64,000 nucleotides of DNA, from the NCBI RefSeq assembly GCF_000305935.1, contig NC_018870.1, positions 2,093,001 to 2,157,000 of the forward strand, given 5' to 3'. Shown here one piece after another: positions 1-64,000 of the stretch. Each line of letters starts with the position of its first letter. Positions within the stretch are counted from its first letter, which is position 1. Both the position numbers and the translations under genes were made by a program. The notes below the pieces were generated by a model, which was not told where the DNA came from, did no database searches, and saw nothing but the letters and a program-made list of their open reading frames with translations. This stretch comes from Thermacetogenium phaeum DSM 12270. Lineage in GTDB: Bacteria > Bacillota > DSM-12270 > Thermacetogeniales > Thermacetogeniaceae.

Positions 1-832
1 TGTTGGCATAAGCTTTCACAAACCCACCCCTTTGTCTTCAACATGCTATTTCCGACCGATATTCTGCATTCCTGCTTTCTTTTATATTACCTGTTTTGCC
101 AATATTTTTCTATCACATCTTAATAAAAGCATGATAAGGCTTCAAGCTTTTTCAGATAAGAAATACCCGGCTCCCAGTTTCCCGTGGTACCACCCATTGC
201 CAATGGCACTATCTTCTTTTTTCTTGGGCCCCTGTTCACGGCGAAGAGATCGGCTGATCATATCGGAGGGGCAGGTGTCCGTGAAGTCATTTTCTCGTAG
301 CAATTTCCGTCTCCCTGATCAGCGGGTACTGGTAGGGGCTGTATTTTTCCTCCGGGATGATCTGGCTGAAGTAGCGGCATCCCCAATCCCATGCCCGTCA
401 GAAAGAGAACAATTTCGACTGGCTCCGGAGCGGTCAATTTCAAAATCCAACCGAAGAGGAGGGCTATTCCCGATCGACAATATCGTGCCGCGTGCCTTCC
501 CTGACAACTGCTTCGGGATCAAACTTCCCATCCACTGCCAGCCTGAAAGATCCAAAATCGAGTTCCTGCCCTGGTAACTCCAGGGATGGCTGCCACATCT
601 CTTTCAAACCTGGCAGCGCAGTCCATTCAGGTAAGGCTACCGAAACACTTTATTTCATCGACTGAAGAAGATCCAATCAGCGACTGGACTAGATCCCACA
701 AAATTTACAGATGCCTTCAAATTAAAACTGGCACTCCTGCTTTATCTGGACGAAAAAGAGAATATCCCCAGAAATGAACTAACCCCTCCCTAATGAATTA
801 AAAAAATGAAGGGGCAATACAACAAAACCCTC
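1..832. other. No intact gene; probably decayed sequence
   Basis: I find no reading frame here with both a ribosome site and recognisable protein character. On the minus strand between about 260 and 575, two or three frames in succession carry short protein-like stretches, one of them hydrophobic, broken by stops. That would suit an old pseudogene, but I cannot name a family. No terminator with a clear stem and T-run is visible just beyond the csoR stop at 833. Confidence 0.3.
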
Positions 833-1105
833 TCAACGAATAAATCTGAGCAACACCTGGTTCAGTTCCTCAACCGCTCTCTCCTCTTCCCCTGATCGTA
901 TGGCGTTAATCACACATCCCTTGATGTGGCGGTCAAGGATCAGCATGCCAACCCGGTTCAGGCCCTGCCTTGCCGCTGCCAGTTGAGTCAAAACATCGAT
1001 ACAGTAACGGCCCTCCTCGATCATGCGCTGGATGCCTCTGACCTGCCCTTCTATCTTCCGCAGCCGCCGGAGCAGATCATCTTTCTCCACCTCGTAAGAA
1101 TTCAA
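833..1105 (-). CDS. csoR: CsoR-family copper-sensing repressor
   Basis: Small all-helical DUF156/CsoR repressor of 90 residues, the usual family length. The metal-binding set is present: Cys in RYCIDVL (about residue 34), then His and Cys in RHIKGC (about 60 and 64). In CsoR these three bind Cu(I), and metal binding releases the operator DNA. The start appears to be TTG, 4 nt after GGGGAGG. It is the last gene of copA - small membrane protein - csoR, so the repressor lies in the operon it probably controls. Matching inverted repeats lie at 3996-4010 and 4111-4126. Other DUF156 members sense nickel, formaldehyde or sulfide, but the His/Cys set and the copA neighbour favour copper. Confidence 0.88.
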   Translation of the reverse strand: MNSYEVEKDDLLRRLRKIEGQVRGIQRMIEEGRYCIDVLTQLAAARQGLNRVGMLILDRHIKGCVINAIRSGEEERAVEELNQVLLRFIR

Positions 1106-1165
1106 CTATCCTCCCCCCTTACAAAAAGGATCCTACTGGTGTCACTGAAAAACAGAGATGATCTG

Positions 1166-1393
1166 TCAACCCACTACTTTCTTTTTAACGTAAGGAATGA
1201 CGATCGGCATCGTTATAATCATAGTCAGGATAAAAACCCACACCGTCCCTCCTATCCGGGCCACCATCGTATAGCTCCTCCCGGTAAGAAACGTACCTGC
1301 CAGGAAAAGTGCAGCCAGGGCCAGTGAAATCCCGGTGTAGATTACCGCCGCCAGCCGCGCCGCTTTTGCCTCCAGATCCGGCACCGCAATCAC
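1166..1393 (-). CDS. Small two-helix membrane protein in the copper operon
   Basis: A 75-residue protein with two predicted membrane helices (about residues 14-33 and 45-65), a short polar N-terminus and a basic C-terminal tail (PYVKKKVVG). It has no Cys or His pair that would mark it as a metal chaperone. It lies 27 bp downstream of copA and 60 bp upstream of csoR on the same strand, so it is probably co-transcribed. I do not recognise the family. Position suggests a role as accessory to CopA or in the membrane stress that goes with copper export, but this is context only. The start is probably GTG at 1393; a second GTG three codons further in is also possible. Confidence 0.6.
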   Translation of the reverse strand: MIAVPDLEAKAARLAAVIYTGISLALAALFLAGTFLTGRSYTMVARIGGTVWVFILTMIITMPIVIPYVKKKVVG

Positions 1394-1420
1394 CTCGCTT
1401 TGAACCTCTTGTTCGATAAG

Positions 1421-3958
1421 CTACACAGGCCTCTCCCGGAGGGAAGGCCGGAACCGCTTTAAAAGGAGCGTATTTAACGTTACCGATACCGAACTCATGG
1501 CCATAAAAAAGGCTGCCAGTTCGGGGCTGACGATGAGCCCGGTGAAGGGATACAGGACTCCGGCGGCAATGGGAATCCCCAGGGCGTTGTACAGGAAAGC
1601 CCATACCAGGTTCTGCCTGATCTTCCCCATGGTCGCTCTGCCGATTTCGATAGCTCCCACCACATCGCGAAGGTCATCCCTGATCAGGATAATGTCCCCC
1701 GTCTCCTTTGCCACATCGGTTCCGGAGCCGATGGCAATCCCCACGTCCGCCTGGGCCAGGGCCGGAGCATCGTTGATCCCGTCACCCACCATGGCCACCT
1801 TGAGCCCTCTTTCCTGAAGCTTTTTAACTTCTTCGGCCTTGTCCTGGGGCAGCACCTCGGCCAGCACGGTCTTGATCCCAACCTGCCGGGCAATGGCCTC
1901 GGCCGTGCGGCGGTTATCTCCGGTAATCATGGCCACCTGAATGCCCATTTTCTGCAGGCGCTCTACCGCCACCTTTGTGCTTTCCTTGAGAGTGTCGGCC
2001 ACGGCGATCACACCGGCGGCCTTACCGTCAACGGCCAGCAACATAGCGGTCTTGCCTTCCTCTTCCAGTTCCTCCATCCGGGCTGCCAGGTCACCTATGT
2101 TGATGTTTCTCTGCTGCATCAAACGGCGGTTGCCCAAAAGGATCTCCCGCCCCCGGTACACGGCCCGCACGCCGTGGCCCGGAACGGCTTCAAAGTCCCG
2201 AACATCCTCGATCTCAAGGCCTTCGTCACGGGCTCCGCGGACAATGGCCTCCCCAAGGGGATGCTCGGACGGTTTTTCGGCCATGGCGGCCAACCTCAGA
2301 ACCTCTTGTTTATCGAACCCCTCCGCTGCAATAATATCGGTGACGGAAGGCTCCCCTTTGGTCAAGGTCCCCGTTTTATCAAAGACTATAGCATTCAGCT
2401 TGCTGCTCTCCTCAACCGCATCGGCGCCTTTAAAGAGGATCCCGTTTTCGGCGCCCTTGCCCGTCCCGGCCATGACCGCACTGGGAGTGGCCAACCCGAG
2501 AGCACATGGGCAGGAAATCACAAGGGTGGTTACCGACAACAGCAGGGAGAACCCGAAGACGCCCACCTGGGCCAGGCTAAAGGGCGAGAGGATGAAGCGG
2601 CTGCCGGGCAGGAAGAAAGCGTTATAGCCTATAAAGAACCAGAACAGGAAGACAAGGAGGGCCAGGACATGGACCCCGGCAATGAAATGACCTGCCACAA
2701 AATCGGCGAGCCTTTGAATGGGTGCCTTGGACGCCTGGGCATCCTCCACCAGCTTGATGATCTGGGCGAGTGTCGTCTCGCTCCCCACCCGGGTAGCCCT
2801 GAACTTGAAAGAGCCGGTCTTGTTGATGGTCGCTCCAATCACCTGGGCGCCAGGGCGTTTTTCCACAGGGATGCTTTCGCCGGTAATCATCGATTCATCC
2901 ACGGCCGAATAACCCTCGATCACTTCCCCGTCCACCGGGATGCTTTCGCCGGGACGAACCACTACAATGTCCCCCACCTCTACCTCATCGGCTGCAATCT
3001 CGATCTCCCGGCCGTCCCGGACAACCAATGCGGTTCTGGCCCGCAGGCTCATCAGCTTCCTGATGGCCTCGGAAGTCCGGCCGCGGGTAAGGGCCTCCAG
3101 GTAGCGCCCGAGCACGATAAAGGCTGTCAGCAGGGCGGCCGACTCAAAGAAGGTCGCGCCACGGCCGCCGAAACCCGCATTGGGCCACAGGGTATTGATT
3201 GTAGCTATCAGGTAAGCGGCGCCGATACCTGTGGCATAAAGGAGGTTCATGTCGGTGGTACCCCGCTTCAGACCGTTCCAGCTGTGCACGAAAAACTGCC
3301 AGCCGGGGATGAAGGCTACCGGTGTGGTCAGGGCCCAAAGCACATAGACGTTGCCCAGGAATTTTGGTACAAAGTACGGGAAAATCCACATATCCCGGAA
3401 CATGCCCACCATAACCAGAATCGCCAACGGCCAGGCGATCCACATATTGCGCCGCTGGTACCTGATCTCCCGTTCCCGGGCCTCTTTCTCCCGGTCGAGT
3501 GCCTCCTGACCCGTCAGCTTTTCCGAAGCCTCGTAACCAAGGGCATTGATCTCCTGCTTGATGCGGGATTTGTCAACGGCACCCGGGTAGAACCGGATCT
3601 TTGCCGACTCAGCCGGGAGGTTGACCACCACCGACGTTACTCCCGGCAGAGCTCTAAGAGTTCTTTCCACCCGGGCCACACAGGCAGCGCAGGTCATACC
3701 CCGAACGGTCAAGAGCACCTCTTCCTCCGGTACTTCGTAGCCGATCTCCTGGATGGCCTTGACCATTTGAGGCACGCTCACCCGCTCCGGAAGGTAATCC
3801 ACAGCAGCCTTCCCGGCTACCAGGTTCACCCGGGCTCCCTCCACTCCCGGGATGTTTTTCAGGGTCTTTTCCACCCTGGCGACACACGCCGCACAGGTCA
3901 TACCCCGTACGGGCAAAGTCACCCGGGCGGGCCCTGCTCTTTCCGCCCCGTTTTCCAT
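1421..3958 (-). CDS. copA: Copper-exporting P1B-type ATPase CopA
   Basis: Integral membrane Cu(I) exporter of 845 residues. Two tandem N-terminal heavy-metal domains each carry [12 protein letters not shown]. Then come the membrane helices, the actuator loop with TGES, the transport motif CPC (in [12 protein letters not shown]), the phosphorylation site DKTGTLT, the SEHPLGEA nucleotide-domain motif, and GDGINDAP, ending in the last helix pair. All catalytic motifs are intact. I place the start at MENGAER because GGGGGTGA lies 6 nt upstream of that ATG; a start seven codons earlier has no such site. It is first in an operon with a small membrane protein and csoR, behind a consensus-like promoter and a CsoR-like operator. 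Confidence 0.95.
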
Positions 3959-3995
3959 GACGTTCACCCCCGGTAACATTTGAGGTGCGCTTCTC

Positions 3996-4010
3996 TACCC
4001 GGTATGGGTA
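3996..4010. promoter_or_regulatory. CsoR-like operator in the copA leader
   Basis: Perfect inverted repeat TACCC-GGTAT-GGGTA, about 10 bp downstream of the expected copA transcription start and 38 bp upstream of the ATG. CsoR operators in Firmicutes are GC-tract inverted repeats of the ATACCC...GGGTAT kind, so this fits repression by the csoR product of the same operon. The binding assignment is inferred from sequence likeness and location. Confidence 0.65.
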
Positions 4011-4025
4011 TATTCATCTGTTTTC

Positions 4026-4054
4026 ATTATGCATCTATTAACCGCATATGTCAA
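4026..4054 (-). promoter_or_regulatory. Promoter of the copA operon
   Basis: Read on the minus strand: TTGACA (4049-4054), a 17-bp spacer, then CATAAT (4026-4031), a near-perfect sigma-A promoter. Transcription would start near 4019, just before the CsoR-like repeat at 3996-4010. Confidence 0.75.
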
Positions 4055-4103
4055 CCATTAGGCTTGTTATAAACGCACATGTGTGAAGTTTTTGTGAAGC
4101 CAG

Positions 4104-4133
4104 TTGATTATACCCTTAACGGGGTATTACAAT
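4104..4133 (+). promoter_or_regulatory. Divergent promoter with embedded CsoR-like operator
   Basis: TTGATT (4104-4109), an 18-bp spacer and TACAAT (4128-4133) form a plausible sigma-A promoter on the plus strand. Between the two hexamers lies TACCC-TTAAC-GGGGTA (4111-4126), the same kind of repeat as in the copA leader. A bound repressor would block polymerase. The decamer GGGGTATTAC at its right edge recurs in reverse orientation at 4255-4264, inside the short transcript that follows. Confidence 0.65.
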
Positions 4134-4164
4134 AAAATCGTCCAACCGGAAAGGAGAGATCGCA

Positions 4165-4221
4165 ATGCTGAGGAAAAGATATATGCTCAGACCTGTTGCT
4201 CACTGCAGAGATGGCCATTAG
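4165..4221 (+). CDS. Tiny ORF, 18 residues, in a CsoR-type unit
   Basis: MLRKRYMLRPVAHCRDGH, preceded by AAGGAGAG 6 nt before the ATG. The peptide is strongly basic and ends in a cluster of His-Cys-His-type potential metal ligands (AHCRDGH). It lies between a promoter with a CsoR-like operator and a strong terminator (4286-4335), so the whole transcript would be only about 200 nt. It could be a small copper-binding or signalling peptide, a leader peptide, or a by-chance frame in a small regulatory RNA. I know of no named family for it. The gene-like layout is what is directly visible; the metal role is inferred. Confidence 0.5.
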   Translation: MLRKRYMLRPVAHCRDGH

Positions 4222-4285
4222 CGTCGTCCAGATAAAGATTTTCTGCTTCTCAATGTAATACCCCCTATTCTTTGTGGCTGTTTGA

Positions 4286-4335
4286 AGCCCCGCACCAGGC
4301 CGGTTAAAGCCGGTTTGTTGTGGGGCTCATTTTTT
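4286..4335 (+). terminator. Rho-independent terminator of the tiny copper unit
   Basis: Outer stem AGCCCC (4286-4291) with GGGGCT (4322-4327), an inner stem of CCGG pairs around AAAG, then a T-run at 4330-4335. It closes the short plus-strand unit that starts near 4140. Confidence 0.8.
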
Positions 4336-4536
4336 ACTTCCTTAAAACCTGCGTCACACGTATTCGAACCCCACCTGCTTCATCGGTGAAGCTCTGGTAT
4401 TTCACAATGTTATTGTGCCTCGCGCCTTGGCGGCCATATTCAATCCCCCACCCTATCCGATCGGATCGGTATGACAGTACATTCCTTGAACTCCCAATCT
4501 GCGAGACCAAGGGCTTGTTTTTGAAGGGGTAGAGAT

Positions 4537-4613
4537 CTTAACAAAAACTTAACATTTTCACTCGATCCAAAAGCCCTTTTCAAACGTCTATATTATAGAG
4601 CATTACATAAGAG
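4537..4613 (+). repeat. 77-bp promoter-like repeat, copy A, with Pho-box-like motifs
   Basis: Matches 8290-8366 in direct orientation with two mismatches in 77 bp. It starts with TTAACA-AAAAC-TTAACA, two direct hexamers 11 bp apart, the layout of Firmicute PhoP boxes (TTAACA repeats). An AT-rich stretch with TATATTATA follows (4590-4597), a possible -10. The repeat ends just before GGAGATTTATG, so it may have been the promoter of a gene whose body is now lost or out of frame. The PhoP link is inferred from the motif only. Confidence 0.65.
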
Positions 4614-4621
4614 GAGATTTA

Positions 4622-5032
4622 TGCTCGCCGCAGCTGGAACAATCCCCGGCGGCGGTAGCAGCAAAGTGCCCCTTTAAATTATTGGTGCCGGGTTATTTGC
4701 CGCACGGATTTACTTTACCCCAGGTTAAATATTATCCCGAAGGCAAAGGGTTCGCCAGGGTTGAGCTCTACTACACAGCAGGGGAGAAGTGGCTGCTCAT
4801 TGTTCAATGGAAGGCGGAGAACCAGGGCATCGGCTACTCTTTCGACACCGATGATACGGTGGTCAGCGATGTTGCCGTACGAGGCAATCCCGGAAAATTG
4901 TATTACAGGCAGAGCAACGGCGGCTACAGCCAGCTTACGTGGGCCGAGGGGGATCGCAATTACAGGATAGGAGGTGCAATCGGTCCCTCGGAAATTGAGC
5001 GTGTCGCCTCTTCCCTCCGCCAGCTGAACTAA
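4622..5032 (+). pseudogene. Truncated DUF4367-like C-terminal domain
   Basis: The open frame encodes a domain that begins around CPFKLLVPGYLPHGF and ends SEIERVASSLRQLN. It resembles the C-terminal domain of the anti-sigma factor at 28876-29949 (PVYLPAGFLLES ... PEELKKVADSLQ), of DUF4367 type, found on extracytoplasmic parts of membrane proteins. No usable start with a ribosome site lies in this frame: the ATG at 4621, which does follow GAGGAG, is in another frame and stops after 18 codons. Expected upstream parts (membrane anchor or signal peptide) are missing. I read it as the 3' remnant of a larger gene joined out of frame to the repeat's promoter and start codon. A TTG start at 4682 giving a small cytosolic protein is the alternative. 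Confidence 0.55.
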
Positions 5033-5051
5033 TAAACGGGAGGTATTTAAA

Positions 5052-5261
5052 TTGAGAAAACCCTGATCCCAGTGGGTCACCATCTCCGGCGGCTACAATG
5101 CCACTGCCTACAACACCGTTTCCGTCACAGGGGAACACGACTTGACCGTAACACCGGGGTATTACTACAGAACCATGGCCAGGCACCAGTGCTACAACGA
5201 CGGCAGCTACGACCCCGCCTCACCGGCGGTTTCGACATCCGGTTATATCTACGTGTATTAA
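5052..5261 (+). pseudogene. Remnant of a small secreted protein gene with in-frame TGA
   Basis: GGGAGG precedes TTG AGA AAA CCC TGA; past that stop the same frame stays open for 65 codons and reads as a Tyr/Ser/Thr-rich secreted-type tail (ISGGYNATAYNTVSV ... GYIYVY). The first codons look like the start of a signal peptide and the rest like a mature C-terminus, so an internal deletion that joined the two is the simplest reading. No selenocysteine element was recognised after the TGA. It lies 19 bp after the DUF4367 fragment and may once have been co-transcribed with it. Confidence 0.5.
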
Positions 5262-5583
5262 GGCTTTACCGAAGTGATGATTCCGGGAGGTGATACAAAA
5301 CACAGATTCGTTAACACGAAGTCATTTGTATTCTTTATCTAAAATTCTTTGTCTAAAAGAACGGCCCCCGGTGAACCGGCAGGCCATCAACCAACGGTTC
5401 AACCAGCGGCGAGTACCCTTCCTTTGCAAGGCAAGGGTGCAGGCAGATTTATTTTAGCCTGACGCTCGACCTCTGTAAAGGAAAATCGAGAGGATGAACA
5501 CTATTATGGCAAATTAACTTAAGTTGCTTTATGCACTTTCAATGACTTTACGATTTATCAACATCTCAAGGAGGTATTGCTTT
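5262..5583. other. Intergenic stretch, no gene seen
   Basis: AT-rich spacer before the secreted protein at 5584. A GGGAGGTGAT sequence at 5283-5292 looks like an orphan ribosome site, but no good start follows. The stretch may be leftover from deleted genes. Nothing else is recognisable apart from the AAGGAGGT site at 5567-5574 that serves the next gene. Confidence 0.4.
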
Positions 5584-6588
5584 ATGCTGAAAGGAAAAAT
5601 AGTATTGGTTGTATTAATCTGTTTTGTGGTTACATTATCTTTTCCCTCTGTGACTTTTGCTGCTTTGCCAGCATATGTTCCTGACAAAGGTGTATATGAC
5701 ATCAGAAAAAGTTGGGCGTTTTCAGCATTTATTTGGAATGAGTCGGGTTTTACAGCATGGTACCCAGAAGCATATGAGCATGAATTTAGAGTGAATAATG
5801 AAGGTTTTGCTCAGTACGATGGGTACTGGAGTAGCAACTTACCACAAGCATATTTAGATCTCGAAGACAATCAAGGACAAGGACATGACGAATTTGTTAT
5901 CGGTTCGGATGATGCGGAAGGCATTCGGACTAATACGGAATACTCTATGTACATTGATTTGAAAGATCAAAATCCTAGCGTCACCAGTGCATCTTTCATC
6001 CTGGAGGCGGAACGTTGTCAGGATGTTCCTGGTCAATCATATAACATACCACTAGAATATTACACCATTACCAGCTCAACAGCACCCGATGATGGAACAT
6101 GGGGTGGTGGTCTTCCTGATTCTCTCCAGCAAGACTCTCAAATACAATGTATCCAAGAGAATGATTTGCATATGCAGAGCTCGGAACGTTTAGAGAAAAT
6201 CACGGTTTTCTTTAAGAAGCCGCTTACTGTTTTGGAAACGGAACAATTCATCCTAAACCATCAAATTAACCCACTTGCAATCAATTTTAAAGCTACTAAC
6301 AATGATTTAGTCGGTGGATTTAATTATAACAAGGATGTTCACCGGTCTTTACAGGATGTTAAAGAGAAACTTAAGTTAGATTTATTCTTGACTGAGAGCC
6401 TTATTACCAATAATCAGTTACGAGAAAGAAGTGCATTGGAAAAAGTAAAAGCCCTACAACAAAAAATGCTTAATATGTTAGAAAAGGAAAGTATAGCGAT
6501 TTCTGCACTTGTATTAGAAAATACCCAAGAAATGGCGTCTAAGTTAAAACAGGATCCCAATGTTTCTTTTGAGGAACCCAAGGAATAG
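5584..6588 (+). CDS. Secreted protein of unknown function
   Basis: 334 residues with a clear Sec signal peptide (MLKGKIVLVVLICFVV..., cleavage probably after VTFA). The start is set by AAGGAGGT, 9 nt before the ATG; an earlier in-frame start at 5524 has no such site. The mature part is rich in aromatic and acidic residues, followed by a charged, helical C-terminal third (about residues 260-334) that may form a coiled coil. The final part (ISALVLENTQEMASKL, then QDPNVSF) has the look of inhibitor- or propeptide-like folds, but this is weak. I do not recognise a family. Base composition is more AT-rich than the housekeeping genes, which suits acquisition. Dead insertion sequences and gene remnants surround it. 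Confidence 0.65.
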   Translation: MLKGKIVLVVLICFVVTLSFPSVTFAALPAYVPDKGVYDIRKSWAFSAFIWNESGFTAWYPEAYEHEFRVNNEGFAQYDGYWSSNLPQAYLDLEDNQGQGHDEFVIGSDDAEGIRTNTEYSMYIDLKDQNPSVTSASFILEAERCQDVPGQSYNIPLEYYTITSSTAPDDGTWGGGLPDSLQQDSQIQCIQENDLHMQSSERLEKITVFFKKPLTVLETEQFILNHQINPLAINFKATNNDLVGGFNYNKDVHRSLQDVKEKLKLDLFLTESLITNNQLRERSALEKVKALQQKMLNMLEKESIAISALVLENTQEMASKLKQDPNVSFEEPKE

Positions 6589-6855
6589 GTATGTTAGCAA
6601 CTGGCGGTCCTGAAACAACCGCCAACAATTTTAAACACGTGGCACAGGATCAGTTTAGCACGAAGGTTTTCCCCATGAAGCGCTACATCAATTAAAAAAT
6701 CTCTTGTGGTAATTATTTGGGTGCGATCTATTTGGATGTCGAGTATTTATTTAGCTGGTTTAATAAAGTAAGAAGATATGGATTGACAAGACATATAGTA
6801 AAAGGACCGTGAAGCTCTTCGATATTGTAACTTCTCCTGGAGGAGGGGATTCATA

Positions 6856-7449
6856 GTGGATAACAACGTTAAGAATTATTCTCATATAAAACTCATTATT
6901 GTCCTCATGTTTTGTATAACTGCTGGTCTGATAAATATCCTCTCATACCGGGTTCTATTTGTACATGAAAAAATCACCTTCTTAAGGTATCCGGTTATTT
7001 ATTGTGTCCTGTTCTTAATGCCCGGACTCACCGTTGGCCTCATTGCTATCTTCTACCGGTATTGGCATGCCAAAGGTGGGAACCCTTTAAGCTACCCAAG
7101 GGCTTTATTTGATGTCAGCCTAGCTTCGGCTCCCGTTTTGCTGTATCTCGTGTTTGAAATAATCCCGGGGTCAAAGAGTGTCATTGAAGATGTTTTTTCT
7201 TTATTATCTACCCCAGCAGAAATACTGTACCTTCTTTACCGCGGGGCAACAGGAACCATCGGTCAGAGTTTGAATTCTCTCGGAAACCTTGCCATCCGGG
7301 TTTTTGTTCTCGTAACATCTCTAACTGTCTTAACGTTCAGGTCAAAAAAGCTCTCTTTCATCCTGGTACTGGCCATAATTGCCAATACCTACCTTGCCGC
7401 AATTCTGTTAGGATTCCTTCAAATAATGATGGTCGGTGCTCTTGACTGA
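6856..7449 (+). CDS. Multi-pass membrane protein of unknown function
   Basis: 197 residues with about five membrane helices (near residues 12-32, 43-65, 88-105, 145-160 and 168-192) and no catalytic motif that I can recognise. The start is GTG at 6856, with GGAGGAGG about 9 nt upstream. It stands alone between the secreted protein and the dead IS elements; the 267-bp gap before it shows no gene. Like its neighbour it is AT-rich. It could be a transport or immunity-type membrane protein, but nothing in the sequence decides this. Confidence 0.55.
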   Translation: MDNNVKNYSHIKLIIVLMFCITAGLINILSYRVLFVHEKITFLRYPVIYCVLFLMPGLTVGLIAIFYRYWHAKGGNPLSYPRALFDVSLASAPVLLYLVFEIIPGSKSVIEDVFSLLSTPAEILYLLYRGATGTIGQSLNSLGNLAIRVFVLVTSLTVLTFRSKKLSFILVLAIIANTYLAAILLGFLQIMMVGALD

Positions 7450-7730
7450 CTAGACACCAGTTGCTGGGGACTTTCTTCAAAACGGAACACCGATGTTACC
7501 GGTCGACCGCTGACGCATAGGGCACATATTCTCAATATGAATGGTGAGTCCTACCGGCTCAAACAACGTCAGTCTAAGACAGCTCAGCAAGGAGGGTGGA
7601 TCATTTTAAAAGATCACAGTGGCTTATTTTTGTAAAAGATCTTGCGCCCTGGGGATTTTCGACCCATCATCTGGAATCACCGCCCGGATTGAGGTTTGTC
7701 ATTTATAATGATTAATTCTCCATAAAGGAT

Positions 7731-8270
7731 TCAATCTCCTGGCCCGATTTGGTATGAGTTTGTCACGTTCAGCTCCACCACCGCCTGCTTTTTGTCCTTC
7801 TTCTGGTCAGGACGAAAGCCCAGCCTGATGAGGTCGCTTTTATTGTAGTCCCCTTCGAATGTAGAAGGATGTGGTGTCCCAGAGGATCTGGTCCGGGTCG
7901 ATCTTGAAGTGAGAAAGTACGGCGAGCACGACGGCCTCGCCGATATCGTCAACGCAGGGAGCTACCGCATCCAGAGTTCTGCCCACCCGGTCGTCGTTCG
8001 TCGTTCAGCTTATTAGGCGGTATCCCGTAGAGTTCACGGATGCCCCTTATCTCCGCCCAATCTTCGAGGTAAAGGAGAGGCAAGGGGTCGTCAAGGCGAT
8101 TTAACACCAGTTGCTCGATCATCTGGCCGTGGGAGAGTCCCCCGTCATCACGCTCCATCGGCACGATTCGGTCCACGATCTCTCGGATGACGAGAGAATT
8201 AATGAACGGTTTCAAAAGGTAGAGCGATCCGATGAACTTCATGGAATCGATACTGATGTCGATCCCCGGA
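7731..8270 (-). pseudogene. Dead IS4/IS1634-type transposase fragment
   Basis: Two minus-strand pieces in different frames. The 5' piece (8270 to about 7990) has IDSMKFIGSLYLLKPFI and IREIVDRIVPMERDDGG, like the N-terminal domain of IS1634-type transposases. The 3' piece (to 7731) has GDYNKSDLIRLGFRPDQKKD, like the region leading to the DDE core of those enzymes. The DDE core itself is missing and the frame is broken, so the element is inactive. Its 5' edge almost touches copy B of the 77-bp repeat (8290), so insertion or deletion at this spot may have cut that promoter from its gene. Confidence 0.65.
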
Positions 8271-8289
8271 GGTGGATATTATACGAAAA

Positions 8290-8366
8290 CTTAACAAAAA
8301 CTTAACATTTTCACTCGATCCAAAAGCCATCTTCAAACGTCTATATTATAGAGCATTACATAAGAG
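8290..8366 (+). repeat. 77-bp promoter-like repeat, copy B
   Basis: Direct copy of 4537-4613 (75 of 77 identical), again starting with the two TTAACA hexamers 11 bp apart. Here it is followed by ACGTACT and a four-codon frame (ATG AAA AGT CAA TAG), so it drives nothing recognisable. The two copies flank the 3.7-kb stretch with the secreted protein, the membrane protein and the IS1634-type remnant. Confidence 0.7.
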
Positions 8367-8504
8367 ACGTACTATGAAAAGTCAATAGGCTAAAGCAAAA
8401 AGATCTTTGACAATCACATAGGGATCCTGGTCACGCATTACTGCCGGGTGGGGACCACTGATAACCTGGGTCATACGGCCGGTTATCCTTCCAGAGAGAG
8501 TAAA

Positions 8505-9078
8505 TCAGGTGAAAAGTTTTCTGGCAACAGCAACGCTTGAATGCTTTCCCTGGCTGCGTTTTAACTCATAATAAGCCCTCAATTCCGGGTTGAAGCGACT
8601 GGCGGAAACGGCGGCCAACCACAGGCTGTTTCTTAACATAGGGGAACCGCGTTTAGACATCCGGTTACGGGTACCTTCAAACAGCCCTGAAGCCCTGACG
8701 GAAGCATCTAAACCGGCATAGGCCACCAGAAGCCCGGGCGTTGGGGAAACGAGAAATATCACCTATCTCACCGATAATTGCAGCAGCCAGGACGGGGCCG
8801 ATACCGGGGATGGTTTCAATGACATGGCGATAGGGGGTATCCTTGCTGGGGCGAAGCTCCTCCATAACCTCGTTAATTGCCTCCTCGATAACCTTGATCT
8901 GCTCCTCAATGAACTCGATTTGCTCAACCAGCAAACGCAGCTGAAGAGAGAAAGCATCCAGAGCCAGAGTAATGCCGAAAGTGCCTTTAGCCAGGGATTG
9001 AATCTTTTTAGCTCTTTCTTCACCGAAGCGGCTGCGAGAATGTTTTTCAAGAAAGCGGCACTTACGAGCAACTCAACC
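8505..9078 (-). pseudogene. Dead IS110-family transposase (C-terminal part)
   Basis: The N-terminal DEDD nuclease domain is gone. What remains starts near RKCRFLEKHSRSRFGEERAK, runs through a coiled-coil stretch (QIEFIEEQIKVIEEAINEV) and the transposase-20 motif TIPGIGPVLAAAIIGEIGD, then shifts frame near 8740 and resumes as AYAGLDASVRASGLFEGT ... SVAVARKLFT to the natural end. Truncation plus frameshift make it inactive. IS110 elements normally carry structured RNA in their flanks; I could not define the ends here. Confidence 0.75.
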
Positions 9079-9328
9079 TTGCTCGTAACTCGCGGCATAC
9101 AGCAAGCTGTATCCACAACGTGCTCATTCGAGTCCTCTCGTATGGGCGGGGCTTCACTCTGTCTCACGAGACAGCATGCTTCTCAGGACGTCGATCGAAG
9201 CCCCCCTGCTTCTACGAGAATATTTATATCCGAGTTGCCCCGGGATTCCTATGTGGTTGTCAAGGATCAAGTCTATTGGCTTGGAGCTAATTAAAACTAA
9301 CTCTATAGTACAAGGAGGTATTAATGAG

Positions 9329-9886
9329 ATGAAATTGAGTCGTTTGACATCTGTAATGCTAGGTGTTCTCTTGTTATTCTTCGCTATCTTTGGGATGGCT
9401 ATTTTGCAGGGAGACGGAGAAAATGCCATAGCCTCGAACTTGAACGATCTCAAATCCGATCAGGAAGAGGTTAATTGCCTGGAAAAAGATACATGGAGCC
9501 TGAAAGTCGTGGACGTTGAATACAAGGAAAATACAGCCTTTCCTGATAAAGAAAATGTATACGTACTTATCGACATTGAAAATAAAAATGGAGCAAACCA
9601 AGAGTTTATACCCGAAGGAACACTACAGTTTATCGGCGCAAGTGGTAAAATATACGTTCAGGAAGATGGCAAAGCGTGGAATATGCAATCATTTATAGAG
9701 AAAATCAATAAGATAAGAAAATATAGAAAGGAGATTTCAAATTTAGGGATCGTTAAAATTGGTGTGCCAGTATTAATTGATCGTGGAGATCAAATTGTTG
9801 CTATGATCTACAATGATGGTCTCAAGAAACGAGAAATAAAAATTAATCATGAAAAAGTGCTCCAAAGCTCTACTCCCGGATATTAA
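9329..9886 (+). CDS. Secreted or membrane-anchored DUF4352-like protein
   Basis: 185 residues. The start is the second of two close ATGs, 11 nt after AAGGAGG; the first is in another frame and stops at once. The N-terminus is a membrane anchor or signal sequence (LTSVMLGVLLLFFAIFGMAI). The rest resembles the immunoglobulin-like DUF4352 fold: a line such as ENVYVLIDIENKNGANQEF followed by beta-rich segments. Such domains lie outside the cell and probably bind other proteins or ligands. It is AT-rich, stands alone, and follows the dead IS110 element. The family call is moderate and the function unknown. Confidence 0.6.
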   Translation: MKLSRLTSVMLGVLLLFFAIFGMAILQGDGENAIASNLNDLKSDQEEVNCLEKDTWSLKVVDVEYKENTAFPDKENVYVLIDIENKNGANQEFIPEGTLQFIGASGKIYVQEDGKAWNMQSFIEKINKIRKYRKEISNLGIVKIGVPVLIDRGDQIVAMIYNDGLKKREIKINHEKVLQSSTPGY

Positions 9887-10257
9887 AATGTAGCTTTTGT
9901 GAGAGAATGTTCTGGTCTCCGTGATCGTGATGATGAATTATTATCCAAGGCTGAGTTTGGCAAGGTGCGTGTTGCAAGACCCGCTGGTCATTCTCAATGA
10001 TCTCCCGCACAATGGGCTCAATGGCCTCAGCAACCGGCCTGGGCTCGCGCAGGGTGTAACCCCAGGGGCCGTCCGTAGGGTACATTCAACTGCTCCTGCT
10101 CGGAGCAGCAACAGAAGTTAACGCCACATGCTGGTTCCACTGGTATCAGCCGAAAGTGCCGGAAGGCAGTCGGTAGCCACCCTGCGCATCTGCCAATCTT
10201 GCAGAACATATGGCGACCTGCATGGAGAAATTAGAGATATTGCACACAGCCTTACAC
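9887..10257. other. Gap with an unassigned minus-strand remnant
   Basis: Between about 9900 and 10085 the minus strand has an open, protein-like stretch (DGPWGYTLREPRPVAEAIEP and VREIIENDQRVLQHAP) without a sensible start. It may be debris of a mobile-element gene; I could not assign it. Nothing else is visible. Confidence 0.3.
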
Positions 10258-10881
10258 CTATCCGGAGGTGTCTTCTGCTTCGGCGTTCGTAGAGAGCGCT
10301 TTTACAACGCATCCCTCCAAAAAAGCCAGACATTCAAACTCCATAAAACGCGAGGCGTTTTTATCGAAAAGAATCTGTATTTCGCAGGGAAATTCATCAT
10401 CTCCGTGATAATAAACAATTTGCAGGGGGATTTTTGGCAATACATTCAGAAACCATGCATAGCCGCCCGAATTCTGCCTGCCGTTAAAAACCCCACCCAG
10501 GCTGCGCATAATTTCGCAGAAACCCTCATAATCTCCACTGAATATTTCACCGAGCGGAGCGGTCATCCATTTTAGATTTACGTTGAAGGCTATTTTTGCG
10601 CCGGTAAGATCGGAAACAGGCACATATGAAAACGCAGGTTCGCCCTCCCCTTTGGACAGGGCATAGTACGCCAGCACAATGCGGTTGATGACATCGACCG
10701 GCTTGCCATCAGTCGGGGTAACGCCGCGTGAGCTAATCTCATATTCCCTGCCGAGAAAATCGACAGATATGCCGCCGTCCGGCCGAGCCGAAAGGCCGAG
10801 CCGTCCGGCTGCCTCAGAAAGATCGCATTTACCCAATTCGGGCAGCAGACTTTCGTAAATCTTTTCATAACCGCTACGCAC
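10258..10881 (-). CDS. DUF3786 protein
   Basis: 207 residues, a normal length for DUF3786, a family found mostly in anaerobes and often near corrinoid or acetyl-CoA pathway genes. Family-like lines include DFLGREYEISSRG, VINRIVLAYYALSKGEGEP, and the late YYHGDDEFPCEIQILFDKNA. It is soluble, with no signal peptide. The start at 10881 is GTG-like (MRSGYEKIYESLLPEL), near GGGAATG but without a strong ribosome site. It stands alone in the accessory region and no corrinoid gene lies next to it. Its biochemical role is not established; a ligand-binding or enzyme-maturation role has been suggested by context in other genomes. Confidence 0.75.
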   Translation of the reverse strand: MRSGYEKIYESLLPELGKCDLSEAAGRLGLSARPDGGISVDFLGREYEISSRGVTPTDGKPVDVINRIVLAYYALSKGEGEPAFSYVPVSDLTGAKIAFNVNLKWMTAPLGEIFSGDYEGFCEIMRSLGGVFNGRQNSGGYAWFLNVLPKIPLQIVYYHGDDEFPCEIQILFDKNASRFMEFECLAFLEGCVVKALSTNAEAEDTSG

Positions 10882-11109
10882 AGAGCATTCCCTCCATTGG
10901 GCGACGCAGATGCCCGCTTGTTAAGACAACGTAAGGGCTTAATAGACTGGTCGGGTTCATAACTGGGAACAGATTCTGTTTCAGCTATCTACCTTCTTTC
11001 CGGAGAAAATGATTACATACCTGCGTTGCGTTAGTCGGTTGGAACGAAAGCACAAAATTACTGGCAGACCCTTAGAGCGCATCTCGTTACCTGTCATTAT
11101 AAATTAATA

Positions 11110-11640
11110 TTAAATCTTATGAGTAAGGCTGTTTTTGTCTACTACCTCCCAGCGGTCTTTCTTTTTCACCAGAGAAAAACTTATTTTGGATACATACTCT
11201 CCATATCTTCCAGGCTGGGTCACAATTACAGTCTGTCCCGATCTATTTTTATACTTATGTTCAGGTATGTTAACGTGGGTGTGTGCTGCAACAATGGCAT
11301 CAATGCCATCGGTGCTTTTGGCCAGTGCTTTAATCCTGTTGCAGGGGTTCTTTGATTTTGCCGATTCTTCACCGGCATGAACAACGGCAATGACAATATC
11401 GGCCCCGTTGTATCTCATCACCTCGGGCCACTTTTTGCTGTTGACCTCCTGAACGATATCCGTTAATTCCAGAGCCCCTTTATACTGCGGTAAATCCTTT
11501 AGTTCCCGCTGACCTTGGGCTTCGCCTACTTCCTTAATGGTGAGGCCGAGGATACCGATCTTTACAACACCCTGATCCGTTTCCACGTTTTTAATGATGT
11601 AGGGGGTGATATAATTGACCTTGTAGGAACCCAAATGCGC
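11110..11640 (-). pseudogene. 5'-nucleotidase/metallophosphatase gene, 5' end lost
   Basis: The reading frame holds the second part of a calcineurin-like phosphoesterase of the UshA/5'-nucleotidase type: GILGLTIKEVG, DIVIAVVHAGEES, and the metal-ligand motif AAHTHVN, ending in VTQPGRYGEYVSKI and a short tail. The N-terminal metal-binding motifs (DxH, GDxxD and NHE) should lie upstream but the sequence there is instead a piece of cysK (from 11641). So the gene lost its start and first metal sites by recombination and cannot make active enzyme. The C-terminal 5'-nucleotidase domain is also absent, though single-domain relatives exist. Confidence 0.7.
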
Positions 11641-12055
11641 ACGACGATATCCACCTTACCTTCCGTGTCGTCCCAGATTTCCCGCGCCGTGGTTGCCCGG
11701 TGAACGGCAGGATTGGCCGGGTTCTTGAACTGCTGGGGAATAAACGAATTGGGAATCTCCGCAGCCAGTTCCTCCGCCTTGCTGACAGCACCCCTCATCC
11801 CTTCGGAGCCGGGTGTCAATACCAGTTCGGCGCCGTAGGCCTTGAGGAGGGTGCGGCGCTCGATGCTCATGGTCTCCGGCATGGTCAGGATCAGGCGGTA
11901 CCCCCTGGCAGCGCAGACAAAGGCCAGGGCGATCCCCGTGTTGCCGCTGGTGGGTTCGATGATGACGGTATCCTTATTGAGAAGTCCCTTATCCTCGGCA
12001 TCCTTGATCATAGCGAAGCCTATCCTGTCTTTCACACTGCCGGCAGTGTTGAAAT
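11641..12055 (-). pseudogene. 415-bp internal copy of cysK
   Basis: Matches 25355-25769 inside the intact cysK base for base except for six substitutions in 415 bp, with no indel. It has [30 protein letters not shown] and onward to GKVDIVV, so it lacks both the N-terminus and the C-terminal third. Identity stops sharply at both ends (ACGACGAT at 11641 and GTTGAAAT up to 12055). The cysK frame runs into the phosphatase remnant and stops in another frame. The near-identity means the copy is recent or kept alike by gene conversion. It sits directly after the 3' end of the inositol operon. Confidence 0.85.
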
Positions 12056-12099
12056 TCCCTCCTGTGATCTCTACAAAAGGAAAATGCCAATTCTAGCCC

Positions 12100-13440
12100 T
12101 TAACGACCTGCAATCAGTGCTCTCATCTTCCTTAACCGGAAAAGTACCAGGAGATGAGGGGTAATCCCAAGCACGACCAATCCCGCCAGAGGAGACTGAA
12201 ACAGGCCGGTGAGCATGACAACAAACAGGCGGCCATCCCGGTTGCCCAGGAGCAGATTGACCAGGAGCCCTTCGCCTTCGGGCAAATAGGGCTTTCCAGT
12301 GGCAGTCCGAAACTTTTCCTTCATCAACATGGACATCGGAGCCCCAAGGAGAGCAAGGGCAACAAAAAGGAGAACCACAAGTCCACGCCCCTCTTCCCAT
12401 GCCCCCAATGCCATGCCGATGAGGATCAACCCATCGCAGTAACGATCGAGTACAGAATCCAACAGTTCACCGAAGGAAGAAGCCAGGAACTTTACCCGGG
12501 CTAACTCTCCGTCAACTCCATCAATAATTGAAGCCAGCTGGGCCGTCAGACCTCCCCAGATAGGGTATCCCCAAGCAAACAATAGAGCGGCTGCCACACA
12601 CAGAAGGCCACTTACAAGAGTGATATGGTTGGGCTGAAGGTGCGTGCTCGCAAGGAGGGCAGTCAATGGCACGGAAAATTTCCGGTTGATGTAGCGGGCA
12701 ACCAGCCCATCCCTGCGTGAGGGCAAATGGGACAGCAAAAGCTTTCTGGCAACTTCCGCATCCCCCGGATGGTCAACATCAATCCACCAGGCCTCGCCAA
12801 TATCGCACACCAGCGCACATCCCTGACTCGCCAAAACAGCAATCCCTTCGCTCAATGTATACTCCCCATGAGCCTGAGCTTCAGCAAGAGCCTCAAAAAG
12901 GGCAGGTGTAGCATGAAAGGCACCACAGTCAACTGCCTGGAACTCTTGAAGCTCCTTTCCAATGGCCTTGATCTTACCATCAGCAATGGCAATTTTGGTT
13001 GCCTCTTGGAGATCAAACACCCGGTCGAGTTTGAAATCGGCACCAACATATATTTTCCGGTCACGAGGCCGAACCGCCAGCAGGCTCTTAAACACATCTG
13101 GGGAAAAAATATGGTCAGCCATAGTCAGCAAAAAAGAGGATTCCCCCTCGAGAGCCTCCCGGGCAGCCAGCACTGAGGAGCCGTTTCCTAGTTCCCAGGA
13201 CTCGTTGATCACATACTCAATTCTGATGCCTAGCTTTTCCCCGGACCCCAGGTAAGACTTGATCTCTTCGCCCCTGTAGCCGATCACCAGCACAATGTCC
13301 CGAATCCCGACGGCACGCAGGGTCAACAAAGTCCGCTCAAGCAAAGAAAGCCCTAAAAGAGGATAAAGGGGCTTAGGCCCCTTATATCCCCTTTCCCGAA
13401 ACCTCCTACCCTCTCCGGCGGCAATAACCAGCGCCTTCAT
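12100..13440 (-). CDS. Fused inositol-1-P cytidylyltransferase / DIPP synthase
   Basis: 446 residues in two domains. Residues 1 to about 225 are a nucleotidyltransferase: AAGEGRRFRERGYKGPKPLY (signature loop with the conserved Lys) and later LLTMADHIFSPDV (metal-binding Asp). Residues about 235-446 are a CDP-alcohol phosphotransferase with several membrane helices and the signature DGVDGELARVKF ... FGELLDSVLDRYCD, with all four Asp. This fusion is the layout of bifunctional IPCT/DIPPS enzymes, which make CDP-inositol and then join it to inositol-1-phosphate, giving phosphorylated di-myo-inositol phosphate. The start codon overlaps the stop of the inositol-1-phosphate synthase gene by one base, so supply of the substrate fits. 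A related lipid or sugar-alcohol role remains possible. Confidence 0.85.
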   Translation of the reverse strand: MKALVIAAGEGRRFRERGYKGPKPLYPLLGLSLLERTLLTLRAVGIRDIVLVIGYRGEEIKSYLGSGEKLGIRIEYVINESWELGNGSSVLAAREALEGESSFLLTMADHIFSPDVFKSLLAVRPRDRKIYVGADFKLDRVFDLQEATKIAIADGKIKAIGKELQEFQAVDCGAFHATPALFEALAEAQAHGEYTLSEGIAVLASQGCALVCDIGEAWWIDVDHPGDAEVARKLLLSHLPSRRDGLVARYINRKFSVPLTALLASTHLQPNHITLVSGLLCVAAALLFAWGYPIWGGLTAQLASIIDGVDGELARVKFLASSFGELLDSVLDRYCDGLILIGMALGAWEEGRGLVVLLFVALALLGAPMSMLMKEKFRTATGKPYLPEGEGLLVNLLLGNRDGRLFVVMLTGLFQSPLAGLVVLGITPHLLVLFRLRKMRALIAGR

Positions 13441-14603
13441 CAGACTTTCCCTCCGACAGGTTCAGCGACAGAAGGAGCACCAAACACCCTTTCCTCCTCT
13501 TCTCCAGCGATAAAGGCTTCGACCATCTTCCGGGCTTCGGAATCAGTATACTGAATGGGTGGCGACTTCATGGTGAAAGCAGAGATCGCGTAAAGCGGTC
13601 CACCACTACCCCGGTCGAGGGCAAGTTTCATGCAACGAATGGCATCAATGATAACCCCTCCGCTATTGGGAGAATCCTCAACAGAAAGCTTCACTTCCAG
13701 CTCAATAGGCACTTTGCCAAAGCCAAGACCTTCCATCCGGATGTGGCAAATCTTGTTGTCATTCAGCCAAGGAACGTAGTCGCTGGGACCAATGTGGATG
13801 TTCTGGTCGCTCAACGGCTCCTTCATCTCCGCTTGTACGGCCTGGGTCTTCGACTTCTTCTTAGACTTGAGGCGGCTCCTGTTGAGCATGTTCAAGAAGT
13901 CGGTATTACCACCGAAATTCAACTGGTAGGTTCTAAGAATTTTGACCCCGCGATCCTCAAAGAGCTTCGTCAGAACACGGTGAGTGATGGTTGCTCCTAC
14001 CTGAGACTTTACATCATCACCGATTATCGGGATTCCCCTTTCCCGGAACCGCTCGGCCCAAGCAGGATCGGAAGCTATGAACACAGGCATCGCATTGATA
14101 AAACCAACCCCAGCATCCAAACAGGCTTGGGCGTAAAATCTTGTCGCCTGCTCAGAACCGACGGGCAAGTAGTTGATCAAGATCTCCGCACCCGACTCTT
14201 TCAGGACCTTCACTACATCGACAGGTTCTTCGTCGGCGAGAACTAAGGTCTGGTCTTCCGGATAGTTCCTCATGTGTTCGGAGAAGCCGTCGAGAACAGG
14301 TCCCATCTGCACAATTACCGGGTAGTCAGGGACATCGGAATAGAAGACCTTGGTGCAATTGGGCTTGGCAAAAATCGCTTCCCGAAGCGGCTTGCCAACT
14401 TTGCGGGCGTCAATATCGAAGGCCGCCACGACCTTGATGTCACCTGGCTTGTAGCCGCCAAGGTCGTAGTGCATCAACCCGATTGGCTCTTCCATCAACT
14501 CTTTGTCGCTGGCGTAGAGGGCAATCCCCTGGAGCAAAGCACAAGCACAGTTCCCCACACCGGCAATCGCAATCCTGATTTCCCGATCACCCATGTCTTT
14601 CAT
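13440..14603 (-). CDS. ino1: myo-Inositol-1-phosphate synthase
   Basis: About 388 residues, of the shorter bacterial/archaeal type. It converts glucose-6-phosphate to inositol-1-phosphate with NAD. Seen: the Rossmann loop [15 protein letters not shown], then [37 protein letters not shown] (with the conserved Lys), [13 protein letters not shown], and the late [17 protein letters not shown]. The start is uncertain: AAGGAGG is followed by an ATG after 3 nt (14603) and another after 12 nt (14594, MGDREIR). It overlaps the end of the PHP gene and is coupled to the fused transferase by a TGATG junction, so all three are surely one operon. Confidence 0.92.
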
Positions 14604-15519
14604 CAACCTCCTTGAAAGTTTTTATTGATGATTGATGAAAAACTGAATGATTGATCGCCTTCTCAGAAACCCTCTTCTGATGCCTCAGGGGTGAAACAAC
14701 TTCTAGACCGACACGGCGCGCTAGGGTCACCCCTTCATGGAAGCTGTGAGCTAATTCCGAGGCATTGTGAGCATCAGATCCCAACACACAATAGCGCCCG
14801 CCAAGCTCCCGGTAACGGGAAAGAAGCACTTCCCCTGGGAAGGGTTCTCCTACACCCCTTCGTATACCAGATGTGTTAATTTCTAGCAATCCACCCCTAG
14901 CTACCAATACTTGCAATGCCTGATCTAAGCCGGCCTCAAGGAGAAGTTCCGGCTTGTAGGGAAAGTCTCGCCAGTACTGCCGCCAGCCCCTCTTAATCCA
15001 ATCGAGATGGCCGAGTACAGCTAATCCCGGCAGCAGCACTGCCCTCTTCAAGGTATCCACATATTGCCGAATGCCGACCTCAGGATGACGGCTGAGATAA
15101 AACCTGGCATCTGTCAGCGAAAGCCGATCAACATAGTGGACAGAAACAATCACATAATCGAAGGGGTGATGGTGGAGAAACACACAAATTTCGTCCTCGT
15201 AGTGAGGATGATAGTCCACTTCGGCTCCGAGGAAAATCGTAAGAGAATCCTTAAACTGTTGTCGGCATTCGTCTACAGCTTCGAAATAAGCAGAATATAA
15301 CCGGTTAAGGAAATTATAATTTGGGTCTTGCGGAAAAAGACTTAAATGATCGGTGAGCCCCACTTCACTCAGCCCGAGACGAACGGCTTGCAGGCAGATC
15401 TGGTGCAGGGCATCGTGAGCGTCTGAAGAAAATGAAGAATGAAGATGGTAATCACCAAAAAAAGCGGCACTACAGCCGCTTTTAGTGACAGCATAGGGAA
15501 CAACCTTACGATTTTTCAA
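14587..15519 (-). CDS. PHP-family phosphatase in the inositol-solute operon
   Basis: 310 residues of the HisJ/histidinol-phosphatase type PHP fold. Metal-ligand motifs in order: [58 protein letters not shown] and GSDAHN, so the trinuclear site looks complete. No other histidine biosynthesis gene lies nearby; instead it heads the operon with inositol-1-phosphate synthase and the fused IPCT/DIPPS. The last step of di-myo-inositol-phosphate synthesis needs a phosphatase, so this is a candidate for that step; hydrolysis of inositol-1-phosphate or true histidinol-phosphatase activity are alternatives. The start is TTG about 5 nt after AAGGGGGT. No signal peptide. Confidence 0.8.
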
Positions 15520-15624
15520 CTGCTACCCCCTTTCCAACCTTAAAAGCGGCTGGATAAAGGAACATACCCTCAATTCGGTAGTGCCATCTTCCCTAACCTC
15601 AACATCGACCAACTACCGTTAAAT

Positions 15625-15654
15625 ATTCTAAAGGATAATTTTCACCAAAGTCAA
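15625..15654 (-). promoter_or_regulatory. Promoter of the inositol operon
   Basis: On the minus strand, TTGACT (15649-15654), an 18-bp spacer and TAGAAT (15625-15630). It lies about 105 bp before the TTG start of the PHP gene. No clear operator repeat was seen in the leader. Confidence 0.6.
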
Positions 15655-15939
15655 TAGAACCGCAATACATTTATCGAGCATTAACCCTTTTAGGCTTAGG
15701 TCTGTTGCTAAAGACCTGGGAACCCGTTGCAAACCCCTTACAACATCATGCCAAAGAAGCCAACAAAAACGCCCAGCCGCCTGGTTAAGAGTCAAGCTCC
15801 TTAAGCCCAACAAAGGGACGGGTTGATGATCTGGTTGACCCTTTGCCTGTGATAACCGCCGGCCAGAATCCGAGGGGCCTCCGGTCAGGTTGTCACCGCC
15901 CCGGATAGGCACCGGCCGGGCTACAAGCGCAGTAGTGAG
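15655..15939. other. Intergenic stretch with a 31-bp tnpB relic
   Basis: No gene. Positions 15786-15816 are identical, in reverse orientation, to 50552-50582, the start of the IS605-type tnpB gene (it encodes RVKLLKPNKG). Similarity ends sharply on both sides. GC-rich short repeats fill the rest. Confidence 0.5.
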
Positions 15940-16287
15940 TCAGGAGATCAACAGCTGAAGTTTAGCCTGAACCTCTGCCATCACCCCTGCCGGGACCTTG
16001 CAGGCAAATTGTGCATCCCGTGCCCGCCAGTCAAGACTTTTTACCTGGTCTGCCAGGATCACTCCTGTAATCTTTAAACCGGCAGGTATCTCTACTTCAA
16101 AAGGATAACCCTTCGCCCTTGTAGTAACAGGACAGAAAAGGGCCAGCCCCACCTTTCCGTTATAAAGCTGCGGGGAAATTACCAGCGCCGGCCGCCTTCC
16201 GGCCTGCTCATGTCCTGTCTGAGGATCAAACTGGAGCCAGACAAGATCGCCACGTTCAGGAATATAGGTTTTCACCTCGTTTACCAT
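15940..16287 (-). CDS. mazF: MazF/PemK-type toxin endoribonuclease
   Basis: 115 residues, the usual toxin size. It begins with the MazF signature GDLVWLQFDPQTGHEQ and RRPALVISP (with the Arg of the active site), continues FCPVTTRAKGYPFEV (Thr and the second basic patch) and ends QVKSLDWRARDAQF. Such toxins cut mRNA at short sequence sites. The start overlaps the antitoxin gene end by 7 bp, the classic coupling. Likely a functional pair, since neither gene is truncated. The PemK/ChpB names would serve equally well. Confidence 0.9.
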   Translation of the reverse strand: MVNEVKTYIPERGDLVWLQFDPQTGHEQAGRRPALVISPQLYNGKVGLALFCPVTTRAKGYPFEVEIPAGLKITGVILADQVKSLDWRARDAQFACKVPAGVMAEVQAKLQLLIS

Positions 16288-16514
16288 ATTTCCCGCCCAA
16301 CCAGAGTTCCTGTATCTACTTCGCCATGAAGATTATCAGGTGTAACCTGGGACAGCAATTGTTCCAGGCTATAACGTTTGCGGCGGATAATAATTGCGTC
16401 ATCACTTGCCTCTAAATCAACCGGTGTGCCTTCTTTAAGGCCAATTTTTTGTGCCAGCGATAAAGGGATGCGAATCCCCAAACTATTGCCCCACTTTTGC
16501 ACATGAGGTTGCAT
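16281..16514 (-). CDS. mazE: MazE-type antitoxin (AbrB fold)
   Basis: 77 residues with an N-terminal swapped-hairpin DNA-binding domain (QKWGNSLGIRIPLSLAQKIG) and a flexible acidic tail that would wrap the toxin. I chose ATG at 16514 because AAGGAG lies 11 nt upstream; a GTG at 16526 falls inside that ribosome site. Two perfect palindromes lie just upstream (16536-16554 and 16569-16580) and are the likely self-operator for the MazE/MazF complex. Confidence 0.88.
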   Translation of the reverse strand: MQPHVQKWGNSLGIRIPLSLAQKIGLKEGTPVDLEASDDAIIIRRKRYSLEQLLSQVTPDNLHGEVDTGTLVGREIW

Positions 16515-16535
16515 GACGATTTTCACTCCTTCTTT

Positions 16536-16580
16536 GTTTATACATAGTATAAACCTTCGATGTCATTAATACAATTGTAT
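16536..16580. promoter_or_regulatory. mazEF operator palindromes
   Basis: GTTTATAC-ATA-GTATAAAC (16536-16554) is a perfect 8-3-8 inverted repeat that also contains a -10-like TATACT on the minus strand. ATACAATTGTAT (16569-16580) is a perfect 12-bp palindrome just upstream. Two operators spaced one to two helical turns apart suit cooperative self-repression by the toxin-antitoxin complex. Confidence 0.6.
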
Positions 16581-16750
16581 GAATACCCCGCGGATGGAGG
16601 ATGCTGCAAGTTCTACACCGGTGCAGAGATAGGGGCGGGAATCTGTCACCGGCAAGCCTGTTTCGGGCAGAAAGGGTGTTGCTAATTCTACCTTTGCTTT
16701 TTACACCTCCATCCGTGAGCGGTTTACCAGCTAATGTTATTCAGTCAACC

Positions 16751-16882
16751 CCTTGTTTCGCTTCGGCTGCCGTTAACTGCTCCTTGTCAAGGGTGAGTAA
16801 CAACCTCCGTCGGTCGCTGCGCCTGCAAGGATAAACCGTTTTCGTTTCTCTGTTGGTGCCGCCGGCGGCGTGGTGGTCTGCC
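16751..16882. repeat. Dispersed repeat, copy 1
   Basis: Aligns by eye with 27806-27943 over the whole length with scattered substitutions and small indels. The shared core is CTCTGTTGGTGCCGCC followed by GGCGG. It does not read as protein in any frame across copies. The related core also occurs at 54828-54864. Confidence 0.65.
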
Positions 16883-16978
16883 GTATGTCTGCCGTATTAT
16901 ATAAAAAAACGGCTACAAAAACCTGACGGACGCCCTGGGGATCAGGTGCGCAGGATTGGCCTGTCCTGTTACGGCCAT

Positions 16979-18022
16979 CTAATGGCAATCCGGGCAGGTG
17001 AACCGGCCATCCCGGTCGGGGATCAAGCAGCGTGCAGCTTGCCCGCAGATCGGGCAGGGAGGAGGATCAACCTCTTCGGTAACAGGATTATACACCAGTA
17101 TCTGCTCCAAGATCTTTTTCTTATGCTGAATTTTGACCCTGGCAAAAACGCACGGCAGGTGGTATGCCACCAGGTGGTCCAGCCTCAAATCGATATCAAC
17201 CTGATAACGCCCCCGCGTATCGTCGATACGGCGGCGCCGGTCTTCTATCGTCGCAGCCAGCTGCTTCTCCAGTCGCTCTTTTCTGACCGGGTCAGTTGTG
17301 GTCCTTAGTTTACGCCTGATTTCTGCTTCGGTACTCTCGTAGTAGCCGCACACCTTGGCAAGTTCCTTCTCTTGCAGTTTGGCAGCCTCTTTGCAAAGAG
17401 GTACAGCCTTTTCCAGGACCAGTTTTTTTACTTCCCGGCAGGCCACCTGATACAGGCAACTCAGGGGTGACAGCGGTGCTGAGGCAACCCGGTAATCAGG
17501 CTGCTCTTGAAAAAAGAGCGAATTGACCTGCTTTTCGAAACCCGGGGTGGCTATCGCCTGGTAACCATCCACAATAACAGGAAGTATTTCTTCTGTTTTT
17601 TCAAAGGAGCGGAAAATGCCTCTGAAATAAAAGCCATAAAAAATATTTTCTGCCACCCAGTGGGTGTCAAGCCGGGGAGGGCGACACTGCAGGTAATCGA
17701 TCTGGTCGTGAATCTTCTGCTCCAGGGAGCGTGGCGCTGAAGGGAGTTCGCCGGACCAGTATAACACTGTTTGCTTGCCGTAATCTGCCGCTAAACGCAC
17801 GATCGTATCGAGCAGGGAACTACCATGAGTAATAAAAATACTACCCGGCGTCTCCTGCGCCACTTCATAATCAAAGGCCAGGAGCATCTCCTCTCTCCCG
17901 AAAACAGGCACCAGAGACTCCGGCAGGAGAACCTCAGCCAGGGCATAACCCGGCTGTTCGACCACCGCTCCCACCCGCTCCAAATAAGCAACAACAAAAT
18001 CGACCACTGAACTATCATTCAT
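16979..18022 (-). CDS. Zinc-ribbon partner of the SNF2 helicase, function unknown
   Basis: About 347 residues, read from ATG at 18022, which overlaps the helicase stop by 8 bp; so the two are coupled. The N-terminal part is alpha/beta (GYALAEVLLPESLVPVFG, GSIFITHGSSLLDTIVRLA). The middle is a long charged helical stretch (about residues 200-285, EAEIRRKLRTTTDPVRKERL) that may form a coiled coil. The C-terminus is a zinc ribbon, CPICGQAARC ... FTCPDC. B. subtilis pairs a SNF2 protein (YqhH) with the unknown protein YqhG; this could be a distant counterpart, or the split-off C-terminal half of a longer helicase. No enzyme motif is visible. Confidence 0.7.
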   Translation of the reverse strand: MNDSSVVDFVVAYLERVGAVVEQPGYALAEVLLPESLVPVFGREEMLLAFDYEVAQETPGSIFITHGSSLLDTIVRLAADYGKQTVLYWSGELPSAPRSLEQKIHDQIDYLQCRPPRLDTHWVAENIFYGFYFRGIFRSFEKTEEILPVIVDGYQAIATPGFEKQVNSLFFQEQPDYRVASAPLSPLSCLYQVACREVKKLVLEKAVPLCKEAAKLQEKELAKVCGYYESTEAEIRRKLRTTTDPVRKERLEKQLAATIEDRRRRIDDTRGRYQVDIDLRLDHLVAYHLPCVFARVKIQHKKKILEQILVYNPVTEEVDPPPCPICGQAARCLIPDRDGRFTCPDCH

Positions 18023-19916
18023 CCGGCAGCAACTCCCCCAGCAAGCGTTCATCCAGCTCTTTGACCGCCTGATAATGTTTTTTCGCCTCGATTAATTGCT
18101 CACCCAGGTGATCCAGGCGCTGGCGCAGATCTGTCTCATCTGTGGCCTGTGCCCAGATATCCATCACCAGCTCTTCAAAATCCTTCTTCTGATCCAGGTT
18201 GCCCAGGATCATGTCCAATTCTCCGACTACAAGCTGGAACATGTTGATTTTGGCGTCCAGCAATTCCAAAATATATGCCTCAACTGTGCCTGCCGCCGAT
18301 AAATTATATATCCGGACATCACGTTCCTGCCCCAGCCTGTGAATCCTGCCGATCCGCTGTTCAATGCGCATGGGATTCCATGGCAAATCGTAGTTAACCA
18401 GATGCGAACAAAACTGGAGATTACGCCCCTCGCTGCCCGTCTCCGTCGAAACCAGGATCCGGGCATCACTCGCAAATAATCGCACCTGCTCCTCCTTTTC
18501 CTGGCGGCGCATTTTGCCGTGCAGCTCGGCGACGGAGAAACCGTTCTCTCGCAGCCACCTGGCGAGGAACGCCTGGGTTTCTAAATAGCAGGTAAAAATA
18601 ATCACCTTTTCATCGAACTGTCGCAAGAGTTTGAGAAGGATCTCCGCTTTGGCCCTCCCTTTTACCTCCCGGGCCTGGGATGCCAGGGTAATCAGGACAC
18701 GCCGCAATACCTCCGGGTAAACCTGATTTTCCGCCATTTTCTCCAGGGTAGGAATGACCGCCTCGATGCTGCTCCCGATCTCCCGCTGCAGGGTGCGCAA
18801 AATAAACTGGTTGACCCCATCTTTCATGCCTGTTAAACCAGGAGTATAATAGCCACGCACAAAGCTGCTTAAGCGGTTATAAAAAGCCATTTCGTCATCG
18901 CTCAAAGAGAGCTCGATGATGTCGGCCCTGCGGCGGCTGCGGATGGCGCTGGTTTCACTGCGTCGGTTACGCACCATGACCTCCCGCACCAAACGCTTCA
19001 AGTCATCAGTGTTTTTCGGTTTCAGCGGATCACCACGGGTAACATACTTCCTCTTAAATGAAGCGGCGGTTTCCAGCTGCCCCGGCTGGAGCAGGGTAAT
19101 CAGGTTGAACAGCTCTTCCAGGTCATTTTCCACCGGGGTGGCAGTAAGCAGCAGGATATACTTTTTCTTTAACTGGCTGACGAGACGGTAGGCCTGAGTC
19201 CGCCGGTTTTTCAGGTGGTGGGCTTCATCGACGATCACCATGTCGAACTCGGCAGCCAGAACCTCATCCCGGTGTGTTTCCCGCTTCGCCGTATCCAACG
19301 AGGCAATAATGCGCGGAAACTCCGTCCAGGGATGGGGATGTGACTTGAACGCCTGATTATCATAACTGATGAAATCCAGGTTGAATTTCGTCTGCATCTC
19401 CTCTTGCCACTGCTCGACCAGAGATGGCGGGGTCAATACAAGGACACGGCGGACCAACCCGCGCATCAGGTATTCCATCAAGATCAGGCCGGCCTCTATG
19501 GTCTTGCCCATCCCTACCTCGTCACACAGGAGGGCACGTCCCCGCAAGTTTTTTAGAACATGGCGGACTGTAGCGAGCTGGTAGTCCAGGGGTTCGATGC
19601 CCCGGACCACTTTCAGGGACAACAGTGTATCGAACCCGGGGCTCAGGGAAACGGCCAGGGCCTGCCTGCGCAGGTACAAATCCGAAGCTCGGCCGTGCTT
19701 GCCTTGAGCCATTTGATCCAGGATCACCTGGTCTTCCGCCGGCGAAAAGTTTACCTGCACCACCACGCCAGGAACGATCTCCAGCCTGCTGTGCTCCGGA
19801 GTGGTGAGCACATTCCAGGAAGATTCCGTCGAATTTTCGGGCGACTCCACCCCTTGCCGGGCTCCAGGTATTTCCTCATGGATGGATAAATTCTTTTTAC
19901 GACGCGGGCTCAACAT
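18015..19916 (-). CDS. SNF2/RapA-like helicase-type ATPase
   Basis: 633 residues. Helicase motifs in order: LLCDEVGMGKTIEAG (Walker A, about residues 129-143), DEAHHLKN (230), LLLTATPVEN, then the second RecA lobe with IIFTCYLETQAFL, ILVSTETGSEGRNLQ and RIEQRIGRIHRLGQ. All catalytic residues are present. Such proteins translocate on double-stranded DNA and displace or remodel bound proteins; RapA recycles RNA polymerase, others work in phage defence. Here it is fused to nothing but coupled to the zinc-ribbon gene downstream. No methylase or nuclease gene lies alongside, though mazEF is 0.5 kb beyond its partner. The exact role is open. Confidence 0.88.
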   Translation of the reverse strand: MLSPRRKKNLSIHEEIPGARQGVESPENSTESSWNVLTTPEHSRLEIVPGVVVQVNFSPAEDQVILDQMAQGKHGRASDLYLRRQALAVSLSPGFDTLLSLKVVRGIEPLDYQLATVRHVLKNLRGRALLCDEVGMGKTIEAGLILMEYLMRGLVRRVLVLTPPSLVEQWQEEMQTKFNLDFISYDNQAFKSHPHPWTEFPRIIASLDTAKRETHRDEVLAAEFDMVIVDEAHHLKNRRTQAYRLVSQLKKKYILLLTATPVENDLEELFNLITLLQPGQLETAASFKRKYVTRGDPLKPKNTDDLKRLVREVMVRNRRSETSAIRSRRRADIIELSLSDDEMAFYNRLSSFVRGYYTPGLTGMKDGVNQFILRTLQREIGSSIEAVIPTLEKMAENQVYPEVLRRVLITLASQAREVKGRAKAEILLKLLRQFDEKVIIFTCYLETQAFLARWLRENGFSVAELHGKMRRQEKEEQVRLFASDARILVSTETGSEGRNLQFCSHLVNYDLPWNPMRIEQRIGRIHRLGQERDVRIYNLSAAGTVEAYILELLDAKINMFQLVVGELDMILGNLDQKKDFEELVMDIWAQATDETDLRQRLDHLGEQLIEAKKHYQAVKELDERLLGELLPDE

Positions 19917-20142
19917 CGATCACCACATTTTCTGCCTGAAGCTTTCGGTGTCGCTTCCTTACTAAAGGGTTTTCCAGGATGATAACAGGAATCATAACTG
20001 ATAGTCGCAAACAGGGAGTTCATACCACCCCTTCTAACAGGATTATGTTCTCGCTCGCTTACCGATTTCCTCTTTATTCACTGTTGCCAAAAGAATAATA
20101 GAGAGCATGATTGAGTGTTTGGACAGAGAACCCCTCATGCCT
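19917..20142. other. Upstream of the helicase gene: nothing clear
   Basis: AT/GC-mixed spacer with no gene and no strong promoter that I can place with confidence. Together with 20341-20548 it surrounds the short remnant at 20143-20340. Confidence 0.3.
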
Positions 20143-20340
20143 TCACTCCGGTGCAGCTTCTCTCTGTACATTATTGTCCGCAGAGTACTGGAGATGGTTC
20201 TTGATCTCGCCTATTACTTCCTGCATTCGTTTCAATTGCTGCATGTCCCGAATGATTTCCTGCTTCTGCCTATAACGGTCTTCATCATAGCGTCCGAGTG
20301 ATGAAATTATTTGTTGTCTGGGATACCCTCCGCTAACATA
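20143..20340 (-). pseudogene. Short gene remnant, helical, without a start
   Basis: The minus strand is open for 66 codons and reads as a charged helical C-terminus (GRYDEDRYRQKQEIIRDMQ, then LKRMQEVIGEIKNHLQ). The frame has a stop directly upstream and no ATG, GTG or TTG, so only the 3' end of a gene seems to be left. Family unknown. Confidence 0.35.
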
Positions 20341-20548
20341 CTAGTTGTGAGCTATCTGCATGTAACGGAGATCTCTGACTCTTACAATGCGTATGAACAT
20401 GGATCTTTTCATCCATCATATCTCGGTTGAAGAAAAATAAAGTAATACATCGCGCCGAACCAACAATTACCATGACCGGGGCATTCGACCACTACCTCTC
20501 CGGCTTTAGCGAGTCTTTCCTTATCGTGCGGCCTTTCGCTAGACCAAT

Positions 20549-23068
20549 TTAATCGGTCGCCTCTTTAGCTTCAGCACACCCTCTTATAGTGAGGATAACC
20601 TGCAAAAATACCTTCACGAGCTCCGGGTCAAATTGCGTGCCTGCACACCGGCGTATTTCTTCCAGGGCTTCTTCGACCGTTTTAGCCTTTCTATACGGCC
20701 TATCGGAGGTCATGGCGTCAAAGGCATCGGCAATGGCTAAAATACGGCACTCGATGGGTATCTCTTCCCCTTTGAGGCCCAACGGGTACCCAGTGCCGTC
20801 CCATTTCTCGTGGTGTTTTAAGATCAGGTCGGCAATCCCCGCTAAATCCGGTGAGGCCAGGGCGATCCGGTAGCCCTTTTCCGGATGCTGGCGCATAATC
20901 TCCCATTCTTCTTCAGTAAGGGGTCCTCTTTTGAAGAGTATTCTGTCGGGTATACCGACCTTACCTATGTCGTGAACCTGAGCCAGAAGAGCAAGGTTGG
21001 CCAGCTGTTGCCGCGAAAGCCCCATCTTTTCTCCCAGGGTCCGGCACAAGTGCTCCAGGTGTCTGCCGTGTCCTTCAGTCAAATGATCGCGCTCCGACAG
21101 TGCAGCAAGCAAGGCATTGACGATCTTGTTCCGAGCGCTGGTGCCGAGATATAGTTTTTCCCGGTACATAAGATCGTCTGCCCTTTTATAGGCTTGCTTT
21201 AAGAGCTCCTCCGAATTATACGCCGTAGCTATGCCGAAGGAGACGCTCAAAGGAAGTTGGGGATGTTTTCGATTGTATTGCTCAATGGATAAACGCAGCT
21301 GGTGCAGTATATTCGATCCTGTAGCCTCATCGGTGCGGGGCAGGAGGGCCACAAATTCATCTCCTCCCACCCGCGCCACAATATCCGAGGGGCGCAGGGC
21401 CTTCTTAAGGATCTGAGCGCAAGCAATCAAGAGCTTGTCGCCCTTCTGGTGGCCCATGGTATCGTTGACCAGCTTCAGGCCGTTCACATCGGCCACTATT
21501 ATGCTGATGGGATATTTGTTGCTCCTACCTAGGCGTTTGAGCTGTTCTTCAAAATACGCACGGTTGTAAAGACCTGTCAGCTGGTCATGGAGGCTAACAT
21601 ATTCCAGCTTCTGGGCAAACCTCTTTTTCTCAGTGATATCCATTATGTTCCCCAGTGTCACCCTCTGGCCCTCGGGCTGCAGGGAAGCCACCGTCTCCTC
21701 GACCCACTTAATTTCACCATGTTTGGTAATAATCCTGAACTCGTAGGGCTGGGCCGCCATGCCTTTTAACATCCTAACGGCATTGCGCCGCACAGCTTCC
21801 CTGTCTTCCGGGTATACGAGGCTCAAGGCTTCCCTGCCGATCAGTTCTTCCTGAGAGTAACCCGAGAGCTTTTCAAACCGGGGATTTACCAGCCGAAATT
21901 TCCCTCTGCTGACTATGTACATCCCTATAGGCGAATGACCGAAAATACTTCTCAATAGCTCCTCTTCGCGTTTGCGAGCGGTGATGTCCCTCACGGTGGC
22001 CAGTATCGCATCTTTGCCCGCAAAAGTGATTTTCTTCAGGCACATCTCCGCATCAAAAACTGTGCCGTCCACCGGCCGCCTGGCCCTCCATTCAAACCGT
22101 GGACTTTCGCCTTCTACCGCCCTTTTCCACCACTCGCGGAGCTGTTTCAAGGGATTGTCCCGGTCAGAGTAATCCCGGGCGATGGACAGCTTTACGGCCT
22201 CTTCTTTAGAGGCTATACCGTACATGCGCAACATGGTTTCGTTAACATCCAGAATTTTCCCTTCCGGTTCATGTATGAAAATAGCATCGTGGACGCTGTT
22301 GAAAATTGTCCGAAACGCTTCCTCCGCCTGCATCCGTTCGGTGACCTCAAAACATACTTCTACTATACCTTCAATTATTCCCTTCTGACTTTTTACAGGG
22401 TAACCCCTTACAAAAAATTGCTTGCCCTCGTGGGGCGTCACTATACCCTCCTGGGGCACGCCGGTCTTAAGAGCGCTTGCCACCGGACATCCGGCGCACG
22501 GTTCCTTCCTGCGGTATAAGACTTCATAGCAAAGAGCGCCTGTCAGCTCCTCACCCCTTTTTCCCGCGTACTTCGCTGCTGAGGTGTTAGCCCACAAAAT
22601 GCGGTGCTCAGCATCCTGGTAAATCAGCAGCTCCAGAATACTGTCCAAAATGGCCTTCTTTTCCCGCTCGGATTCTTTTATTTTGTTTTCCATTTGTTTG
22701 AACGCAACTATATCTTCGATGCGGCGGGCGAAAATGTTGAATAGCCTTTTCTCCCGGTCGGAGATCCGTGCTGAAGATTCCAAAAATATTAAGCCCCGCA
22801 CTCCGTGGGACATCAAATAAACAAACCCGTTCTCCCTGGGGTTCTTGATTCTTTCGATTCTTTCGGTGAATTCCTCTCCTTTTCTAAAACCCCATTTCCC
22901 CAGGCATATAAGCCTGCCGCCTTCATCAAGCATTATGGCCAGCCGGCGTATCCCGAGAAGCCGGCTTCCTTTCTCCGCTATTTCTTGTATCAGATCTTCG
23001 TATCGCTCCGGGAAGGAAAAATTTACTATCTCGTATAAGGTCAAAAGCTCAGCAATATCAAAGGACAC
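20549..23068 (-). CDS. PAS/GGDEF/HD-GYP cyclic-di-GMP signalling protein
   Basis: 839 residues. Domains: a GAF-like N-terminal sensor (about 1-125), three PAS domains (about 135-245, 250-370 and 373-490), GGDEF (about 495-655) with an intact GGDEF active site (RVGGDEFVALL), and HD-GYP (about 660-825) with HDIGK and HHEKWDGTGYP. GGDEF makes and HD-GYP breaks cyclic di-GMP, so one protein may do both, or one domain may serve as a regulatory site. The first PAS has a Cys cluster (CAGCPVASAL) of the kind that can hold a metal or cluster. No membrane helix, so it senses inside the cell. It follows the FIST gene by 3 bp and is surely co-transcribed with it. Confidence 0.93.
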   Translation of the reverse strand: MSFDIAELLTLYEIVNFSFPERYEDLIQEIAEKGSRLLGIRRLAIMLDEGGRLICLGKWGFRKGEEFTERIERIKNPRENGFVYLMSHGVRGLIFLESSARISDREKRLFNIFARRIEDIVAFKQMENKIKESEREKKAILDSILELLIYQDAEHRILWANTSAAKYAGKRGEELTGALCYEVLYRRKEPCAGCPVASALKTGVPQEGIVTPHEGKQFFVRGYPVKSQKGIIEGIVEVCFEVTERMQAEEAFRTIFNSVHDAIFIHEPEGKILDVNETMLRMYGIASKEEAVKLSIARDYSDRDNPLKQLREWWKRAVEGESPRFEWRARRPVDGTVFDAEMCLKKITFAGKDAILATVRDITARKREEELLRSIFGHSPIGMYIVSRGKFRLVNPRFEKLSGYSQEELIGREALSLVYPEDREAVRRNAVRMLKGMAAQPYEFRIITKHGEIKWVEETVASLQPEGQRVTLGNIMDITEKKRFAQKLEYVSLHDQLTGLYNRAYFEEQLKRLGRSNKYPISIIVADVNGLKLVNDTMGHQKGDKLLIACAQILKKALRPSDIVARVGGDEFVALLPRTDEATGSNILHQLRLSIEQYNRKHPQLPLSVSFGIATAYNSEELLKQAYKRADDLMYREKLYLGTSARNKIVNALLAALSERDHLTEGHGRHLEHLCRTLGEKMGLSRQQLANLALLAQVHDIGKVGIPDRILFKRGPLTEEEWEIMRQHPEKGYRIALASPDLAGIADLILKHHEKWDGTGYPLGLKGEEIPIECRILAIADAFDAMTSDRPYRKAKTVEEALEEIRRCAGTQFDPELVKVFLQVILTIRGCAEAKEATD

Positions 23069-23071
23069 TAT

Positions 23072-24220
23072 CTACCACCCCGCGGCCGCCACGATCGTCT
23101 TGTTATAAAACAGTGGGGTCCCTGAAACACTGCTTATTTCTCCGAAGGAAAGCATCCCTAAGACCGGAATTTCGGGTTTAAGACTTCCGGCTATTGCCTC
23201 CATTTCCCTGGGGAAATCTTTGCCCAGCAATAAATAGCGGGAGACACAATCAAACAAGATAAGAACCTTAGAAGTGGCCGGGGTATTTAAGGCACTTTCC
23301 GCTACCCTCCCGGCAGCAACAACGAGACTTTCGGCATCCCCTTCCATGATAGTAGCAATGGTGTTTTCCGGAATTTCTGCAACAAATAAGATGCTTCCGT
23401 CTTCCTCTGCTTTTAGCGGGTCCCGAATGATAAATTTCCCCCCAGCAGCGGGCAAGCCCAGAGGGTATTGCATTCCGTAGTAAGGAAATCCGTTTCGGGT
23501 ACAGCTGCGGACCAGAGCCGTATACCTCTCAAAGGCTGGAATTCCGTCAATTTCATAAACTCGCCTGCCCTCCGCCCTGGTTATAGTAAAAGGCTCGCCC
23601 GCGGGGCTCCACCCGTGGTCCAGCTCCACTTTAAAGTTTATCCCCCTCAATACTGCCGCGGCCACAGCATCACTGCCTACCCCTTCTTCGGTAAATTGGT
23701 AAGTGCTGTTGAATCGCAAATTATCCCCGCTGCCTCCTCCTATATACTTAAAGTCCGGCCCCATGGCGTTATACAGTCCCCTCAATAGTTCAGAAATGTT
23801 GGCGCTAGATCCGTCCGGAAAAAGCAAAACAGTTCCGGGGCTGTCTCCGCCTTTTTCTATTAAAGCCTCGCCCGCTTTTTCACCTTTGGCAAAGGGGCAC
23901 GCGGATATAGTCCTTTCCAGGTGGGTTACCGTCTCTATTCCTTCTCCGCCGATAGTGCAGACACCCACACCTCTGGCGTATACTTCAAAGCCAAAGATAA
24001 TCCCCGGCACCCACGCGCCTACCAGCGGGGAATTACCTACCACCTTTACGGCGCCTGTAAGCACCTCTTCCGGATCGTAGCCCTCAGTAGCAAAAACCAG
24101 CGTCAGTGCGGGTCGTCCGGTACGGCTTAAAGCCTGCTCCAGAGCGCGCTGTACGGCGGCTCCGGCGTCGTATCCGTTGCTGAAGCCTACGCCCACGCGC
24201 AAATCAGGTATTCGGGTCAC
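23072..24220 (-). CDS. FIST-domain sensor protein
   Basis: 382 residues spanning FIST_N (about 25-220) and FIST_C (about 225-365). Family lines include GVGFSNGYDAGAAVQRAL, GGSGDNLRFNSTYQF, GPDFKYIGG, and the C-terminal FDCVSRYLLLG and PVLGMLSFGEI. FIST proteins are predicted intracellular sensors of small ligands, possibly amino acids, usually next to chemotaxis or cyclic-di-GMP proteins. That is the case here: the gene is followed after 3 bp by the GGDEF/HD-GYP protein. The start is GTG, 11 nt after AGGAGGGG. No output domain of its own, so it probably passes its signal to the partner. Confidence 0.9.
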   Translation of the reverse strand: MTRIPDLRVGVGFSNGYDAGAAVQRALEQALSRTGRPALTLVFATEGYDPEEVLTGAVKVVGNSPLVGAWVPGIIFGFEVYARGVGVCTIGGEGIETVTHLERTISACPFAKGEKAGEALIEKGGDSPGTVLLFPDGSSANISELLRGLYNAMGPDFKYIGGGSGDNLRFNSTYQFTEEGVGSDAVAAAVLRGINFKVELDHGWSPAGEPFTITRAEGRRVYEIDGIPAFERYTALVRSCTRNGFPYYGMQYPLGLPAAGGKFIIRDPLKAEEDGSILFVAEIPENTIATIMEGDAESLVVAAGRVAESALNTPATSKVLILFDCVSRYLLLGKDFPREMEAIAGSLKPEIPVLGMLSFGEISSVSGTPLFYNKTIVAAAGW

Positions 24221-24240
24221 CAGCCAATACGCCCCTCCTG

Positions 24241-24945
24241 TCTTCTCACTTTAATTCGCGGATCCATTTCCGGGCGGCGTCAACTGTAAAGACTTTAACA
24301 CCAAAGGATCCTTTCCGGGGAACGCGGGCCGGATATAACTACCATAAGAAGCCTTTCCCCGGAACGCCTTTAAGGTATAATAATCTTTCGGCACCATACC
24401 CGCAATTTCCTTGTCACATAATACAAGTTTCTTTCTATCGAAATATCGATAAACACAAAGACTAAAACCGGATTCCCCTGGCCCCGCAAAGGCCTGTTGC
24501 CTAAGGAGCCGTAATTGTAGCTAAAATTCATACCACGCACGGGAGCAGAAACGAGACATACCTAAATTTCAATGTATAGCATATCTCTTGCGCCGCGGAC
24601 AGAAAAATGGTAACAAATCGGGGGACAGAGGCGATGGCCCAAAAGCGGGGAAAACGTGTGAGGAACTACGGGTACTTGTGATATAACAACAATAGAAAAG
24701 ACAAAACATCGCTCTGAATACCTCGGTAGTGTCGAACTCCGGGCATCCAGGACTGCCTTTTGCAGTGATACCCACATGGGGTATCACTGTCGCAATTAGT
24801 ATAAGACATATAGTTAAGTTTGTCTATTAAAATTATAAGGTTATATTCCAGATTTATCGCCTGTGGATTCTTGCCCTTAAAAAACATGCCGCCTGCGGCT
24901 ACAATGTCCCGTAACGGCTTGATAAACATAGATGGGAAATGCTAT
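24241..24945. other. Long intergenic stretch with one strong inverted repeat
   Basis: No gene is convincing. AGTGATACCC (24764-24773), a 5-nt loop, and GGGTATCACT (24779-24788) form a perfect 10-bp inverted repeat without a T-run, so it looks more like an operator or RNA hairpin than a terminator. Further on are imperfect repeats of CCTTTCCGGGGAACGC type (24309-24365). The cysK gene ends at the right edge, with no clear terminator. Confidence 0.45.
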
Positions 24946-25875
24946 CTATTCCTCTTCCCGGAAGAGTTCGGTGCTCAAATAGCGCTCGCCCGTATCCGGC
25001 AGGATCACGACGATCACTTTCCCGCGGTTCTCCGGCCGCTTCGCCACCTGCTGGGCAGCATAGGCCGCCGCTCCCGCCGAGATGCCGACCAGCAGCCCCA
25101 ATCCCCGTGCCAGAAGCCGGCTGGTCCTGAAAGCATCCTCGGCCGTAACCGGAATGATCTCATCAACAAGTGACAGGTTGAGAACCTCGGGAACAAAACC
25201 GGCACCGATTCCTTGAATCTTGTGGGGGCCTGGCCTGCCTCCCGACAACACAGGGGAGTCGGAGGGTTCCACGGCAATAATCTTCAAGGTATCCTTGCGC
25301 GGCTTGAGTTCCTCGGCGATACCGATAATGGTCCCGCCGGTGCCGACACCGCCAACGACGATATCCACCTTACCTTCCGTGTCGTCCCAGATTTCCCGCG
25401 CTGTGGTTGCCCGGTGAACGGCAGGATTGGCCGGGTTCTTGAACTGCTGGGGAATAAACGAATTGGGAATCTCCGCAGCCAGTTCCTCCGCCTTGCTGAC
25501 AGCACCCCTCATCCCTTCGGAGCCGGGTGTCAATACCAGTTCGGCGCCGTAGGCCTTGAGGAGGTTGCGGCGCTCGATGCTCATGGTCTCCGGCATGGTC
25601 AGGATCAGGCGGTACCCCCTGGCAGCGCAGACAAAGGCCAGGGCGATCCCCGTGTTGCCGCTGGTGGGTTCGATGATGACGGTATCCTTATTGATAAGTC
25701 CCTTATCCTCGGCATCCTTGATCATAGCGAAGCCGATCCTGTCTTTCACGCTGCCGGCAGGGTTGAAATACTCAAGCTTCCCCAGGATCTCGGCGCCGGT
25801 CCCTTTGGCCAGCGGCTTCAAACGCAGCAGGGGAGTTCCCCCGATCAACTCCGTGAGGTTATCATACACACGCAT
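24946..25875 (-). CDS. cysK: Cysteine synthase (O-acetylserine sulfhydrylase)
   Basis: 309 residues, full length. It makes cysteine from O-acetylserine and sulfide with pyridoxal phosphate. Seen: [11 protein letters not shown] with the Lys that binds the cofactor, [12 protein letters not shown] (substrate Asn/Ser/Thr loop), [12 protein letters not shown] (phosphate cup), and the C-terminal [11 protein letters not shown]. The ATG lies a few bases after GGGAGGGATAG. A strong promoter and an inverted repeat lie upstream. An internal 415-bp stretch (25355-25769) has a near-identical copy at 11641-12055. No serine acetyltransferase gene is in the window. Confidence 0.95.
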
Positions 25876-25914
25876 CCACTATCCCTCCCGTTATTAATGA
25901 AAATCTTAGTACAC

Positions 25915-25968
25915 CACTAGGTTTTCTAGTGTTTTGTTTATTATACTTTCTCCGAATCGGGGTGTCAA
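25915..25968 (-). promoter_or_regulatory. cysK promoter and operator-like repeat
   Basis: On the minus strand TTGACA (25963-25968), a 17-bp spacer and TATAAT (25940-25945): both hexamers match consensus exactly. Just after the expected start of transcription lies CACTAG-5-CTAGTG (25915-25931), a perfect inverted repeat in the right place for a repressor. A cysteine-responsive Rrf2-type regulator is possible, but the site does not settle which. Confidence 0.75.
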
Positions 25969-26026
25969 CAGTTGGCTGTAACCATTAATTTTCACCTGGT
26001 AATGGTAGTCCCGTTAGTGACGCCAC

Positions 26027-26202
26027 CTAGGGTGAAAACGGGAGACAGCAACCCCTGCCCCCCCGTGTTGCTATATCTCCCCAAGAGAGGTCTGATTTAT
26101 CCAGAAGGGATTTTATTTCCCCCCGGGAGAGCAACTTTATCCCTCGGGCAGCCGCCAGATCCCGGGCAGCAGCAGTAAAAGCGTTGGCATTGGTGGCAAT
26201 AG
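26027..26202 (-). pseudogene. Mrr-type restriction endonuclease remnant
   Basis: The minus strand is open for about 58 codons and reads NANAFTAAARDLAAARGIKL followed by LSRGEIKSLL. This is the pattern at the end of Mrr-cat restriction-endonuclease domains (VTNsxFTxxAxeLA...v.Li....L). The frame is stopped directly upstream, so the catalytic residues and the rest of the gene are gone. It is a relic, useful as a hint of past defence genes. Confidence 0.4.
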
Positions 26203-26384
26203 TTTAAGAATTCGAATCCAGTTATGATTTTCCTGCTATTTCCGCTATATTTTGATAGTAAAGGTAGGTATTATCAAATAGGCAGGAGGCTATAGATACT
26301 GTCGTCGAGCAAGAAAGCAGAAGGACCGGTTGGTTAATTGTTCCTTGTCCCCGTTGAAGACCCGGAAAATTGAGTTAAAAAAAT

Positions 26385-26420
26385 AAAGGCGGCCTCCGGA
26401 CTGACGAGCCGCCCTTTTTT
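26385..26420 (-). terminator. Terminator of cotJABC
   Basis: GGCGGC (26388-26393) pairs with GCCGCC (26408-26413); on the minus strand the stem is followed by TTTATTTTTTT. The plus strand also has a T-run (26415-26420), so it may work in both directions. Confidence 0.7.
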
Positions 26421-26432
26421 ATCGGCCGCTTC

Positions 26433-27005
26433 CTAATAATATTTCTTCCCGTTCATGTACCCCTGCAGGTGATCCAGGGTCTCCCCGAAGCGCTGGAAAT
26501 GAACGACCTCTCGCTCCCGGAGGAACCTCAAAACGTCTATCACATCAGGGTCATCGGTGAGGTTAATCAGGTTCTCATAGGTTGCCCTGGCCTTCTGTTC
26601 CGCCGCCATGTCTTCGTGGAGGTCGGCTATGGGGTCACCCATAGTGTTAATGTAGGCAGCAGTCCAGGGTACCCCATTGGAGTCGCTGGGGTGAATTCCC
26701 TTGTCCCAAATGGCATAATAGCCGCCGAGGTCCGCCCGCCGGATCTCCTCCGGAGTGGCCTCCTTCGTCAGCTTGTAGACCATGGTGGCGATGATCTCCC
26801 AGTGGGCCAGCTCCTCGGTGCCGATGTCGGTGAGCACGCCCTTGGCCCTGCCGGTAGGCATGGTGTAGCGCTGGGAAAGGTAGCGGACGGCGGCGGAGAG
26901 TTCCCCGTTCGGCCCGCCGAATTGCGTCAGCAAATATCTTGCCATCTTTAAATCCTTCTTCCCAACCCGGACGGGATACTCTAGTTTCTTTTCATAAAGC
27001 CACAT
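26433..27005 (-). CDS. cotJC: Spore coat protein CotJC (manganese catalase fold)
   Basis: 190 residues with the ferritin-like four-helix fold of manganese catalases. Glu and His ligands are visible in SAAVRYLSQRY, EELAHWEIIATMVY, DMAAEQKARATYENLI and REREVVHFQRFGE. It forms part of the inner spore coat and may destroy peroxide. Start ATG with AGGGGGGATCATCC upstream. Last gene of cotJA-cotJB-cotJC, with a terminator 13 bp after its stop. Confidence 0.93.
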   Translation of the reverse strand: MWLYEKKLEYPVRVGKKDLKMARYLLTQFGGPNGELSAAVRYLSQRYTMPTGRAKGVLTDIGTEELAHWEIIATMVYKLTKEATPEEIRRADLGGYYAIWDKGIHPSDSNGVPWTAAYINTMGDPIADLHEDMAAEQKARATYENLINLTDDPDVIDVLRFLREREVVHFQRFGETLDHLQGYMNGKKYY

Positions 27006-27017
27006 GGATGATCCCCC

Positions 27018-27281
27018 CTAATACTCAATTTCCCATGGCCAGGGTTCTTCCATCCATTTCCAGGCCATATGAGGGGGATGGTCGGAGAAGCCGAAGTTGA
27101 CCAGCGGCCCGTAGCGGGCTTCATAAGCCTTTCTTGCTGCAGCAAGTCGTTCTGCCAGGTTGTTGAAGGTCATCAAAGCCTTATTATCGGCGGGGTGGGT
27201 GTCCAGGTAGAGGTTTAATTCTACCAGGGCAAATTCCAGTTCCTGGATTTCCCGCAGTATTTTTGCGCGATGGTAATCCAT
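27018..27281 (-). CDS. cotJB: Spore coat protein CotJB
   Basis: 87 residues of the CotJB family: LREIQELEFALVELNLYLDT, later GPLVNFGFSD and the Trp-rich end WKWMEEPWPWEIEY. ATG at 27281 lies 6 nt after GAGAGGTG; a GTG three codons earlier falls in the ribosome site. It lies between cotJA and cotJC, with gaps of 12 bp each, and helps assemble them in the spore coat. Confidence 0.9.
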   Translation of the reverse strand: MDYHRAKILREIQELEFALVELNLYLDTHPADNKALMTFNNLAERLAAARKAYEARYGPLVNFGFSDHPPHMAWKWMEEPWPWEIEY

Positions 27282-27293
27282 TATGAACACCTC

Positions 27294-27506
27294 TCATTCT
27301 ACATAATCGTAGTGATGAGGATAGGGACGGTAGAGTTCGGGGAACAGTGTTCCCTTGCGCAGGGCCTCCGGAAGGGTAAACATCTCCCGGAGCACCTGCG
27401 GCGGTACGTAGGCTGTCGCCAGCTGCAGGCGCTGATCGCCCGGATAGTAACCGAGGGCTTCGGCGCTTTCGTTGGCGCCTTTAATGTCGTCGGTCATCGG
27501 TCGCAT
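27294..27506 (-). CDS. cotJA: Spore coat protein CotJA
   Basis: 70 residues of the CotJA family: RLQLATAYVPPQVLREMFT and EALRKGTLFPELYRPYP. First gene of the coat operon, so it should be under a mother-cell sigma factor. A CATATTAT element on the minus strand (about 27553-27560) resembles a sigma-E -10 (CATAnnnT), but the -35 is not clear. Confidence 0.88.
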   Translation of the reverse strand: MRPMTDDIKGANESAEALGYYPGDQRLQLATAYVPPQVLREMFTLPEALRKGTLFPELYRPYPHHYDYVE

Positions 27507-27614
27507 ACCCCCTTTGTATTAACCAATTAACCAGTTTAGCCCAGACTTACCATATAATATGTCGATTGGAGCGAGACTGTTCTCACTACAGAAACGGCGG
27601 CACCGCCAGAAGAG

Positions 27615-27654
27615 AGGGCCCCTGGTTTCGCCAGCTGGCGAAACCAGGGGCCCT
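27615..27654 (+). terminator. 40-bp perfect palindrome with T-run
   Basis: The left arm starts AGGGCCCCTGG and the right arm ends CCAGGGGCCCT, meeting at CAGCTG with no loop; TTTT follows on the plus strand only. As a terminator it would act on plus-strand transcription, yet no plus-strand gene precedes it: cotJA runs away from it on the minus strand. It may end a small RNA starting near the TATAAT at 27553-27558, or be a remnant of a mobile element. Confidence 0.6.
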
Positions 27655-27805
27655 TTTTCACGAACCTACCCTACCCTGAAAATATGTGTTCATCCTTACG
27701 CTTGCTCCCGGACTCCGGTTTAACTCGCCCTAAGACTCGTCGATAGATAAGCAGCCGACCGGCTCCTATGCGCCTTCCCTGGCGCAGAGTCGCCTATCTC
27801 GACAT

Positions 27806-28085
27806 CCTGTCTCGATTCGGCTGCCGTTTGCTGCTCCTTCGTCAAGGGCGAGTATCAACCTCCGTCAGGTCGCTGCGCCGTCAAGGATAAACCCTTTTTT
27901 CGTTCCTCTGTTGGTGCCGCCGCTGGCGGCATGGTGGTCTGTCATGAAAATAGATCGCATACCCTGCCGGTCTACCGCTCGACTCCCGATTCCAGGCCGG
28001 ACAGGACGACGGCTCGCTTCGGGACAGCTCTGGGATGCTGCGTAACAAGTTGCAAACTGCTTCTGCCAATCGCAGCGTTTGGCCT
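27806..28085. repeat. Dispersed repeat, copy 2 (two modules)
   Basis: The left module (27806-27943) matches copy 1 at 16751-16882. The right module (27943-28085), from CATGAAAATA to GCGTTTGGCCT, matches 54550-54693 nearly base for base apart from a variable stretch of about 15 bp near its left end. So copy 2 carries both modules, and its right end abuts the stop of the SIMPL gene. No protein reading is shared. Confidence 0.75.
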
Positions 28086-28086
28086 G

Positions 28087-28836
28087 TTACTGAATGCGGA
28101 AAACCACCTTGACGCTGGCGTTGATCTGGAGTTCTCCCGGCTGAACGGGAGTTGGGACGGCCCCCGAAGCCAGTCCCTCCGCCATTGAACGGTAAACCGG
28201 CGGATAGCTGATGGTGCTGTCCTCCTGCACCGAAGCTATCCCGGTGATCTCCACTCCCAGGGCTGTGGCAATGGCTTCGGCTTTCAGGCGCGCCTCCTCG
28301 CAGGCCTTCTGCAGCGCTTCCCGCTGTGTGGGGCCGGTATCTTTCCTCAGGAATTGGATGCTCTGAACTTGATTGGCGCCGGCCGTAACGGCGGCATCGA
28401 TGATACTTCCGATCTTGGCGAGATCGTCAACGGTAACCAGAATGGTGTTGCTGACACGATAAGCGCTGATTACCGGCGGTTTGCTTTCTTCCGGTTTGGG
28501 ATAGCTGTATTCCGGCCAGATGGAGTAGTCCAGGGTTTCGATCTTGTCTCTAGGGACACCGGCTTTGATGAGCGCGTTGATTACGTTGTTGGCAATCCTG
28601 GCGTTATCCTGCTGCGCTTTTTTTGCGTTGGGGGCTATTGTCAGGACTCCGAGGCTCAGTTTTGCCTGGTCCGGTGCAACGCTGATGACCCCGCTTCCGC
28701 TGACCGTGATCTGCGCCTGCTGCACCTCCGCTTCCGCCTTGCCGATAGGCTCCCCTATCAGCGCAGATCCCAGGAAGCTCCCCACCACCAGCAGGCAGGC
28801 CAACACTATGACGAGCCCGAACTTATAGAATTTCAT
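28087..28836 (-). CDS. SIMPL-domain (DUF541) exported protein
   Basis: 249 residues with a signal peptide (LVIVLACLLVVGSFLGSALI) and a SIMPL/DUF541 domain: ITVSGSGVISVAPDQAKLSL, NNVINALIKAGVPRDKIETL, and the late QEDSTISYPPVYRSMAEG. The domain occurs in periplasmic or surface proteins from bacteria to mammals; its molecular role outside a few cases is unclear. ATG at 28836 lies 8 nt after AAGGAG. It ends 2 bp from a dispersed repeat and follows the sigma/anti-sigma pair, so it might be part of that regulon, but the spacing (39 bp) only suggests this. Confidence 0.88.
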   Translation of the reverse strand: MKFYKFGLVIVLACLLVVGSFLGSALIGEPIGKAEAEVQQAQITVSGSGVISVAPDQAKLSLGVLTIAPNAKKAQQDNARIANNVINALIKAGVPRDKIETLDYSIWPEYSYPKPEESKPPVISAYRVSNTILVTVDDLAKIGSIIDAAVTAGANQVQSIQFLRKDTGPTQREALQKACEEARLKAEAIATALGVEITGIASVQEDSTISYPPVYRSMAEGLASGAVPTPVQPGELQINASVKVVFRIQ

Positions 28837-28875
28837 ACCATTCACTCCTTCGGAAAATTTTTAATTTATGCTGCA

Positions 28876-29949
28876 TTACTGCAGCGAGTCGGCAACCTTT
28901 TTCAGCTCTTCCGGGGGTACATCCCCGCTGATTCTCAATGTATAATGACGCCCTTCTTTCTCGGCATACCGCGTAATCGTCAGGGCAAATTTTCTCTTGT
29001 CCGTTATTTGACCCCCATCTGCCCCATCCCTGCCTTCGACATCCTCCCAGGCAGAAGAAGACAGGCCTTCCGTTCCTGCGAAGGGACTCCCCGGAGCGAT
29101 CTCCAGACAGATCCTTTCCCCTGTCTGCGGGTTGGAGAAGATGACGAGGACGGGTTCCCGAACGCTGCCCTCTTGCTCTTCGGCATCTGCCGGGGGTGAA
29201 TTCCGCGAAGCGATACTTTCCAGGAGGAAACCGGCGGGGAGGTAAACAGGCATAAAGGCCGGTGTTGTGCCTTGAATTTCGGTGAACCTCTCTCTCTGGA
29301 CAGCCTCCAGCAACCTGTGAGCGTGGGAGTTCCCATGGTCCTCGGCGGCGGCTAGCAGCCTTTCAGGCCGGGGAAGAGGGGATCTTTCGACCATTTTCGT
29401 TGCAGCCGGTTCTTCTTCATCCTCAAGGGAGGATAAGGGGAAGGTGGACACGTCATCGACGTCTTCAGTAGAGGATGGCCCGGCCGGAGTTCCGGCATCC
29501 GCTTTGTCATACAGGCGTGGCTTGCCAGAGTTCGTGATTCCTCCCGTCTCCCTGTCGCCTGCCGTCTTCTCTTTACCGGAGAGGCTCCCGTAATCAGGTG
29601 TCAAGAAACCGGAGAGGGAGGACCCGCAAGCGATGACCAAGAGGATCAAGCAGGCCAGCGCCGGGGCGAGCCAGGGTCTCCGCAAAAAATTCAGGAGAGG
29701 CGAAAAAAAGCTTCTCTGCTCTCCACCGGCAGAAAGGCCGGCCATCACCCGCTTGCAGAAATCCGGGCTCATCTCCGGCACCGGAAAACCCGAACGGATC
29801 ATCTCCACCTCTCTTCTTTTTAGCTCCAGCAGCCTGCTGCATTGGGGGCACCGGCGCAGGTGCTCTCGACAGCTGTTCCATCTCAGCGCATCCAGCTCTC
29901 CGTCGAGGTAGAGATCGAGGAGTTTTTCTGTTTCTTTGCAGGTGAGCAT
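28876..29949 (-). CDS. Membrane anti-sigma factor with DUF4367 domain
   Basis: 357 residues. The N-terminal zinc-finger anti-sigma domain has CKETEKLLDLYLDGEL and the HxxxCxxC signature (HLRRCPQC). A membrane helix follows at about residues 92-112 (PWLAPALACLILLVIACG). The outside part has a Pro/Glu-rich linker and a DUF4367 domain (MPVYLPAGFLLESIAS ... PPEELKKVADSLQ) that probably senses the surface signal. The ATG has GGGAGGTGAAGCA just upstream. It overlaps the sigma gene by 67 bp, so the two are translated together. The same DUF4367 type occurs as a fragment at 4622-5032. Confidence 0.88.
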   Translation of the reverse strand: MLTCKETEKLLDLYLDGELDALRWNSCREHLRRCPQCSRLLELKRREVEMIRSGFPVPEMSPDFCKRVMAGLSAGGEQRSFFSPLLNFLRRPWLAPALACLILLVIACGSSLSGFLTPDYGSLSGKEKTAGDRETGGITNSGKPRLYDKADAGTPAGPSSTEDVDDVSTFPLSSLEDEEEPAATKMVERSPLPRPERLLAAAEDHGNSHAHRLLEAVQRERFTEIQGTTPAFMPVYLPAGFLLESIASRNSPPADAEEQEGSVREPVLVIFSNPQTGERICLEIAPGSPFAGTEGLSSSAWEDVEGRDGADGGQITDKRKFALTITRYAEKEGRHYTLRISGDVPPEELKKVADSLQ

Positions 29950-30521
29950 TGCTTCACCTCCCCCTGGCTTTCTGCGATTAACCGGCGCAGCTTCCGCCGG
30001 GCGCGGCTGAGGCGCACCTCAACGTTGTTGCGCGTTGTATTCAAGATATAGGCTATCTCCTCATAGTCCAGGTCTTCATAATAGCGCAGGATGACTACCA
30101 GCTGGTCGAGCGGTTTTAGCTTTTTGAGGTAACCGGCCATCTCCTGTCGATCATCCGCGTTTTCCAGGGCTCTTTCCGGATCCGAGTAACAACCCTGGTG
30201 ACGAGAGAGAGTTCGAGAAACGTAATCCCACGGCAGCAGCTGCCGCAGGCGCTGCTGGCGGAGCCTGCTTACGGCCAGATTGCTGGCTATTCTGCGGATC
30301 CAGGGCGCGAACGGCCTCCCCTGGTCATATTTATCCAGGTTTTGGTAGCAACGGAGAAAGGTTTCCTGAGTTATGTCCTCGGCCTCCTCCTTATTTTTCA
30401 GCAACCGGAAGGCGATCCCGAAAACCGTGTACTGGTAGCGCTTCACGATCTTTTCAAAGGACCGCACATCGCCGGACAGCGTCTGCCGAACCAGGTCCTG
30501 GTCGGTAGGGTTCTCCATCAA
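29883..30521 (-). CDS. ECF-family RNA polymerase sigma factor
   Basis: 212 residues with sigma-70 region 2 (FEKIVKRYQYTVFGIAFRLL, then EEAEDITQETFLRCY) and region 4 (LVVILRYYEDLDYEEIAYIL followed by NTTRNNVEVRLSRARRKL). It should bind core polymerase and be held off by the downstream anti-sigma factor. Its last 22 codons overlap that gene and read as a basic, Ser-rich tail, perhaps simply read-through of the next ribosome site. The start is ATG ATG, so 30521 and 30518 are equally possible. The target promoters are not visible, though its own upstream region (30541-30640) would be a natural one. Confidence 0.92.
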   Translation of the reverse strand: MMENPTDQDLVRQTLSGDVRSFEKIVKRYQYTVFGIAFRLLKNKEEAEDITQETFLRCYQNLDKYDQGRPFAPWIRRIASNLAVSRLRQQRLRQLLPWDYVSRTLSRHQGCYSDPERALENADDRQEMAGYLKKLKPLDQLVVILRYYEDLDYEEIAYILNTTRNNVEVRLSRARRKLRRLIAESQGEVKQCSPAKKQKNSSISTSTESWMR

Positions 30522-30649
30522 CTGTTTCGCCTCTTTTAGAAAGTGGCTCTATATTAGATACTCACTCCCCCAGAAAAACTTACAAACCTTCTCCACGAAA
30601 AGAACTCAACTTCTCAGTTCCGCATTGAGCTTAAGTCGGAGGAATATCC

Positions 30650-30775
30650 ATGCCGGCTGAAGATGCAATCGGTTTGCTGCTCAAGCGCCTGCGACAGGTG
30701 AGGTTGGAAAGCGGTATCCAGGCCACTGATAAAGGAATTCTCTGCCTGGGAATGGAAATCCTTCCTGAGAGGTAA
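30650..30775 (+). CDS. Small ORF of 41 residues
   Basis: GGAGG lies 7 nt before the ATG. The peptide (MPAEDAIGLLLKRLRQVRLE ... LGMEILPER) has an amphipathic helical first half and contains one Cys. It sits alone, divergent from the sigma-factor gene and convergent with hsp20. No family recognised. The ribosome site and clean frame are in its favour; the short length and lack of a visible terminator are against. Confidence 0.45.
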   Translation: MPAEDAIGLLLKRLRQVRLESGIQATDKGILCLGMEILPER

Positions 30776-30830
30776 AATGCCGGTGAGAATAAAAAAAGCG
30801 GGGTTCCCCCCGCCGAACAGCCGCTAACAA

Positions 30831-31274
30831 TCAGTCGGTCTCGATTTCCAGAATGCGTCCTTTAGGAACTTCTACTTTGGGAAGTATAATCTCCAGCACC
30901 CCGTTCTTAAAAGTCGCCCGTGCCTCTTCCGGCTTGATCTGGGTGGGGAGTGGGATGGTGCGGGAAAAGGAACCGAAGCTGCGCTCTTTCACCTGAAACT
31001 CGCCGTCTTTCAAATCCTTCTCCTCCTGAACTTCTCCTCCGATGATGACGCTGTTTTCCTGCACCTGGATCCTCATATTCTCAGGAGAATAACCGGGGAG
31101 ATCGGCTCTGATTACGTATTGCACCCCTTTGTCGATGAGGTCGATGGACGGTTTCCATTCCCCCCATCCCTGAAAGATGGGAAGGCGCCTGCTCACAAGT
31201 TCGTCAAAAATGTTGTTGATGGTCTCACGCAAGGGATTCAGCTCTCGCCAGTAGTCGCGCCGCATCAAAACCAT
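30831..31274 (-). CDS. Hsp20-family small heat-shock protein
   Basis: 147 residues with an alpha-crystallin domain: PSIDLIDKGVQYVIRADLPG, the middle SVIIGGEVQEEKD, and the typical end ATFKNGVLEIILPKVE followed by a short I-x-I-like tail (GRILEIETD). Holdase chaperones of this type form large oligomers. I chose ATG at 31274, 8 nt after AAGGAG; a longer frame would translate the ribosome site. No CIRCE element upstream, so it is not under HrcA in the simple way of the dnaK operon. Confidence 0.93.
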   Translation of the reverse strand: MVLMRRDYWRELNPLRETINNIFDELVSRRLPIFQGWGEWKPSIDLIDKGVQYVIRADLPGYSPENMRIQVQENSVIIGGEVQEEKDLKDGEFQVKERSFGSFSRTIPLPTQIKPEEARATFKNGVLEIILPKVEVPKGRILEIETD

Positions 31275-31563
31275 GTGATCATCTCCTTTGCCTTTAAATA
31301 ATGTTCTCATTTCCAATTCTGTCCCCTTCGGAGGGATTTCATCAGTTAAGGCCGGTGGTATTTTCTGAGATCCGTGCCAGCTGTTTTAATATTCCCCTGC
31401 CGCTCACGGCCCCATCGGCGGGGTCAGGGTGATAATCCTCTCCGCCGGACCGCCTCCCCCAACCTGCCGCAGCTTTTTAGATCAACACTGAAAGCACAAT
31501 TCCCGGACACCGCCGGGGAATCTTGCCCGACCTTCATTGACCGCGCCCCGTTGAAAAAGCCCT

Positions 31564-31887
31564 TTAGAAGAAGTTATAAAACACCGCCATGGCCACAATT
31601 CCCACCATCAATGTGTAAAAGAGGCTTTTCGTCTTCACGGCCACTGCCAGAGTCGGTACGAACGCCCAGATATAGATGTTCTGAGCGCTGACATCAATCT
31701 CCCCTTGAGGTGCGAGGACGCTCACTGCCGTCAGGGCGCCCAATACTGCCGGAGCCACAAAGGAGAGCCACTCCTTAACGAGAGCGGGAAACTCAAAGCG
31801 GGAAAAGAGAGCTACCGGCAGGATCCGGGGTGAGAGGCTGACAATAGATACCCCGATAATCATCATCCAGATGCTAGCATCGCCCAT
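31564..31887 (-). CDS. azlD: AzlD-family amino acid exporter subunit
   Basis: 107 residues with three to four membrane helices (WMMIIGVSIVSLSPRILPVA, VAPAVLGALTAVSVL, and the last helix TLMVGIVAMAVFYNFF). Small partner of AzlC in branched-chain amino acid export. Its start overlaps the azlC end by 14 bp. The first Arg-Pro motif is present as in the family. Confidence 0.9.
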   Translation of the reverse strand: MGDASIWMMIIGVSIVSLSPRILPVALFSRFEFPALVKEWLSFVAPAVLGALTAVSVLAPQGEIDVSAQNIYIWAFVPTLAVAVKTKSLFYTLMVGIVAMAVFYNFF

Positions 31888-32566
31888 TAATGATCACCCC
31901 CAGGGTTGCCCCGGCGATGGTGGCCAAGATCAGGTTGGAAAGATTGGTCATCATGGCGGGTACCAGCTGACCGGCGGCAAGACAAACGGCGGCAGCCGCC
32001 GCCGCCACGATCAGATCGGACTTGCGCCTCACCATCAAGACGAGCAAACAGGTATACATGGCGGGCAGGGCAAACCCCACCCCCAGCCGCTCGGTGTTGT
32101 CGATCAAGCCACCCAGCAGGGCGCCTAAAAGGGTGCTCACTATCCATCCCAGGTGGGCGGTCAGGTTCAGCCCCGCCATATACGAGGAAGTAGCCGCCTG
32201 CTTCCGGTAGCGGCTCATCCCCACCGCATAGGTTTCATCGGTCAGGCCGTAGGAGAGCAGGCTGGCAATGAACGGCGGCACCCTGTCCTTCAGGTACGGA
32301 ACCATGGAGGCAGAAAAGAGCAGGTACCTTAAATTCACCAGGATATTCGCCAGGATAATGGTGATAACAGCTCCCCCGGCCTTCATGATCCCTATGGCGA
32401 TGTACTGCCCGGCCCCGGTGAAACAGAGGACCGACATCATGGTGGCCTGGGCCACAGTCATCCCCACATCCTTGGCCAGCACTCCAAAGGCAAACCCCAG
32501 CGGCAGGTAGCCCAGCACAATGGGAATTGCATCTCTAATACCTTGCTTGAGCTCCAGTTTGTCCAT
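31874..32566 (-). CDS. azlC: AzlC-family amino acid permease
   Basis: 230 residues with about five to six membrane helices. Family lines: DAIPIVLGYLPLGFAFGVLA, MMSVLCFTGAGQYIAIGIM, and LTDETYAVGMSRYRK. Exports branched-chain amino acids with AzlD. I chose ATG at 32566 because GGAGAGG lies 3-5 nt before it; a start 13 codons earlier would include the ribosome site. Followed directly by azlD. Confidence 0.92.
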   Translation of the reverse strand: MDKLELKQGIRDAIPIVLGYLPLGFAFGVLAKDVGMTVAQATMMSVLCFTGAGQYIAIGIMKAGGAVITIILANILVNLRYLLFSASMVPYLKDRVPPFIASLLSYGLTDETYAVGMSRYRKQAATSSYMAGLNLTAHLGWIVSTLLGALLGGLIDNTERLGVGFALPAMYTCLLVLMVRRKSDLIVAAAAAAVCLAAGQLVPAMMTNLSNLILATIAGATLGVIINGRC

Positions 32567-32721
32567 AATCCTCTCCTCAAAACTGCAAGGCCGCCTTGGC
32601 ATCAAGGCGAACCCCGATTAAAGATTTCCTTGCAAAAGGGCATTTCTTTCCATCTTCAGCGGCCGGCACCCTGTTCCCTCTTGGCAACACCGCCTGCCAG
32701 GCACCTGTTAAAAAGCCCTTC

Positions 32722-33084
32722 CTACCTGTTGATGAAAACAACGCCGGCGATGATGAGAAGAACGCCGATAAACTTCCCGGCAGTGATCGGCTCTTTTAGA
32801 AGAAAATGGGAGTACAGCAGCATAAATACATAACTCAAGCTGGCCATCGGATAGACATAACTTAAGTCTTCCTTCGTCAAGGCTTTCACCCAGGTGAAGA
32901 ACCCCGCCGCGTAAAAAAGAAAGCTTAAGAGAATCTGAGGTGTCGTTACGACCCTTATTATATCATGGAAAATCTCCTGCCGGGAAAGAAAGAGGGAACC
33001 CAGCCTGCTTGCACCGAGCTTCAGAACCACCTGACCGGTAGCAGCCATAAAAACCGAAAAAAGAACCAGCAAAAAACTGCTCAC
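32722..33084 (-). CDS. Small EamA/SMR-type membrane transporter
   Basis: 120 residues with four membrane helices, like small multidrug-resistance proteins or the ArnE-type flippase subunits: VFMAATGQVVLKLGASRLG, FLFYAAGFFTWVKALTKEDL, YPMASLSYVFMLLYSHFLL and FIGVLLIIAGVVFINR. The start is GTG at 33084, 7 nt after GGAGGGG. It lies 155 bp upstream of azlC on the same strand. Whether it exports drugs or flips a lipid-linked sugar is not clear. Confidence 0.8.
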   Translation of the reverse strand: MSSFLLVLFSVFMAATGQVVLKLGASRLGSLFLSRQEIFHDIIRVVTTPQILLSFLFYAAGFFTWVKALTKEDLSYVYPMASLSYVFMLLYSHFLLKEPITAGKFIGVLLIIAGVVFINR

Positions 33085-33378
33085 CTTATTTCCCCTCCAT
33101 AAGTAATCACGGATAATCACGGATATGTTCTCAACAAGTGCCTTCCAACGAAGCGTCAGCAGCTGCCTTCCCCAAGATGCCTAAAACCGCAATCTCATAA
33201 TAGTTTCCCCTGTTTCCAGCAAAATCCTCCTTTCCGAAGAAAAAGAGAAGAGCGTTTTTTGTCGGGGGAACACAGCAGCAAAAGAAGGGCACCCCGGCCA
33301 CCAGAGCTCCACTAACAAGACCGGTTAACCTGGAAGCAACCAATTGAGCGTGTTTAGGCGAAGGAATGCATTCTCTAT

Positions 33379-33432
33379 TGTTAACTTTTATTTATTTTAT
33401 ATGTTGACAATTAGGGCAAAGCTGCCTAAAAT
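33379..33432 (+). promoter_or_regulatory. BirA operator and bioY promoter
   Basis: TTGTTAAC (33379-33386), 17 bp, then GTTGACAA (33404-33411): the layout of Firmicute BirA (biotin repressor) sites. The right half-site contains the -35 TTGACA (33405-33410), with TAAAAT (33427-33432) 16 bp on as the -10. BirA loaded with biotinyl-AMP would therefore block the promoter. It lies 91 bp before bioY, which suits the biotin uptake role of that operon. Confidence 0.8.
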
Positions 33433-33523
33433 AAAACCGGTTCGAGAAATTGCCTCAACCGGATTTCAAAAACAGCAGCCGGCGCCGCCACCGGCCGCAG
33501 AACCTTGAGAGGAGAGAAGCCCC

Positions 33524-34132
33524 ATGAGAAGAAAGAAACCACAAGTGAACCGGGATCATCAGCCAGTGAGCCTCCGGATGACGGTATTGGCGTCCCTGTT
33601 TACCGCCCTGGTTATCGTCGGAGGATATCTCAGCTTTCCCCTTCCCTTCAGCCCCGTGCCCATAGTGTTATCGGACTTCTTCGTGATGCTGGCCGGCCTT
33701 CTTTTAGGGCCCTCCTGGGGGCTCGCCAGCATCGCCCTGTTTATCTTTCTGGGAGCACTGGGGCTCCCCGTATTTGCCGGCGGCCAGGCGGGACTGGCCG
33801 TACTGTTCGGGCCAACAGGGGGATTCCTGTTCGGCTTTCCGGTTTGTGCCGCCATTATCGGGTGGATATCCGGGAAAGGCAAAAGCTCACCGGGCAAAGA
33901 TCTGGCGGCATTACTTGCCGGCAATCTCGTACTCTATCTCTTTGGGGTGCCCTGGCTGAAAGCGGTTCTCAACCTGACGTGGAAAACGGCCTTGACGGCA
34001 GGGTTGCTCCCTTTCCTGCCCGGCGCCGCCATCAAAATAACGGCGGCAGTGGTTATCACCCGGGTTCTCCGCCCCTGGTTCAGGCAGTCCGACTTTACCT
34101 TTAGGCAGCCGGAAGTGGGAGGAGAGAAATGA
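33524..34132 (+). CDS. bioY: BioY, biotin-binding subunit of an ECF transporter
   Basis: 202 residues with six membrane helices. BioY family lines: PFSPVPIVLSDFFVMLAGLL (with the biotin site nearby), ALGLPVFAGGQAGLAVLFGP, TGGFLFGFPVCA, and LPFLPGAAIKI. It binds biotin in the membrane and works with the ATPase and permease encoded next. ATG with GGAGAG about 10 nt upstream. Its stop overlaps the ATPase start (ATGA). The upstream BirA-type site supports the biotin assignment. Confidence 0.95.
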   Translation: MRRKKPQVNRDHQPVSLRMTVLASLFTALVIVGGYLSFPLPFSPVPIVLSDFFVMLAGLLLGPSWGLASIALFIFLGALGLPVFAGGQAGLAVLFGPTGGFLFGFPVCAAIIGWISGKGKSSPGKDLAALLAGNLVLYLFGVPWLKAVLNLTWKTALTAGLLPFLPGAAIKITAAVVITRVLRPWFRQSDFTFRQPEVGGEK

Positions 34133-34878
34133 TCATTCTGGAAGCGCGGAATTTAACGCACGTCTTTCCCGACGGCACCGTCGCCATTAAGGATGTCAAC
34201 CTGGCAGTGAGGAAGGGAGAGTTCGTCGTCATCGCTGGCGCCAACGGTTCTGGGAAAACCGTCCTCGTCCGGCACTTCAACGGGCTCCTTCTGCCCAGCA
34301 GGGGAGAAGTGCTCCTGGAAGGGAAACCGATCACCAAAGACTTAACCCGGGCAAGAAAACTGATCGGGTTGATCTTTCAGGATGCCGATAGCCAGATAGT
34401 CGGACAGACCGTTGCCGGGGATGTGGCCTTCGGCCCTGAAAACCTGAGGCTGGCACCGGAGGAGGTCAAAAAGCGGGTAAAGGAATCTCTGGAAGCTGTC
34501 GGGTTAAGCCATCTCGCCGAGCAAAGGCCGCACTTGCTGTCGGGAGGGCAGAAGAGGAGGCTCACCATAGCCGGGGTGCTGGCCATGAAGCCCAGGATCA
34601 TCGTTTTTGACGAACCGTTCGCAGGGCTGGACTATCCGGGAGTCGTTCAGGTGCTCAACCAGATCCTCAAACTCCATCGGGAGGGCCACACAATGATAGT
34701 GGTAACCCACGACCTGGAAAAGGTTCTGGCGCACGCAGACAGGCTGATCATCTTGGAGAAGGGCCAAATCGTCCAGGACGGCAGGCCCTGTGAAATAATC
34801 AGCCAAGTGGAACGATACGGGATCAAAAGGCCCTACGGCAAAAACAGAGGGGTTGAATCGATGACGTGGCTGAGTTAA
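34129..34878 (+). CDS. bioM: ECF transporter ATPase (BioM/EcfA-type)
   Basis: 249 residues. ABC motifs: Walker A GANGSGKTVLVRHF, Q-loop LIFQDADSQIVGQTV, signature LLSGGQKRRLTIAG, Walker B IIVFDEPFAGLD, and switch His VVTHDLE. Only one ATPase gene is present, so it probably acts as a homodimer, as in BioMNY. It overlaps bioY by 4 bp and the permease gene by 13 bp. Confidence 0.93.
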   Translation: MIILEARNLTHVFPDGTVAIKDVNLAVRKGEFVVIAGANGSGKTVLVRHFNGLLLPSRGEVLLEGKPITKDLTRARKLIGLIFQDADSQIVGQTVAGDVAFGPENLRLAPEEVKKRVKESLEAVGLSHLAEQRPHLLSGGQKRRLTIAGVLAMKPRIIVFDEPFAGLDYPGVVQVLNQILKLHREGHTMIVVTHDLEKVLAHADRLIILEKGQIVQDGRPCEIISQVERYGIKRPYGKNRGVESMTWLS

Positions 34879-35627
34879 CAGTCTTTCATTACCTGCATAA
34901 AAACACTCCGCTGCACCGCATGGACGGGCGGATTAAGCTTCTCTGCCTGATCCTGTTGAGCCTGGCGACCGGCTTTGCCTCTACCTGGCGTGATTATACC
35001 CTTTTAACGGCAACACTGCTGAGCGCCCTTCTGGTGGCGCAATTACCCCTTGCAGCCATCTTCAAGGAGTTGAAATACTTTTCCTTCCTGATCGCCCTTG
35101 TCGTGGTGGTTCACTCCTTCAGCATCCCGGGCACCCCTCTTCCCCGCTGCCCGGTGCCCGGAGCGACTGTAGAGGGGCTGACCTCGGGGCTGCTGTTTTC
35201 CTGGAGGCTCGTCTTGTTCGTCACCCTCTGCGTCCTCCTCACCGGAACCACGCCCATCTCCTCACTGACAAACGCCGTCGAATGGTTCCTCCGTCCCATC
35301 CCCTTCATCCCCGCATCCAGGGTGGCGACGATGATCAACCTCACTTTTCTCCTCATCCCGCTCCTTTTCGACGCGGCCGCCGAGATCGCAGCAGCCCAGC
35401 AGGCCCGCTGCATTGCCAGAAACAAAAGTCCCCTCCGGCGGATCCTGTTCACCGCTTATCCGCTCTTAGTTCAAACCATCAGGCGCGCCGAAGAACTGGC
35501 GCTGGCCATGGAAGCCCGCTGCTACTCGGAAGAGCGCACCCGAGCCGTCTTCGCAGCAGCTCCCGGCGACCGGCTGCTGCTGGCCGCTACCCTGCTGGTC
35601 TTCTCCCTGGTGTTCTTTATCCGCTGA
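34866..35627 (+). CDS. bioN: ECF transporter permease (BioN/EcfT-type)
   Basis: 253 residues with about five membrane helices and the two cytosolic coupling helices with Ala-Arg-Gly-like motifs: AAQQARCIARNKSP and ALAMEARCYSEER. Family start KNTPLHRMDGRIKLLCLILL. It couples the ATPase to BioY. The start is GTG at 34866, inside the end of the ATPase gene. Last gene of the operon; no strong terminator directly after it, although the minus-strand terminator at 35786-35812 may work in both directions. Confidence 0.92.
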   Translation: MAELTVFHYLHKNTPLHRMDGRIKLLCLILLSLATGFASTWRDYTLLTATLLSALLVAQLPLAAIFKELKYFSFLIALVVVVHSFSIPGTPLPRCPVPGATVEGLTSGLLFSWRLVLFVTLCVLLTGTTPISSLTNAVEWFLRPIPFIPASRVATMINLTFLLIPLLFDAAAEIAAAQQARCIARNKSPLRRILFTAYPLLVQTIRRAEELALAMEARCYSEERTRAVFAAAPGDRLLLAATLLVFSLVFFIR

Positions 35628-35785
35628 TGGAGGAATCATCCCGTTCGGGAGAAAACAACCGGGTGCTCACATTCATGCTAACCGCTTTCATTATGTCAAC
35701 CGCAAGGAACGGCCGGGTTTAATAGCTGATACCCGGGGGAACCACAAAAGGCCGCAGGCCGGTGACAAGGCACGGCGGTCACAAT

Positions 35786-35812
35786 AAAAAGGCGGGCCTC
35801 AAGTGAGCCCGC
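35786..35812 (-). terminator. Terminator after the tautomerase gene
   Basis: On the minus strand AGCGGGCTCACTTGAGGC pairs through GCGGGC / GCCCGC and runs into TTTTTATT. It lies about 50 bp beyond the stop at 35862. Confidence 0.7.
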
Positions 35813-35861
35813 TCACAATCGGGATGATGCGCCCGGGAAGCAGCCCCGGCTCATATCCTCT

Positions 35862-36212
35862 CTACTCCGCGGGCCTGCCCCCCGTTCCCCAGTTCTCCCG
35901 GGGGATTTCGTACAATGCGATGACGAGATCCCTTGCGGCAATCCCCGGGCTTTGCGCCAGGTTGCGGGCAATAGTCCGGTAGAGCTCACTCTTGATCTCC
36001 CGACTCCTTCCTTCAAAGAGGGTGATCTCGATGACAACACCGCTCTCCGGTTCCCTGGAGGAGAAATCCCCCTCCACCTCGTAGAGCACCTGCTCGATGG
36101 CTCCGTCCGGGACGCCCACGGCCTCCTTGAGAGCCTCACGGATCCCTTGCAGAACGGCTTTCCTGTACTCCTGTGTTTTTCCCGAAACCACTCCTACCTT
36201 TACCAGCGGCAT
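35862..36212 (-). CDS. Tautomerase-fold protein
   Basis: 116 residues, like 4-oxalocrotonate tautomerase/MIF superfamily members: PLVKVGVVSGKTQEYRKAVL at the start, so Pro-1 (the catalytic base) would be free once Met is removed, and VEGDFSSREPES later. ATG at 36212 has GGGAGAG upstream. Longer than the 60-residue short tautomerases, nearer to the trimeric MSAD/cis-CaaD or MIF size. The start lies inside the end of the upstream glycosylase gene (77-bp overlap), so the two are coupled. The substrate is unknown. Confidence 0.75.
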   Translation of the reverse strand: MPLVKVGVVSGKTQEYRKAVLQGIREALKEAVGVPDGAIEQVLYEVEGDFSSREPESGVVIEITLFEGRSREIKSELYRTIARNLAQSPGIAARDLVIALYEIPRENWGTGGRPAE

Positions 36213-36933
36213 TTCTCTCCCTCTCTTCAATTTGTTTTCGTTCCAATACCTGCTTTGCCTGACAAGCTTTGCAGCGGTATTCCAGGGGGCACTCCCCACA
36301 GCGGGGCTGGCTCTTGCAACAGGTATAGTGGCCTAAGGCATCGATCAGAGCGTGGTATTCATTATAAAGGCGCACATCGGGCGGCAGGTGGGTCATAAAG
36401 AAGCGCTGCATTTCCTCGTAACCGGCCTTCTCCGAAAAAAACCCCAGCCTCGAAAAAATCCGCCCCGTATAGGCATCGATCACGAAGATCGGCTTTTCGG
36501 CTGCATAAAGGATGATGGCATCCGCTGTCTCGGGGCCGATCCCGTAGACGGCGAGGAGCCTTTTGCGCAGCTCCTTCATCTCCAGAGCCAGGAAATCTTC
36601 CAGTTCACCCCCGAACTCCTCTACCACAACCCGGCAAAAAGACTGCAGCTTCTTGGCCTTCTGGTTGTGATAGCGGGCCGGACGCACCAGAGCGGCCAGT
36701 TCTTCCTGAGAGCAGGAAAGCAATCCCTCCGGAGAGAGAAGCCCTGCCTCTTTGATATTAGCAATGGCCGCTGCGGCGCTCCGCCAGGAGACGTTTTGGG
36801 TGAGAATTGCGCCCACGATGACCTCAAAAGGGGTGTCGGCAGGCCACCAGTGCCGTGGCCCGAAGTGATCGTAAAGCCTTTCGTAGATCTCCATCAGCTG
36901 TACGCGCACATCACCATCCATGACCGGCAGCAC
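36136..36933 (-). CDS. Endonuclease III-like DNA glycosylase with Fe-S cluster (MagIII-like)
   Basis: 265 residues of the HhH-GPD superfamily. The helix-hairpin-helix reads VYGIGPETADAIILYAAEKP: Glu stands where endonuclease III has its catalytic Lys (GVGRKTA), while the essential Asp remains (IDAYTGRI). That pattern fits single-function glycosylases such as MagIII (3-methyladenine) rather than a lyase. The C-terminus keeps C-x6-C-x2-C-x5-C (CCKSQPRCGECPLEYRC), the 4Fe-4S loop. So it probably removes a damaged base without cutting the strand. It overlaps the tautomerase gene by 77 bp, and its basic tail beyond the cluster may be non-conserved. Confidence 0.85.
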   Translation of the reverse strand: MLPVMDGDVRVQLMEIYERLYDHFGPRHWWPADTPFEVIVGAILTQNVSWRSAAAAIANIKEAGLLSPEGLLSCSQEELAALVRPARYHNQKAKKLQSFCRVVVEEFGGELEDFLALEMKELRKRLLAVYGIGPETADAIILYAAEKPIFVIDAYTGRIFSRLGFFSEKAGYEEMQRFFMTHLPPDVRLYNEYHALIDALGHYTCCKSQPRCGECPLEYRCKACQAKQVLERKQIEERERNAAGKGRSGFGKNTGVQESRSARDP

Positions 36934-36981
36934 CGTCCAGGGCAGAGTCCGGCATGACCTCTGGTTTTATGTTAACTTCGA

Positions 36982-37323
36982 TCAACCGGGCGGCCATAGC
37001 ATATCCCGTCCGCCCAGGATGTGGAAGTGCAGGTGGCCGACAGTCTGCCCGCCTTCCTTCCCGGTGTTGACAACCAACCGGAAGCCTTTTTCCGCCAGTC
37101 CCAGCTGTCGGGCGATGCGGGGCACCAAGGCCAGGGCGCGCCCGAGCATCCCTTCTTCGGCTCCCTCATCGAGCAGGGAACTGACATGCTTTTTCGGAAT
37201 CAACAGCACATGCACCGGCGCCACCGGGTTGATATCCTTAAAGGCCACCAATTCCCCGTCTTCGTAGACGATGTCGGAAGCAAGCTCATGCCTCCCGATC
37301 TTGCAAAAGATGCAGTCGGACAT
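36982..37323 (-). CDS. HIT-family hydrolase (HinT-type)
   Basis: 113 residues. The zinc-type start CIFCKIGRHELASDIVYE and the HIT motif HLHFHILGGR (active site His-x-His-x-His) are intact. HinT-like proteins hydrolyse nucleoside phosphoramidates and aminoacyl-AMP. ATG with GGGAGG upstream. In many Clostridia it lies next to mtaB, rsmE and dnaJ, as here. Confidence 0.93.
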   Translation of the reverse strand: MSDCIFCKIGRHELASDIVYEDGELVAFKDINPVAPVHVLLIPKKHVSSLLDEGAEEGMLGRALALVPRIARQLGLAEKGFRLVVNTGKEGGQTVGHLHFHILGGRDMLWPPG

Positions 37324-37488
37324 TCATCCCGCCTCCCTTCCAAGGTTAATTTTTAAGGCAAATTGGCTGCACTCAAGTTAAGAGCCGCATTTCCAGTATT
37401 TACAGCATTATAACACAGATTCTTCTCTTTGGCATACAGTTGCCCCAAGACCCAACGGTTGCCGGCCTCGGCGCTCCCCTCCGAACCA

Positions 37489-38847
37489 TCAGTTCTCCAC
37501 GGCTTCCCCCTGCAGCTCATCCCGCGGACCGACCTCCAGAATGCGCACCGGCACGAATTCACCCCGCACTCCGCTCTTTCTTTGGGAAGCCGGAAAGAAG
37601 ACCCGCAGGTAGTTATCGGTCAGCCCCTCCCACCAGCCCTGCCTCTTCCGGGACCTGCGCTCCACCAAAACCGTCATGGTTTCCCCCACGAACCGGCGCG
37701 CAAAAGAAGCTGCCAGTTCGTCCGCCAGCCGGCGCAGGCAGCTGCTCCGCCGGTCTTTGACGGGAGGGGCTACCTGCTCGGGCATCGCCGCAGCCGGGGT
37801 GCCCGGCCTGGGGGAATACTTAAAAACGTGCAGGTCACGAAAGGGAAGGGTAGCGATCAGATTGAAGGTGTTCTGAAAGTGCCGCTCTTCCTCCCCAGGG
37901 AAACCGACCAGGACATCAGTAGTGATGGCGATGCCGGGGATCATCTCTCTGGCCAGGTGAAACAGCTTCCGGTACTCCTCTGCCGTGTAAGGCCTGTTCA
38001 TCCTGCACAGGATCTCGTCATCACCGGACTGCAGGGGGATGTGCAGATGGCGGCAGAGGCGCGGGGAGGTAGCCAGCAACTCCAGGAGCTCTTCCGTCAC
38101 CTCTGCCGGCTCCACGGAACTCAAGCGGATCCGGAAGTTTCCGGGCAGCTCTACCAGCTCCCTCAGCAGACGGGGGAGATTGACCCCTCCCCCCAGGTCC
38201 TTCCCGTAGGCAGACGTGTGCACACCGGTCAAGACCACCTCCCGGTAACCGGCGCAGACGAGCTCGCTCAACCTCTCCTGGACGAGGTCCGGGTGCAGGC
38301 TCCTGACGCCGCCCCGGGCGTAGGGTACGGTACAGTAGGTGCAGAACTGGTCGCAACCGTCCTCGATCTTGAGAAAAGCCCGCGTGCGCCGGGGATCGTC
38401 GGGTAGGGGAAGCTGTTCAAAGTCCAGGCTACCATCCAGGGCCTCAACGGCATTAATCCCCTTCGCCGGCCACTCTCCGCTCCGTTTCTTCTCCATGGCT
38501 TCGCTCACCAGTTCCACCAGCCGGGAGCGCCCGCTCGTCCCCACCACCAGGTCGACCCCTGGTATGGAAAGCACCTCTTCGGCAGCCACCTGCGAGTAGC
38601 AGCCCAAAACAGCCACAACGGCAGCCGGGCTGCGGCCGATGGCCCGCCTGATCACCTGACGGCACTTCTGAGCGGCCGTATGGGTTACCGCACAGGTGTT
38701 AATTATGTAAACATCGGCATCCTTTTTAAAGTCGACCACCCGAAAGCCGCGCTTCCGGAAAAGCTTCATCAGGGAGGCGGTTTCCTGCTGGTTGACCTTG
38801 CAACCGAGGGTGTAGAAAGCCACCCTCTTCCCCTGTTGTTCAACCAC
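37489..38847 (-). CDS. mtaB: tRNA t6A37 methylthiotransferase MtaB
   Basis: 452 residues. Radical-SAM enzyme that adds a methylthio group to t6A at position 37 of tRNA. Domains: N-terminal UPF0004 (VAFYTLGCKVNQQETASLMK, then INTCAVTHTAAQKCRQ), radical-SAM core (DGCDQFCTYCTVPYARGG with CxxxCxxC), and a C-terminal TRAM domain. MtaB is told from MiaB by the TLGCKVNQ start. I chose GTG at 38847, which overlaps rsmE by 8 bp; a longer frame to 38874 lacks a better ribosome site. Confidence 0.93.
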   Translation of the reverse strand: MVEQQGKRVAFYTLGCKVNQQETASLMKLFRKRGFRVVDFKKDADVYIINTCAVTHTAAQKCRQVIRRAIGRSPAAVVAVLGCYSQVAAEEVLSIPGVDLVVGTSGRSRLVELVSEAMEKKRSGEWPAKGINAVEALDGSLDFEQLPLPDDPRRTRAFLKIEDGCDQFCTYCTVPYARGGVRSLHPDLVQERLSELVCAGYREVVLTGVHTSAYGKDLGGGVNLPRLLRELVELPGNFRIRLSSVEPAEVTEELLELLATSPRLCRHLHIPLQSGDDEILCRMNRPYTAEEYRKLFHLAREMIPGIAITTDVLVGFPGEEERHFQNTFNLIATLPFRDLHVFKYSPRPGTPAAAMPEQVAPPVKDRRSSCLRRLADELAASFARRFVGETMTVLVERRSRKRQGWWEGLTDNYLRVFFPASQRKSGVRGEFVPVRILEVGPRDELQGEAVEN

Positions 38848-39583
38848 CCAAATCACCCCATTCGTAAAGGACAAGGCTCAAGCCCACCAGTCCTGCAGTC
38901 TCGCTGCGCAGGATGCGCGGCCCCAGGCTCACCCCGCCGGCACCATAGGTACGCCCCCTCTCCACCTCCTGTTCGCTCAATCCCCCTTCAGGCCCTACAA
39001 ATAAATAAACGGGAGCATGCGACGGCGGAGAGTTCCCCCGCAGGAACTCCTTCAGGCCGCATGTCTCCCTCTCCCACAGCAGGATCTTCAATGCATCAGG
39101 CTCAATACCCGTCCAGATCTCCTCAAGAGGAGATATATCCATTACCTCCGGAATGCAGACCCGGCCGCACTGCCGGGCAGCCTCCCGGGCAATGACTCTC
39201 CAGCGCTCCAGACGCTTCCTCCTTTTCTCCGGCGGAATGCGCACAACGGTGCGCTCGGTAACGGCGGGGTAGATCCTCCAGACGCCCAGCTCCGTCGCCT
39301 TCTGAATAATAAACTCGAACTTATCCCCTTTGGGGATCCCTTGAACGAGAGCCACCCTGAGATCCGGTTCAACGTCGGTATTGCGCTCCGCCAGCACCCG
39401 GGCGAAAACCCGCTGACCGTCCCGGCGGGTGATCAGAGCACAATATTCCCTCCCTGTTGCATCCCACAACAGGATCTCATTGCCCGGAGCAATCCTCAAG
39501 ACACGGCAGATTTTTCGAGAATCTTCCTGCGGAAGAGGAAACTCCCGTCCCAGGGGAACGGAAGGCAAATAGAACCGATGCAC
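38840..39583 (-). CDS. rsmE: 16S rRNA m3U1498 methyltransferase RsmE
   Basis: 247 residues. SPOUT methyltransferase: HRFYLPSVPLGREFPLPQED at the start (PUA-like), then FEFIIQKATELGVWRIYPAV, ARQCGRVCIPEV, LFVGPEGGLSEQEVERG (knot, SAM site) and LGPRILRSETAGL. GTG at 39583 lies 6 nt after AAGGAG and gives the usual MHRF start; an ATG two codons earlier directly touches the ribosome site. Follows dnaJ; the prmA gene often found between them is absent. Confidence 0.94.
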   Translation of the reverse strand: MHRFYLPSVPLGREFPLPQEDSRKICRVLRIAPGNEILLWDATGREYCALITRRDGQRVFARVLAERNTDVEPDLRVALVQGIPKGDKFEFIIQKATELGVWRIYPAVTERTVVRIPPEKRRKRLERWRVIAREAARQCGRVCIPEVMDISPLEEIWTGIEPDALKILLWERETCGLKEFLRGNSPPSHAPVYLFVGPEGGLSEQEVERGRTYGAGGVSLGPRILRSETAGLVGLSLVLYEWGDLGG

Positions 39584-39635
39584 CCCCATCTCCTTTCCTG
39601 GCCGGTTATCACAGGCCCCTTTCTAAAAGGTTCCC

Positions 39636-40796
<1,161 letters not shown>

Positions 40797-40835
40797 CTAT
40801 CTCACCTTCCGGATAACCCGGTTGAGGCCGCGCCC

Positions 40836-42686
40836 CTATTTCTGGTCATCATCCATAACCTTGTAGTCGGCATCGACGGTCTTTCCTTCACCGCCGGGGT
40901 TTCCTGCACCGGCAGCCCCTGAAGCCCCTGCACCTCCGCCGGCCCCTTGGGGCCCGGCCTGCTGGTATACCCTGGAGGTCACTTCATAAACCGCCTTGGT
41001 CAGCTCCTCCGTCTTCCTCTTGATCTCTTCAATATCCTTCCCGTCCAGAGCCTTCTTCAGGGCGTCTTTGGCCCCATTGATTTTCTCCTTGTCGGCTGAA
41101 GAGATCTTGTCGCCCAGGTCGCTAAGAGTCTTTTCCGCCTGGTAGATCAGGCTGTCAGCCTTGTTGCGGGCATCCACCTCTTCACGCCGCTTCCTGTCTT
41201 CCTCGGCATACTGCTCGGCCTTCTTCACCATCTCTTCGATCTCCTGCTCGGAGAGATTGGTGGTTGCGGTAATGGTTATCTGCTGCTCCTTGCCGGTTCC
41301 CAGATCCTTGGCGGAAACATGGACGATACCGTTCACATCGATGTCAAACTTGACCTCGATCTGGGGCACCCCGCGCGGCGCCGGGGGAATCCCCACCAGC
41401 TGGAAGCGGCCGAGGGTCTTGTTATCGGCGGCCATGGTGCGCTCACCCTGGAGCACGTGGATGTCAACGCTGGTCTGGTTGTCTGCCGCCGTCGTAAAGA
41501 TCTGGCTTTTGGATGTGGGGATGGTGGTATTGCGCTCGATGATCTTGGTCATGACACCCCCCAGGGTCTCAATGCCCAGGGACAGAGGCGTCACATCGAG
41601 GAGGACGATGTCCTTCACCTCCCCGGCCAGCACGCCGCCCTGGATGGCCGCCCCCATAGCCACGACCTCATCGGGGTTGATCCCCTTGGTCGGCTCCTTA
41701 CCGAGCACCCGGCGGATGGTCTCCTGAACCAGGGGAACCCGGGTCGATCCTCCTACCAGCAGCACCTTGTCGATGTCCTTGGGCTCCAAGCCGGCATCGG
41801 CCAGAGCCTGCCGCATCGGCCCCACGGTCTTCTCCACCAAATCGGAGATCAATTCCTCAAACTTCGCCCTGGTCAGCGTCATCTCCAGGTGCTGCGGCCC
41901 TTCCGGGGTTGCCGTGATAAAGGGAAGGCTGATGGTGGTCTGAGTAACCCCGGAAAGTTCGTGCTTGGCCTTCTCAGCCGCATCCTTCAGGCGCTGCATG
42001 GCCATTTTATCTTTCGAGAGATCGAACCCCGTCTTCTTTTTGAACTCATCTATCAGGTACTTGATAATTCTCTCATCAAAGTCGTCACCGCCAAGATAGT
42101 TGTTGCCGCTGGTCGCCTTAACCTCAAAGACCCCATCCCCAAGCTCCAGGATGGATACGTCAAAGGTGCCGCCGCCCAAATCGTAGACAAGGATGGTATG
42201 GTCGTCACCCTTGTCAAGGCCGTAGGCCAGGGCCGCAGCAGTCGGCTCGTTGATAATTCGCAGAACCTCCAGACCGGCAATTCTTCCGGCATCCTTGGTG
42301 GCCTGTCTCTGACTGTCGCTGAAATAGGCGGGGACGGTGATCACCGCTTTGGTGATCTTCTCCCCCAGATAGGCCTCGGCATCGGCCTTCAGCTTCTGGA
42401 GGATCATTGCCGATATTTCCTGCGGTGTATATTCCTTTCCATCTATATTGACACGGTAATCGCTGCCCATTTTTCTTTTGATGGAGCGAATGGTGCGCTC
42501 CGGATTGGTGATCGCCTGCCTCTTGGCGAGCTCTCCTACCAGCCGCTCTCCATCCTTGGTAAAGGCCACGACAGAAGGTGTGATCCGGGCGCCTTCAGGG
42601 GTGGGAATAACGGTGGCTTGCCCGCCCTCCATAATAGCCATACAGGAGTTCGTGGTTCCCAGATCGATTCCGATAATTTTACTCAT
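40836..42686 (-). CDS. dnaK: Chaperone DnaK (Hsp70)
   Basis: 616 residues. ATPase domain from [19 protein letters not shown] through [15 protein letters not shown] and [14 protein letters not shown], then the linker [17 protein letters not shown], substrate-binding domain and a helical lid ending in a Gly/Ala-rich tail ([17 protein letters not shown]) with KVMDDDQK. It lacks the 24-residue N-terminal insert of proteobacterial DnaK, as expected in Firmicutes. Overlaps the end of grpE by 8 bp. Confidence 0.98.
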
Positions 42687-43329
42687 CGCTGCTTACCTCC
42701 TTTTCCGCTGATTTATCTTCGGCTGCAGGTTTTTTCGCCACTTTCACCAAGGCAGGGCGCAGCACTTTCCCCTGCAGGAGATATCCCTTTTGAATTTCCT
42801 CGGTCACGGTTCCATCGGGAAGCTCCGCTGTCTCTACCTGCTCAAAGGCTTCCTGGTAAAGGGGATCGAAGGGCTTACCAACCGACTCTATCGGCTGCAC
42901 CCCCTCCTGGGTCAGTATATTGCCCAGCTGCTTGTAGATCATCTCAACACCGGTGACCAGGTTTTCCGGCAGTTGAGAGCGCGCCGCTTCCAGGGCACGC
43001 TCAAAATTATCGACAACCTGGAGCAGCTCCCGCAGTAGCGCCTCATTGGCAGTGCGGCGTATCTCCACAGCTTCTCTCTGAGTACGCCGGCGGAAATTCT
43101 CGAAATCTGCCGCCAGACGCAGATACCGCTGTTGAAGGGATTCTATTTCTTCCTCCTTGGCAGCCAACTGTTTTTTCAGATCTTCTACCTCATTCTGCTC
43201 GGCCGGGGCGGGTTCCCCATTTTCGCCGCCACCGTCTTCTTCGCTCACTGCCGCCTCTTCCGCCTGCTGCCGGTCGTCGTCGGCTTCCAGCTGAGCACGC
43301 TCCTGCAGATCTTCTCCATTACATTTCAA
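42679..43329 (-). CDS. grpE: Nucleotide exchange factor GrpE
   Basis: 216 residues. Acidic N-terminus, long coiled coil ([20 protein letters not shown]), and the beta domain ([40 protein letters not shown]). I chose TTG at 43329 because GAGGAGGG lies 7 nt upstream; a frame from 43353 would translate that site. Overlaps dnaK by 8 bp. Confidence 0.95.
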
Positions 43330-43463
43330 AATTTTTCCCTCCTCACAATCCACTGTATCCGAACCAAAAATAAAAATAAAACATTTTGTCAGCAGGGAAA
43401 AGCCCTTGCCATTTAACAGCCCTCCCCTGCTGCTGCCCCTTGCCGCCTGTCGCCAAAAGCCTC

Positions 43464-44504
43464 TCAGATGATGGGCTCAGCAGTGAGGACTTCGGAAAGG
43501 GTCTGCGTAATATATTCAACGATGGCAATTGCCCTGGCATAATCCATGCGCACGGGGCCCAGCAGACCGAAAGCTCCGACGGCTTTACCCCCAATGGTGT
43601 AGACGGAGGTCACAACGCTGTAATTCTTAGCCATTTCGCAATTGAGTTCCTGTCCGATTTTGACCGTTATCTGGTTGGAAGCAGTATCAAGTAAGATCGA
43701 ACGCAAGGTATCCTCTTCCTCGATGAGGTTGAGGATGTTGTAGAGCTCGTTGAGGTTTCTGTATTCCGGCTGCTTGAGAATGTTCTGAGTGCCTCCCAAG
43801 TAAAGGGCATCCCCGTACTCCTCCTGCAGCACAGCCTCAATAATCTCCAGAATACGGTCGACCGCTTTGCGCTGTCTGAGCAGCTCATCGTAGACACTTT
43901 CCAGTATGGTCCGCGAAATCTCCGGGAAAGTCAACCCGCTGAAATGGGTATTGAAAACGGCTTCAATACGCTGCAGGTCTTCACTGGCCATCTCCGACGG
44001 CAGTTCGATCACCCTGGTCTCTATCCACCCGGTTTCCGCCACAATAACTACCAAGGCATTATCCGGGAGCAGAGGGATGATCTTAACCTTTTTCAGGGCG
44101 GCATACTCCAGTTGCGGCCCTGAAAGCATTATCAGATAATCGGTCATCTGCTTGACTGTTTTAATTGTCCGCTGGATCAGTTTGGCCCATACCCTTGCCT
44201 TCTGGGCAAAAATAGCCCGGATAAGCCTTTCCTCCCGTGGGGTGAGGCGTCTCTTTTTCATCAACTCGTCGACATAATAGCGATAACCCGGCTGAGACGG
44301 TATTCGCCCCGCAGAGGTATGCGGCTGTTCGATCAGTCCCATTTCTTCAAGATCCGCCATTTCATTGCGGATGGTTGCCGGGCTCACTCCCAGGTGGTAC
44401 TTCCGGGCAATGGTGCGGGAGCTCACTGGTTCCGCCGTTTCAATATGGCTCTCCACGATCGCCTCCAGCACCTGCCGTTTTCTAGCGTTCAAGTGCACCG
44501 GCAT
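43464..44504 (-). CDS. hrcA: Heat-inducible repressor HrcA
   Basis: 346 residues. Winged helix at the N-terminus (KRQVLEAIVESHIETAEPVS, then GVSPATIRNEMADLEEMGLI), then the GAF-like dimer core and KIGQELNCEMAKNYSVVTSV. I chose ATG at 44504 (MPVHLNARKRQ) because a longer frame would translate the CIRCE element at 44519-44545 as protein. HrcA binds CIRCE and so represses its own operon until heat ties up the GroE system that folds it. Confidence 0.95.
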   Translation of the reverse strand: MPVHLNARKRQVLEAIVESHIETAEPVSSRTIARKYHLGVSPATIRNEMADLEEMGLIEQPHTSAGRIPSQPGYRYYVDELMKKRRLTPREERLIRAIFAQKARVWAKLIQRTIKTVKQMTDYLIMLSGPQLEYAALKKVKIIPLLPDNALVVIVAETGWIETRVIELPSEMASEDLQRIEAVFNTHFSGLTFPEISRTILESVYDELLRQRKAVDRILEIIEAVLQEEYGDALYLGGTQNILKQPEYRNLNELYNILNLIEEEDTLRSILLDTASNQITVKIGQELNCEMAKNYSVVTSVYTIGGKAVGAFGLLGPVRMDYARAIAIVEYITQTLSEVLTAEPII

Positions 44505-44518
44505 CACCGCCTTCACAA

Positions 44519-44545
44519 TTAGCACTCCCATCGCTCGAGTGCTAA
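44519..44545. promoter_or_regulatory. CIRCE operator of the hrcA-dnaK operon
   Basis: TTAGCACTC-9-GAGTGCTAA, a perfect consensus CIRCE, 15 bp before the hrcA start. TTGACA on the minus strand (44580-44585) is the likely -35, but the -10 is weak (TATGTT with a short spacer). One CIRCE appears to serve hrcA, grpE, dnaK and dnaJ, and perhaps rsmE and mtaB downstream. Confidence 0.95.
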
Positions 44546-44704
44546 GTTCTAGCAACAACATACCACCACGCCACCCTTTTGTCAATAGGAACGGGATTCC
44601 GTCCGCCAAGGAGGAGCCCCGGCTTCGAGGCGGCATCGTTATAATTTATGAAGGACAGCTCCCAATTTTATACTATTTTACACCGCAGGCAGCTTTATTT
44701 TTCA

Positions 44705-45847
44705 TCAGACGAAGTAGGCCAGAACATAATTCGCCAGCAGCCGCCCCCGCTCCGTCAGATAGACGGCCTCCTCGCTCATCTCCATCAATCCCTCATCGAT
44801 CAGAGCCGCTAACTCATCTCCGTAGAGCTCTTCAAAGGAACAACCGAAGCGTTCGGCAAATTTTCTCCGGGAAAGCCCTCGGGTGAGGCGCAGACCCATG
44901 ATGACGGTGTCGGTGCGCTCCTGCTCCGGCGTCTGATGTTCCTCCAGGGCCCGGGGAAATCGACCCTGCTCCAGCAGCTCCACGTACCTGCAAACATCTG
45001 CTTCATTGGCATAGCGCACCCTCTTCCAAAAACCATGCGCCCCCGCTCCCAGTCCCAGGTAGGGCCTGTTCTCCCAGTAGCAGATGTTGTGGCGGCACTC
45101 CCTACCCGGCCGGGCATAGTTGGAGATCTCGTAACGCCCGTAACCGGCAGCCGCCGTAGCCGCGGCGGTTTCCTTCCACATGGCCACCTGTTCCTCTTCT
45201 CCGCACGGCACAATTTTCCCTGCGGCAGCATCGAGGGCCAGGGGAGTTCCTTCTTCCAGGGAAAGCCCGTAGACGGAGAGGTGTTCCGGGGAGAGAAGGA
45301 GCGCCCGCCTCAGATTCTCCTGCCACCGGGAGAGGGTCTGTCCCGGCAGGGCGTAGATCAGATCGAGGTTGATATTCTCGAATCCGGCAGCCCTGGCGGC
45401 ATCATATGCCGCTTCAGTTTCGGCAACCTGATGCACCCTTCCTAAGAGCTCCAGCTCATCCTGATGGAAGGATTGGGCTCCGATGGAGAGACGGTTTGCC
45501 CCCGCCTCCTTGAGGGCGTTCAGCTTCTCGGGAGATAGCGTTCCCGGATTGGCTTCGACGGTGATTTCGATATCCTCAGCCCAGAGAAAATGGCGGCGGC
45601 AGGCAGCCAAAACCCGGCTCAGGAGTTCCGCCGGGAGAAGGGTAGGGGTACCCCCGCCCAAGTAGATGGAGCCGAGGGCTTCTCCTCGGCAGAGAGGAGC
45701 ATAAAGAGCGATTTCCCTCTCCAGGGCAGCGACGTACCCGGTGGCAAGGCTTTTCCCTTCCTCTCCGGCAGGAAGGGGGGAGGAGTTAAAGGCACAATAG
45801 CGGCACTTTCGCAGGCAGAAAGGAAAATGGAGGTAGAGGGCGATCAC
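44705..45847 (-). CDS. hemW: Heme chaperone HemW (radical SAM)
   Basis: 380 residues. Radical-SAM start [20 protein letters not shown] with CxxxCxxC, then [33 protein letters not shown], and the HemW C-terminal domain ([20 protein letters not shown]). It is the HemN-like heme-trafficking protein, not coproporphyrinogen oxidase: HemN needs an extra N-terminal stretch and other residues. The start is GTG overlapping the lepA stop (GTGA). Confidence 0.93.
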
Positions 45848-47646
45848 TCCTTATCAACCTGGAGCACTGCCAGGAAAGCCTCCTGCGGTATTTCCACCCT
45901 ACCCACCTGCTTCATACGGCGTTTCCCCTCCTTTTGCTTCTCCAACAGCTTGCGCTTCCGGGTAACATCACCGCCGTAGCACTTCTCCAGAACGTTCTTC
46001 CGCAGCGCCCTGACCGTCTCCCGGGCGATCACCCTCCCCCCGATGGCCGCCTGGATGGGGACATCGAAAAGCTGTCTGGGAATCAGTTTCTTAAGTTTTT
46101 CCACCAACAGGCGCCCCTTCTGCTGGGCCTGGTCACGGTGGACGATGACCGAGAGGGCATCCACCACCTCGTTGTTCACCAGGCAATCCAGCTTTACCAG
46201 ATCTGAGGAGCGGTACCCCGCCAGCTCATAGTCAAAGGAGGCATATCCCCTCGTCGCTGATTTGAGGCGGTCGAAGAAGTCAAAGATGATCTCGGCCAAA
46301 GGGAGCTCATAGGATATCTGCACCCGCTGCGGGGAAAGGTAGTTCATCTCCCGAAACTCCCCCCTCCTGTCGTGCAGGAGTTCGAGAACCGCCCCCACAT
46401 AATCGGCAGGGGTGATCACGCTCGCACGAACGTAGGGCTCCTCGACGGTGGCGATGTCCCCGGCGTTGGGCCAGAGGGCAGGGTTGTCGACGCTGACGAC
46501 TTCCCCGTTCCGCTTGATCACCCGGTAGACCACGTTGGGAGCGGTAGTAACCAATTCCAGTCCGTATTCCCGCTCCAGCCTCTCCTTGACGATTTCCATG
46601 TGGAGAAGCCCCAGGAAACCGCAGCGAAAGCCAAACCCTAAGGCCGCAGAGGTCTCCGGTTCGTAATGAAAGGAAGCGTCATTGAGCTTCAATTTGCCCA
46701 GGGCGTCCCGCAGGTTTTCAAAATCGGCGGCCTCCACGGGGTAGAGCCCGCAGAAGACCACGGGAAGAACCTTCCGGTAGCCGGGTAGGGGCTGGGGAGC
46801 TGGCCTCTCGGCACCGGTAATGGTGTCCCCAACCCGGGTGTCCGAAACCTCCTTGACGCCAGCGGCCAGATACCCCACCTCACCTGGGCCGAGCTCGTCG
46901 AGGGCCTCCATTTCCGGCGTAAAGATGCCGACCTCTGTAACCTCGTAAACCTTGCCCGTAGCCATCATCTTGATCTTCATGCCGCGCCGCACCCGGCCCT
47001 GGAAAACCCGGATATAGGAAATAGCCCCCTTGTAGGAGTCAAAGTGGGAGTCGAAGATCAAGGCCTGGAGAGGAGCAGCTGCCTCACCTCGCGGCGGGGG
47101 AATGCGCAGCACCAGAGCCTCCAGGAGCTCCTCAACCCCCAACCCCTCTTTGGCAGAGACCTGGAGGATATTTTCCGCATCCAGGCCCAGCACATCCTCG
47201 ATCTCCCGCGCTACCCTCTCCGGCTCCGCAACCGGGAGGTCGATCTTGTTGATCACCGGGATGATCTCCAGGTTGGCATCCGCCGCCAGGTAGGTGTTGG
47301 CGATGGTTTGAGCTTCCACCCCCTGGGTGGCGTCAACCACAAGGACTGCCCCTTCACAGGCGGCCAGGCTCCGGGAAACTTCATAAGTGAAATCCACATG
47401 GCCGGGGGTATCGATCAGATTGAGGATATACTCCCGGCCGTCGCGGGCCCGGTAGCGCATCCTGACCGGAGTCAGTTTAATGGTGATCCCCCGCTCCCGT
47501 TCCAGATCCATCTGGTCGAGGACCTGGTCGACGATCTTTCTGGAGCGGAGGGTACCGGTCAATTCGAGAAAGCGGTCGGCCAGTGTGGATTTGCCGTGAT
47601 CGATATGAGCGATGATACAAAAGTTCCTGATTCTCTCTTGATCCAT
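45844..47646 (-). CDS. lepA: Elongation factor 4 (LepA)
   Basis: 600 residues. GTPase domain with [19 protein letters not shown] (P-loop), [20 protein letters not shown] (G3) and [11 protein letters not shown] (G4), EF-G-like domains II, III and V, and the LepA-specific C-terminal domain ([19 protein letters not shown]). Ribosome-bound factor for translation stress and initiation. 6 bp after murJ and coupled to hemW. Confidence 0.97.
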
Positions 47647-47652
47647 ATTTCA

Positions 47653-49242
47653 TCACCTTCCCCCCTGAATGGCGCCGGAGCGCCTGTGGAGGCCAAGACG
47701 CCTTTTCGCCAGGTTCAACACCAGCTGAAACTCATCCAAATGAAGCAGAATGGCCAGCAGAAAATAAACCAGAACTCCTGAAGCAACGGCACTCCCTACG
47801 GCAACCAACTGCGCTGTCTTGGTAGCGATCCCCAACAGATCCTGGAGACGGCTGACAACCTCATAGGCCACACCTCCCATGATCAGGGAGGCGGCACAAG
47901 ATCCCAGGCCGGACAGGATGATCCTCCTCCCGTCCAGGTGGCCGAGCTTGATGCGGAGAAGCGCGAGCAGCACCAGCATGTTGACAATCCCTACCAGAGA
48001 ATAGGCCAGAGCCAGGCCGCTGTGTCCCATGGGCTTGACCAGCCAGATGTTGAGGAGGATATTGAGAAACACCGTCCCGATCCCCACCAGGACCGGCGTT
48101 CTGGTATCCCGGAGGGCATAGTAAACCCGCGTCAGCACCATAGCCCCGGAATAGCCGACGATCCCGAAGGAGTAGTAAAAGAGCGCCGCCGCCGTGGCCA
48201 AGGTGCTCTCCGGGGTGAACTTACCCATCTGAAAGAACAGCCTGATCGCCGGGAGGCCGATGGCCAGTAGCCCCGCCACACAGGGGATGGTCAGGAAGTT
48301 GGTCGACCTGATCCCCAAGGAGATCGTGCGGCGAAAATCCTGCCAGTTTTGCCGGGCAGCCTGCTCGGTGAGGGTCGGGAATATCGCCGTCCCGATAGCC
48401 ACCGCAAATATCCCTATGGGAAGCTGCATGATCCGCTGGGCGGTGCGCAGGGCCGCCAGCTGCCCGCCGGGAAGGTTAGAAGCCAGGTTCTGGCTCACGA
48501 AGAGATTAAACTGAGAGACGGAAAGCCCGATGAGAACCGGGAAAACCAGGGCTCCGATCTGCCTCATCCCGGGGTGCCGGAGGTCGAGCAGAGGCTTAAA
48601 GCGCAGCCCCAGGCGCAAGAGAGGAGGCAGCTGGACGGCAAAGTTCATAACCGCCCCGACGACCACACCGACGGCAAAGGCCACGATCCCCAGGCGCGGC
48701 CCCAAAAGCCCCCCGATCACCACTACCGAGAGGTTGTACAAAACCGAGCCCAGGGCCGGTGACGTGAAGTGCTTGTAGGAGTTCAAAACCCCCACGGTCA
48801 CTCCGCTTAAGCCCATGAAAAAGGTCTGAATGAACATGATCCTGGTCAGATACACGGTCATATCAACCTCACCGGGGCTGAAGCCGGGAACCAGGAGGCG
48901 TACCAGCTGCGGGGTAAAAATCATTCCCAAGGAGATGGCAGTCACCATCAGCATAACCACCAGATTGAGCAGGCTGCTCGCCACCCGCCACCCCTCATCC
49001 TCTTCACCCCGTGCGAGGTAACCACCGAAAACGGGTATAAAGGCAGAGCTGAGGGCTCCCCCGATGAGGATCATGTAAATAAAGTCGGGTATGGAAAAGG
49101 CGGCATTATAAATGTCGGTGATCCTGTTCTGCCCAAACTGGGCATAGAGCAGGACGTCCCGCACATAGCCCAGCAGCCGGGAAAGGATCATGGCAACGGT
49201 GATGATCCCCACTGCACGAGCAATCTTTTCACCCTCGGACAT
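47653..49242 (-). CDS. murJ: Lipid II flippase MurJ
   Basis: 529 residues with about 14 membrane helices. Start ARAVGIITVAMILSRLLGYV, then the family lines GGALSSAFIPVFGGYLARGE and FIQTFFMGLSGVTVGVLNSY. It moves lipid II across the membrane for wall synthesis. ATG at 49242 has GAGGAG 6 nt before; a frame from 49305 would add 21 residues without a site. Directly upstream of lepA, and beside the end of the IS605-type element. Confidence 0.94.
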   Translation of the reverse strand: MSEGEKIARAVGIITVAMILSRLLGYVRDVLLYAQFGQNRITDIYNAAFSIPDFIYMILIGGALSSAFIPVFGGYLARGEEDEGWRVASSLLNLVVMLMVTAISLGMIFTPQLVRLLVPGFSPGEVDMTVYLTRIMFIQTFFMGLSGVTVGVLNSYKHFTSPALGSVLYNLSVVVIGGLLGPRLGIVAFAVGVVVGAVMNFAVQLPPLLRLGLRFKPLLDLRHPGMRQIGALVFPVLIGLSVSQFNLFVSQNLASNLPGGQLAALRTAQRIMQLPIGIFAVAIGTAIFPTLTEQAARQNWQDFRRTISLGIRSTNFLTIPCVAGLLAIGLPAIRLFFQMGKFTPESTLATAAALFYYSFGIVGYSGAMVLTRVYYALRDTRTPVLVGIGTVFLNILLNIWLVKPMGHSGLALAYSLVGIVNMLVLLALLRIKLGHLDGRRIILSGLGSCAASLIMGGVAYEVVSRLQDLLGIATKTAQLVAVGSAVASGVLVYFLLAILLHLDEFQLVLNLAKRRLGLHRRSGAIQGGR

Positions 49243-49331
49243 CTCATTCTCCTCTGTCAATAAAATAGGGGCACTCAAAGTAGATATTATCACTTTGTGC
49301 CCCACAACAAAAGTATCCTTTGTGACATCCT

Positions 49332-50685
49332 CCCCTCAATGAATTGAGGGGCATCCTCAAGCGCGAGATGGCAGCTTTCGCCGCAGGTTAGCCAGCATTC
49401 CCCGGATGATCCGGATCATCACCTTGGCCTTAAGGGGTGTCACACTCCCCTTTCTCGCAGGGTCATGCCCCGAGAGCATCGAGCGCTCTAGCGGCTATGT
49501 TTATAGCTCCAACTCTGTCCGCATCAGACTGGTAGCCGCATTTCGTGCATTTGAACCAGCCCTGCTTCTTCCGATTGTAGCGGGAAACATTCCCGCACTT
49601 GGGGCATGTCTTAGAAGTCTCCTTGGGATCGACGTAGATTACGGGCACGCCTTGAAGCGCAGCTTTATACTCGATGAACGAGGCCAGCTCCCGGAAGTTC
49701 CAGCCCGACATCATCCGGTTGAACTTCTTGGATCCTTTGGTCCGTTCCCGGATGCCCAGCAGGTTTTCCAATGCAATCGCCTTGCTTTCAGCTTTCGCGA
49801 TCTCGACAATACGCTTGGAAATACAGTGGTTGATATACCGCATCCATCTTCGTTCACGACCTGCTTCTTTCTTGACACGGGACAGTCTCCCTACCTGCTG
49901 GAGCGCTTTCCGCCGTTCTGCCCAACGCTCTTTTCGCCACCTTATCTGGCGGCCATCAAAGAAGATGTTGTTGGACAGCACGGCCAGTTTGACGATGCCG
50001 AAATCGACCCCAATAATGCCGCCCGGCTCCTTATAGGATGTTTTATAAACCAGTGATTTTTATAAACCAGTGATATTGAAACGTACCATTCACCACTCTC
50101 CCTCTGCCATATCTCCATAGACCCCTGTCGACAGGAACCTCCTGCCAGGTCTTGGAGCCTTCTGGCGTGGTACTCGGAAACAGCAAGAGGCATGGTTATC
50201 TGGCTTCTGCCGGAGGAGACGGGAAACTTGATAACCGATGTTCCCGATGGTAGCTGGTGAAGAGAGTAGCAGTCCTGCCGCACCATTACCGGAATTGTTT
50301 TCTCAAACTTAGGTGGTCCGGCCTTTTTGCCCCTGCGCTTGTGGGAAAGATAGGAGCGCTTGGCGGATAACGCTTTGAGCATGGCGCACTGGAGCGTGCC
50401 CCGATTAAGGTCGAAGAGGTCACGCGCTCGCTGGTAGGTTTCCCGGTTTAACCGGGTACGGCTGGTAGTATTGAGAATTTCTGCTTGTTCCAGAAACCAG
50501 GCACATGCTTGCCTGTAGCTTTCTAGCATTCGGCTCATTTTCTCCAGTTTGCCTTTGTTGGGCTTAAGGAGCTTGACTCTTAGAGTTACCGTCTGCATTT
50601 GGGCCTCTCCTCCGGTTTGCTTAAACTATAGCACAACCGGAAGTATAAACCAAGCCGCCATTCATCCCTTGATTGAAATCAGGGG
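49332..50685 (-). mobile_element. IS605/IS1341-type element carrying only tnpB
   Basis: Bounded by related hairpins: CCCCTCAAT-GA-ATTGAGGGG (49332-49351, right end) and CCCTTGATT-GA-AATCAGGGG type (50666-50685, left end). Both continue into GCATCC/GCATTC on the outside. There is no tnpA inside, so the element needs a helper in trans to move. The stretch between the tnpB stop (49463) and the right hairpin should encode the guide (omega) RNA; its last part fixes the DNA matched by the element. True ends could lie a few bases beyond the hairpins. Confidence 0.75.
49463..50598 (-). pseudogene. tnpB: tnpB, RNA-guided nuclease, broken by a 17-bp tandem duplication
   Basis: The N-terminal part (to about 50041) runs from MQTVTLRVKLLKPNKGKLEK to WYVSISLVYKNHWFIK; the rest is in another frame and has the RuvC core (Asp in GVDFGIVKLAVLSNN, Glu in ALENLLGIR, Asp in DADRVGAINIAARAL) and the zinc ribbon (CPKCGNVSRYNRKKQGWFKC). 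At 50041-50073 TATAAACCAGTGA with its T-run stands twice in tandem, a 17-bp duplication. Taking one copy out restores a single frame of about 373 codons (WYVSISLVYKTSYKEPGG, then IIGVDFGI) with all catalytic residues. So the gene was intact until one recent slip event. Confidence 0.85.
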
Positions 50686-50791
50686 CATTCTGGCAGGAAA
50701 TTTGTAAATTGCCCGCATATCCACCCGCATTCCTCTCAAGAGCCCGGTTCCCAAACCACCTTTCTGATAAGTAGAAGCTGATTAAATGCGG

Positions 50792-51037
50792 TCATTTCCT
50801 GAAGTTGTCGGTCAAGACTTCCTTTACCTCTTGGAGGCAACTGCGGCAGTCGTCCATCAGCTCCGCGACGCAGGCAGAAGCCCTCACAGCAGCCTGCCGG
50901 AGGGTTTCCCCCTCAATGGTCAGGCAACCTTCTTCCGACCCCTGCAGCCGGCGCATATTGTAGTCGGTCAGAAAGAGCCCCCCGGCCAGCGCCAGCAGAA
51001 TCACGGCAATGAGCAGAAAGCGACCAGGTCTTTGCAA
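50792..51037 (-). CDS. Small membrane-anchored protein of unknown function
   Basis: 81 residues: a membrane helix (FLLIAVILLALAGGLFLTDY, residues about 7-27) and a soluble, helical tail with three Cys (EEGCLTIEG, ASACVAEL, DDCRSC). The start is TTG about 8 nt after AGGAGGTG. No family recognised. It could be outside the membrane in a spore or division role given spoIIP nearby, but nothing shows this. Confidence 0.5.
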   Translation of the reverse strand: MQRPGRFLLIAVILLALAGGLFLTDYNMRRLQGSEEGCLTIEGETLRQAAVRASACVAELMDDCRSCLQEVKEVLTDNFRK

Positions 51038-51128
51038 TGCCTACACCTCCTGCAATGTTTTATCACTATTTTTTCCGTTCCTGGGGGGTTATAACCGCCG
51101 ACAGCACCGCCGAGCTCCGGCTTCCTCC

Positions 51129-51226
51129 CGGTCGGCCGTTCCGGATATTTGCACGGAGGTGGACGGTGGACCCATTCCGGTTCCAGTTCGGCGGCATTAT
51201 TAATACAAGTTCTGAACGGCCGACCG
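51129..51226. repeat. 98-bp element with 13-bp inverted ends
   Basis: CGGTCGGCCGTTC (51129-51141) and GAACGGCCGACCG (51214-51226) are perfect inverted copies, 72 bp apart; TTTTT follows on the plus strand. It could be a small miniature transposon, a structured RNA, or the leader/terminator of a short transcript. It fills most of the 308-bp gap before the gene at 51346, which has no other feature. Confidence 0.5.
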
Positions 51227-51345
51227 TTTTTGGAAAAACTGCCTGGCATTTTTTACCGGGGGCGACAATCAGGTGGTTATGAGATAAAATTATGTTCAGG
51301 ACATTTCAACCTGTCGAATACACCACAGAAGCGGGGGGTAGCAAC

Positions 51346-52257
51346 ATGCAGGAGTTTGCCGGGAATGCTCTGACAACTGCCGATGTCTGCCGCAAGCTTA
51401 ATGTTACGCCCCGTGAGGTTCACCGGCTGGTGGCCGAGGGCTACCTCGATGTGGTTGCTATTTCCAGGTTCAAGCACGGTGTTATGCCCCTGTTTAGCGA
51501 AGATCAGGTCGTCCGGGTACGGAAGAAGATACCCTCCATTTTAAGGGGGTGGGACCGGGAGAAAGGAGCACGATGGGGGAAGGACGCAGCCCGGGAGCGC
51601 CTGCGAAACTGGTGTGCCCTGCACCGTACCAGGGCCCGCAAGGAACGCTTTCTCCAGGCTCTTGCCGACCTGCCGGAAAAAAGCGGGAGGCTTCTCCGCG
51701 CCGCCTACTACCTTTACCACCTCAACCACTACGCCAAAGCCGGTGAGTCCTACCTCTACGACCTCAAGGAGCAGGTTCTGAAAGCCATGTCTGTCTCTTT
51801 TACCGCAGCCGATGGGCTGCAAATATACTTTATCCCCGGCCGCGATCGGATCCGCCTTTGCCCAGACTGCCGGAGGCGGGCGCGCAAGGAAAAGAGGACC
51901 TACCTGGAATTTGCTGAGATGACCGGAGGGTGCGCTCACTGCCAGAGAGATGAGGGCTACTTCAGCCTCTACGAGTTCCAGATTGCCTACGACGACCACC
52001 ACTTCTGTTTTCACTCCCCTGCGCAGGTAGCGGGAAAGTGGCTGAAGGGAAAAAAACTTCCTACCAGAGAGAGTTCGGAGAGGGAGGGGGGCTATCCCTT
52101 CGGAAGACCGATTTCGGCGGGAGAAGCCGTGGCGGTAAACCTGGCCGAGGTGATCGAAGAGCTGGAGAGCTTTCTCGCTTCCCAGGGCCTTGCAGCAAAA
52201 CTCATATCAGATCCACCTATCAGCAGAACGGGACAGCCAGCTGTCAGCCGCCGCTGA
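51346..52257 (+). CDS. HTH plus zinc-ribbon protein of unknown function
   Basis: 303 residues from ATG at 51346 (GGGGGGTAG 4-5 nt before). The N-terminus looks like a MerR-type helix-turn-helix (LTTADVCRKLNVTPREVHRL, then VAEGYLDVVAIS). A basic helical middle (RARKERFLQALADLPEKSGR) follows, then a zinc ribbon of the form CPDC ... CAHC (residues about 183-210), and a short C-terminal helix. No MerR effector domain. It may bind DNA or RNA. Its end overlaps the spoIIP end tail to tail by 14 bp. Confidence 0.65.
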   Translation: MQEFAGNALTTADVCRKLNVTPREVHRLVAEGYLDVVAISRFKHGVMPLFSEDQVVRVRKKIPSILRGWDREKGARWGKDAARERLRNWCALHRTRARKERFLQALADLPEKSGRLLRAAYYLYHLNHYAKAGESYLYDLKEQVLKAMSVSFTAADGLQIYFIPGRDRIRLCPDCRRRARKEKRTYLEFAEMTGGCAHCQRDEGYFSLYEFQIAYDDHHFCFHSPAQVAGKWLKGKKLPTRESSEREGGYPFGRPISAGEAVAVNLAEVIEELESFLASQGLAAKLISDPPISRTGQPAVSRR

Positions 52258-53221
52258 GGCCCTCATCTCGGATCAGTTCGGCGAGCACTGAAGCCAGACA
52301 GCGGGCAGCAACCAGTCCCTCTTGAAGGGTGTTCTTGTCGCTCCCCACCTCGACCAGGATCGCCCTCGGGGAAACGTGCTGGTTGTAGCGTCCATCCTTC
52401 AGGCGCACGCCCTTAACGATTCCCGGATACTTTTCCTCAAGGAGATTGGCGATCCTCTGGGCGAAGGCGTAGTTCTCCTGCCAGTGGGGATTGGGCAGCC
52501 GCCGGCCGTTGCTCACCACAAGCATGATCCGGGCGGACTCCTCACCATTCACGAAAACCGTCTCCTTCCTGGGTATCCCGGCATCCCTGTGGATGTCCAT
52601 CAGCACCTTGAGTTCCGGGTTTTCGCTGACCAGCCTTCGAGCCGTTACCTCAGATTTAATATAGGAAGTCGGGAAGTCGGGATAATCGTGAATGGTGAGG
52701 TCGTGAATCACCTTAATTCCTTCTTGTTCCAGACAGCTGGCGATCTCCTTTCCGACCGCGCTTACCGCGCCGTTTTCCCCCTCCACCTTGCTTTTCCCGT
52801 GTAGAGGAATGTAAGTTTCTGCGTTGTGGGTATGGTAGATGGCTACCTCGCAAGGCCTGTCTTCTTCGACCATCCCCTCGCGGCTCAGCCCTCTCTCCGC
52901 CGGCTCTTCAAGGGGCTGCGCCGCCACAGCTACGGCATTCGACCAGTCAGCACTTCTGGGAAGCCCCTTTTTTAAAACGTCAGGGGGATACCAGGGGTCG
53001 ACGCCGCTCAGCGCAACGAGGAAAGTGCCGGCCAGATCGCTCCCGAACTCCCCGCTCTCCGGCCCAGCCAGCCCGAAAGCCAGAACCTGCTCCAAAGAAG
53101 GGCTTTCCCCGATTCCCCAGCCGATAACACAGAAGAAGGAAAGAACGGCTACGGACAGGTAGCGGCTCAAGGCGTATCCCCTGATAGTTCTCCGGAACAA
53201 GTCAACCACCCCTTGCCTCAA
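52244..53221 (-). CDS. spoIIP: Stage II sporulation protein P
   Basis: 325 residues. N-terminal membrane anchor (LSVAVLSFFCVIGWGIG), then an amidase/endopeptidase domain with the metal ligands in VAIYHTHNAETYIPLHG, a Glu later, and LKVLMDIHRDAGIPRKE, ending RAILVEVGSDKNTLQE. Cell-wall hydrolase of the engulfment complex with SpoIID and SpoIIM. Supports a spore-forming host. In many Firmicutes gpr lies next to it; here it is absent. Convergent with the HTH/zinc-ribbon gene. Confidence 0.93.
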   Translation of the reverse strand: MRQGVVDLFRRTIRGYALSRYLSVAVLSFFCVIGWGIGESPSLEQVLAFGLAGPESGEFGSDLAGTFLVALSGVDPWYPPDVLKKGLPRSADWSNAVAVAAQPLEEPAERGLSREGMVEEDRPCEVAIYHTHNAETYIPLHGKSKVEGENGAVSAVGKEIASCLEQEGIKVIHDLTIHDYPDFPTSYIKSEVTARRLVSENPELKVLMDIHRDAGIPRKETVFVNGEESARIMLVVSNGRRLPNPHWQENYAFAQRIANLLEEKYPGIVKGVRLKDGRYNQHVSPRAILVEVGSDKNTLQEGLVAARCLASVLAELIRDEGLSGG

Positions 53222-53508
53222 TCTCTACAACGCCTACATAACAACGATATTCCAGCATGTGCCAAAATATCACCGGGGAAAGCAAAATGCGCCTCGCCAG
53301 GCGGAAACAGCCGACACGCCAATCCGGCAGCCATCAGATTACCTACAGGTCGACCGAAGTTCAGACCGGCACAGCGACGACAAATTCTCATTACCAGTTT
53401 CTTTCCAATGAAACGGCTGTCCGCCAAATGGCTGCCGGGAAGGATAATCCGGAAATCCCCATACTCGCTGCCAGAAGCGTTAAAATGGGAGAATAAGGAT
53501 AGCGGCCG

Positions 53509-54429
53509 TTACCGCTGCAGCTCAACTGCCGCAGGGGGGATGACCGACAGGACCTCTGACCCGTGTGGCCGCCATACCGGTGAGAGGCGATCGAGGAGGG
53601 AGATGTCAATACCGCTCAGGATTTCGTTGGGGCGCAGGAAATTCTTCATGAAGACCGCCACGATCTCCAATTGTGTCCGGTATTGTAAAATGGCCTGCCT
53701 TTTCAGATTTAAGTAGCACCGCTCCACCGTCAGGGTGTACCAGGTGCAGTTCCGCTTGAGAAACCTCCTGGGAGGCCTGAGGGCCTTTTTCTTCCAAAGC
53801 ACGGGAGCTACCTGCCAGATCCCTGCATGGATCAGGTAAGCGAAAAGCTGCGGGATTCGGGGTTCCCCCCTGCGCTCCTGCGCCGCCGCAGTCAGTGTAA
53901 ACAAAGCGCAAAAGCGGTGGTCGGGGTGAGTATCCCGGGGATGGGGAAGGAGGATCACCGTAGGCCGGAACAGCTCCATGACCTTCGCCAAATCACAGAT
54001 GATGCTCTCCGCCACATAGGGAGCACCGGGAGACAACGCGTCTTCATAGGGCACCGTGCTGCAGTGTGAAAACGGTGAAGTATAGGGATATGCCCGGCTG
54101 CCGGTCCAGATCCCCTCCAAGCCGCCGTCTGGGTAGCCGAGAAAGGTGATGTCCTCTTCGGATAACCCCAGGACGCCGAGGGCGCGGCGGGCTTCCTCCA
54201 TGCGCTCCCGCCCGTAGGAGAGGAAATTCTCAGGCCTGGGGCAGAGAACCCTTTGAGACAACCTGACTCCGCAGCCAAAACCATCCCCGCTGGTCAGGAA
54301 CACCACGTGCACGGAGGCCTCCGCGGCGGCGCGGGCAATGGTCCCCCCCGCAGCAAGCACCTCGTCGTCGGGGTGAGGGCTGACCACCAGCAGGCGCAGC
54401 CGCGGTCCGCCTAAGTCGAGCGGTTTCAA
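53509..54429 (-). CDS. PIG-L/LmbE-family deacetylase
   Basis: 306 residues. Zinc motif LLVVSPHPDDEVLAAGG (His-Pro-Asp-Asp-Glu) at the start and the second ligand stretch PHPRDTHPDHRFCALFT. The family removes acetyl groups from N-acetylglucosamine-type sugars (e.g. in bacillithiol or glycolipid synthesis). No glycosyltransferase partner lies next door, so the substrate is open. It has no signal peptide. Stands alone between a 287-bp gap (no gene) and a dispersed repeat. Confidence 0.88.
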   Translation of the reverse strand: MKPLDLGGPRLRLLVVSPHPDDEVLAAGGTIARAAAEASVHVVFLTSGDGFGCGVRLSQRVLCPRPENFLSYGRERMEEARRALGVLGLSEEDITFLGYPDGGLEGIWTGSRAYPYTSPFSHCSTVPYEDALSPGAPYVAESIICDLAKVMELFRPTVILLPHPRDTHPDHRFCALFTLTAAAQERRGEPRIPQLFAYLIHAGIWQVAPVLWKKKALRPPRRFLKRNCTWYTLTVERCYLNLKRQAILQYRTQLEIVAVFMKNFLRPNEILSGIDISLLDRLSPVWRPHGSEVLSVIPPAAVELQR

Positions 54430-54549
54430 ACCGGTATTCAGTAGCGCAGAAAAAACCAGGGCGAACGCCCCCTCCGTTGGGTCCGTCAGAATTTTTTCAC
54501 CACCGGCAGAACGTAAAGGCCAGGCAGGCCGGCGGGTTCAATCCTCCGC

Positions 54550-54864
54550 CATGAAAATACATCAAGTTAACCCGCCGGTCTGCCGCTCGAGTCCCGATTC
54601 CAGGCCGGACAGGACGACGGCTCGCTTCGGGACAGCTCTGAGATGCTGCGTAACAAGTTGCGAACTGCTTCTGCCAATCGCAGCGTTTGGCCTCGCTGCA
54701 AATCCATTCCATCGAAACTCATAAGGTGTCTGTACTCGCATCCCGACCTGTCATCCTCGCTTCGCCTGTCCTGTTACCCGGCCTTCCATGGGTCGCTCGC
54801 CGGTAGACCCGTCGGGTATTTTCATACTCTGTTGGTGCCGCCGGAGGCGGCGTGAGGGTCTGCC
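54550..54864. repeat. Dispersed repeat, copy 3
   Basis: 54550-54693 matches 27943-28085; 54828-54864 matches the core of copies 1 and 2. Between them is unmatched sequence. The left end (ATGAAAATAC, then CCCGCCGGTCTGCCG) is an imperfect inverted copy of the part ending ...GGGTATTTTCAT at 54826 (reverse strand ATGAAAATACCCGACGGGTC), so the element may have about 40-bp terminal inverted repeats, like a MITE. It fills the gap before rpsT. Confidence 0.7.
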
Positions 54865-54979
54865 GGGAAGATGTGAATAACCCCATCAAAAGAACCTCTC
54901 CCTCCGGGGTTGAAATTCCCGAGAAATCGTGATAGCATCATACTTGGCTTGATTTTTCCGCACCAAAGGGGGTGAGAAA

Positions 54980-55246
54980 ATGGCAAACACCAAATCGGCA
55001 ATCAAAAGAGCAAAAACCGCCAGGAAACGGCAACTGCGCAACGCCTCCTACAAGTCGGCCATGAAGACCGCCATCAAGAAGTTCGAGGCAGCTCTGGCGG
55101 CAGGGGACAGGGAAAACTTAGAGGCAACCTACAGAAAGGCAATCCGCCTGATCGATAAGGTCGCCACAAAAGGAGTTATTCACCCCAATACCAGAGACCG
55201 GAAAAAGTCCAAGCTGGCACGGAAGCTGAACCAGGCTCTGGCCTGA
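54980..55246 (+). CDS. rpsT: 30S ribosomal protein S20
   Basis: 88 residues, the usual size, very basic and helical: MANTKSAIKRAKTARKRQLR, then ATKGVIHPNTRDRKKSKLAR. GGGGGTGAG lies before the ATG. Single gene with its own terminator; convergent with holA, the usual neighbour in Firmicutes. Confidence 0.97.
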   Translation: MANTKSAIKRAKTARKRQLRNASYKSAMKTAIKKFEAALAAGDRENLEATYRKAIRLIDKVATKGVIHPNTRDRKKSKLARKLNQALA

Positions 55247-55265
55247 TGACGAATAACTTCAGCAA

Positions 55266-55295
55266 GAACCCCTTTCAGATCAAGGGGTTTTTTAT
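55266..55295 (+). terminator. rpsT terminator
   Basis: AACCCCTTTCAGATCAAGGG pairs ACCCC with GGGGT and runs into TTTTTTATT. 20 bp after the rpsT stop. Confidence 0.85.
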
Positions 55296-55296
55296 T

Positions 55297-56277
55297 TCAG
55301 CGGCAGATCTCGGCAAGGAGCGACTCCAGAAGCAGAACCGGTTCCCCCTGCCCCTGTTTCACCGCCCGGTCGATCTCCAGGAGGGAATCGAGGGCTCTTT
55401 CCAGTTCGGGGAGGGTGAAGAACCGGACCTGCTGCTGCAGCTTCTTGCCGGCATAGGGGTGAACCCTCATCACCTCTGCCAGAGCGGCGGGAGAAACCCC
55501 CTCTTTCAGAAGCCAGGCCGCCTCCAGCAGCTGAAGAAAATGCCGGGAAAGGAGGGCTAAAAGGCGTACGGGAGACTCCCCTTGACCGATCAAGTCTCTC
55601 AGGATCTCCCCGGCCATCCCCCTTTTTCGGGCGGCAACCGCGTCCACCAGATCAAAGATGCTGCGCCCGATGCTGCGGCTGCCCACCTGCTGCAGGGCAG
55701 CAGTGCTGATTTCCCGCACCCGCGGCCCCAGGTAAAGAGAGACTTTTTCCAGTTCATGGCTGATGAGCGCCGGGTTGTCCCTACACGAAAAACGCAGATA
55801 CTCCGCAGCGGTGCGGGTGAGCCTTTTCTGGCGCGACTCCGCCTCCGCCTGCATCCACCTTTCCAGCTCTCTTCCCTTGAGCGGGGCACACTCGACCACC
55901 CAACCGCTCTCCGCAAGCCGGTGCACCAGGCCGTCATCTTTTTTCAACCTGTGCCGGAAGACAAAAACAGCCAGCAAGCGGGGGTTCTTGATCCCCTGAT
56001 AAGACTCCAGGGCAGCGGGGGAAGGGGAATCGACAACCACCATGCGCCCTCCACCCACCAGAGGAAGGGTAGTCAGGGAGATGCCGACATCCGCAGCCGG
56101 AGAGTCCTCATCCCACTCCAGGTACTCAACTGACCCCCAACACTCCTCCAGCTTTCTCCGGGCCAGCCTGATTAATTCTCGTACCAGAAACCACTCCTCT
56201 CCGTGGAGGAACATAAAAGGGGGTATTTTTCCTTCCTGAAGAGCCTTCCTGGCTTGATAGTAGCTGAAAACCGGCAA
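55297..56277 (-). CDS. holA: DNA polymerase III delta subunit
   Basis: 326 residues of the clamp-loader delta fold: FLHGEEWFLVRELIRLARRK, VVVDSPSPAALESYQ, LISHELEKVSLYLGPRVR, IFDLVDAVAARKRGMAGEIL and the C-terminal collar helices. It opens the sliding clamp. In Firmicutes it usually lies between comEC and rpsT; here lysO and a small gene separate it from comEC. Confidence 0.92.
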   Translation of the reverse strand: MPVFSYYQARKALQEGKIPPFMFLHGEEWFLVRELIRLARRKLEECWGSVEYLEWDEDSPAADVGISLTTLPLVGGGRMVVVDSPSPAALESYQGIKNPRLLAVFVFRHRLKKDDGLVHRLAESGWVVECAPLKGRELERWMQAEAESRQKRLTRTAAEYLRFSCRDNPALISHELEKVSLYLGPRVREISTAALQQVGSRSIGRSIFDLVDAVAARKRGMAGEILRDLIGQGESPVRLLALLSRHFLQLLEAAWLLKEGVSPAALAEVMRVHPYAGKKLQQQVRFFTLPELERALDSLLEIDRAVKQGQGEPVLLLESLLAEICR

Positions 56278-56376
56278 TTCCGGCCCCTCCCCAGCTGAAG
56301 AAATAAACGGCGACGATCAGCAAATGGCAAAGAATTGCCCTTAAAATAATTCTACCTCCAAGCGAAATCCCCTCTA

Positions 56377-56712
56377 TTAACCATTATCGTCCATATCGTC
56401 TAGCATCTTCAAGAAGGCCGCTGAAAGTTCTCCAAACCCCAACTGCCGGGTAGACCGGTCGATGAATTTGTAAAGCCTCTGCCTCTCATCGCTGCTCATC
56501 CCGGAGGTCATCTCTTTGATCAGGCCGAGGATCTCCCCCTCCTCCGGTAGATCCGCCTTCGGCAACAACTGTTGAAGACGGGCCAGGGCGGCCGCCTGCT
56601 CTCCGGACTGCACAGCCCCCGGAGGTGTTTTCACTCGTGCTTCAGGCTCCGGGAAGTCACCGCCTTCCTGGATCTTTCTCAGCATGGCCAGTAATTCCCC
56701 AACGTCCATCAT
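56377..56712 (-). CDS. Small helical protein of unknown function
   Basis: 111 residues, acidic and helical, no membrane helix or Cys. GGGAGG lies 7 nt before ATG ATG, so the ribosome site supports it. Lines: VGELLAMLRKIQEGGDFPEP, GLIKEMTSGMSSDERQRLYK, and the acidic end LKMLDDMDDNG. No family recognised. It lies 99 bp upstream of holA on the same strand and may be co-transcribed. The 300 bp to its right up to 57012 hold no gene. Confidence 0.6.
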   Translation of the reverse strand: MMDVGELLAMLRKIQEGGDFPEPEARVKTPPGAVQSGEQAAALARLQQLLPKADLPEEGEILGLIKEMTSGMSSDERQRLYKFIDRSTRQLGFGELSAAFLKMLDDMDDNG

Positions 56713-57012
56713 TTATTAACCTCCCGTAAGGTCACCAAATTTTATTTTAAGTTATGCCTCCCGGGGCTGATGTTTGACTTATCTCAAAAATAAAATTGCT
56801 GGGCGGCTACCGACCGGCAAGGTGAGCTGTAGAACGGAGATGAAGGTGTGGCCCCCCTACCCCCGGCAAAACCGGGTATCAGAAGCCTTCGCCAGTCTCA
56901 GGTGGCAGAGGGGATGCTCCGTTTGCTGGGGGTATCCCTATGCAGCCCGGCAGGAAGGGCTAGCCAGGGAACGGCGCAAGTGAGATAATACTCAATGTGA
57001 GGTGAAACACCG

Positions 57013-57903
57013 GTGTGGATGCCTTTTATCTGGCTGGCCGCAGGCGCCCTGATCGCCCCGCACATCAAGGGATGGTCGGAACGCCTGCTCAACTATCCCC
57101 TCTTTCTGCTGCTCTTCGGGCTCGGCACCAGGATAGGGCTTAACCAGGAACTGCTGTCATCCATCCCCCGACTCGGCCTGACCTCCCTCGTCATCTGTCT
57201 CTTTTCCTCTGCGGCAAGCATCGGCCTGGTTGTTCTCTGGGGTTCGCTGTTCTCGGACGCCGACAGGGGTTCCAGAGCTGGCGGCAGGAGCTCTCAGGGG
57301 CAGGATCTGCGGCGAGAGCTGCTCTCCATCCTGGCGGTGGTTGCTTTTCTGGGAACCGGCATGGCCACCGGCTGCCTGTTGCGCCCCCCGGAGCAGCTGG
57401 TTTTACCGTTAATCAACCTGTCCCTGATCGCAATCTATGTGAGCGTGGGTGTGGGCTTGAAAGACGGCATCACGGGGCTGAAAAACATACCTGGTAAATC
57501 CCTTTACATCTTCCTTCCTCTGGTCATTACAGCGGGCAGCATCATCGGAGGAGTTCTGGCGGGTTTTCTGACCCACTCTAATCTCCGCCTCAGCGGTGCA
57601 ATCGGAGGGGGAATGGGGTATTATTCCCTGACCATGGCCCTGGTATCACAGAATTCCGGAGTCGAGATGGGGTTCATCGCCTTTCTGGCCAACTTCATCA
57701 GGGAGGTGTTGACCTTTTTGCTCAGCCCCCTGCTGGTCAGAATCTCCAGCCTTGCCCCCATCGCCCTCGGCGGAGCAACGACCATGGATACCACCCTGGC
57801 CATGATGAAGCGCTGCCTAAATGAAGAGCATGCCCTCCTGGCCTTCTGCAACGGAGCAGCGCTGACCCTGATCACCCCATTTCTGCTCATCTTACTGCTC
57901 TAG
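57013..57903 (+). CDS. lysO: LysO-family lysine exporter (DUF340)
   Basis: 296 residues with about eight membrane helices. DUF340/LysO lines: LLLFGLGTRIGLNQELLSSI, INLSLIAIYVSVGVGLKDG, GAIGGGMGYYSLTMALVSQN and GGATTMDTTLAMM. LysO exports lysine and thialysine in E. coli. The start is GTG, 8 nt after GAGGTG; an in-frame ATG two codons on is possible. It overlaps the comEC end tail to tail by 12 bp. Confidence 0.85.
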   Translation: MWMPFIWLAAGALIAPHIKGWSERLLNYPLFLLLFGLGTRIGLNQELLSSIPRLGLTSLVICLFSSAASIGLVVLWGSLFSDADRGSRAGGRSSQGQDLRRELLSILAVVAFLGTGMATGCLLRPPEQLVLPLINLSLIAIYVSVGVGLKDGITGLKNIPGKSLYIFLPLVITAGSIIGGVLAGFLTHSNLRLSGAIGGGMGYYSLTMALVSQNSGVEMGFIAFLANFIREVLTFLLSPLLVRISSLAPIALGGATTMDTTLAMMKRCLNEEHALLAFCNGAALTLITPFLLILLL

Positions 57904-60348
57904 CCCTCTTATCTGCAGCCTCTTCCCATCCGTCCTGAAGGTTATCGTTCCTGCTTCATCGGTGCGGAGCACTCGAGCCCCCCTTTCCTCCCAGAAGCGG
58001 ATGGTGGAAAGGGCAGGGTGGCCGAAGGAATTGCGGCCGACGCTGATCACCACCACCTGAGGTCGGACGGCGTCGGCAAACTCCGGGCAAGTACTGTAGG
58101 GGCTGCCGTGATGGGGAGCCTTCAAGACGGTAGCCGCCAGGCCACCCTGCAGGCGGCCCTCCTTTGCTGCAGCCACCAGGCCGGCCATGCCTTCCTGCTC
58201 CAGGTCCCCTGTCAGCAGGAATGAGACCTCCCCGTAGACCAGGTGCAGCACCAGAGAATTGTTGTTGAGATCGCTGCGCGTTCCCCTGTAAAGCCGCTCC
58301 GGAGGGCCGAGCACTGCAATCCTCAAAGCGGGATCGAGCTTGATCTGCGCCCCGGCCCTGATCTGATAAACAGGTATCCCTTTTTCCCGCAACAGACGTT
58401 GCACCTCGAGAGTTAAAGGTGTTGGATGTTCCAGAGGCGGAACGACAAATCCCCCCACCTGAACGTTCCTTAATACGGCAGGTATCCCTCCCAGATGGTC
58501 TTCATGGGGGTGGGAATTCACGACCAGGTCGAGGCGGCGGATCCCTGCGCGCCAGAGGGCGGGAACCACGATCTCCCTGCCGGGATCGAATGTCGAGCTG
58601 CCGTAGGTAGGGCTCCCCCCGGCATCGATCAGCATGCTGCGCCCGCCCGGCGTCCGCACCAAAACGGCGTCCCCCTGTCCGACGTCGAGAAAAGTCACCT
58701 CGAGCTGCTGTGATCGGTACCCCGGCACCCAACACATGAAAAGCAGGCACAGCACCAGGCCGCAGAAGAAAGGCAGCGTCCAGCGGGAGGGAAAAGAGCG
58801 AAAGCGGAAATGAGGGAAAGAAACCGTAAAACCGTGCTGAAGGCTCCAGCCGAACAAAACCAGCAGCAGGAACCAGACGGCAACAACCCACCAGGGAGAA
58901 TGCGGAACGGCAAAGGCCGCACCGGGAATACCCGCCGCCAGCCGGACAAGCCACTTAATGGGATAGGAGAGCGCCCCCGCAGAGACCAAGAAGGGGCTGC
59001 CAGCGGCAGGGGCAGCCAGGGCCAGAACCGCACCGGCGATCCCCAAAAATAAGGCCAGCCCCGCCAGAGGCACAACCAGAACGTTGGCAAACAGCCCGAG
59101 AACTGCCACCTGCTGAAAATAGAGAGCAGTCAAAGGGAGGGTTGCGAGCTGAGCGGCCACGGGCACCGTTACCACCTCCCGCAATAGAGGAGGAAACGGC
59201 AGCTTGTCTCCTAAAGGAGCCGCCAGGTAGAGGATTCCCCAGGTGGCGGCAAAAGAGAGCTGAAACCCAGGCTCGAAAAGGGCAGCCGGGTCGGCAAGGA
59301 GAACGGCCAGAGCAGCCAGCGCCAGGGAAGCGGTATGATCCTTGCGCTGCCGGCAGTAGTGGGCACCAAGACCTACAGTGGCCATCACCGCTGCCCTGGT
59401 CACGGGCGGGGCAAAGTCGATCACTGCTGCGTAACCCCAGACACCGGAAGCAACGAGGAGAAAGGAGGCGCCGCGGCCGAGCCGCAGTATTCCCGACAGA
59501 GCAAGCAAAAAAGCAAAAATAAAGCCCATGTGGAGGCCGGAAACGGAGAAAAGGTGCATCACCCCGGTGCGCTGGTAGATCTCCCTGTCGTCGGCTGTGA
59601 TACCCTCCCGGGAACCGAAAAGGATCCCTTCCAGAAAGAGCGACTGGTCCCGAGGCAGGGCTTCTCTGATTCCATCCGCCAGGCGCAGACGTGCCAGTGC
59701 CGGCCCTCTTTTTAACAGGTAGTACAAACCTTTTTCCCTTTCGGGGAGAACCTGTGGCAAATACAACGCCCGCAATTCGGCCAAAATCCCCCGCCGAGCC
59801 AGGTAGGATCTGTAATCGAACTCCCCCTCATCCTGCGCCGTCGAGGGCAGCCTCAGTGTGCCCTCAGCCCTTACTCTGTCCCCCGGCAGAATTCCCGCAC
59901 CCTCAGCAGAAAAGCTCTGTGCTGCCTTCTCAAGGGAAAAATCCTCTTTCTCGGAATAAAACACAACCTGAATTTTTCCCGGCCCCCGCCATTCTTCCGC
60001 ACCCAGCACCACAACAGGATCATCGAGCACCAGGACCACCCGGTTGGGGTAGAAGGCAGGCGCGGCCGCAACAACGCCTTCTACTCTCACGTAATGATCA
60101 ACAAAGGACTCCAGTGAAGGAGGGAAGGGTACCTTCCCCATCCCTACCCAGGAGCACCCCATGGCCATAAAAAAAAGGGGTAGGAAGTAATAAGAACCCC
60201 TTTTCCCCTTCAGGTAAGACCATACTCCCCCGACCAGGAAAACCAGAGCGGCTACCAGAGCCATCGGAGGAGTAGAGGTGTTGCAACAAAACTCGCCCAG
60301 AACAACCCCTACTGCAAAAGCACAGGCAACAACGACGACAGGCGACAC
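57892..60348 (-). CDS. comEC: DNA uptake channel ComEC
   Basis: 818 residues. N-terminal DUF4131 (OB-like) region, the Competence membrane domain (LFSVSGLHMGFIFAFLLALS, VTRAAVMATVGLGAHYCRQR), and a C-terminal metallo-beta-lactamase domain (TFLDVGQGDAVLVRTPGG, SHPHEDHLGGIPAV, APHHGSPYSTCPEFADAVR). The motifs look complete. It takes single-stranded DNA into the cell, so the host may be naturally transformable, although no comEA is next to it here. Confidence 0.94.
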   Translation of the reverse strand: MSPVVVVACAFAVGVVLGEFCCNTSTPPMALVAALVFLVGGVWSYLKGKRGSYYFLPLFFMAMGCSWVGMGKVPFPPSLESFVDHYVRVEGVVAAAPAFYPNRVVLVLDDPVVVLGAEEWRGPGKIQVVFYSEKEDFSLEKAAQSFSAEGAGILPGDRVRAEGTLRLPSTAQDEGEFDYRSYLARRGILAELRALYLPQVLPEREKGLYYLLKRGPALARLRLADGIREALPRDQSLFLEGILFGSREGITADDREIYQRTGVMHLFSVSGLHMGFIFAFLLALSGILRLGRGASFLLVASGVWGYAAVIDFAPPVTRAAVMATVGLGAHYCRQRKDHTASLALAALAVLLADPAALFEPGFQLSFAATWGILYLAAPLGDKLPFPPLLREVVTVPVAAQLATLPLTALYFQQVAVLGLFANVLVVPLAGLALFLGIAGAVLALAAPAAGSPFLVSAGALSYPIKWLVRLAAGIPGAAFAVPHSPWWVVAVWFLLLVLFGWSLQHGFTVSFPHFRFRSFPSRWTLPFFCGLVLCLLFMCWVPGYRSQQLEVTFLDVGQGDAVLVRTPGGRSMLIDAGGSPTYGSSTFDPGREIVVPALWRAGIRRLDLVVNSHPHEDHLGGIPAVLRNVQVGGFVVPPLEHPTPLTLEVQRLLREKGIPVYQIRAGAQIKLDPALRIAVLGPPERLYRGTRSDLNNNSLVLHLVYGEVSFLLTGDLEQEGMAGLVAAAKEGRLQGGLAATVLKAPHHGSPYSTCPEFADAVRPQVVVISVGRNSFGHPALSTIRFWEERGARVLRTDEAGTITFRTDGKRLQIRGLEQ

Positions 60349-60428
60349 CCAGGCCCCCTCCCTCTTCCAGGACTATTCTCCATCTCTGCGGAAAATCCTT
60401 GTAGAAGGGAACCGGCCGTTAGCCGCCG

Positions 60429-61601
60429 TTATTGTGGGCGCTCCCCCAGGGTTACGGCGACATTGATGGTCTTCCCGTTGCGCACAACCGACAGCTGCAC
60501 CCTCTTCCCGGGCCCCGCCTCACGGGCCAGATCCAGGAGGTCTCCTGTGGACTGGAGCTTTTTCCCATTCCAGGCGATGATTACATCCCCCTGCTGCAAT
60601 CCGGCACGCTCCGCCGGGCTTCCGGAAACCACCCCCCTGATCACGACCCCCTCCGCACCGGAAAGGCCAAAGTAGTCGGCCAGGGTAGGTGTGAGATCCT
60701 GGATTTCCACTCCAAGCCAGCCCCGCACTACCCTGCCCTTCTTGATCAGGTCGTCCAGCACACTCTGCACCGTATCGCTGGGGACGGCAAAACCGATTCC
60801 CTGCGCCTCGGCGCTGACTGCGGTGTTGATCCCGATCACCTCACCCTTCAGGTTGAGCAGCGGCCCACCGCTGTTGCCCGGGTTGATCGAGGCATCGGTC
60901 TGCAGGAGATTACGGTAGCTGCGGTCCTCCACGGTGATCGGACGCCCTTTGGCGCTGATCACCCCGACCGTCACCGTGTGATCAAGGCCATAAGGGTTAC
61001 CGATAGCGATAACCCAGTTGCCCACCTCGATGTCGTTAGAGCTGCCCAGCTTGAGAGTCGGCAGGTTATTTCCGGCATCGACCTTCAAAACCGCCAGATC
61101 GAGCTCCCGGTCTGCTCCTACAACACGGGCGGGCACCGGACGGCTTCTCCCCACTATGCTGACGTTGATCACCTCAGCACCTTCAATCACGTGCTCGTTG
61201 GTGAGGATGTAGCCATCGGAGGTGATGATGAAACCGGATCCCAATCCCTGCTGCACCCTCGTCCTGGGGGCAAAATCAAATTGTTGGCCGAAGAACTCCC
61301 GAAAGAAGGGGTCGTTAAAAAAGGGGTCGTACCGCTGGGAAGTGGTTTGGACCTGGGTCTCAATTTTTACCACGGCAGGCCCAGCCTTTTTCACTATATC
61401 CGCGATGGTATTCGGCCCGACACCGGGAAGCTCAACCGAATCCGCCTCCCCTCCGGAGTCCTCCTGAGGGTTTTGCAGGGCGGCCAACACTGGTGTCAGC
61501 CAGTTATTCCCCGAGGCAAACAAGATTCCTCCGGTAAATGCAATCCCGGCCAGAAAAGCCACCAAAACCACAACCACCAGAAGCCTACTCTTCCTCATCA
61601 C
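60429..61601 (-). CDS. htrA: HtrA/DegP-like serine protease
   Basis: 390 residues. One N-terminal membrane helix (LLVVVVLVAFLAGIAFTGGI), then a trypsin-like domain with the triad: His in ILTNEHVIEG, Asp in LDLAVLKVD, Ser in NPGNSGGPLLNLKGE, and one PDZ domain (GWLGVEIQDLTPTLADYFG). Surface-exposed protein quality control. Coupled to tatA: its ATG overlaps the tatA stop (ATGA). Single PDZ is usual in Firmicutes. Confidence 0.95.
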   Translation of the reverse strand: MMRKSRLLVVVVLVAFLAGIAFTGGILFASGNNWLTPVLAALQNPQEDSGGEADSVELPGVGPNTIADIVKKAGPAVVKIETQVQTTSQRYDPFFNDPFFREFFGQQFDFAPRTRVQQGLGSGFIITSDGYILTNEHVIEGAEVINVSIVGRSRPVPARVVGADRELDLAVLKVDAGNNLPTLKLGSSNDIEVGNWVIAIGNPYGLDHTVTVGVISAKGRPITVEDRSYRNLLQTDASINPGNSGGPLLNLKGEVIGINTAVSAEAQGIGFAVPSDTVQSVLDDLIKKGRVVRGWLGVEIQDLTPTLADYFGLSGAEGVVIRGVVSGSPAERAGLQQGDVIIAWNGKKLQSTGDLLDLAREAGPGKRVQLSVVRNGKTINVAVTLGERPQ

Positions 61602-61939
61602 GCGCTCCCTCCCGTTTGCTGTTTGGCATTATCCCCCAACTTCCCATCTTCACCCTGCTTGTCGCTCTTCTCTGCAGCGGCATCATCCCGCTTTTCATTA
61701 CCCTTGGGGGTATCGCTTGAAGGTGAATTGACAGGAGAGGTATTCTTGCTGCCGGCAACCTGCTGGGGATTCTCCCGGCTGATCTCATCCCAGACGCGCT
61801 GCAAACCGCTCGAGGCCTTGCGGAACTCGCGCACCGCCTTGCCGAGCGTCCGAGCCACCTCCGGCATCTTCCCCGGCCCGAAAACAATAAGGACAATTAT
61901 CAGGATCAGCAACAGCTCCATCGGCCCGATATTGAGCAT
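61598..61939 (-). CDS. tatA: Twin-arginine translocase subunit TatA
   Basis: 113 residues. N-terminal membrane helix and amphipathic helix: GPMELLLILIIVLIVFGPGK, MPEVARTLGKAVREFRKAS with the FGP turn, then a charged, disordered tail. I chose ATG at 61939 (MLNIGPMELL) after GGTGA; a frame from 61987 lacks a site. No tatC lies in the window. The Tat system exports folded, often cofactor-bearing proteins. Confidence 0.93.
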   Translation of the reverse strand: MLNIGPMELLLILIIVLIVFGPGKMPEVARTLGKAVREFRKASSGLQRVWDEISRENPQQVAGSKNTSPVNSPSSDTPKGNEKRDDAAAEKSDKQGEDGKLGDNAKQQTGGSA

Positions 61940-62093
61940 CAACTTCACCCCGGCTCTATTATACCTCTCGATCCCAACGCCGGACAAGAATCAACTGTTT
62001 CCCGGGAAAAAGGCGAAAAATCATGGCCTGACGGATCACAACAGGGAAACAACGGCAATAGCATCGATCAACCGCCGGCCAAACCGCCTTAAT

Positions 62094-62122
62094 AAAAAAC
62101 CCTGCCGCTAACGCGACAGGGA
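62094..62122 (-). terminator. Terminator of the ech operon
   Basis: On the minus strand CCCTGTCGC, GTTA loop, GCGGCAGGG, then TTTTTTATT. It lies 31 bp past the stop of the ferredoxin gene at 62153. Confidence 0.8.
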
Positions 62123-62152
62123 ACCGGCAACTGCTTCCCTTCACCAAGAAAG

Positions 62153-62503
62153 TTATTCTTTCTCCTTCTTCCCCTTAGCAATATGAACTTCCACAGCCTT
62201 TGTATAGAAAGGCGGACGCCACTTGTTGAAGGAGTTTATAGCATCCTTGTTGCAGGCCTCAACACAGACATTGCAGACAATGCAACGCGCCGGATGAAAG
62301 ATCAGTTCCTTCTTCTCTTTATTGATCTCAATGGCATCGGCCGGACAGCGCCGGGCACAGTTCCCGCACAGAATACACTTTTCATCATTAAACTCGATGT
62401 GCCCTCGCACCCCGGGCGCAGGCTCCCGTACCTGGACGGGATACATTCTGGTGGCCGGCCCGCCGAAAAAGTTGCGAATAACTGTAGGCAGCATCACTGG
62501 CAT
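62153..62503 (-). CDS. echF: Ech hydrogenase ferredoxin subunit (EchF-like)
   Basis: 116 residues with two 4Fe-4S motifs: CILCGNCARRCPADAI and CIVCNVCVEACNKDAI. Basic C-terminal tail (AKGKKEKE). Passes electrons between soluble ferredoxin and the hydrogenase small subunit. I chose ATG at 62503 because AGGAGGTG lies 7 nt upstream, leaving 29 bp after the large-subunit stop. Last gene of the operon, followed by a terminator. Confidence 0.9.
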   Translation of the reverse strand: MPVMLPTVIRNFFGGPATRMYPVQVREPAPGVRGHIEFNDEKCILCGNCARRCPADAIEINKEKKELIFHPARCIVCNVCVEACNKDAINSFNKWRPPFYTKAVEVHIAKGKKEKE

Positions 62504-62532
62504 TATGCTCCACCTCCTTTTTAATTCCACCG

Positions 62533-63615
62533 CTACCTTTCGGTGCAACTGATGCACGGATCAATGGAAAGGACAATAATCGGAACATCAGCCAGTTCGC
62601 ATCCGGGCAACATCACCAGTAGAGACGGAATATTGGCATAGGTCGGTGTCCGCACACGCAGGCGTTCCAGGTTACGGGTACCGTTTCCTTTAGCGTAGTA
62701 GAAAACCTCACCTCTCGGCTGTTCCGCTCGGAAAACAGCTTCATTGGCCGGCGGGTTTCCTTTCGGCCGAACGCTGATCTCCCCTTCCGGCATCTTGCTC
62801 AGGGCTTCCAGCTGCAGGTCGATGGCCTGGAGGGTCTCCCGAGCCCGCACGAGGGCCCGTGCATAGCTGTCTCCGTCTGTCTCCACGATGGGTTCAAATC
62901 CCAGCTCGCCGTATGCCTGGTACCCCTGCATCCGGCAGTCTTCCTTGACCCCCGATGCCCTCAGGTGCGGCCCAGCACATCCGAGCTGAATGGCCTGCTC
63001 TTTGGTCAGGACTCCCTTTCCGACCGTACGCGCTTTGACGGTGTAGTCAGTAGCCAGGACGTTGATCAGGTCCCCGGCTTCCTTTTTGATCTCCATGAGG
63101 ACCTTTTCGCAGATCTTCTTCTGCTCCTCATTGATGTCGCGGCGGACACCCCCCACAATCGAAACCGACTGGGTGACGCGGTGCCCCGCCGTCAGCTCCA
63201 TCAGGTCGAGGATTTTTTCCCTGATCCGCCAGAACTGCATGAACATGCTTTCAAAACCAAAGGCATCGGCAAGCAGCCCCAGCCAGAGCAGATGGCTGTG
63301 CGTTCTGCTCATCTCCGAAAAGATAGTGCGCAAGTATTTGGCACGAGGCGGTATCTCCATCGGCCAGAGCCTTTCCACAACCTCGCAGTAGCTTATCCCG
63401 TGGATGCAGCTGCAGATACCGCAGATGCGCTCACACAGGTGGATATTCTTCGGGTAATCGTTCAGCTCGCAGGCCTTCTCAATCCCGCGGTGTCCGTAAC
63501 CGATGGCCGGCACAACCTCAACCACTTTTTCATCCTCATAGGTTATCTTCAACTGAATCGGTTCCGGAAGTACCGGGTGCTGCGGGCCGAATGGTGCAAT
63601 CGTGCGCGGTGCCAT
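62533..63615 (-). CDS. echE: Ech-type [NiFe]-hydrogenase large subunit (EchE-like)
   Basis: 360 residues, the short form seen in group 4 (energy-converting) hydrogenases. Both Ni-Fe ligand pairs are there: CERICGICSCIHG near residue 65 and DPCISCTER at the C-terminus. The four Cys tell it apart from its complex I relative NuoD, which lacks them. The C-terminal tail after the Cys pair is only a few residues, as in Ech types that need little or no processing. It holds the H2-forming site of a membrane ion pump. Confidence 0.93.
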   Translation of the reverse strand: MAPRTIAPFGPQHPVLPEPIQLKITYEDEKVVEVVPAIGYGHRGIEKACELNDYPKNIHLCERICGICSCIHGISYCEVVERLWPMEIPPRAKYLRTIFSEMSRTHSHLLWLGLLADAFGFESMFMQFWRIREKILDLMELTAGHRVTQSVSIVGGVRRDINEEQKKICEKVLMEIKKEAGDLINVLATDYTVKARTVGKGVLTKEQAIQLGCAGPHLRASGVKEDCRMQGYQAYGELGFEPIVETDGDSYARALVRARETLQAIDLQLEALSKMPEGEISVRPKGNPPANEAVFRAEQPRGEVFYYAKGNGTRNLERLRVRTPTYANIPSLLVMLPGCELADVPIIVLSIDPCISCTER

Positions 63616-63993
63616 TTACTTGCCCCCCTTTCCGCCAGCGGCCCGATCCTTCAGCATTGGCAGCACCGGGCTGTCCTTGCCTAAGAGCATATGGCCGCCG
63701 AAGTCAATGGCCATCCCCTTAACCTTCAATCCGAAGAGCTCCGACATCTCGTTTTCAATGAGAACGGCGGTGAGGTAGATCCCCGTGATGCTGGGAACTT
63801 CCTCATCTTTGCCGACTACAATCCTCAGGCCTGCCATATCCATACCCGGGCTGTAGTTGAAATAATAGGTGACTTCCAGATTATCACCCAGGTCGCTGCA
63901 GACGGCGGTCACAAACCGGGCCTTGGCGTCGGCAAACTTTTGAACCTCTTTTAAAAGGTCGTCCTTGCCGATTTCTTTGATGTTCTCGATCAT
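63616..63993 (-). CDS. echD: Ech hydrogenase subunit EchD-like (NuoC-like)
   Basis: 125 residues, like the NuoC-related 30-kDa-type subunit in Ech: VTYYFNYSPGMDMAGLRIVV, VPSITGIYLTAVLIENEMSE and ELFGLKVKGMAIDFGGHMLL. It lies directly before the large subunit (0-bp gap), the order known in ech operons. The start at 63993 is ATG; its ribosome site is close to the window edge. The genes for the membrane subunits and small subunit should follow just beyond the window. Confidence 0.88.
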   Translation of the reverse strand: MIENIKEIGKDDLLKEVQKFADAKARFVTAVCSDLGDNLEVTYYFNYSPGMDMAGLRIVVGKDEEVPSITGIYLTAVLIENEMSELFGLKVKGMAIDFGGHMLLGKDSPVLPMLKDRAAGGKGGK

Positions 63994-64000
63994 TTCGCCA

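What the first reader, a model, noticed from the sequence alone, without database searches (positions are those of the whole stretch)
3996..4335. CsoR-type regulated tiny gene opposite copA
Both divergent promoters carry a TACCC-N5-GGGTA type repeat: in the copA leader (3996-4010) and between -35 and -10 of the plus-strand promoter (4111-4126). The plus unit then has a good ribosome site, an 18-codon ORF ending in AHCRDGH, and a strong terminator. A copper-induced transcript of about 200 nt with a metal-ligand peptide would be a new small component of copper defence, or a copper-responsive small RNA.
Basis: partly seen in the sequence, partly recalled or inferred. Interest (0 to 1): 0.7.

Follow-up and report, generated by a model that had tools for sequence, protein, structure and literature searches.

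The report
Widespread tiny peptide gene beside pseudoknot
The 18-codon gene opposite the copper pump is real and sits under a copper-repressor-type operator, and it belongs to a previously undescribed family of tiny bacterial genes ending in His-Cys-x-x-Gly-Cys/His that nearly always have an RNA pseudoknot exactly 8 nucleotides behind their last conserved codon, which opens a new and directly testable question.

Summary
In detail: two CsoR-type palindromes (3 matches in the window against 0.12 expected), a promoter spanning one of them, a ribosome site, an 18-codon ORF (MLRKRYMLRPVAHCRDGH) and a -32 kcal/mol terminator. The real finding is larger. The peptide is a conserved coding family (core KRxMLRxVAHCxEG[C/H]; C and G invariant in 103 aligned ORFs), found in 45/348 genomes of this phylum, 37/297, 29/198 and 44/145 of three others. 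It is absent from Pfam, NCBIfam, Rfam and the searched papers. In 170 of 198 homologues an H-type pseudoknot follows (GUCCYGGGCANGAC-N3-AAACUGCCC), in 162 exactly 8 nt after the terminal Cys/His codon wherever the stop codon lies; both helices covary. Neighbours are enriched for P1B ATPases, YHS, HMA, Metal_resist, Ars and Rrf2 genes, with CsoR boxes in several lineages. The same pseudoknot, without the peptide, lies 6-7 nt behind stop codons in many phages. The window copy keeps peptide, operator and terminator but has lost the canonical pseudoknot. Best reading: a metal-inducible micro-gene whose working state is a ribosome held with the terminal Cys/His codon in its P site. Mechanism and metal binding are inferred, not shown.

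The parts
4165..4221 (+). 18-codon ORF MLRKRYMLRPVAHCRDGH*, member of the HCxxG[C/H] micro-gene family
   Evidence: HMM of the family matches at E=3.5e-8; 89% identical peptide in G002; synonymous variation across the family
4104..4133 (+). sigma-70-like promoter TTGATT-18-TACAAT
4111..4126 (+). CsoR-type operator TACCCTTAACGGGGTA between -35 and -10
   Evidence: half-sites conserved in G002
3996..4010 (-). CsoR-type operator in the copA leader
   Evidence: identical in G002
4026..4054 (-). copA promoter TTGACA-17-CATAAT
   Evidence: 11 of 12 matches
4151..4158 (+). Shine-Dalgarno AAGGAGAG
   Evidence: sequence
4226..4251 (+). position where homologues carry the 26-nt pseudoknot; here GTCCAGATAAAGATTTTCTGCTTCTC, degenerate (GUC...GAU kept, second helix lost)
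   Evidence: no stable fold, z=+0.47; comparison with 170 canonical homologues
4285..4335 (+). intrinsic terminator
   Evidence: -32.2 kcal/mol, z=-6.1, U-tract; 96% identical in G002
1421..3979 (-). copA, P1B-type ATPase with two HMA domains
   Evidence: PF00122, PF00702, PF00403
1166..1393 (-). small membrane protein following copA in several relatives
   Evidence: no Pfam match; recurrent cluster
833..1105 (-). CsoR-family repressor
   Evidence: PF02583 E=7e-31; Cys-His-Cys residues in the sequence

Best explanation
The ORF is a member of a widespread family of stand-alone micro-genes. Shown: it is a coding unit under purifying selection, in the window under a conserved CsoR-type operator of the kind that copA also has, with its own terminator. 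Shown for the family: a pseudoknot (or, in some Actinomycetota, a GC-rich hairpin) starts 8 nt behind the terminal Cys/His codon whatever the position of the stop codon, and all but 3 of 162 ORFs stop before leaving that structure. Inferred: the working state is a ribosome paused with the terminal Cys/His codon in the P site, the nascent chain (aromatic at -12, R/P at -9/-8, H-C at -5/-4, G at -1) lying in the upper exit tunnel and the RNA structure at the mRNA entrance. The gene is switched on by metal or thiol stress regulators (CsoR here), and the His/Cys set lets soft metals or thiol chemistry alter the pause or bind the product. Because its place relative to copA varies (upstream with its own terminator, downstream in the operon, divergent), it acts as its own cistron rather than as a leader of one downstream gene. 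In the window lineage the canonical pseudoknot has decayed and the peptide, operator and terminator remain.
For: Homologues in many phyla. Codon third positions vary twice as much as first and second (mean entropy 1.56 against 0.69/0.68); C(-4) and G(-1) invariant in 103 ORFs. SD-like site upstream in 195/198 (loose pattern). Spacing of exactly 8 nt in 162 of 170 canonical cases, found at free offsets 4-14, against stop codons spread mainly over codons 0, 2, 6 and 8 behind it. When no earlier stop exists, motif position 17 supplies TAA in 53/56, against T in 72/106 otherwise (Fisher p = 6e-5). Covariation in both helices on 138 unfiltered sequences beats all shuffles for pairing and double changes, 0 of 500; examples L215 (GCC/GGC), L246 (GAC/GUC), L219 (GAGC/GCUC). 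A simple hairpin replaces the knot in L240, L243-L245, L247, L248, L250. Metal neighbours: P1B ATPases 18 of 189 adjacent genes, YHS, HMA, Metal_resist, ArsP, ArsB, ArsR. CsoR boxes upstream in several lineages. Layout varies.
Against: No transcript, ribosome-profiling or metal-binding data. The window copy itself lacks the canonical structure. Most family loci (about 80%) have no obvious metal gene next to them by a motif scan. The first helix is only 3 bp, a weak ribosome block by itself. The pseudoknot also occurs in phages without the peptide, so it has a use of its own. Related sequences are not independent, so shuffle counts are not probabilities.
Confidence: 0.45

Rival explanations
1. 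Free metal-ligand micropeptide: the 16-25 aa product is released and binds Cu(I)/As(III)/other soft metals through His-Cys-x-x-Gly-Cys/His, as a chaperone or buffer; the pseudoknot only protects the mRNA 3' end or slows the last steps.
For: H, C, G, C/H are the most conserved residues; neighbours enriched in metal genes; CsoR-type operators; the window copy keeps the peptide without the pseudoknot.
Against: Structure distance is fixed to the terminal Cys/His codon, not to the stop codon; a conserved aromatic at -12 and R/P at -9/-8 are not needed for chelation; tails of 0-8 unrelated residues follow.
Confidence: 0.27
2. The RNA is the product: the pseudoknot (a unit shared with phages) blocks exonucleases or binds a protein, and the ORF only delivers ribosomes to its edge.
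For: Same pseudoknot without peptide in at least 120 viral contigs, 6-7 nt behind stop codons in 35 of 61 cases, and before scaffold/capsid genes or elsewhere in isolated phages.
Against: The peptide is under strong amino-acid selection; in bacteria 74 of 80 exact motif hits carry the peptide; the window family keeps the peptide and drops the structure.
Confidence: 0.15
3. Precursor of a ribosomally made, modified peptide (RiPP) with an unlinked maturase.
For: Tiny size, several copies per genome (e.g. G128), tandem copies in L254; a radical-SAM-like neighbour in 3 of 105 loci by sequence inspection.
Against: No recurrent modifying enzyme among about 300 scanned neighbours; no room for a leader/core split in so short a peptide.
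Confidence: 0.06
4. Chance ORF next to copA with a terminator, or a decayed fragment of a longer gene.
For: 18 codons is short; a truncated DUF4367 pseudogene lies close by.
Against: Family HMM E=3.5e-8 in one genome, homologues in many phyla, synonymous variation.
Confidence: 0.01

Closest known systems
CutF (Rhodobacter capsulatus copper-sensing nascent exported protein; PMC9973294)
   Same: Small ORF in copper operons, Cu-binding motif, RNA structure near its end, translation-pause sensing.
   Different: CutF has a Sec signal, is exported and controls one downstream gene through a stem-loop over its ribosome site; here there is no signal peptide, no fixed downstream gene, and a fixed-spacing pseudoknot.
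Arrest peptides such as TnaC and SecM (from memory)
   Same: Conserved residues lie within about 14 of one P-site codon; an aromatic at -12 recalls Trp12 of TnaC.
   Different: No sequence similarity; mRNA pseudoknot at constant distance; not a leader of one gene.
Frameshift and readthrough pseudoknots (luteovirus, MuLV; PMC5009743)
   Same: Compact H-type knot with A-rich loop a few nt 3' of a decoding site.
   Different: No slippery site (all Gly codons and both Cys codons used); no frame stays open through the knot in all members.
T4 gene 32 leader pseudoknot (PMC3014915)
   Same: Phage H-type pseudoknot upstream of a gene.
   Different: Other sequence, autoregulatory site of one gene; ours follows stop codons of many different phage genes.
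Bacterial metallothioneins (MymT, SmtA; from memory)
   Same: Small Cys/His metal ligands, metal-induced.
   Different: Those are about 50 aa or more with many Cys; here 2 Cys (or Cys+His) and one His in 16-25 aa.

Membership tests
CsoR regulon | CsoR-family repressor with Cys-His-Cys set encoded nearby | tested here: met
   PF02583 E=7e-31; residues read from the ORF
CsoR regulon | palindromic GC-core operator overlapping the promoter | tested here: met
   half-sites kept in G002
CsoR regulon | CsoR binding and copper-dependent derepression | not testable with these tools
   needs EMSA and RNA data
Known protein families (Pfam, NCBIfam) | match to a curated model | tested here: not met
   no match at E<=10 for four family members
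Known RNA families (Rfam 15) | match of the pseudoknot to a covariance model | tested here: not met
   no overlapping match at gathering threshold in bacterial or phage loci nor any plausible match on short stretches
CutF-like proteins | Sec signal peptide and downstream regulated gene | tested here: not met
   16-25 aa without room for a signal peptide; downstream gene of variable kind and strand
-1/+1 frameshift cassettes | slippery site and open alternative frame | tested here: not met
   codon usage at GGN TGY free; stops occur in both other frames of the motif in some members (read from sequences)
Bacterial SECIS / selenoproteins | conserved in-frame UGA before the structure | tested here: not met
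   UGA follows the terminal codon in only 23 of 162
Arrest peptides | ribosome pause at a defined codon | not testable with these tools
   needs toeprint or ribosome profiling; geometry is compatible
Metallothionein-like peptides | tight soft-metal binding | not testable with these tools
   ligand residues conserved, binding not measured

The most novel reading that the evidence does not exclude
A new class of genetic element: a metal/thiol-responsive micro-gene in which a conserved nascent chain (HCxxG-C/H) and a pseudoknot shared with phages together hold a ribosome at one codon, spread over many bacterial phyla and used beside copper, arsenic and other stress operons.
Probability: 0.35. Interest if true: 0.92.

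Novelty: categorically new. Interest (0 to 1): 0.82.

Why it matters
A gene of about 18 codons, normally invisible to annotation, is conserved across many phyla with an RNA structure at a fixed distance from one codon. That is a precise, testable prediction of a programmed ribosome state linked to metal stress. The same pseudoknot in phages adds a new RNA family whose function is unknown. It also gives CsoR regulons a missing small member.

Tried and rejected
Selenocysteine reading (UGA often follows the terminal Cys): rejected, UGA in only 23 of 162. Frameshifting: no slippery site, other frames contain stops in some members. Leader peptide of copA: layout relative to copA varies and a terminator often follows (36 of 104 against 24 of 312 controls). 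Plasmid-borne resistance cassette: no match in plasmids. Viral origin of the peptide: no peptide-plus-knot in viral contigs for one core pattern, although the knot alone is common there. Second copy in the window genome: only noise. Literature string and topic searches found nothing that describes it, but only open-licence papers are held. Six motif-only hits in genome contigs lack the peptide in their genomes.

Full report
Observation. The operon opposite encodes a P1B ATPase and a CsoR-family protein with the Cys-His-Cys set. In the closest relative (G002, 85% identical) the ORF, 5' UTR and terminator are 93-96% conserved, and both operator half-sites are kept while the operator centre changes.

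A family. A search of 348 genomes of the phylum with the peptide found many further tiny ORFs of the same kind, several per genome in some cases, translating to about 16-25 aa ending in or shortly behind HCxxG[C/H]. Downstream of most lies the motif GTCCYGGGCANGAC...AAACTGCCC. Scanning 84,980 species genomes for that motif gave at least 118 hits where about 0.5 is expected by my rough estimate, in Omnitrophota, Deltaproteobacteria, Zixibacteria, Actinomycetota, Bacillota and others; 74 of 80 listed loci carry the tiny ORF directly upstream. A 15-column HMM of the peptide separates true hits (E below 1e-3) from noise and finds it in 45/348 genomes of this phylum, 37/297 and 29/198 of the phyla of L122 and L086 and 44/145 of the phylum of an Omnitrophota genome. 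In those searches peptides were called without regard to the RNA, so the RNA findings below are not circular for them.

It is coding. Over 195 distinct ORFs the third codon position has mean entropy 1.56 against 0.69 and 0.68 for the first two. All four Gly codons and both Cys and His codons are used at the conserved residues. An SD-like site precedes 195 of 198 (loose pattern).

The RNA. In 170 of 198 non-redundant loci a 26-nt H-type pseudoknot can be placed (GUC 1-3 with GAC 12-14; GGGCA 6-10 with UGCCC 22-26; invariant AAA 18-20), and in 162 of these exactly 8 nt behind the terminal Cys/His codon. On 138 unfiltered sequences at that fixed offset, pairing and double changes exceed all 500 shuffles for both helices. 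Individual cases change both sides, for example GCC/GGC in L215, GAC/GUC in L246 and GAGC/GCUC in L219. In several Actinomycetota a GC-rich hairpin stands in the same place. The stop codon, in contrast, lies mainly 0, 2, 6 or 8 codons behind the Cys/His codon and in 159 of 162 within or before the structure; where no earlier stop exists position 17 makes TAA in 53 of 56 (Fisher p = 6e-5). Relatedness inflates such figures, but spacing and structure recur in unrelated phyla.

What the geometry says. The distance is fixed to the terminal Cys/His codon, not to the stop. With that codon in the P site the structure would lie at the mRNA entrance of the ribosome (established ribosome geometry, from memory), and the conserved residues -14 to 0 would lie in the upper tunnel. 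I infer that the functional state is a ribosome paused there. Whether metal or thiol chemistry acts on the pause, or the released peptide binds metal, is open.

Context. Among 189 directly adjacent genes of the first 104 loci, 18 encode P1B ATPases; HMA, YHS, ArsP, ArsR, RND, Rrf2, Usp and MsrB recur. In a second set of 111 adjacent genes from peptide-only searches Rrf2 (11), Metal_resist (5), YHS (5), PDZ proteins and ArsB recur. Most loci have no obvious metal gene. The place relative to copA varies: divergent (window, G002, G128), upstream with its own terminator (Moorella, Desulfofundulus), downstream in the operon (L039, L047, L117). CsoR-type boxes precede the ORF in the window, G002, Moorella, G128 and an Andersenbacteria MAG (14 of 198 against 27 of 990 background stretches, one mismatch allowed). 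The gene is thus its own cistron that several regulators have probably recruited (inference).

The window copy. The peptide matches the family (E = 3.5e-8), and the operator and terminator are conserved, but the structure is degenerate: the stretch after the stop folds no better than shuffles in the window (z = +0.47) and in G002 (z = +1.57), with only GUC...GAU left of the first helix. No canonical motif is found elsewhere in that genome. The peptide is therefore the part retained in this lineage.

Phages. The same 25-base pattern has at least 120 matches in IMG/VR contigs, without the peptide. There it often follows the stop codon of many different ORFs by 6-7 nt (35 of 61 measurable cases), with the next ORF frequently about 20-30 nt further on. 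In isolated phages related knots lie between genes, for example before scaffold and capsid genes in Staphylococcus phage B166 and Lactobacillus prophage Lj771, where GUC/GAC is replaced by GAC/GUC. It has no Rfam match. I cannot say which way it moved or whether its role there is the same.

Novelty. No Pfam, NCBIfam or Rfam family and no paper found. The nearest functional analogue is CutF of Rhodobacter, which differs in length, export and having one target gene.

Noticed in passing
L317-L396 (IMG/VR contigs); OR602862.1 170434-170463; KP893289.1 21040-21066; AF195902.3 20871-20892: A new pseudoknot RNA family in phages of many hosts, often 6-7 nt behind a stop codon and some 20-30 nt before the next ORF; in Staphylococcus/Lactobacillus/D6E phages just before scaffold and capsid genes. 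Absent from Rfam.
   Followed up: partly
L003:1637-1932 and the matching locus in G069 (L037): MerT-like ORF next to a MerR-type regulator with an in-frame TGA directly behind the Cys of the first helix (FASIC-TGA-LGPVI): possible selenoprotein MerT.
   Followed up: no
window 4620-5032 against L002 2265-3456: In G002 an ECF-sigma-like gene and a DUF4367-type gene follow the micro-gene; in the window the sigma gene and the DUF4367 N-terminus are missing, leaving a pseudogene.
   Followed up: partly
window 24769-24783: Third exact CsoR-type palindrome (TACCCACATGGGGTA), downstream of a cysK-like gene; no obvious target.
   Followed up: no
window 27710-27867 (minus): TwoAYGGAY RNA (RF01731, 48.6 bits).
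   Followed up: no
L254:1485-1700: Two tandem copies of the micro-gene, each with its own structure, about 114 nt apart.
   Followed up: no
L042, L067, L100: Micro-gene near selD-like and yedF/TusA-like genes in three loci: possible selenium/sulfur link.
   Followed up: no
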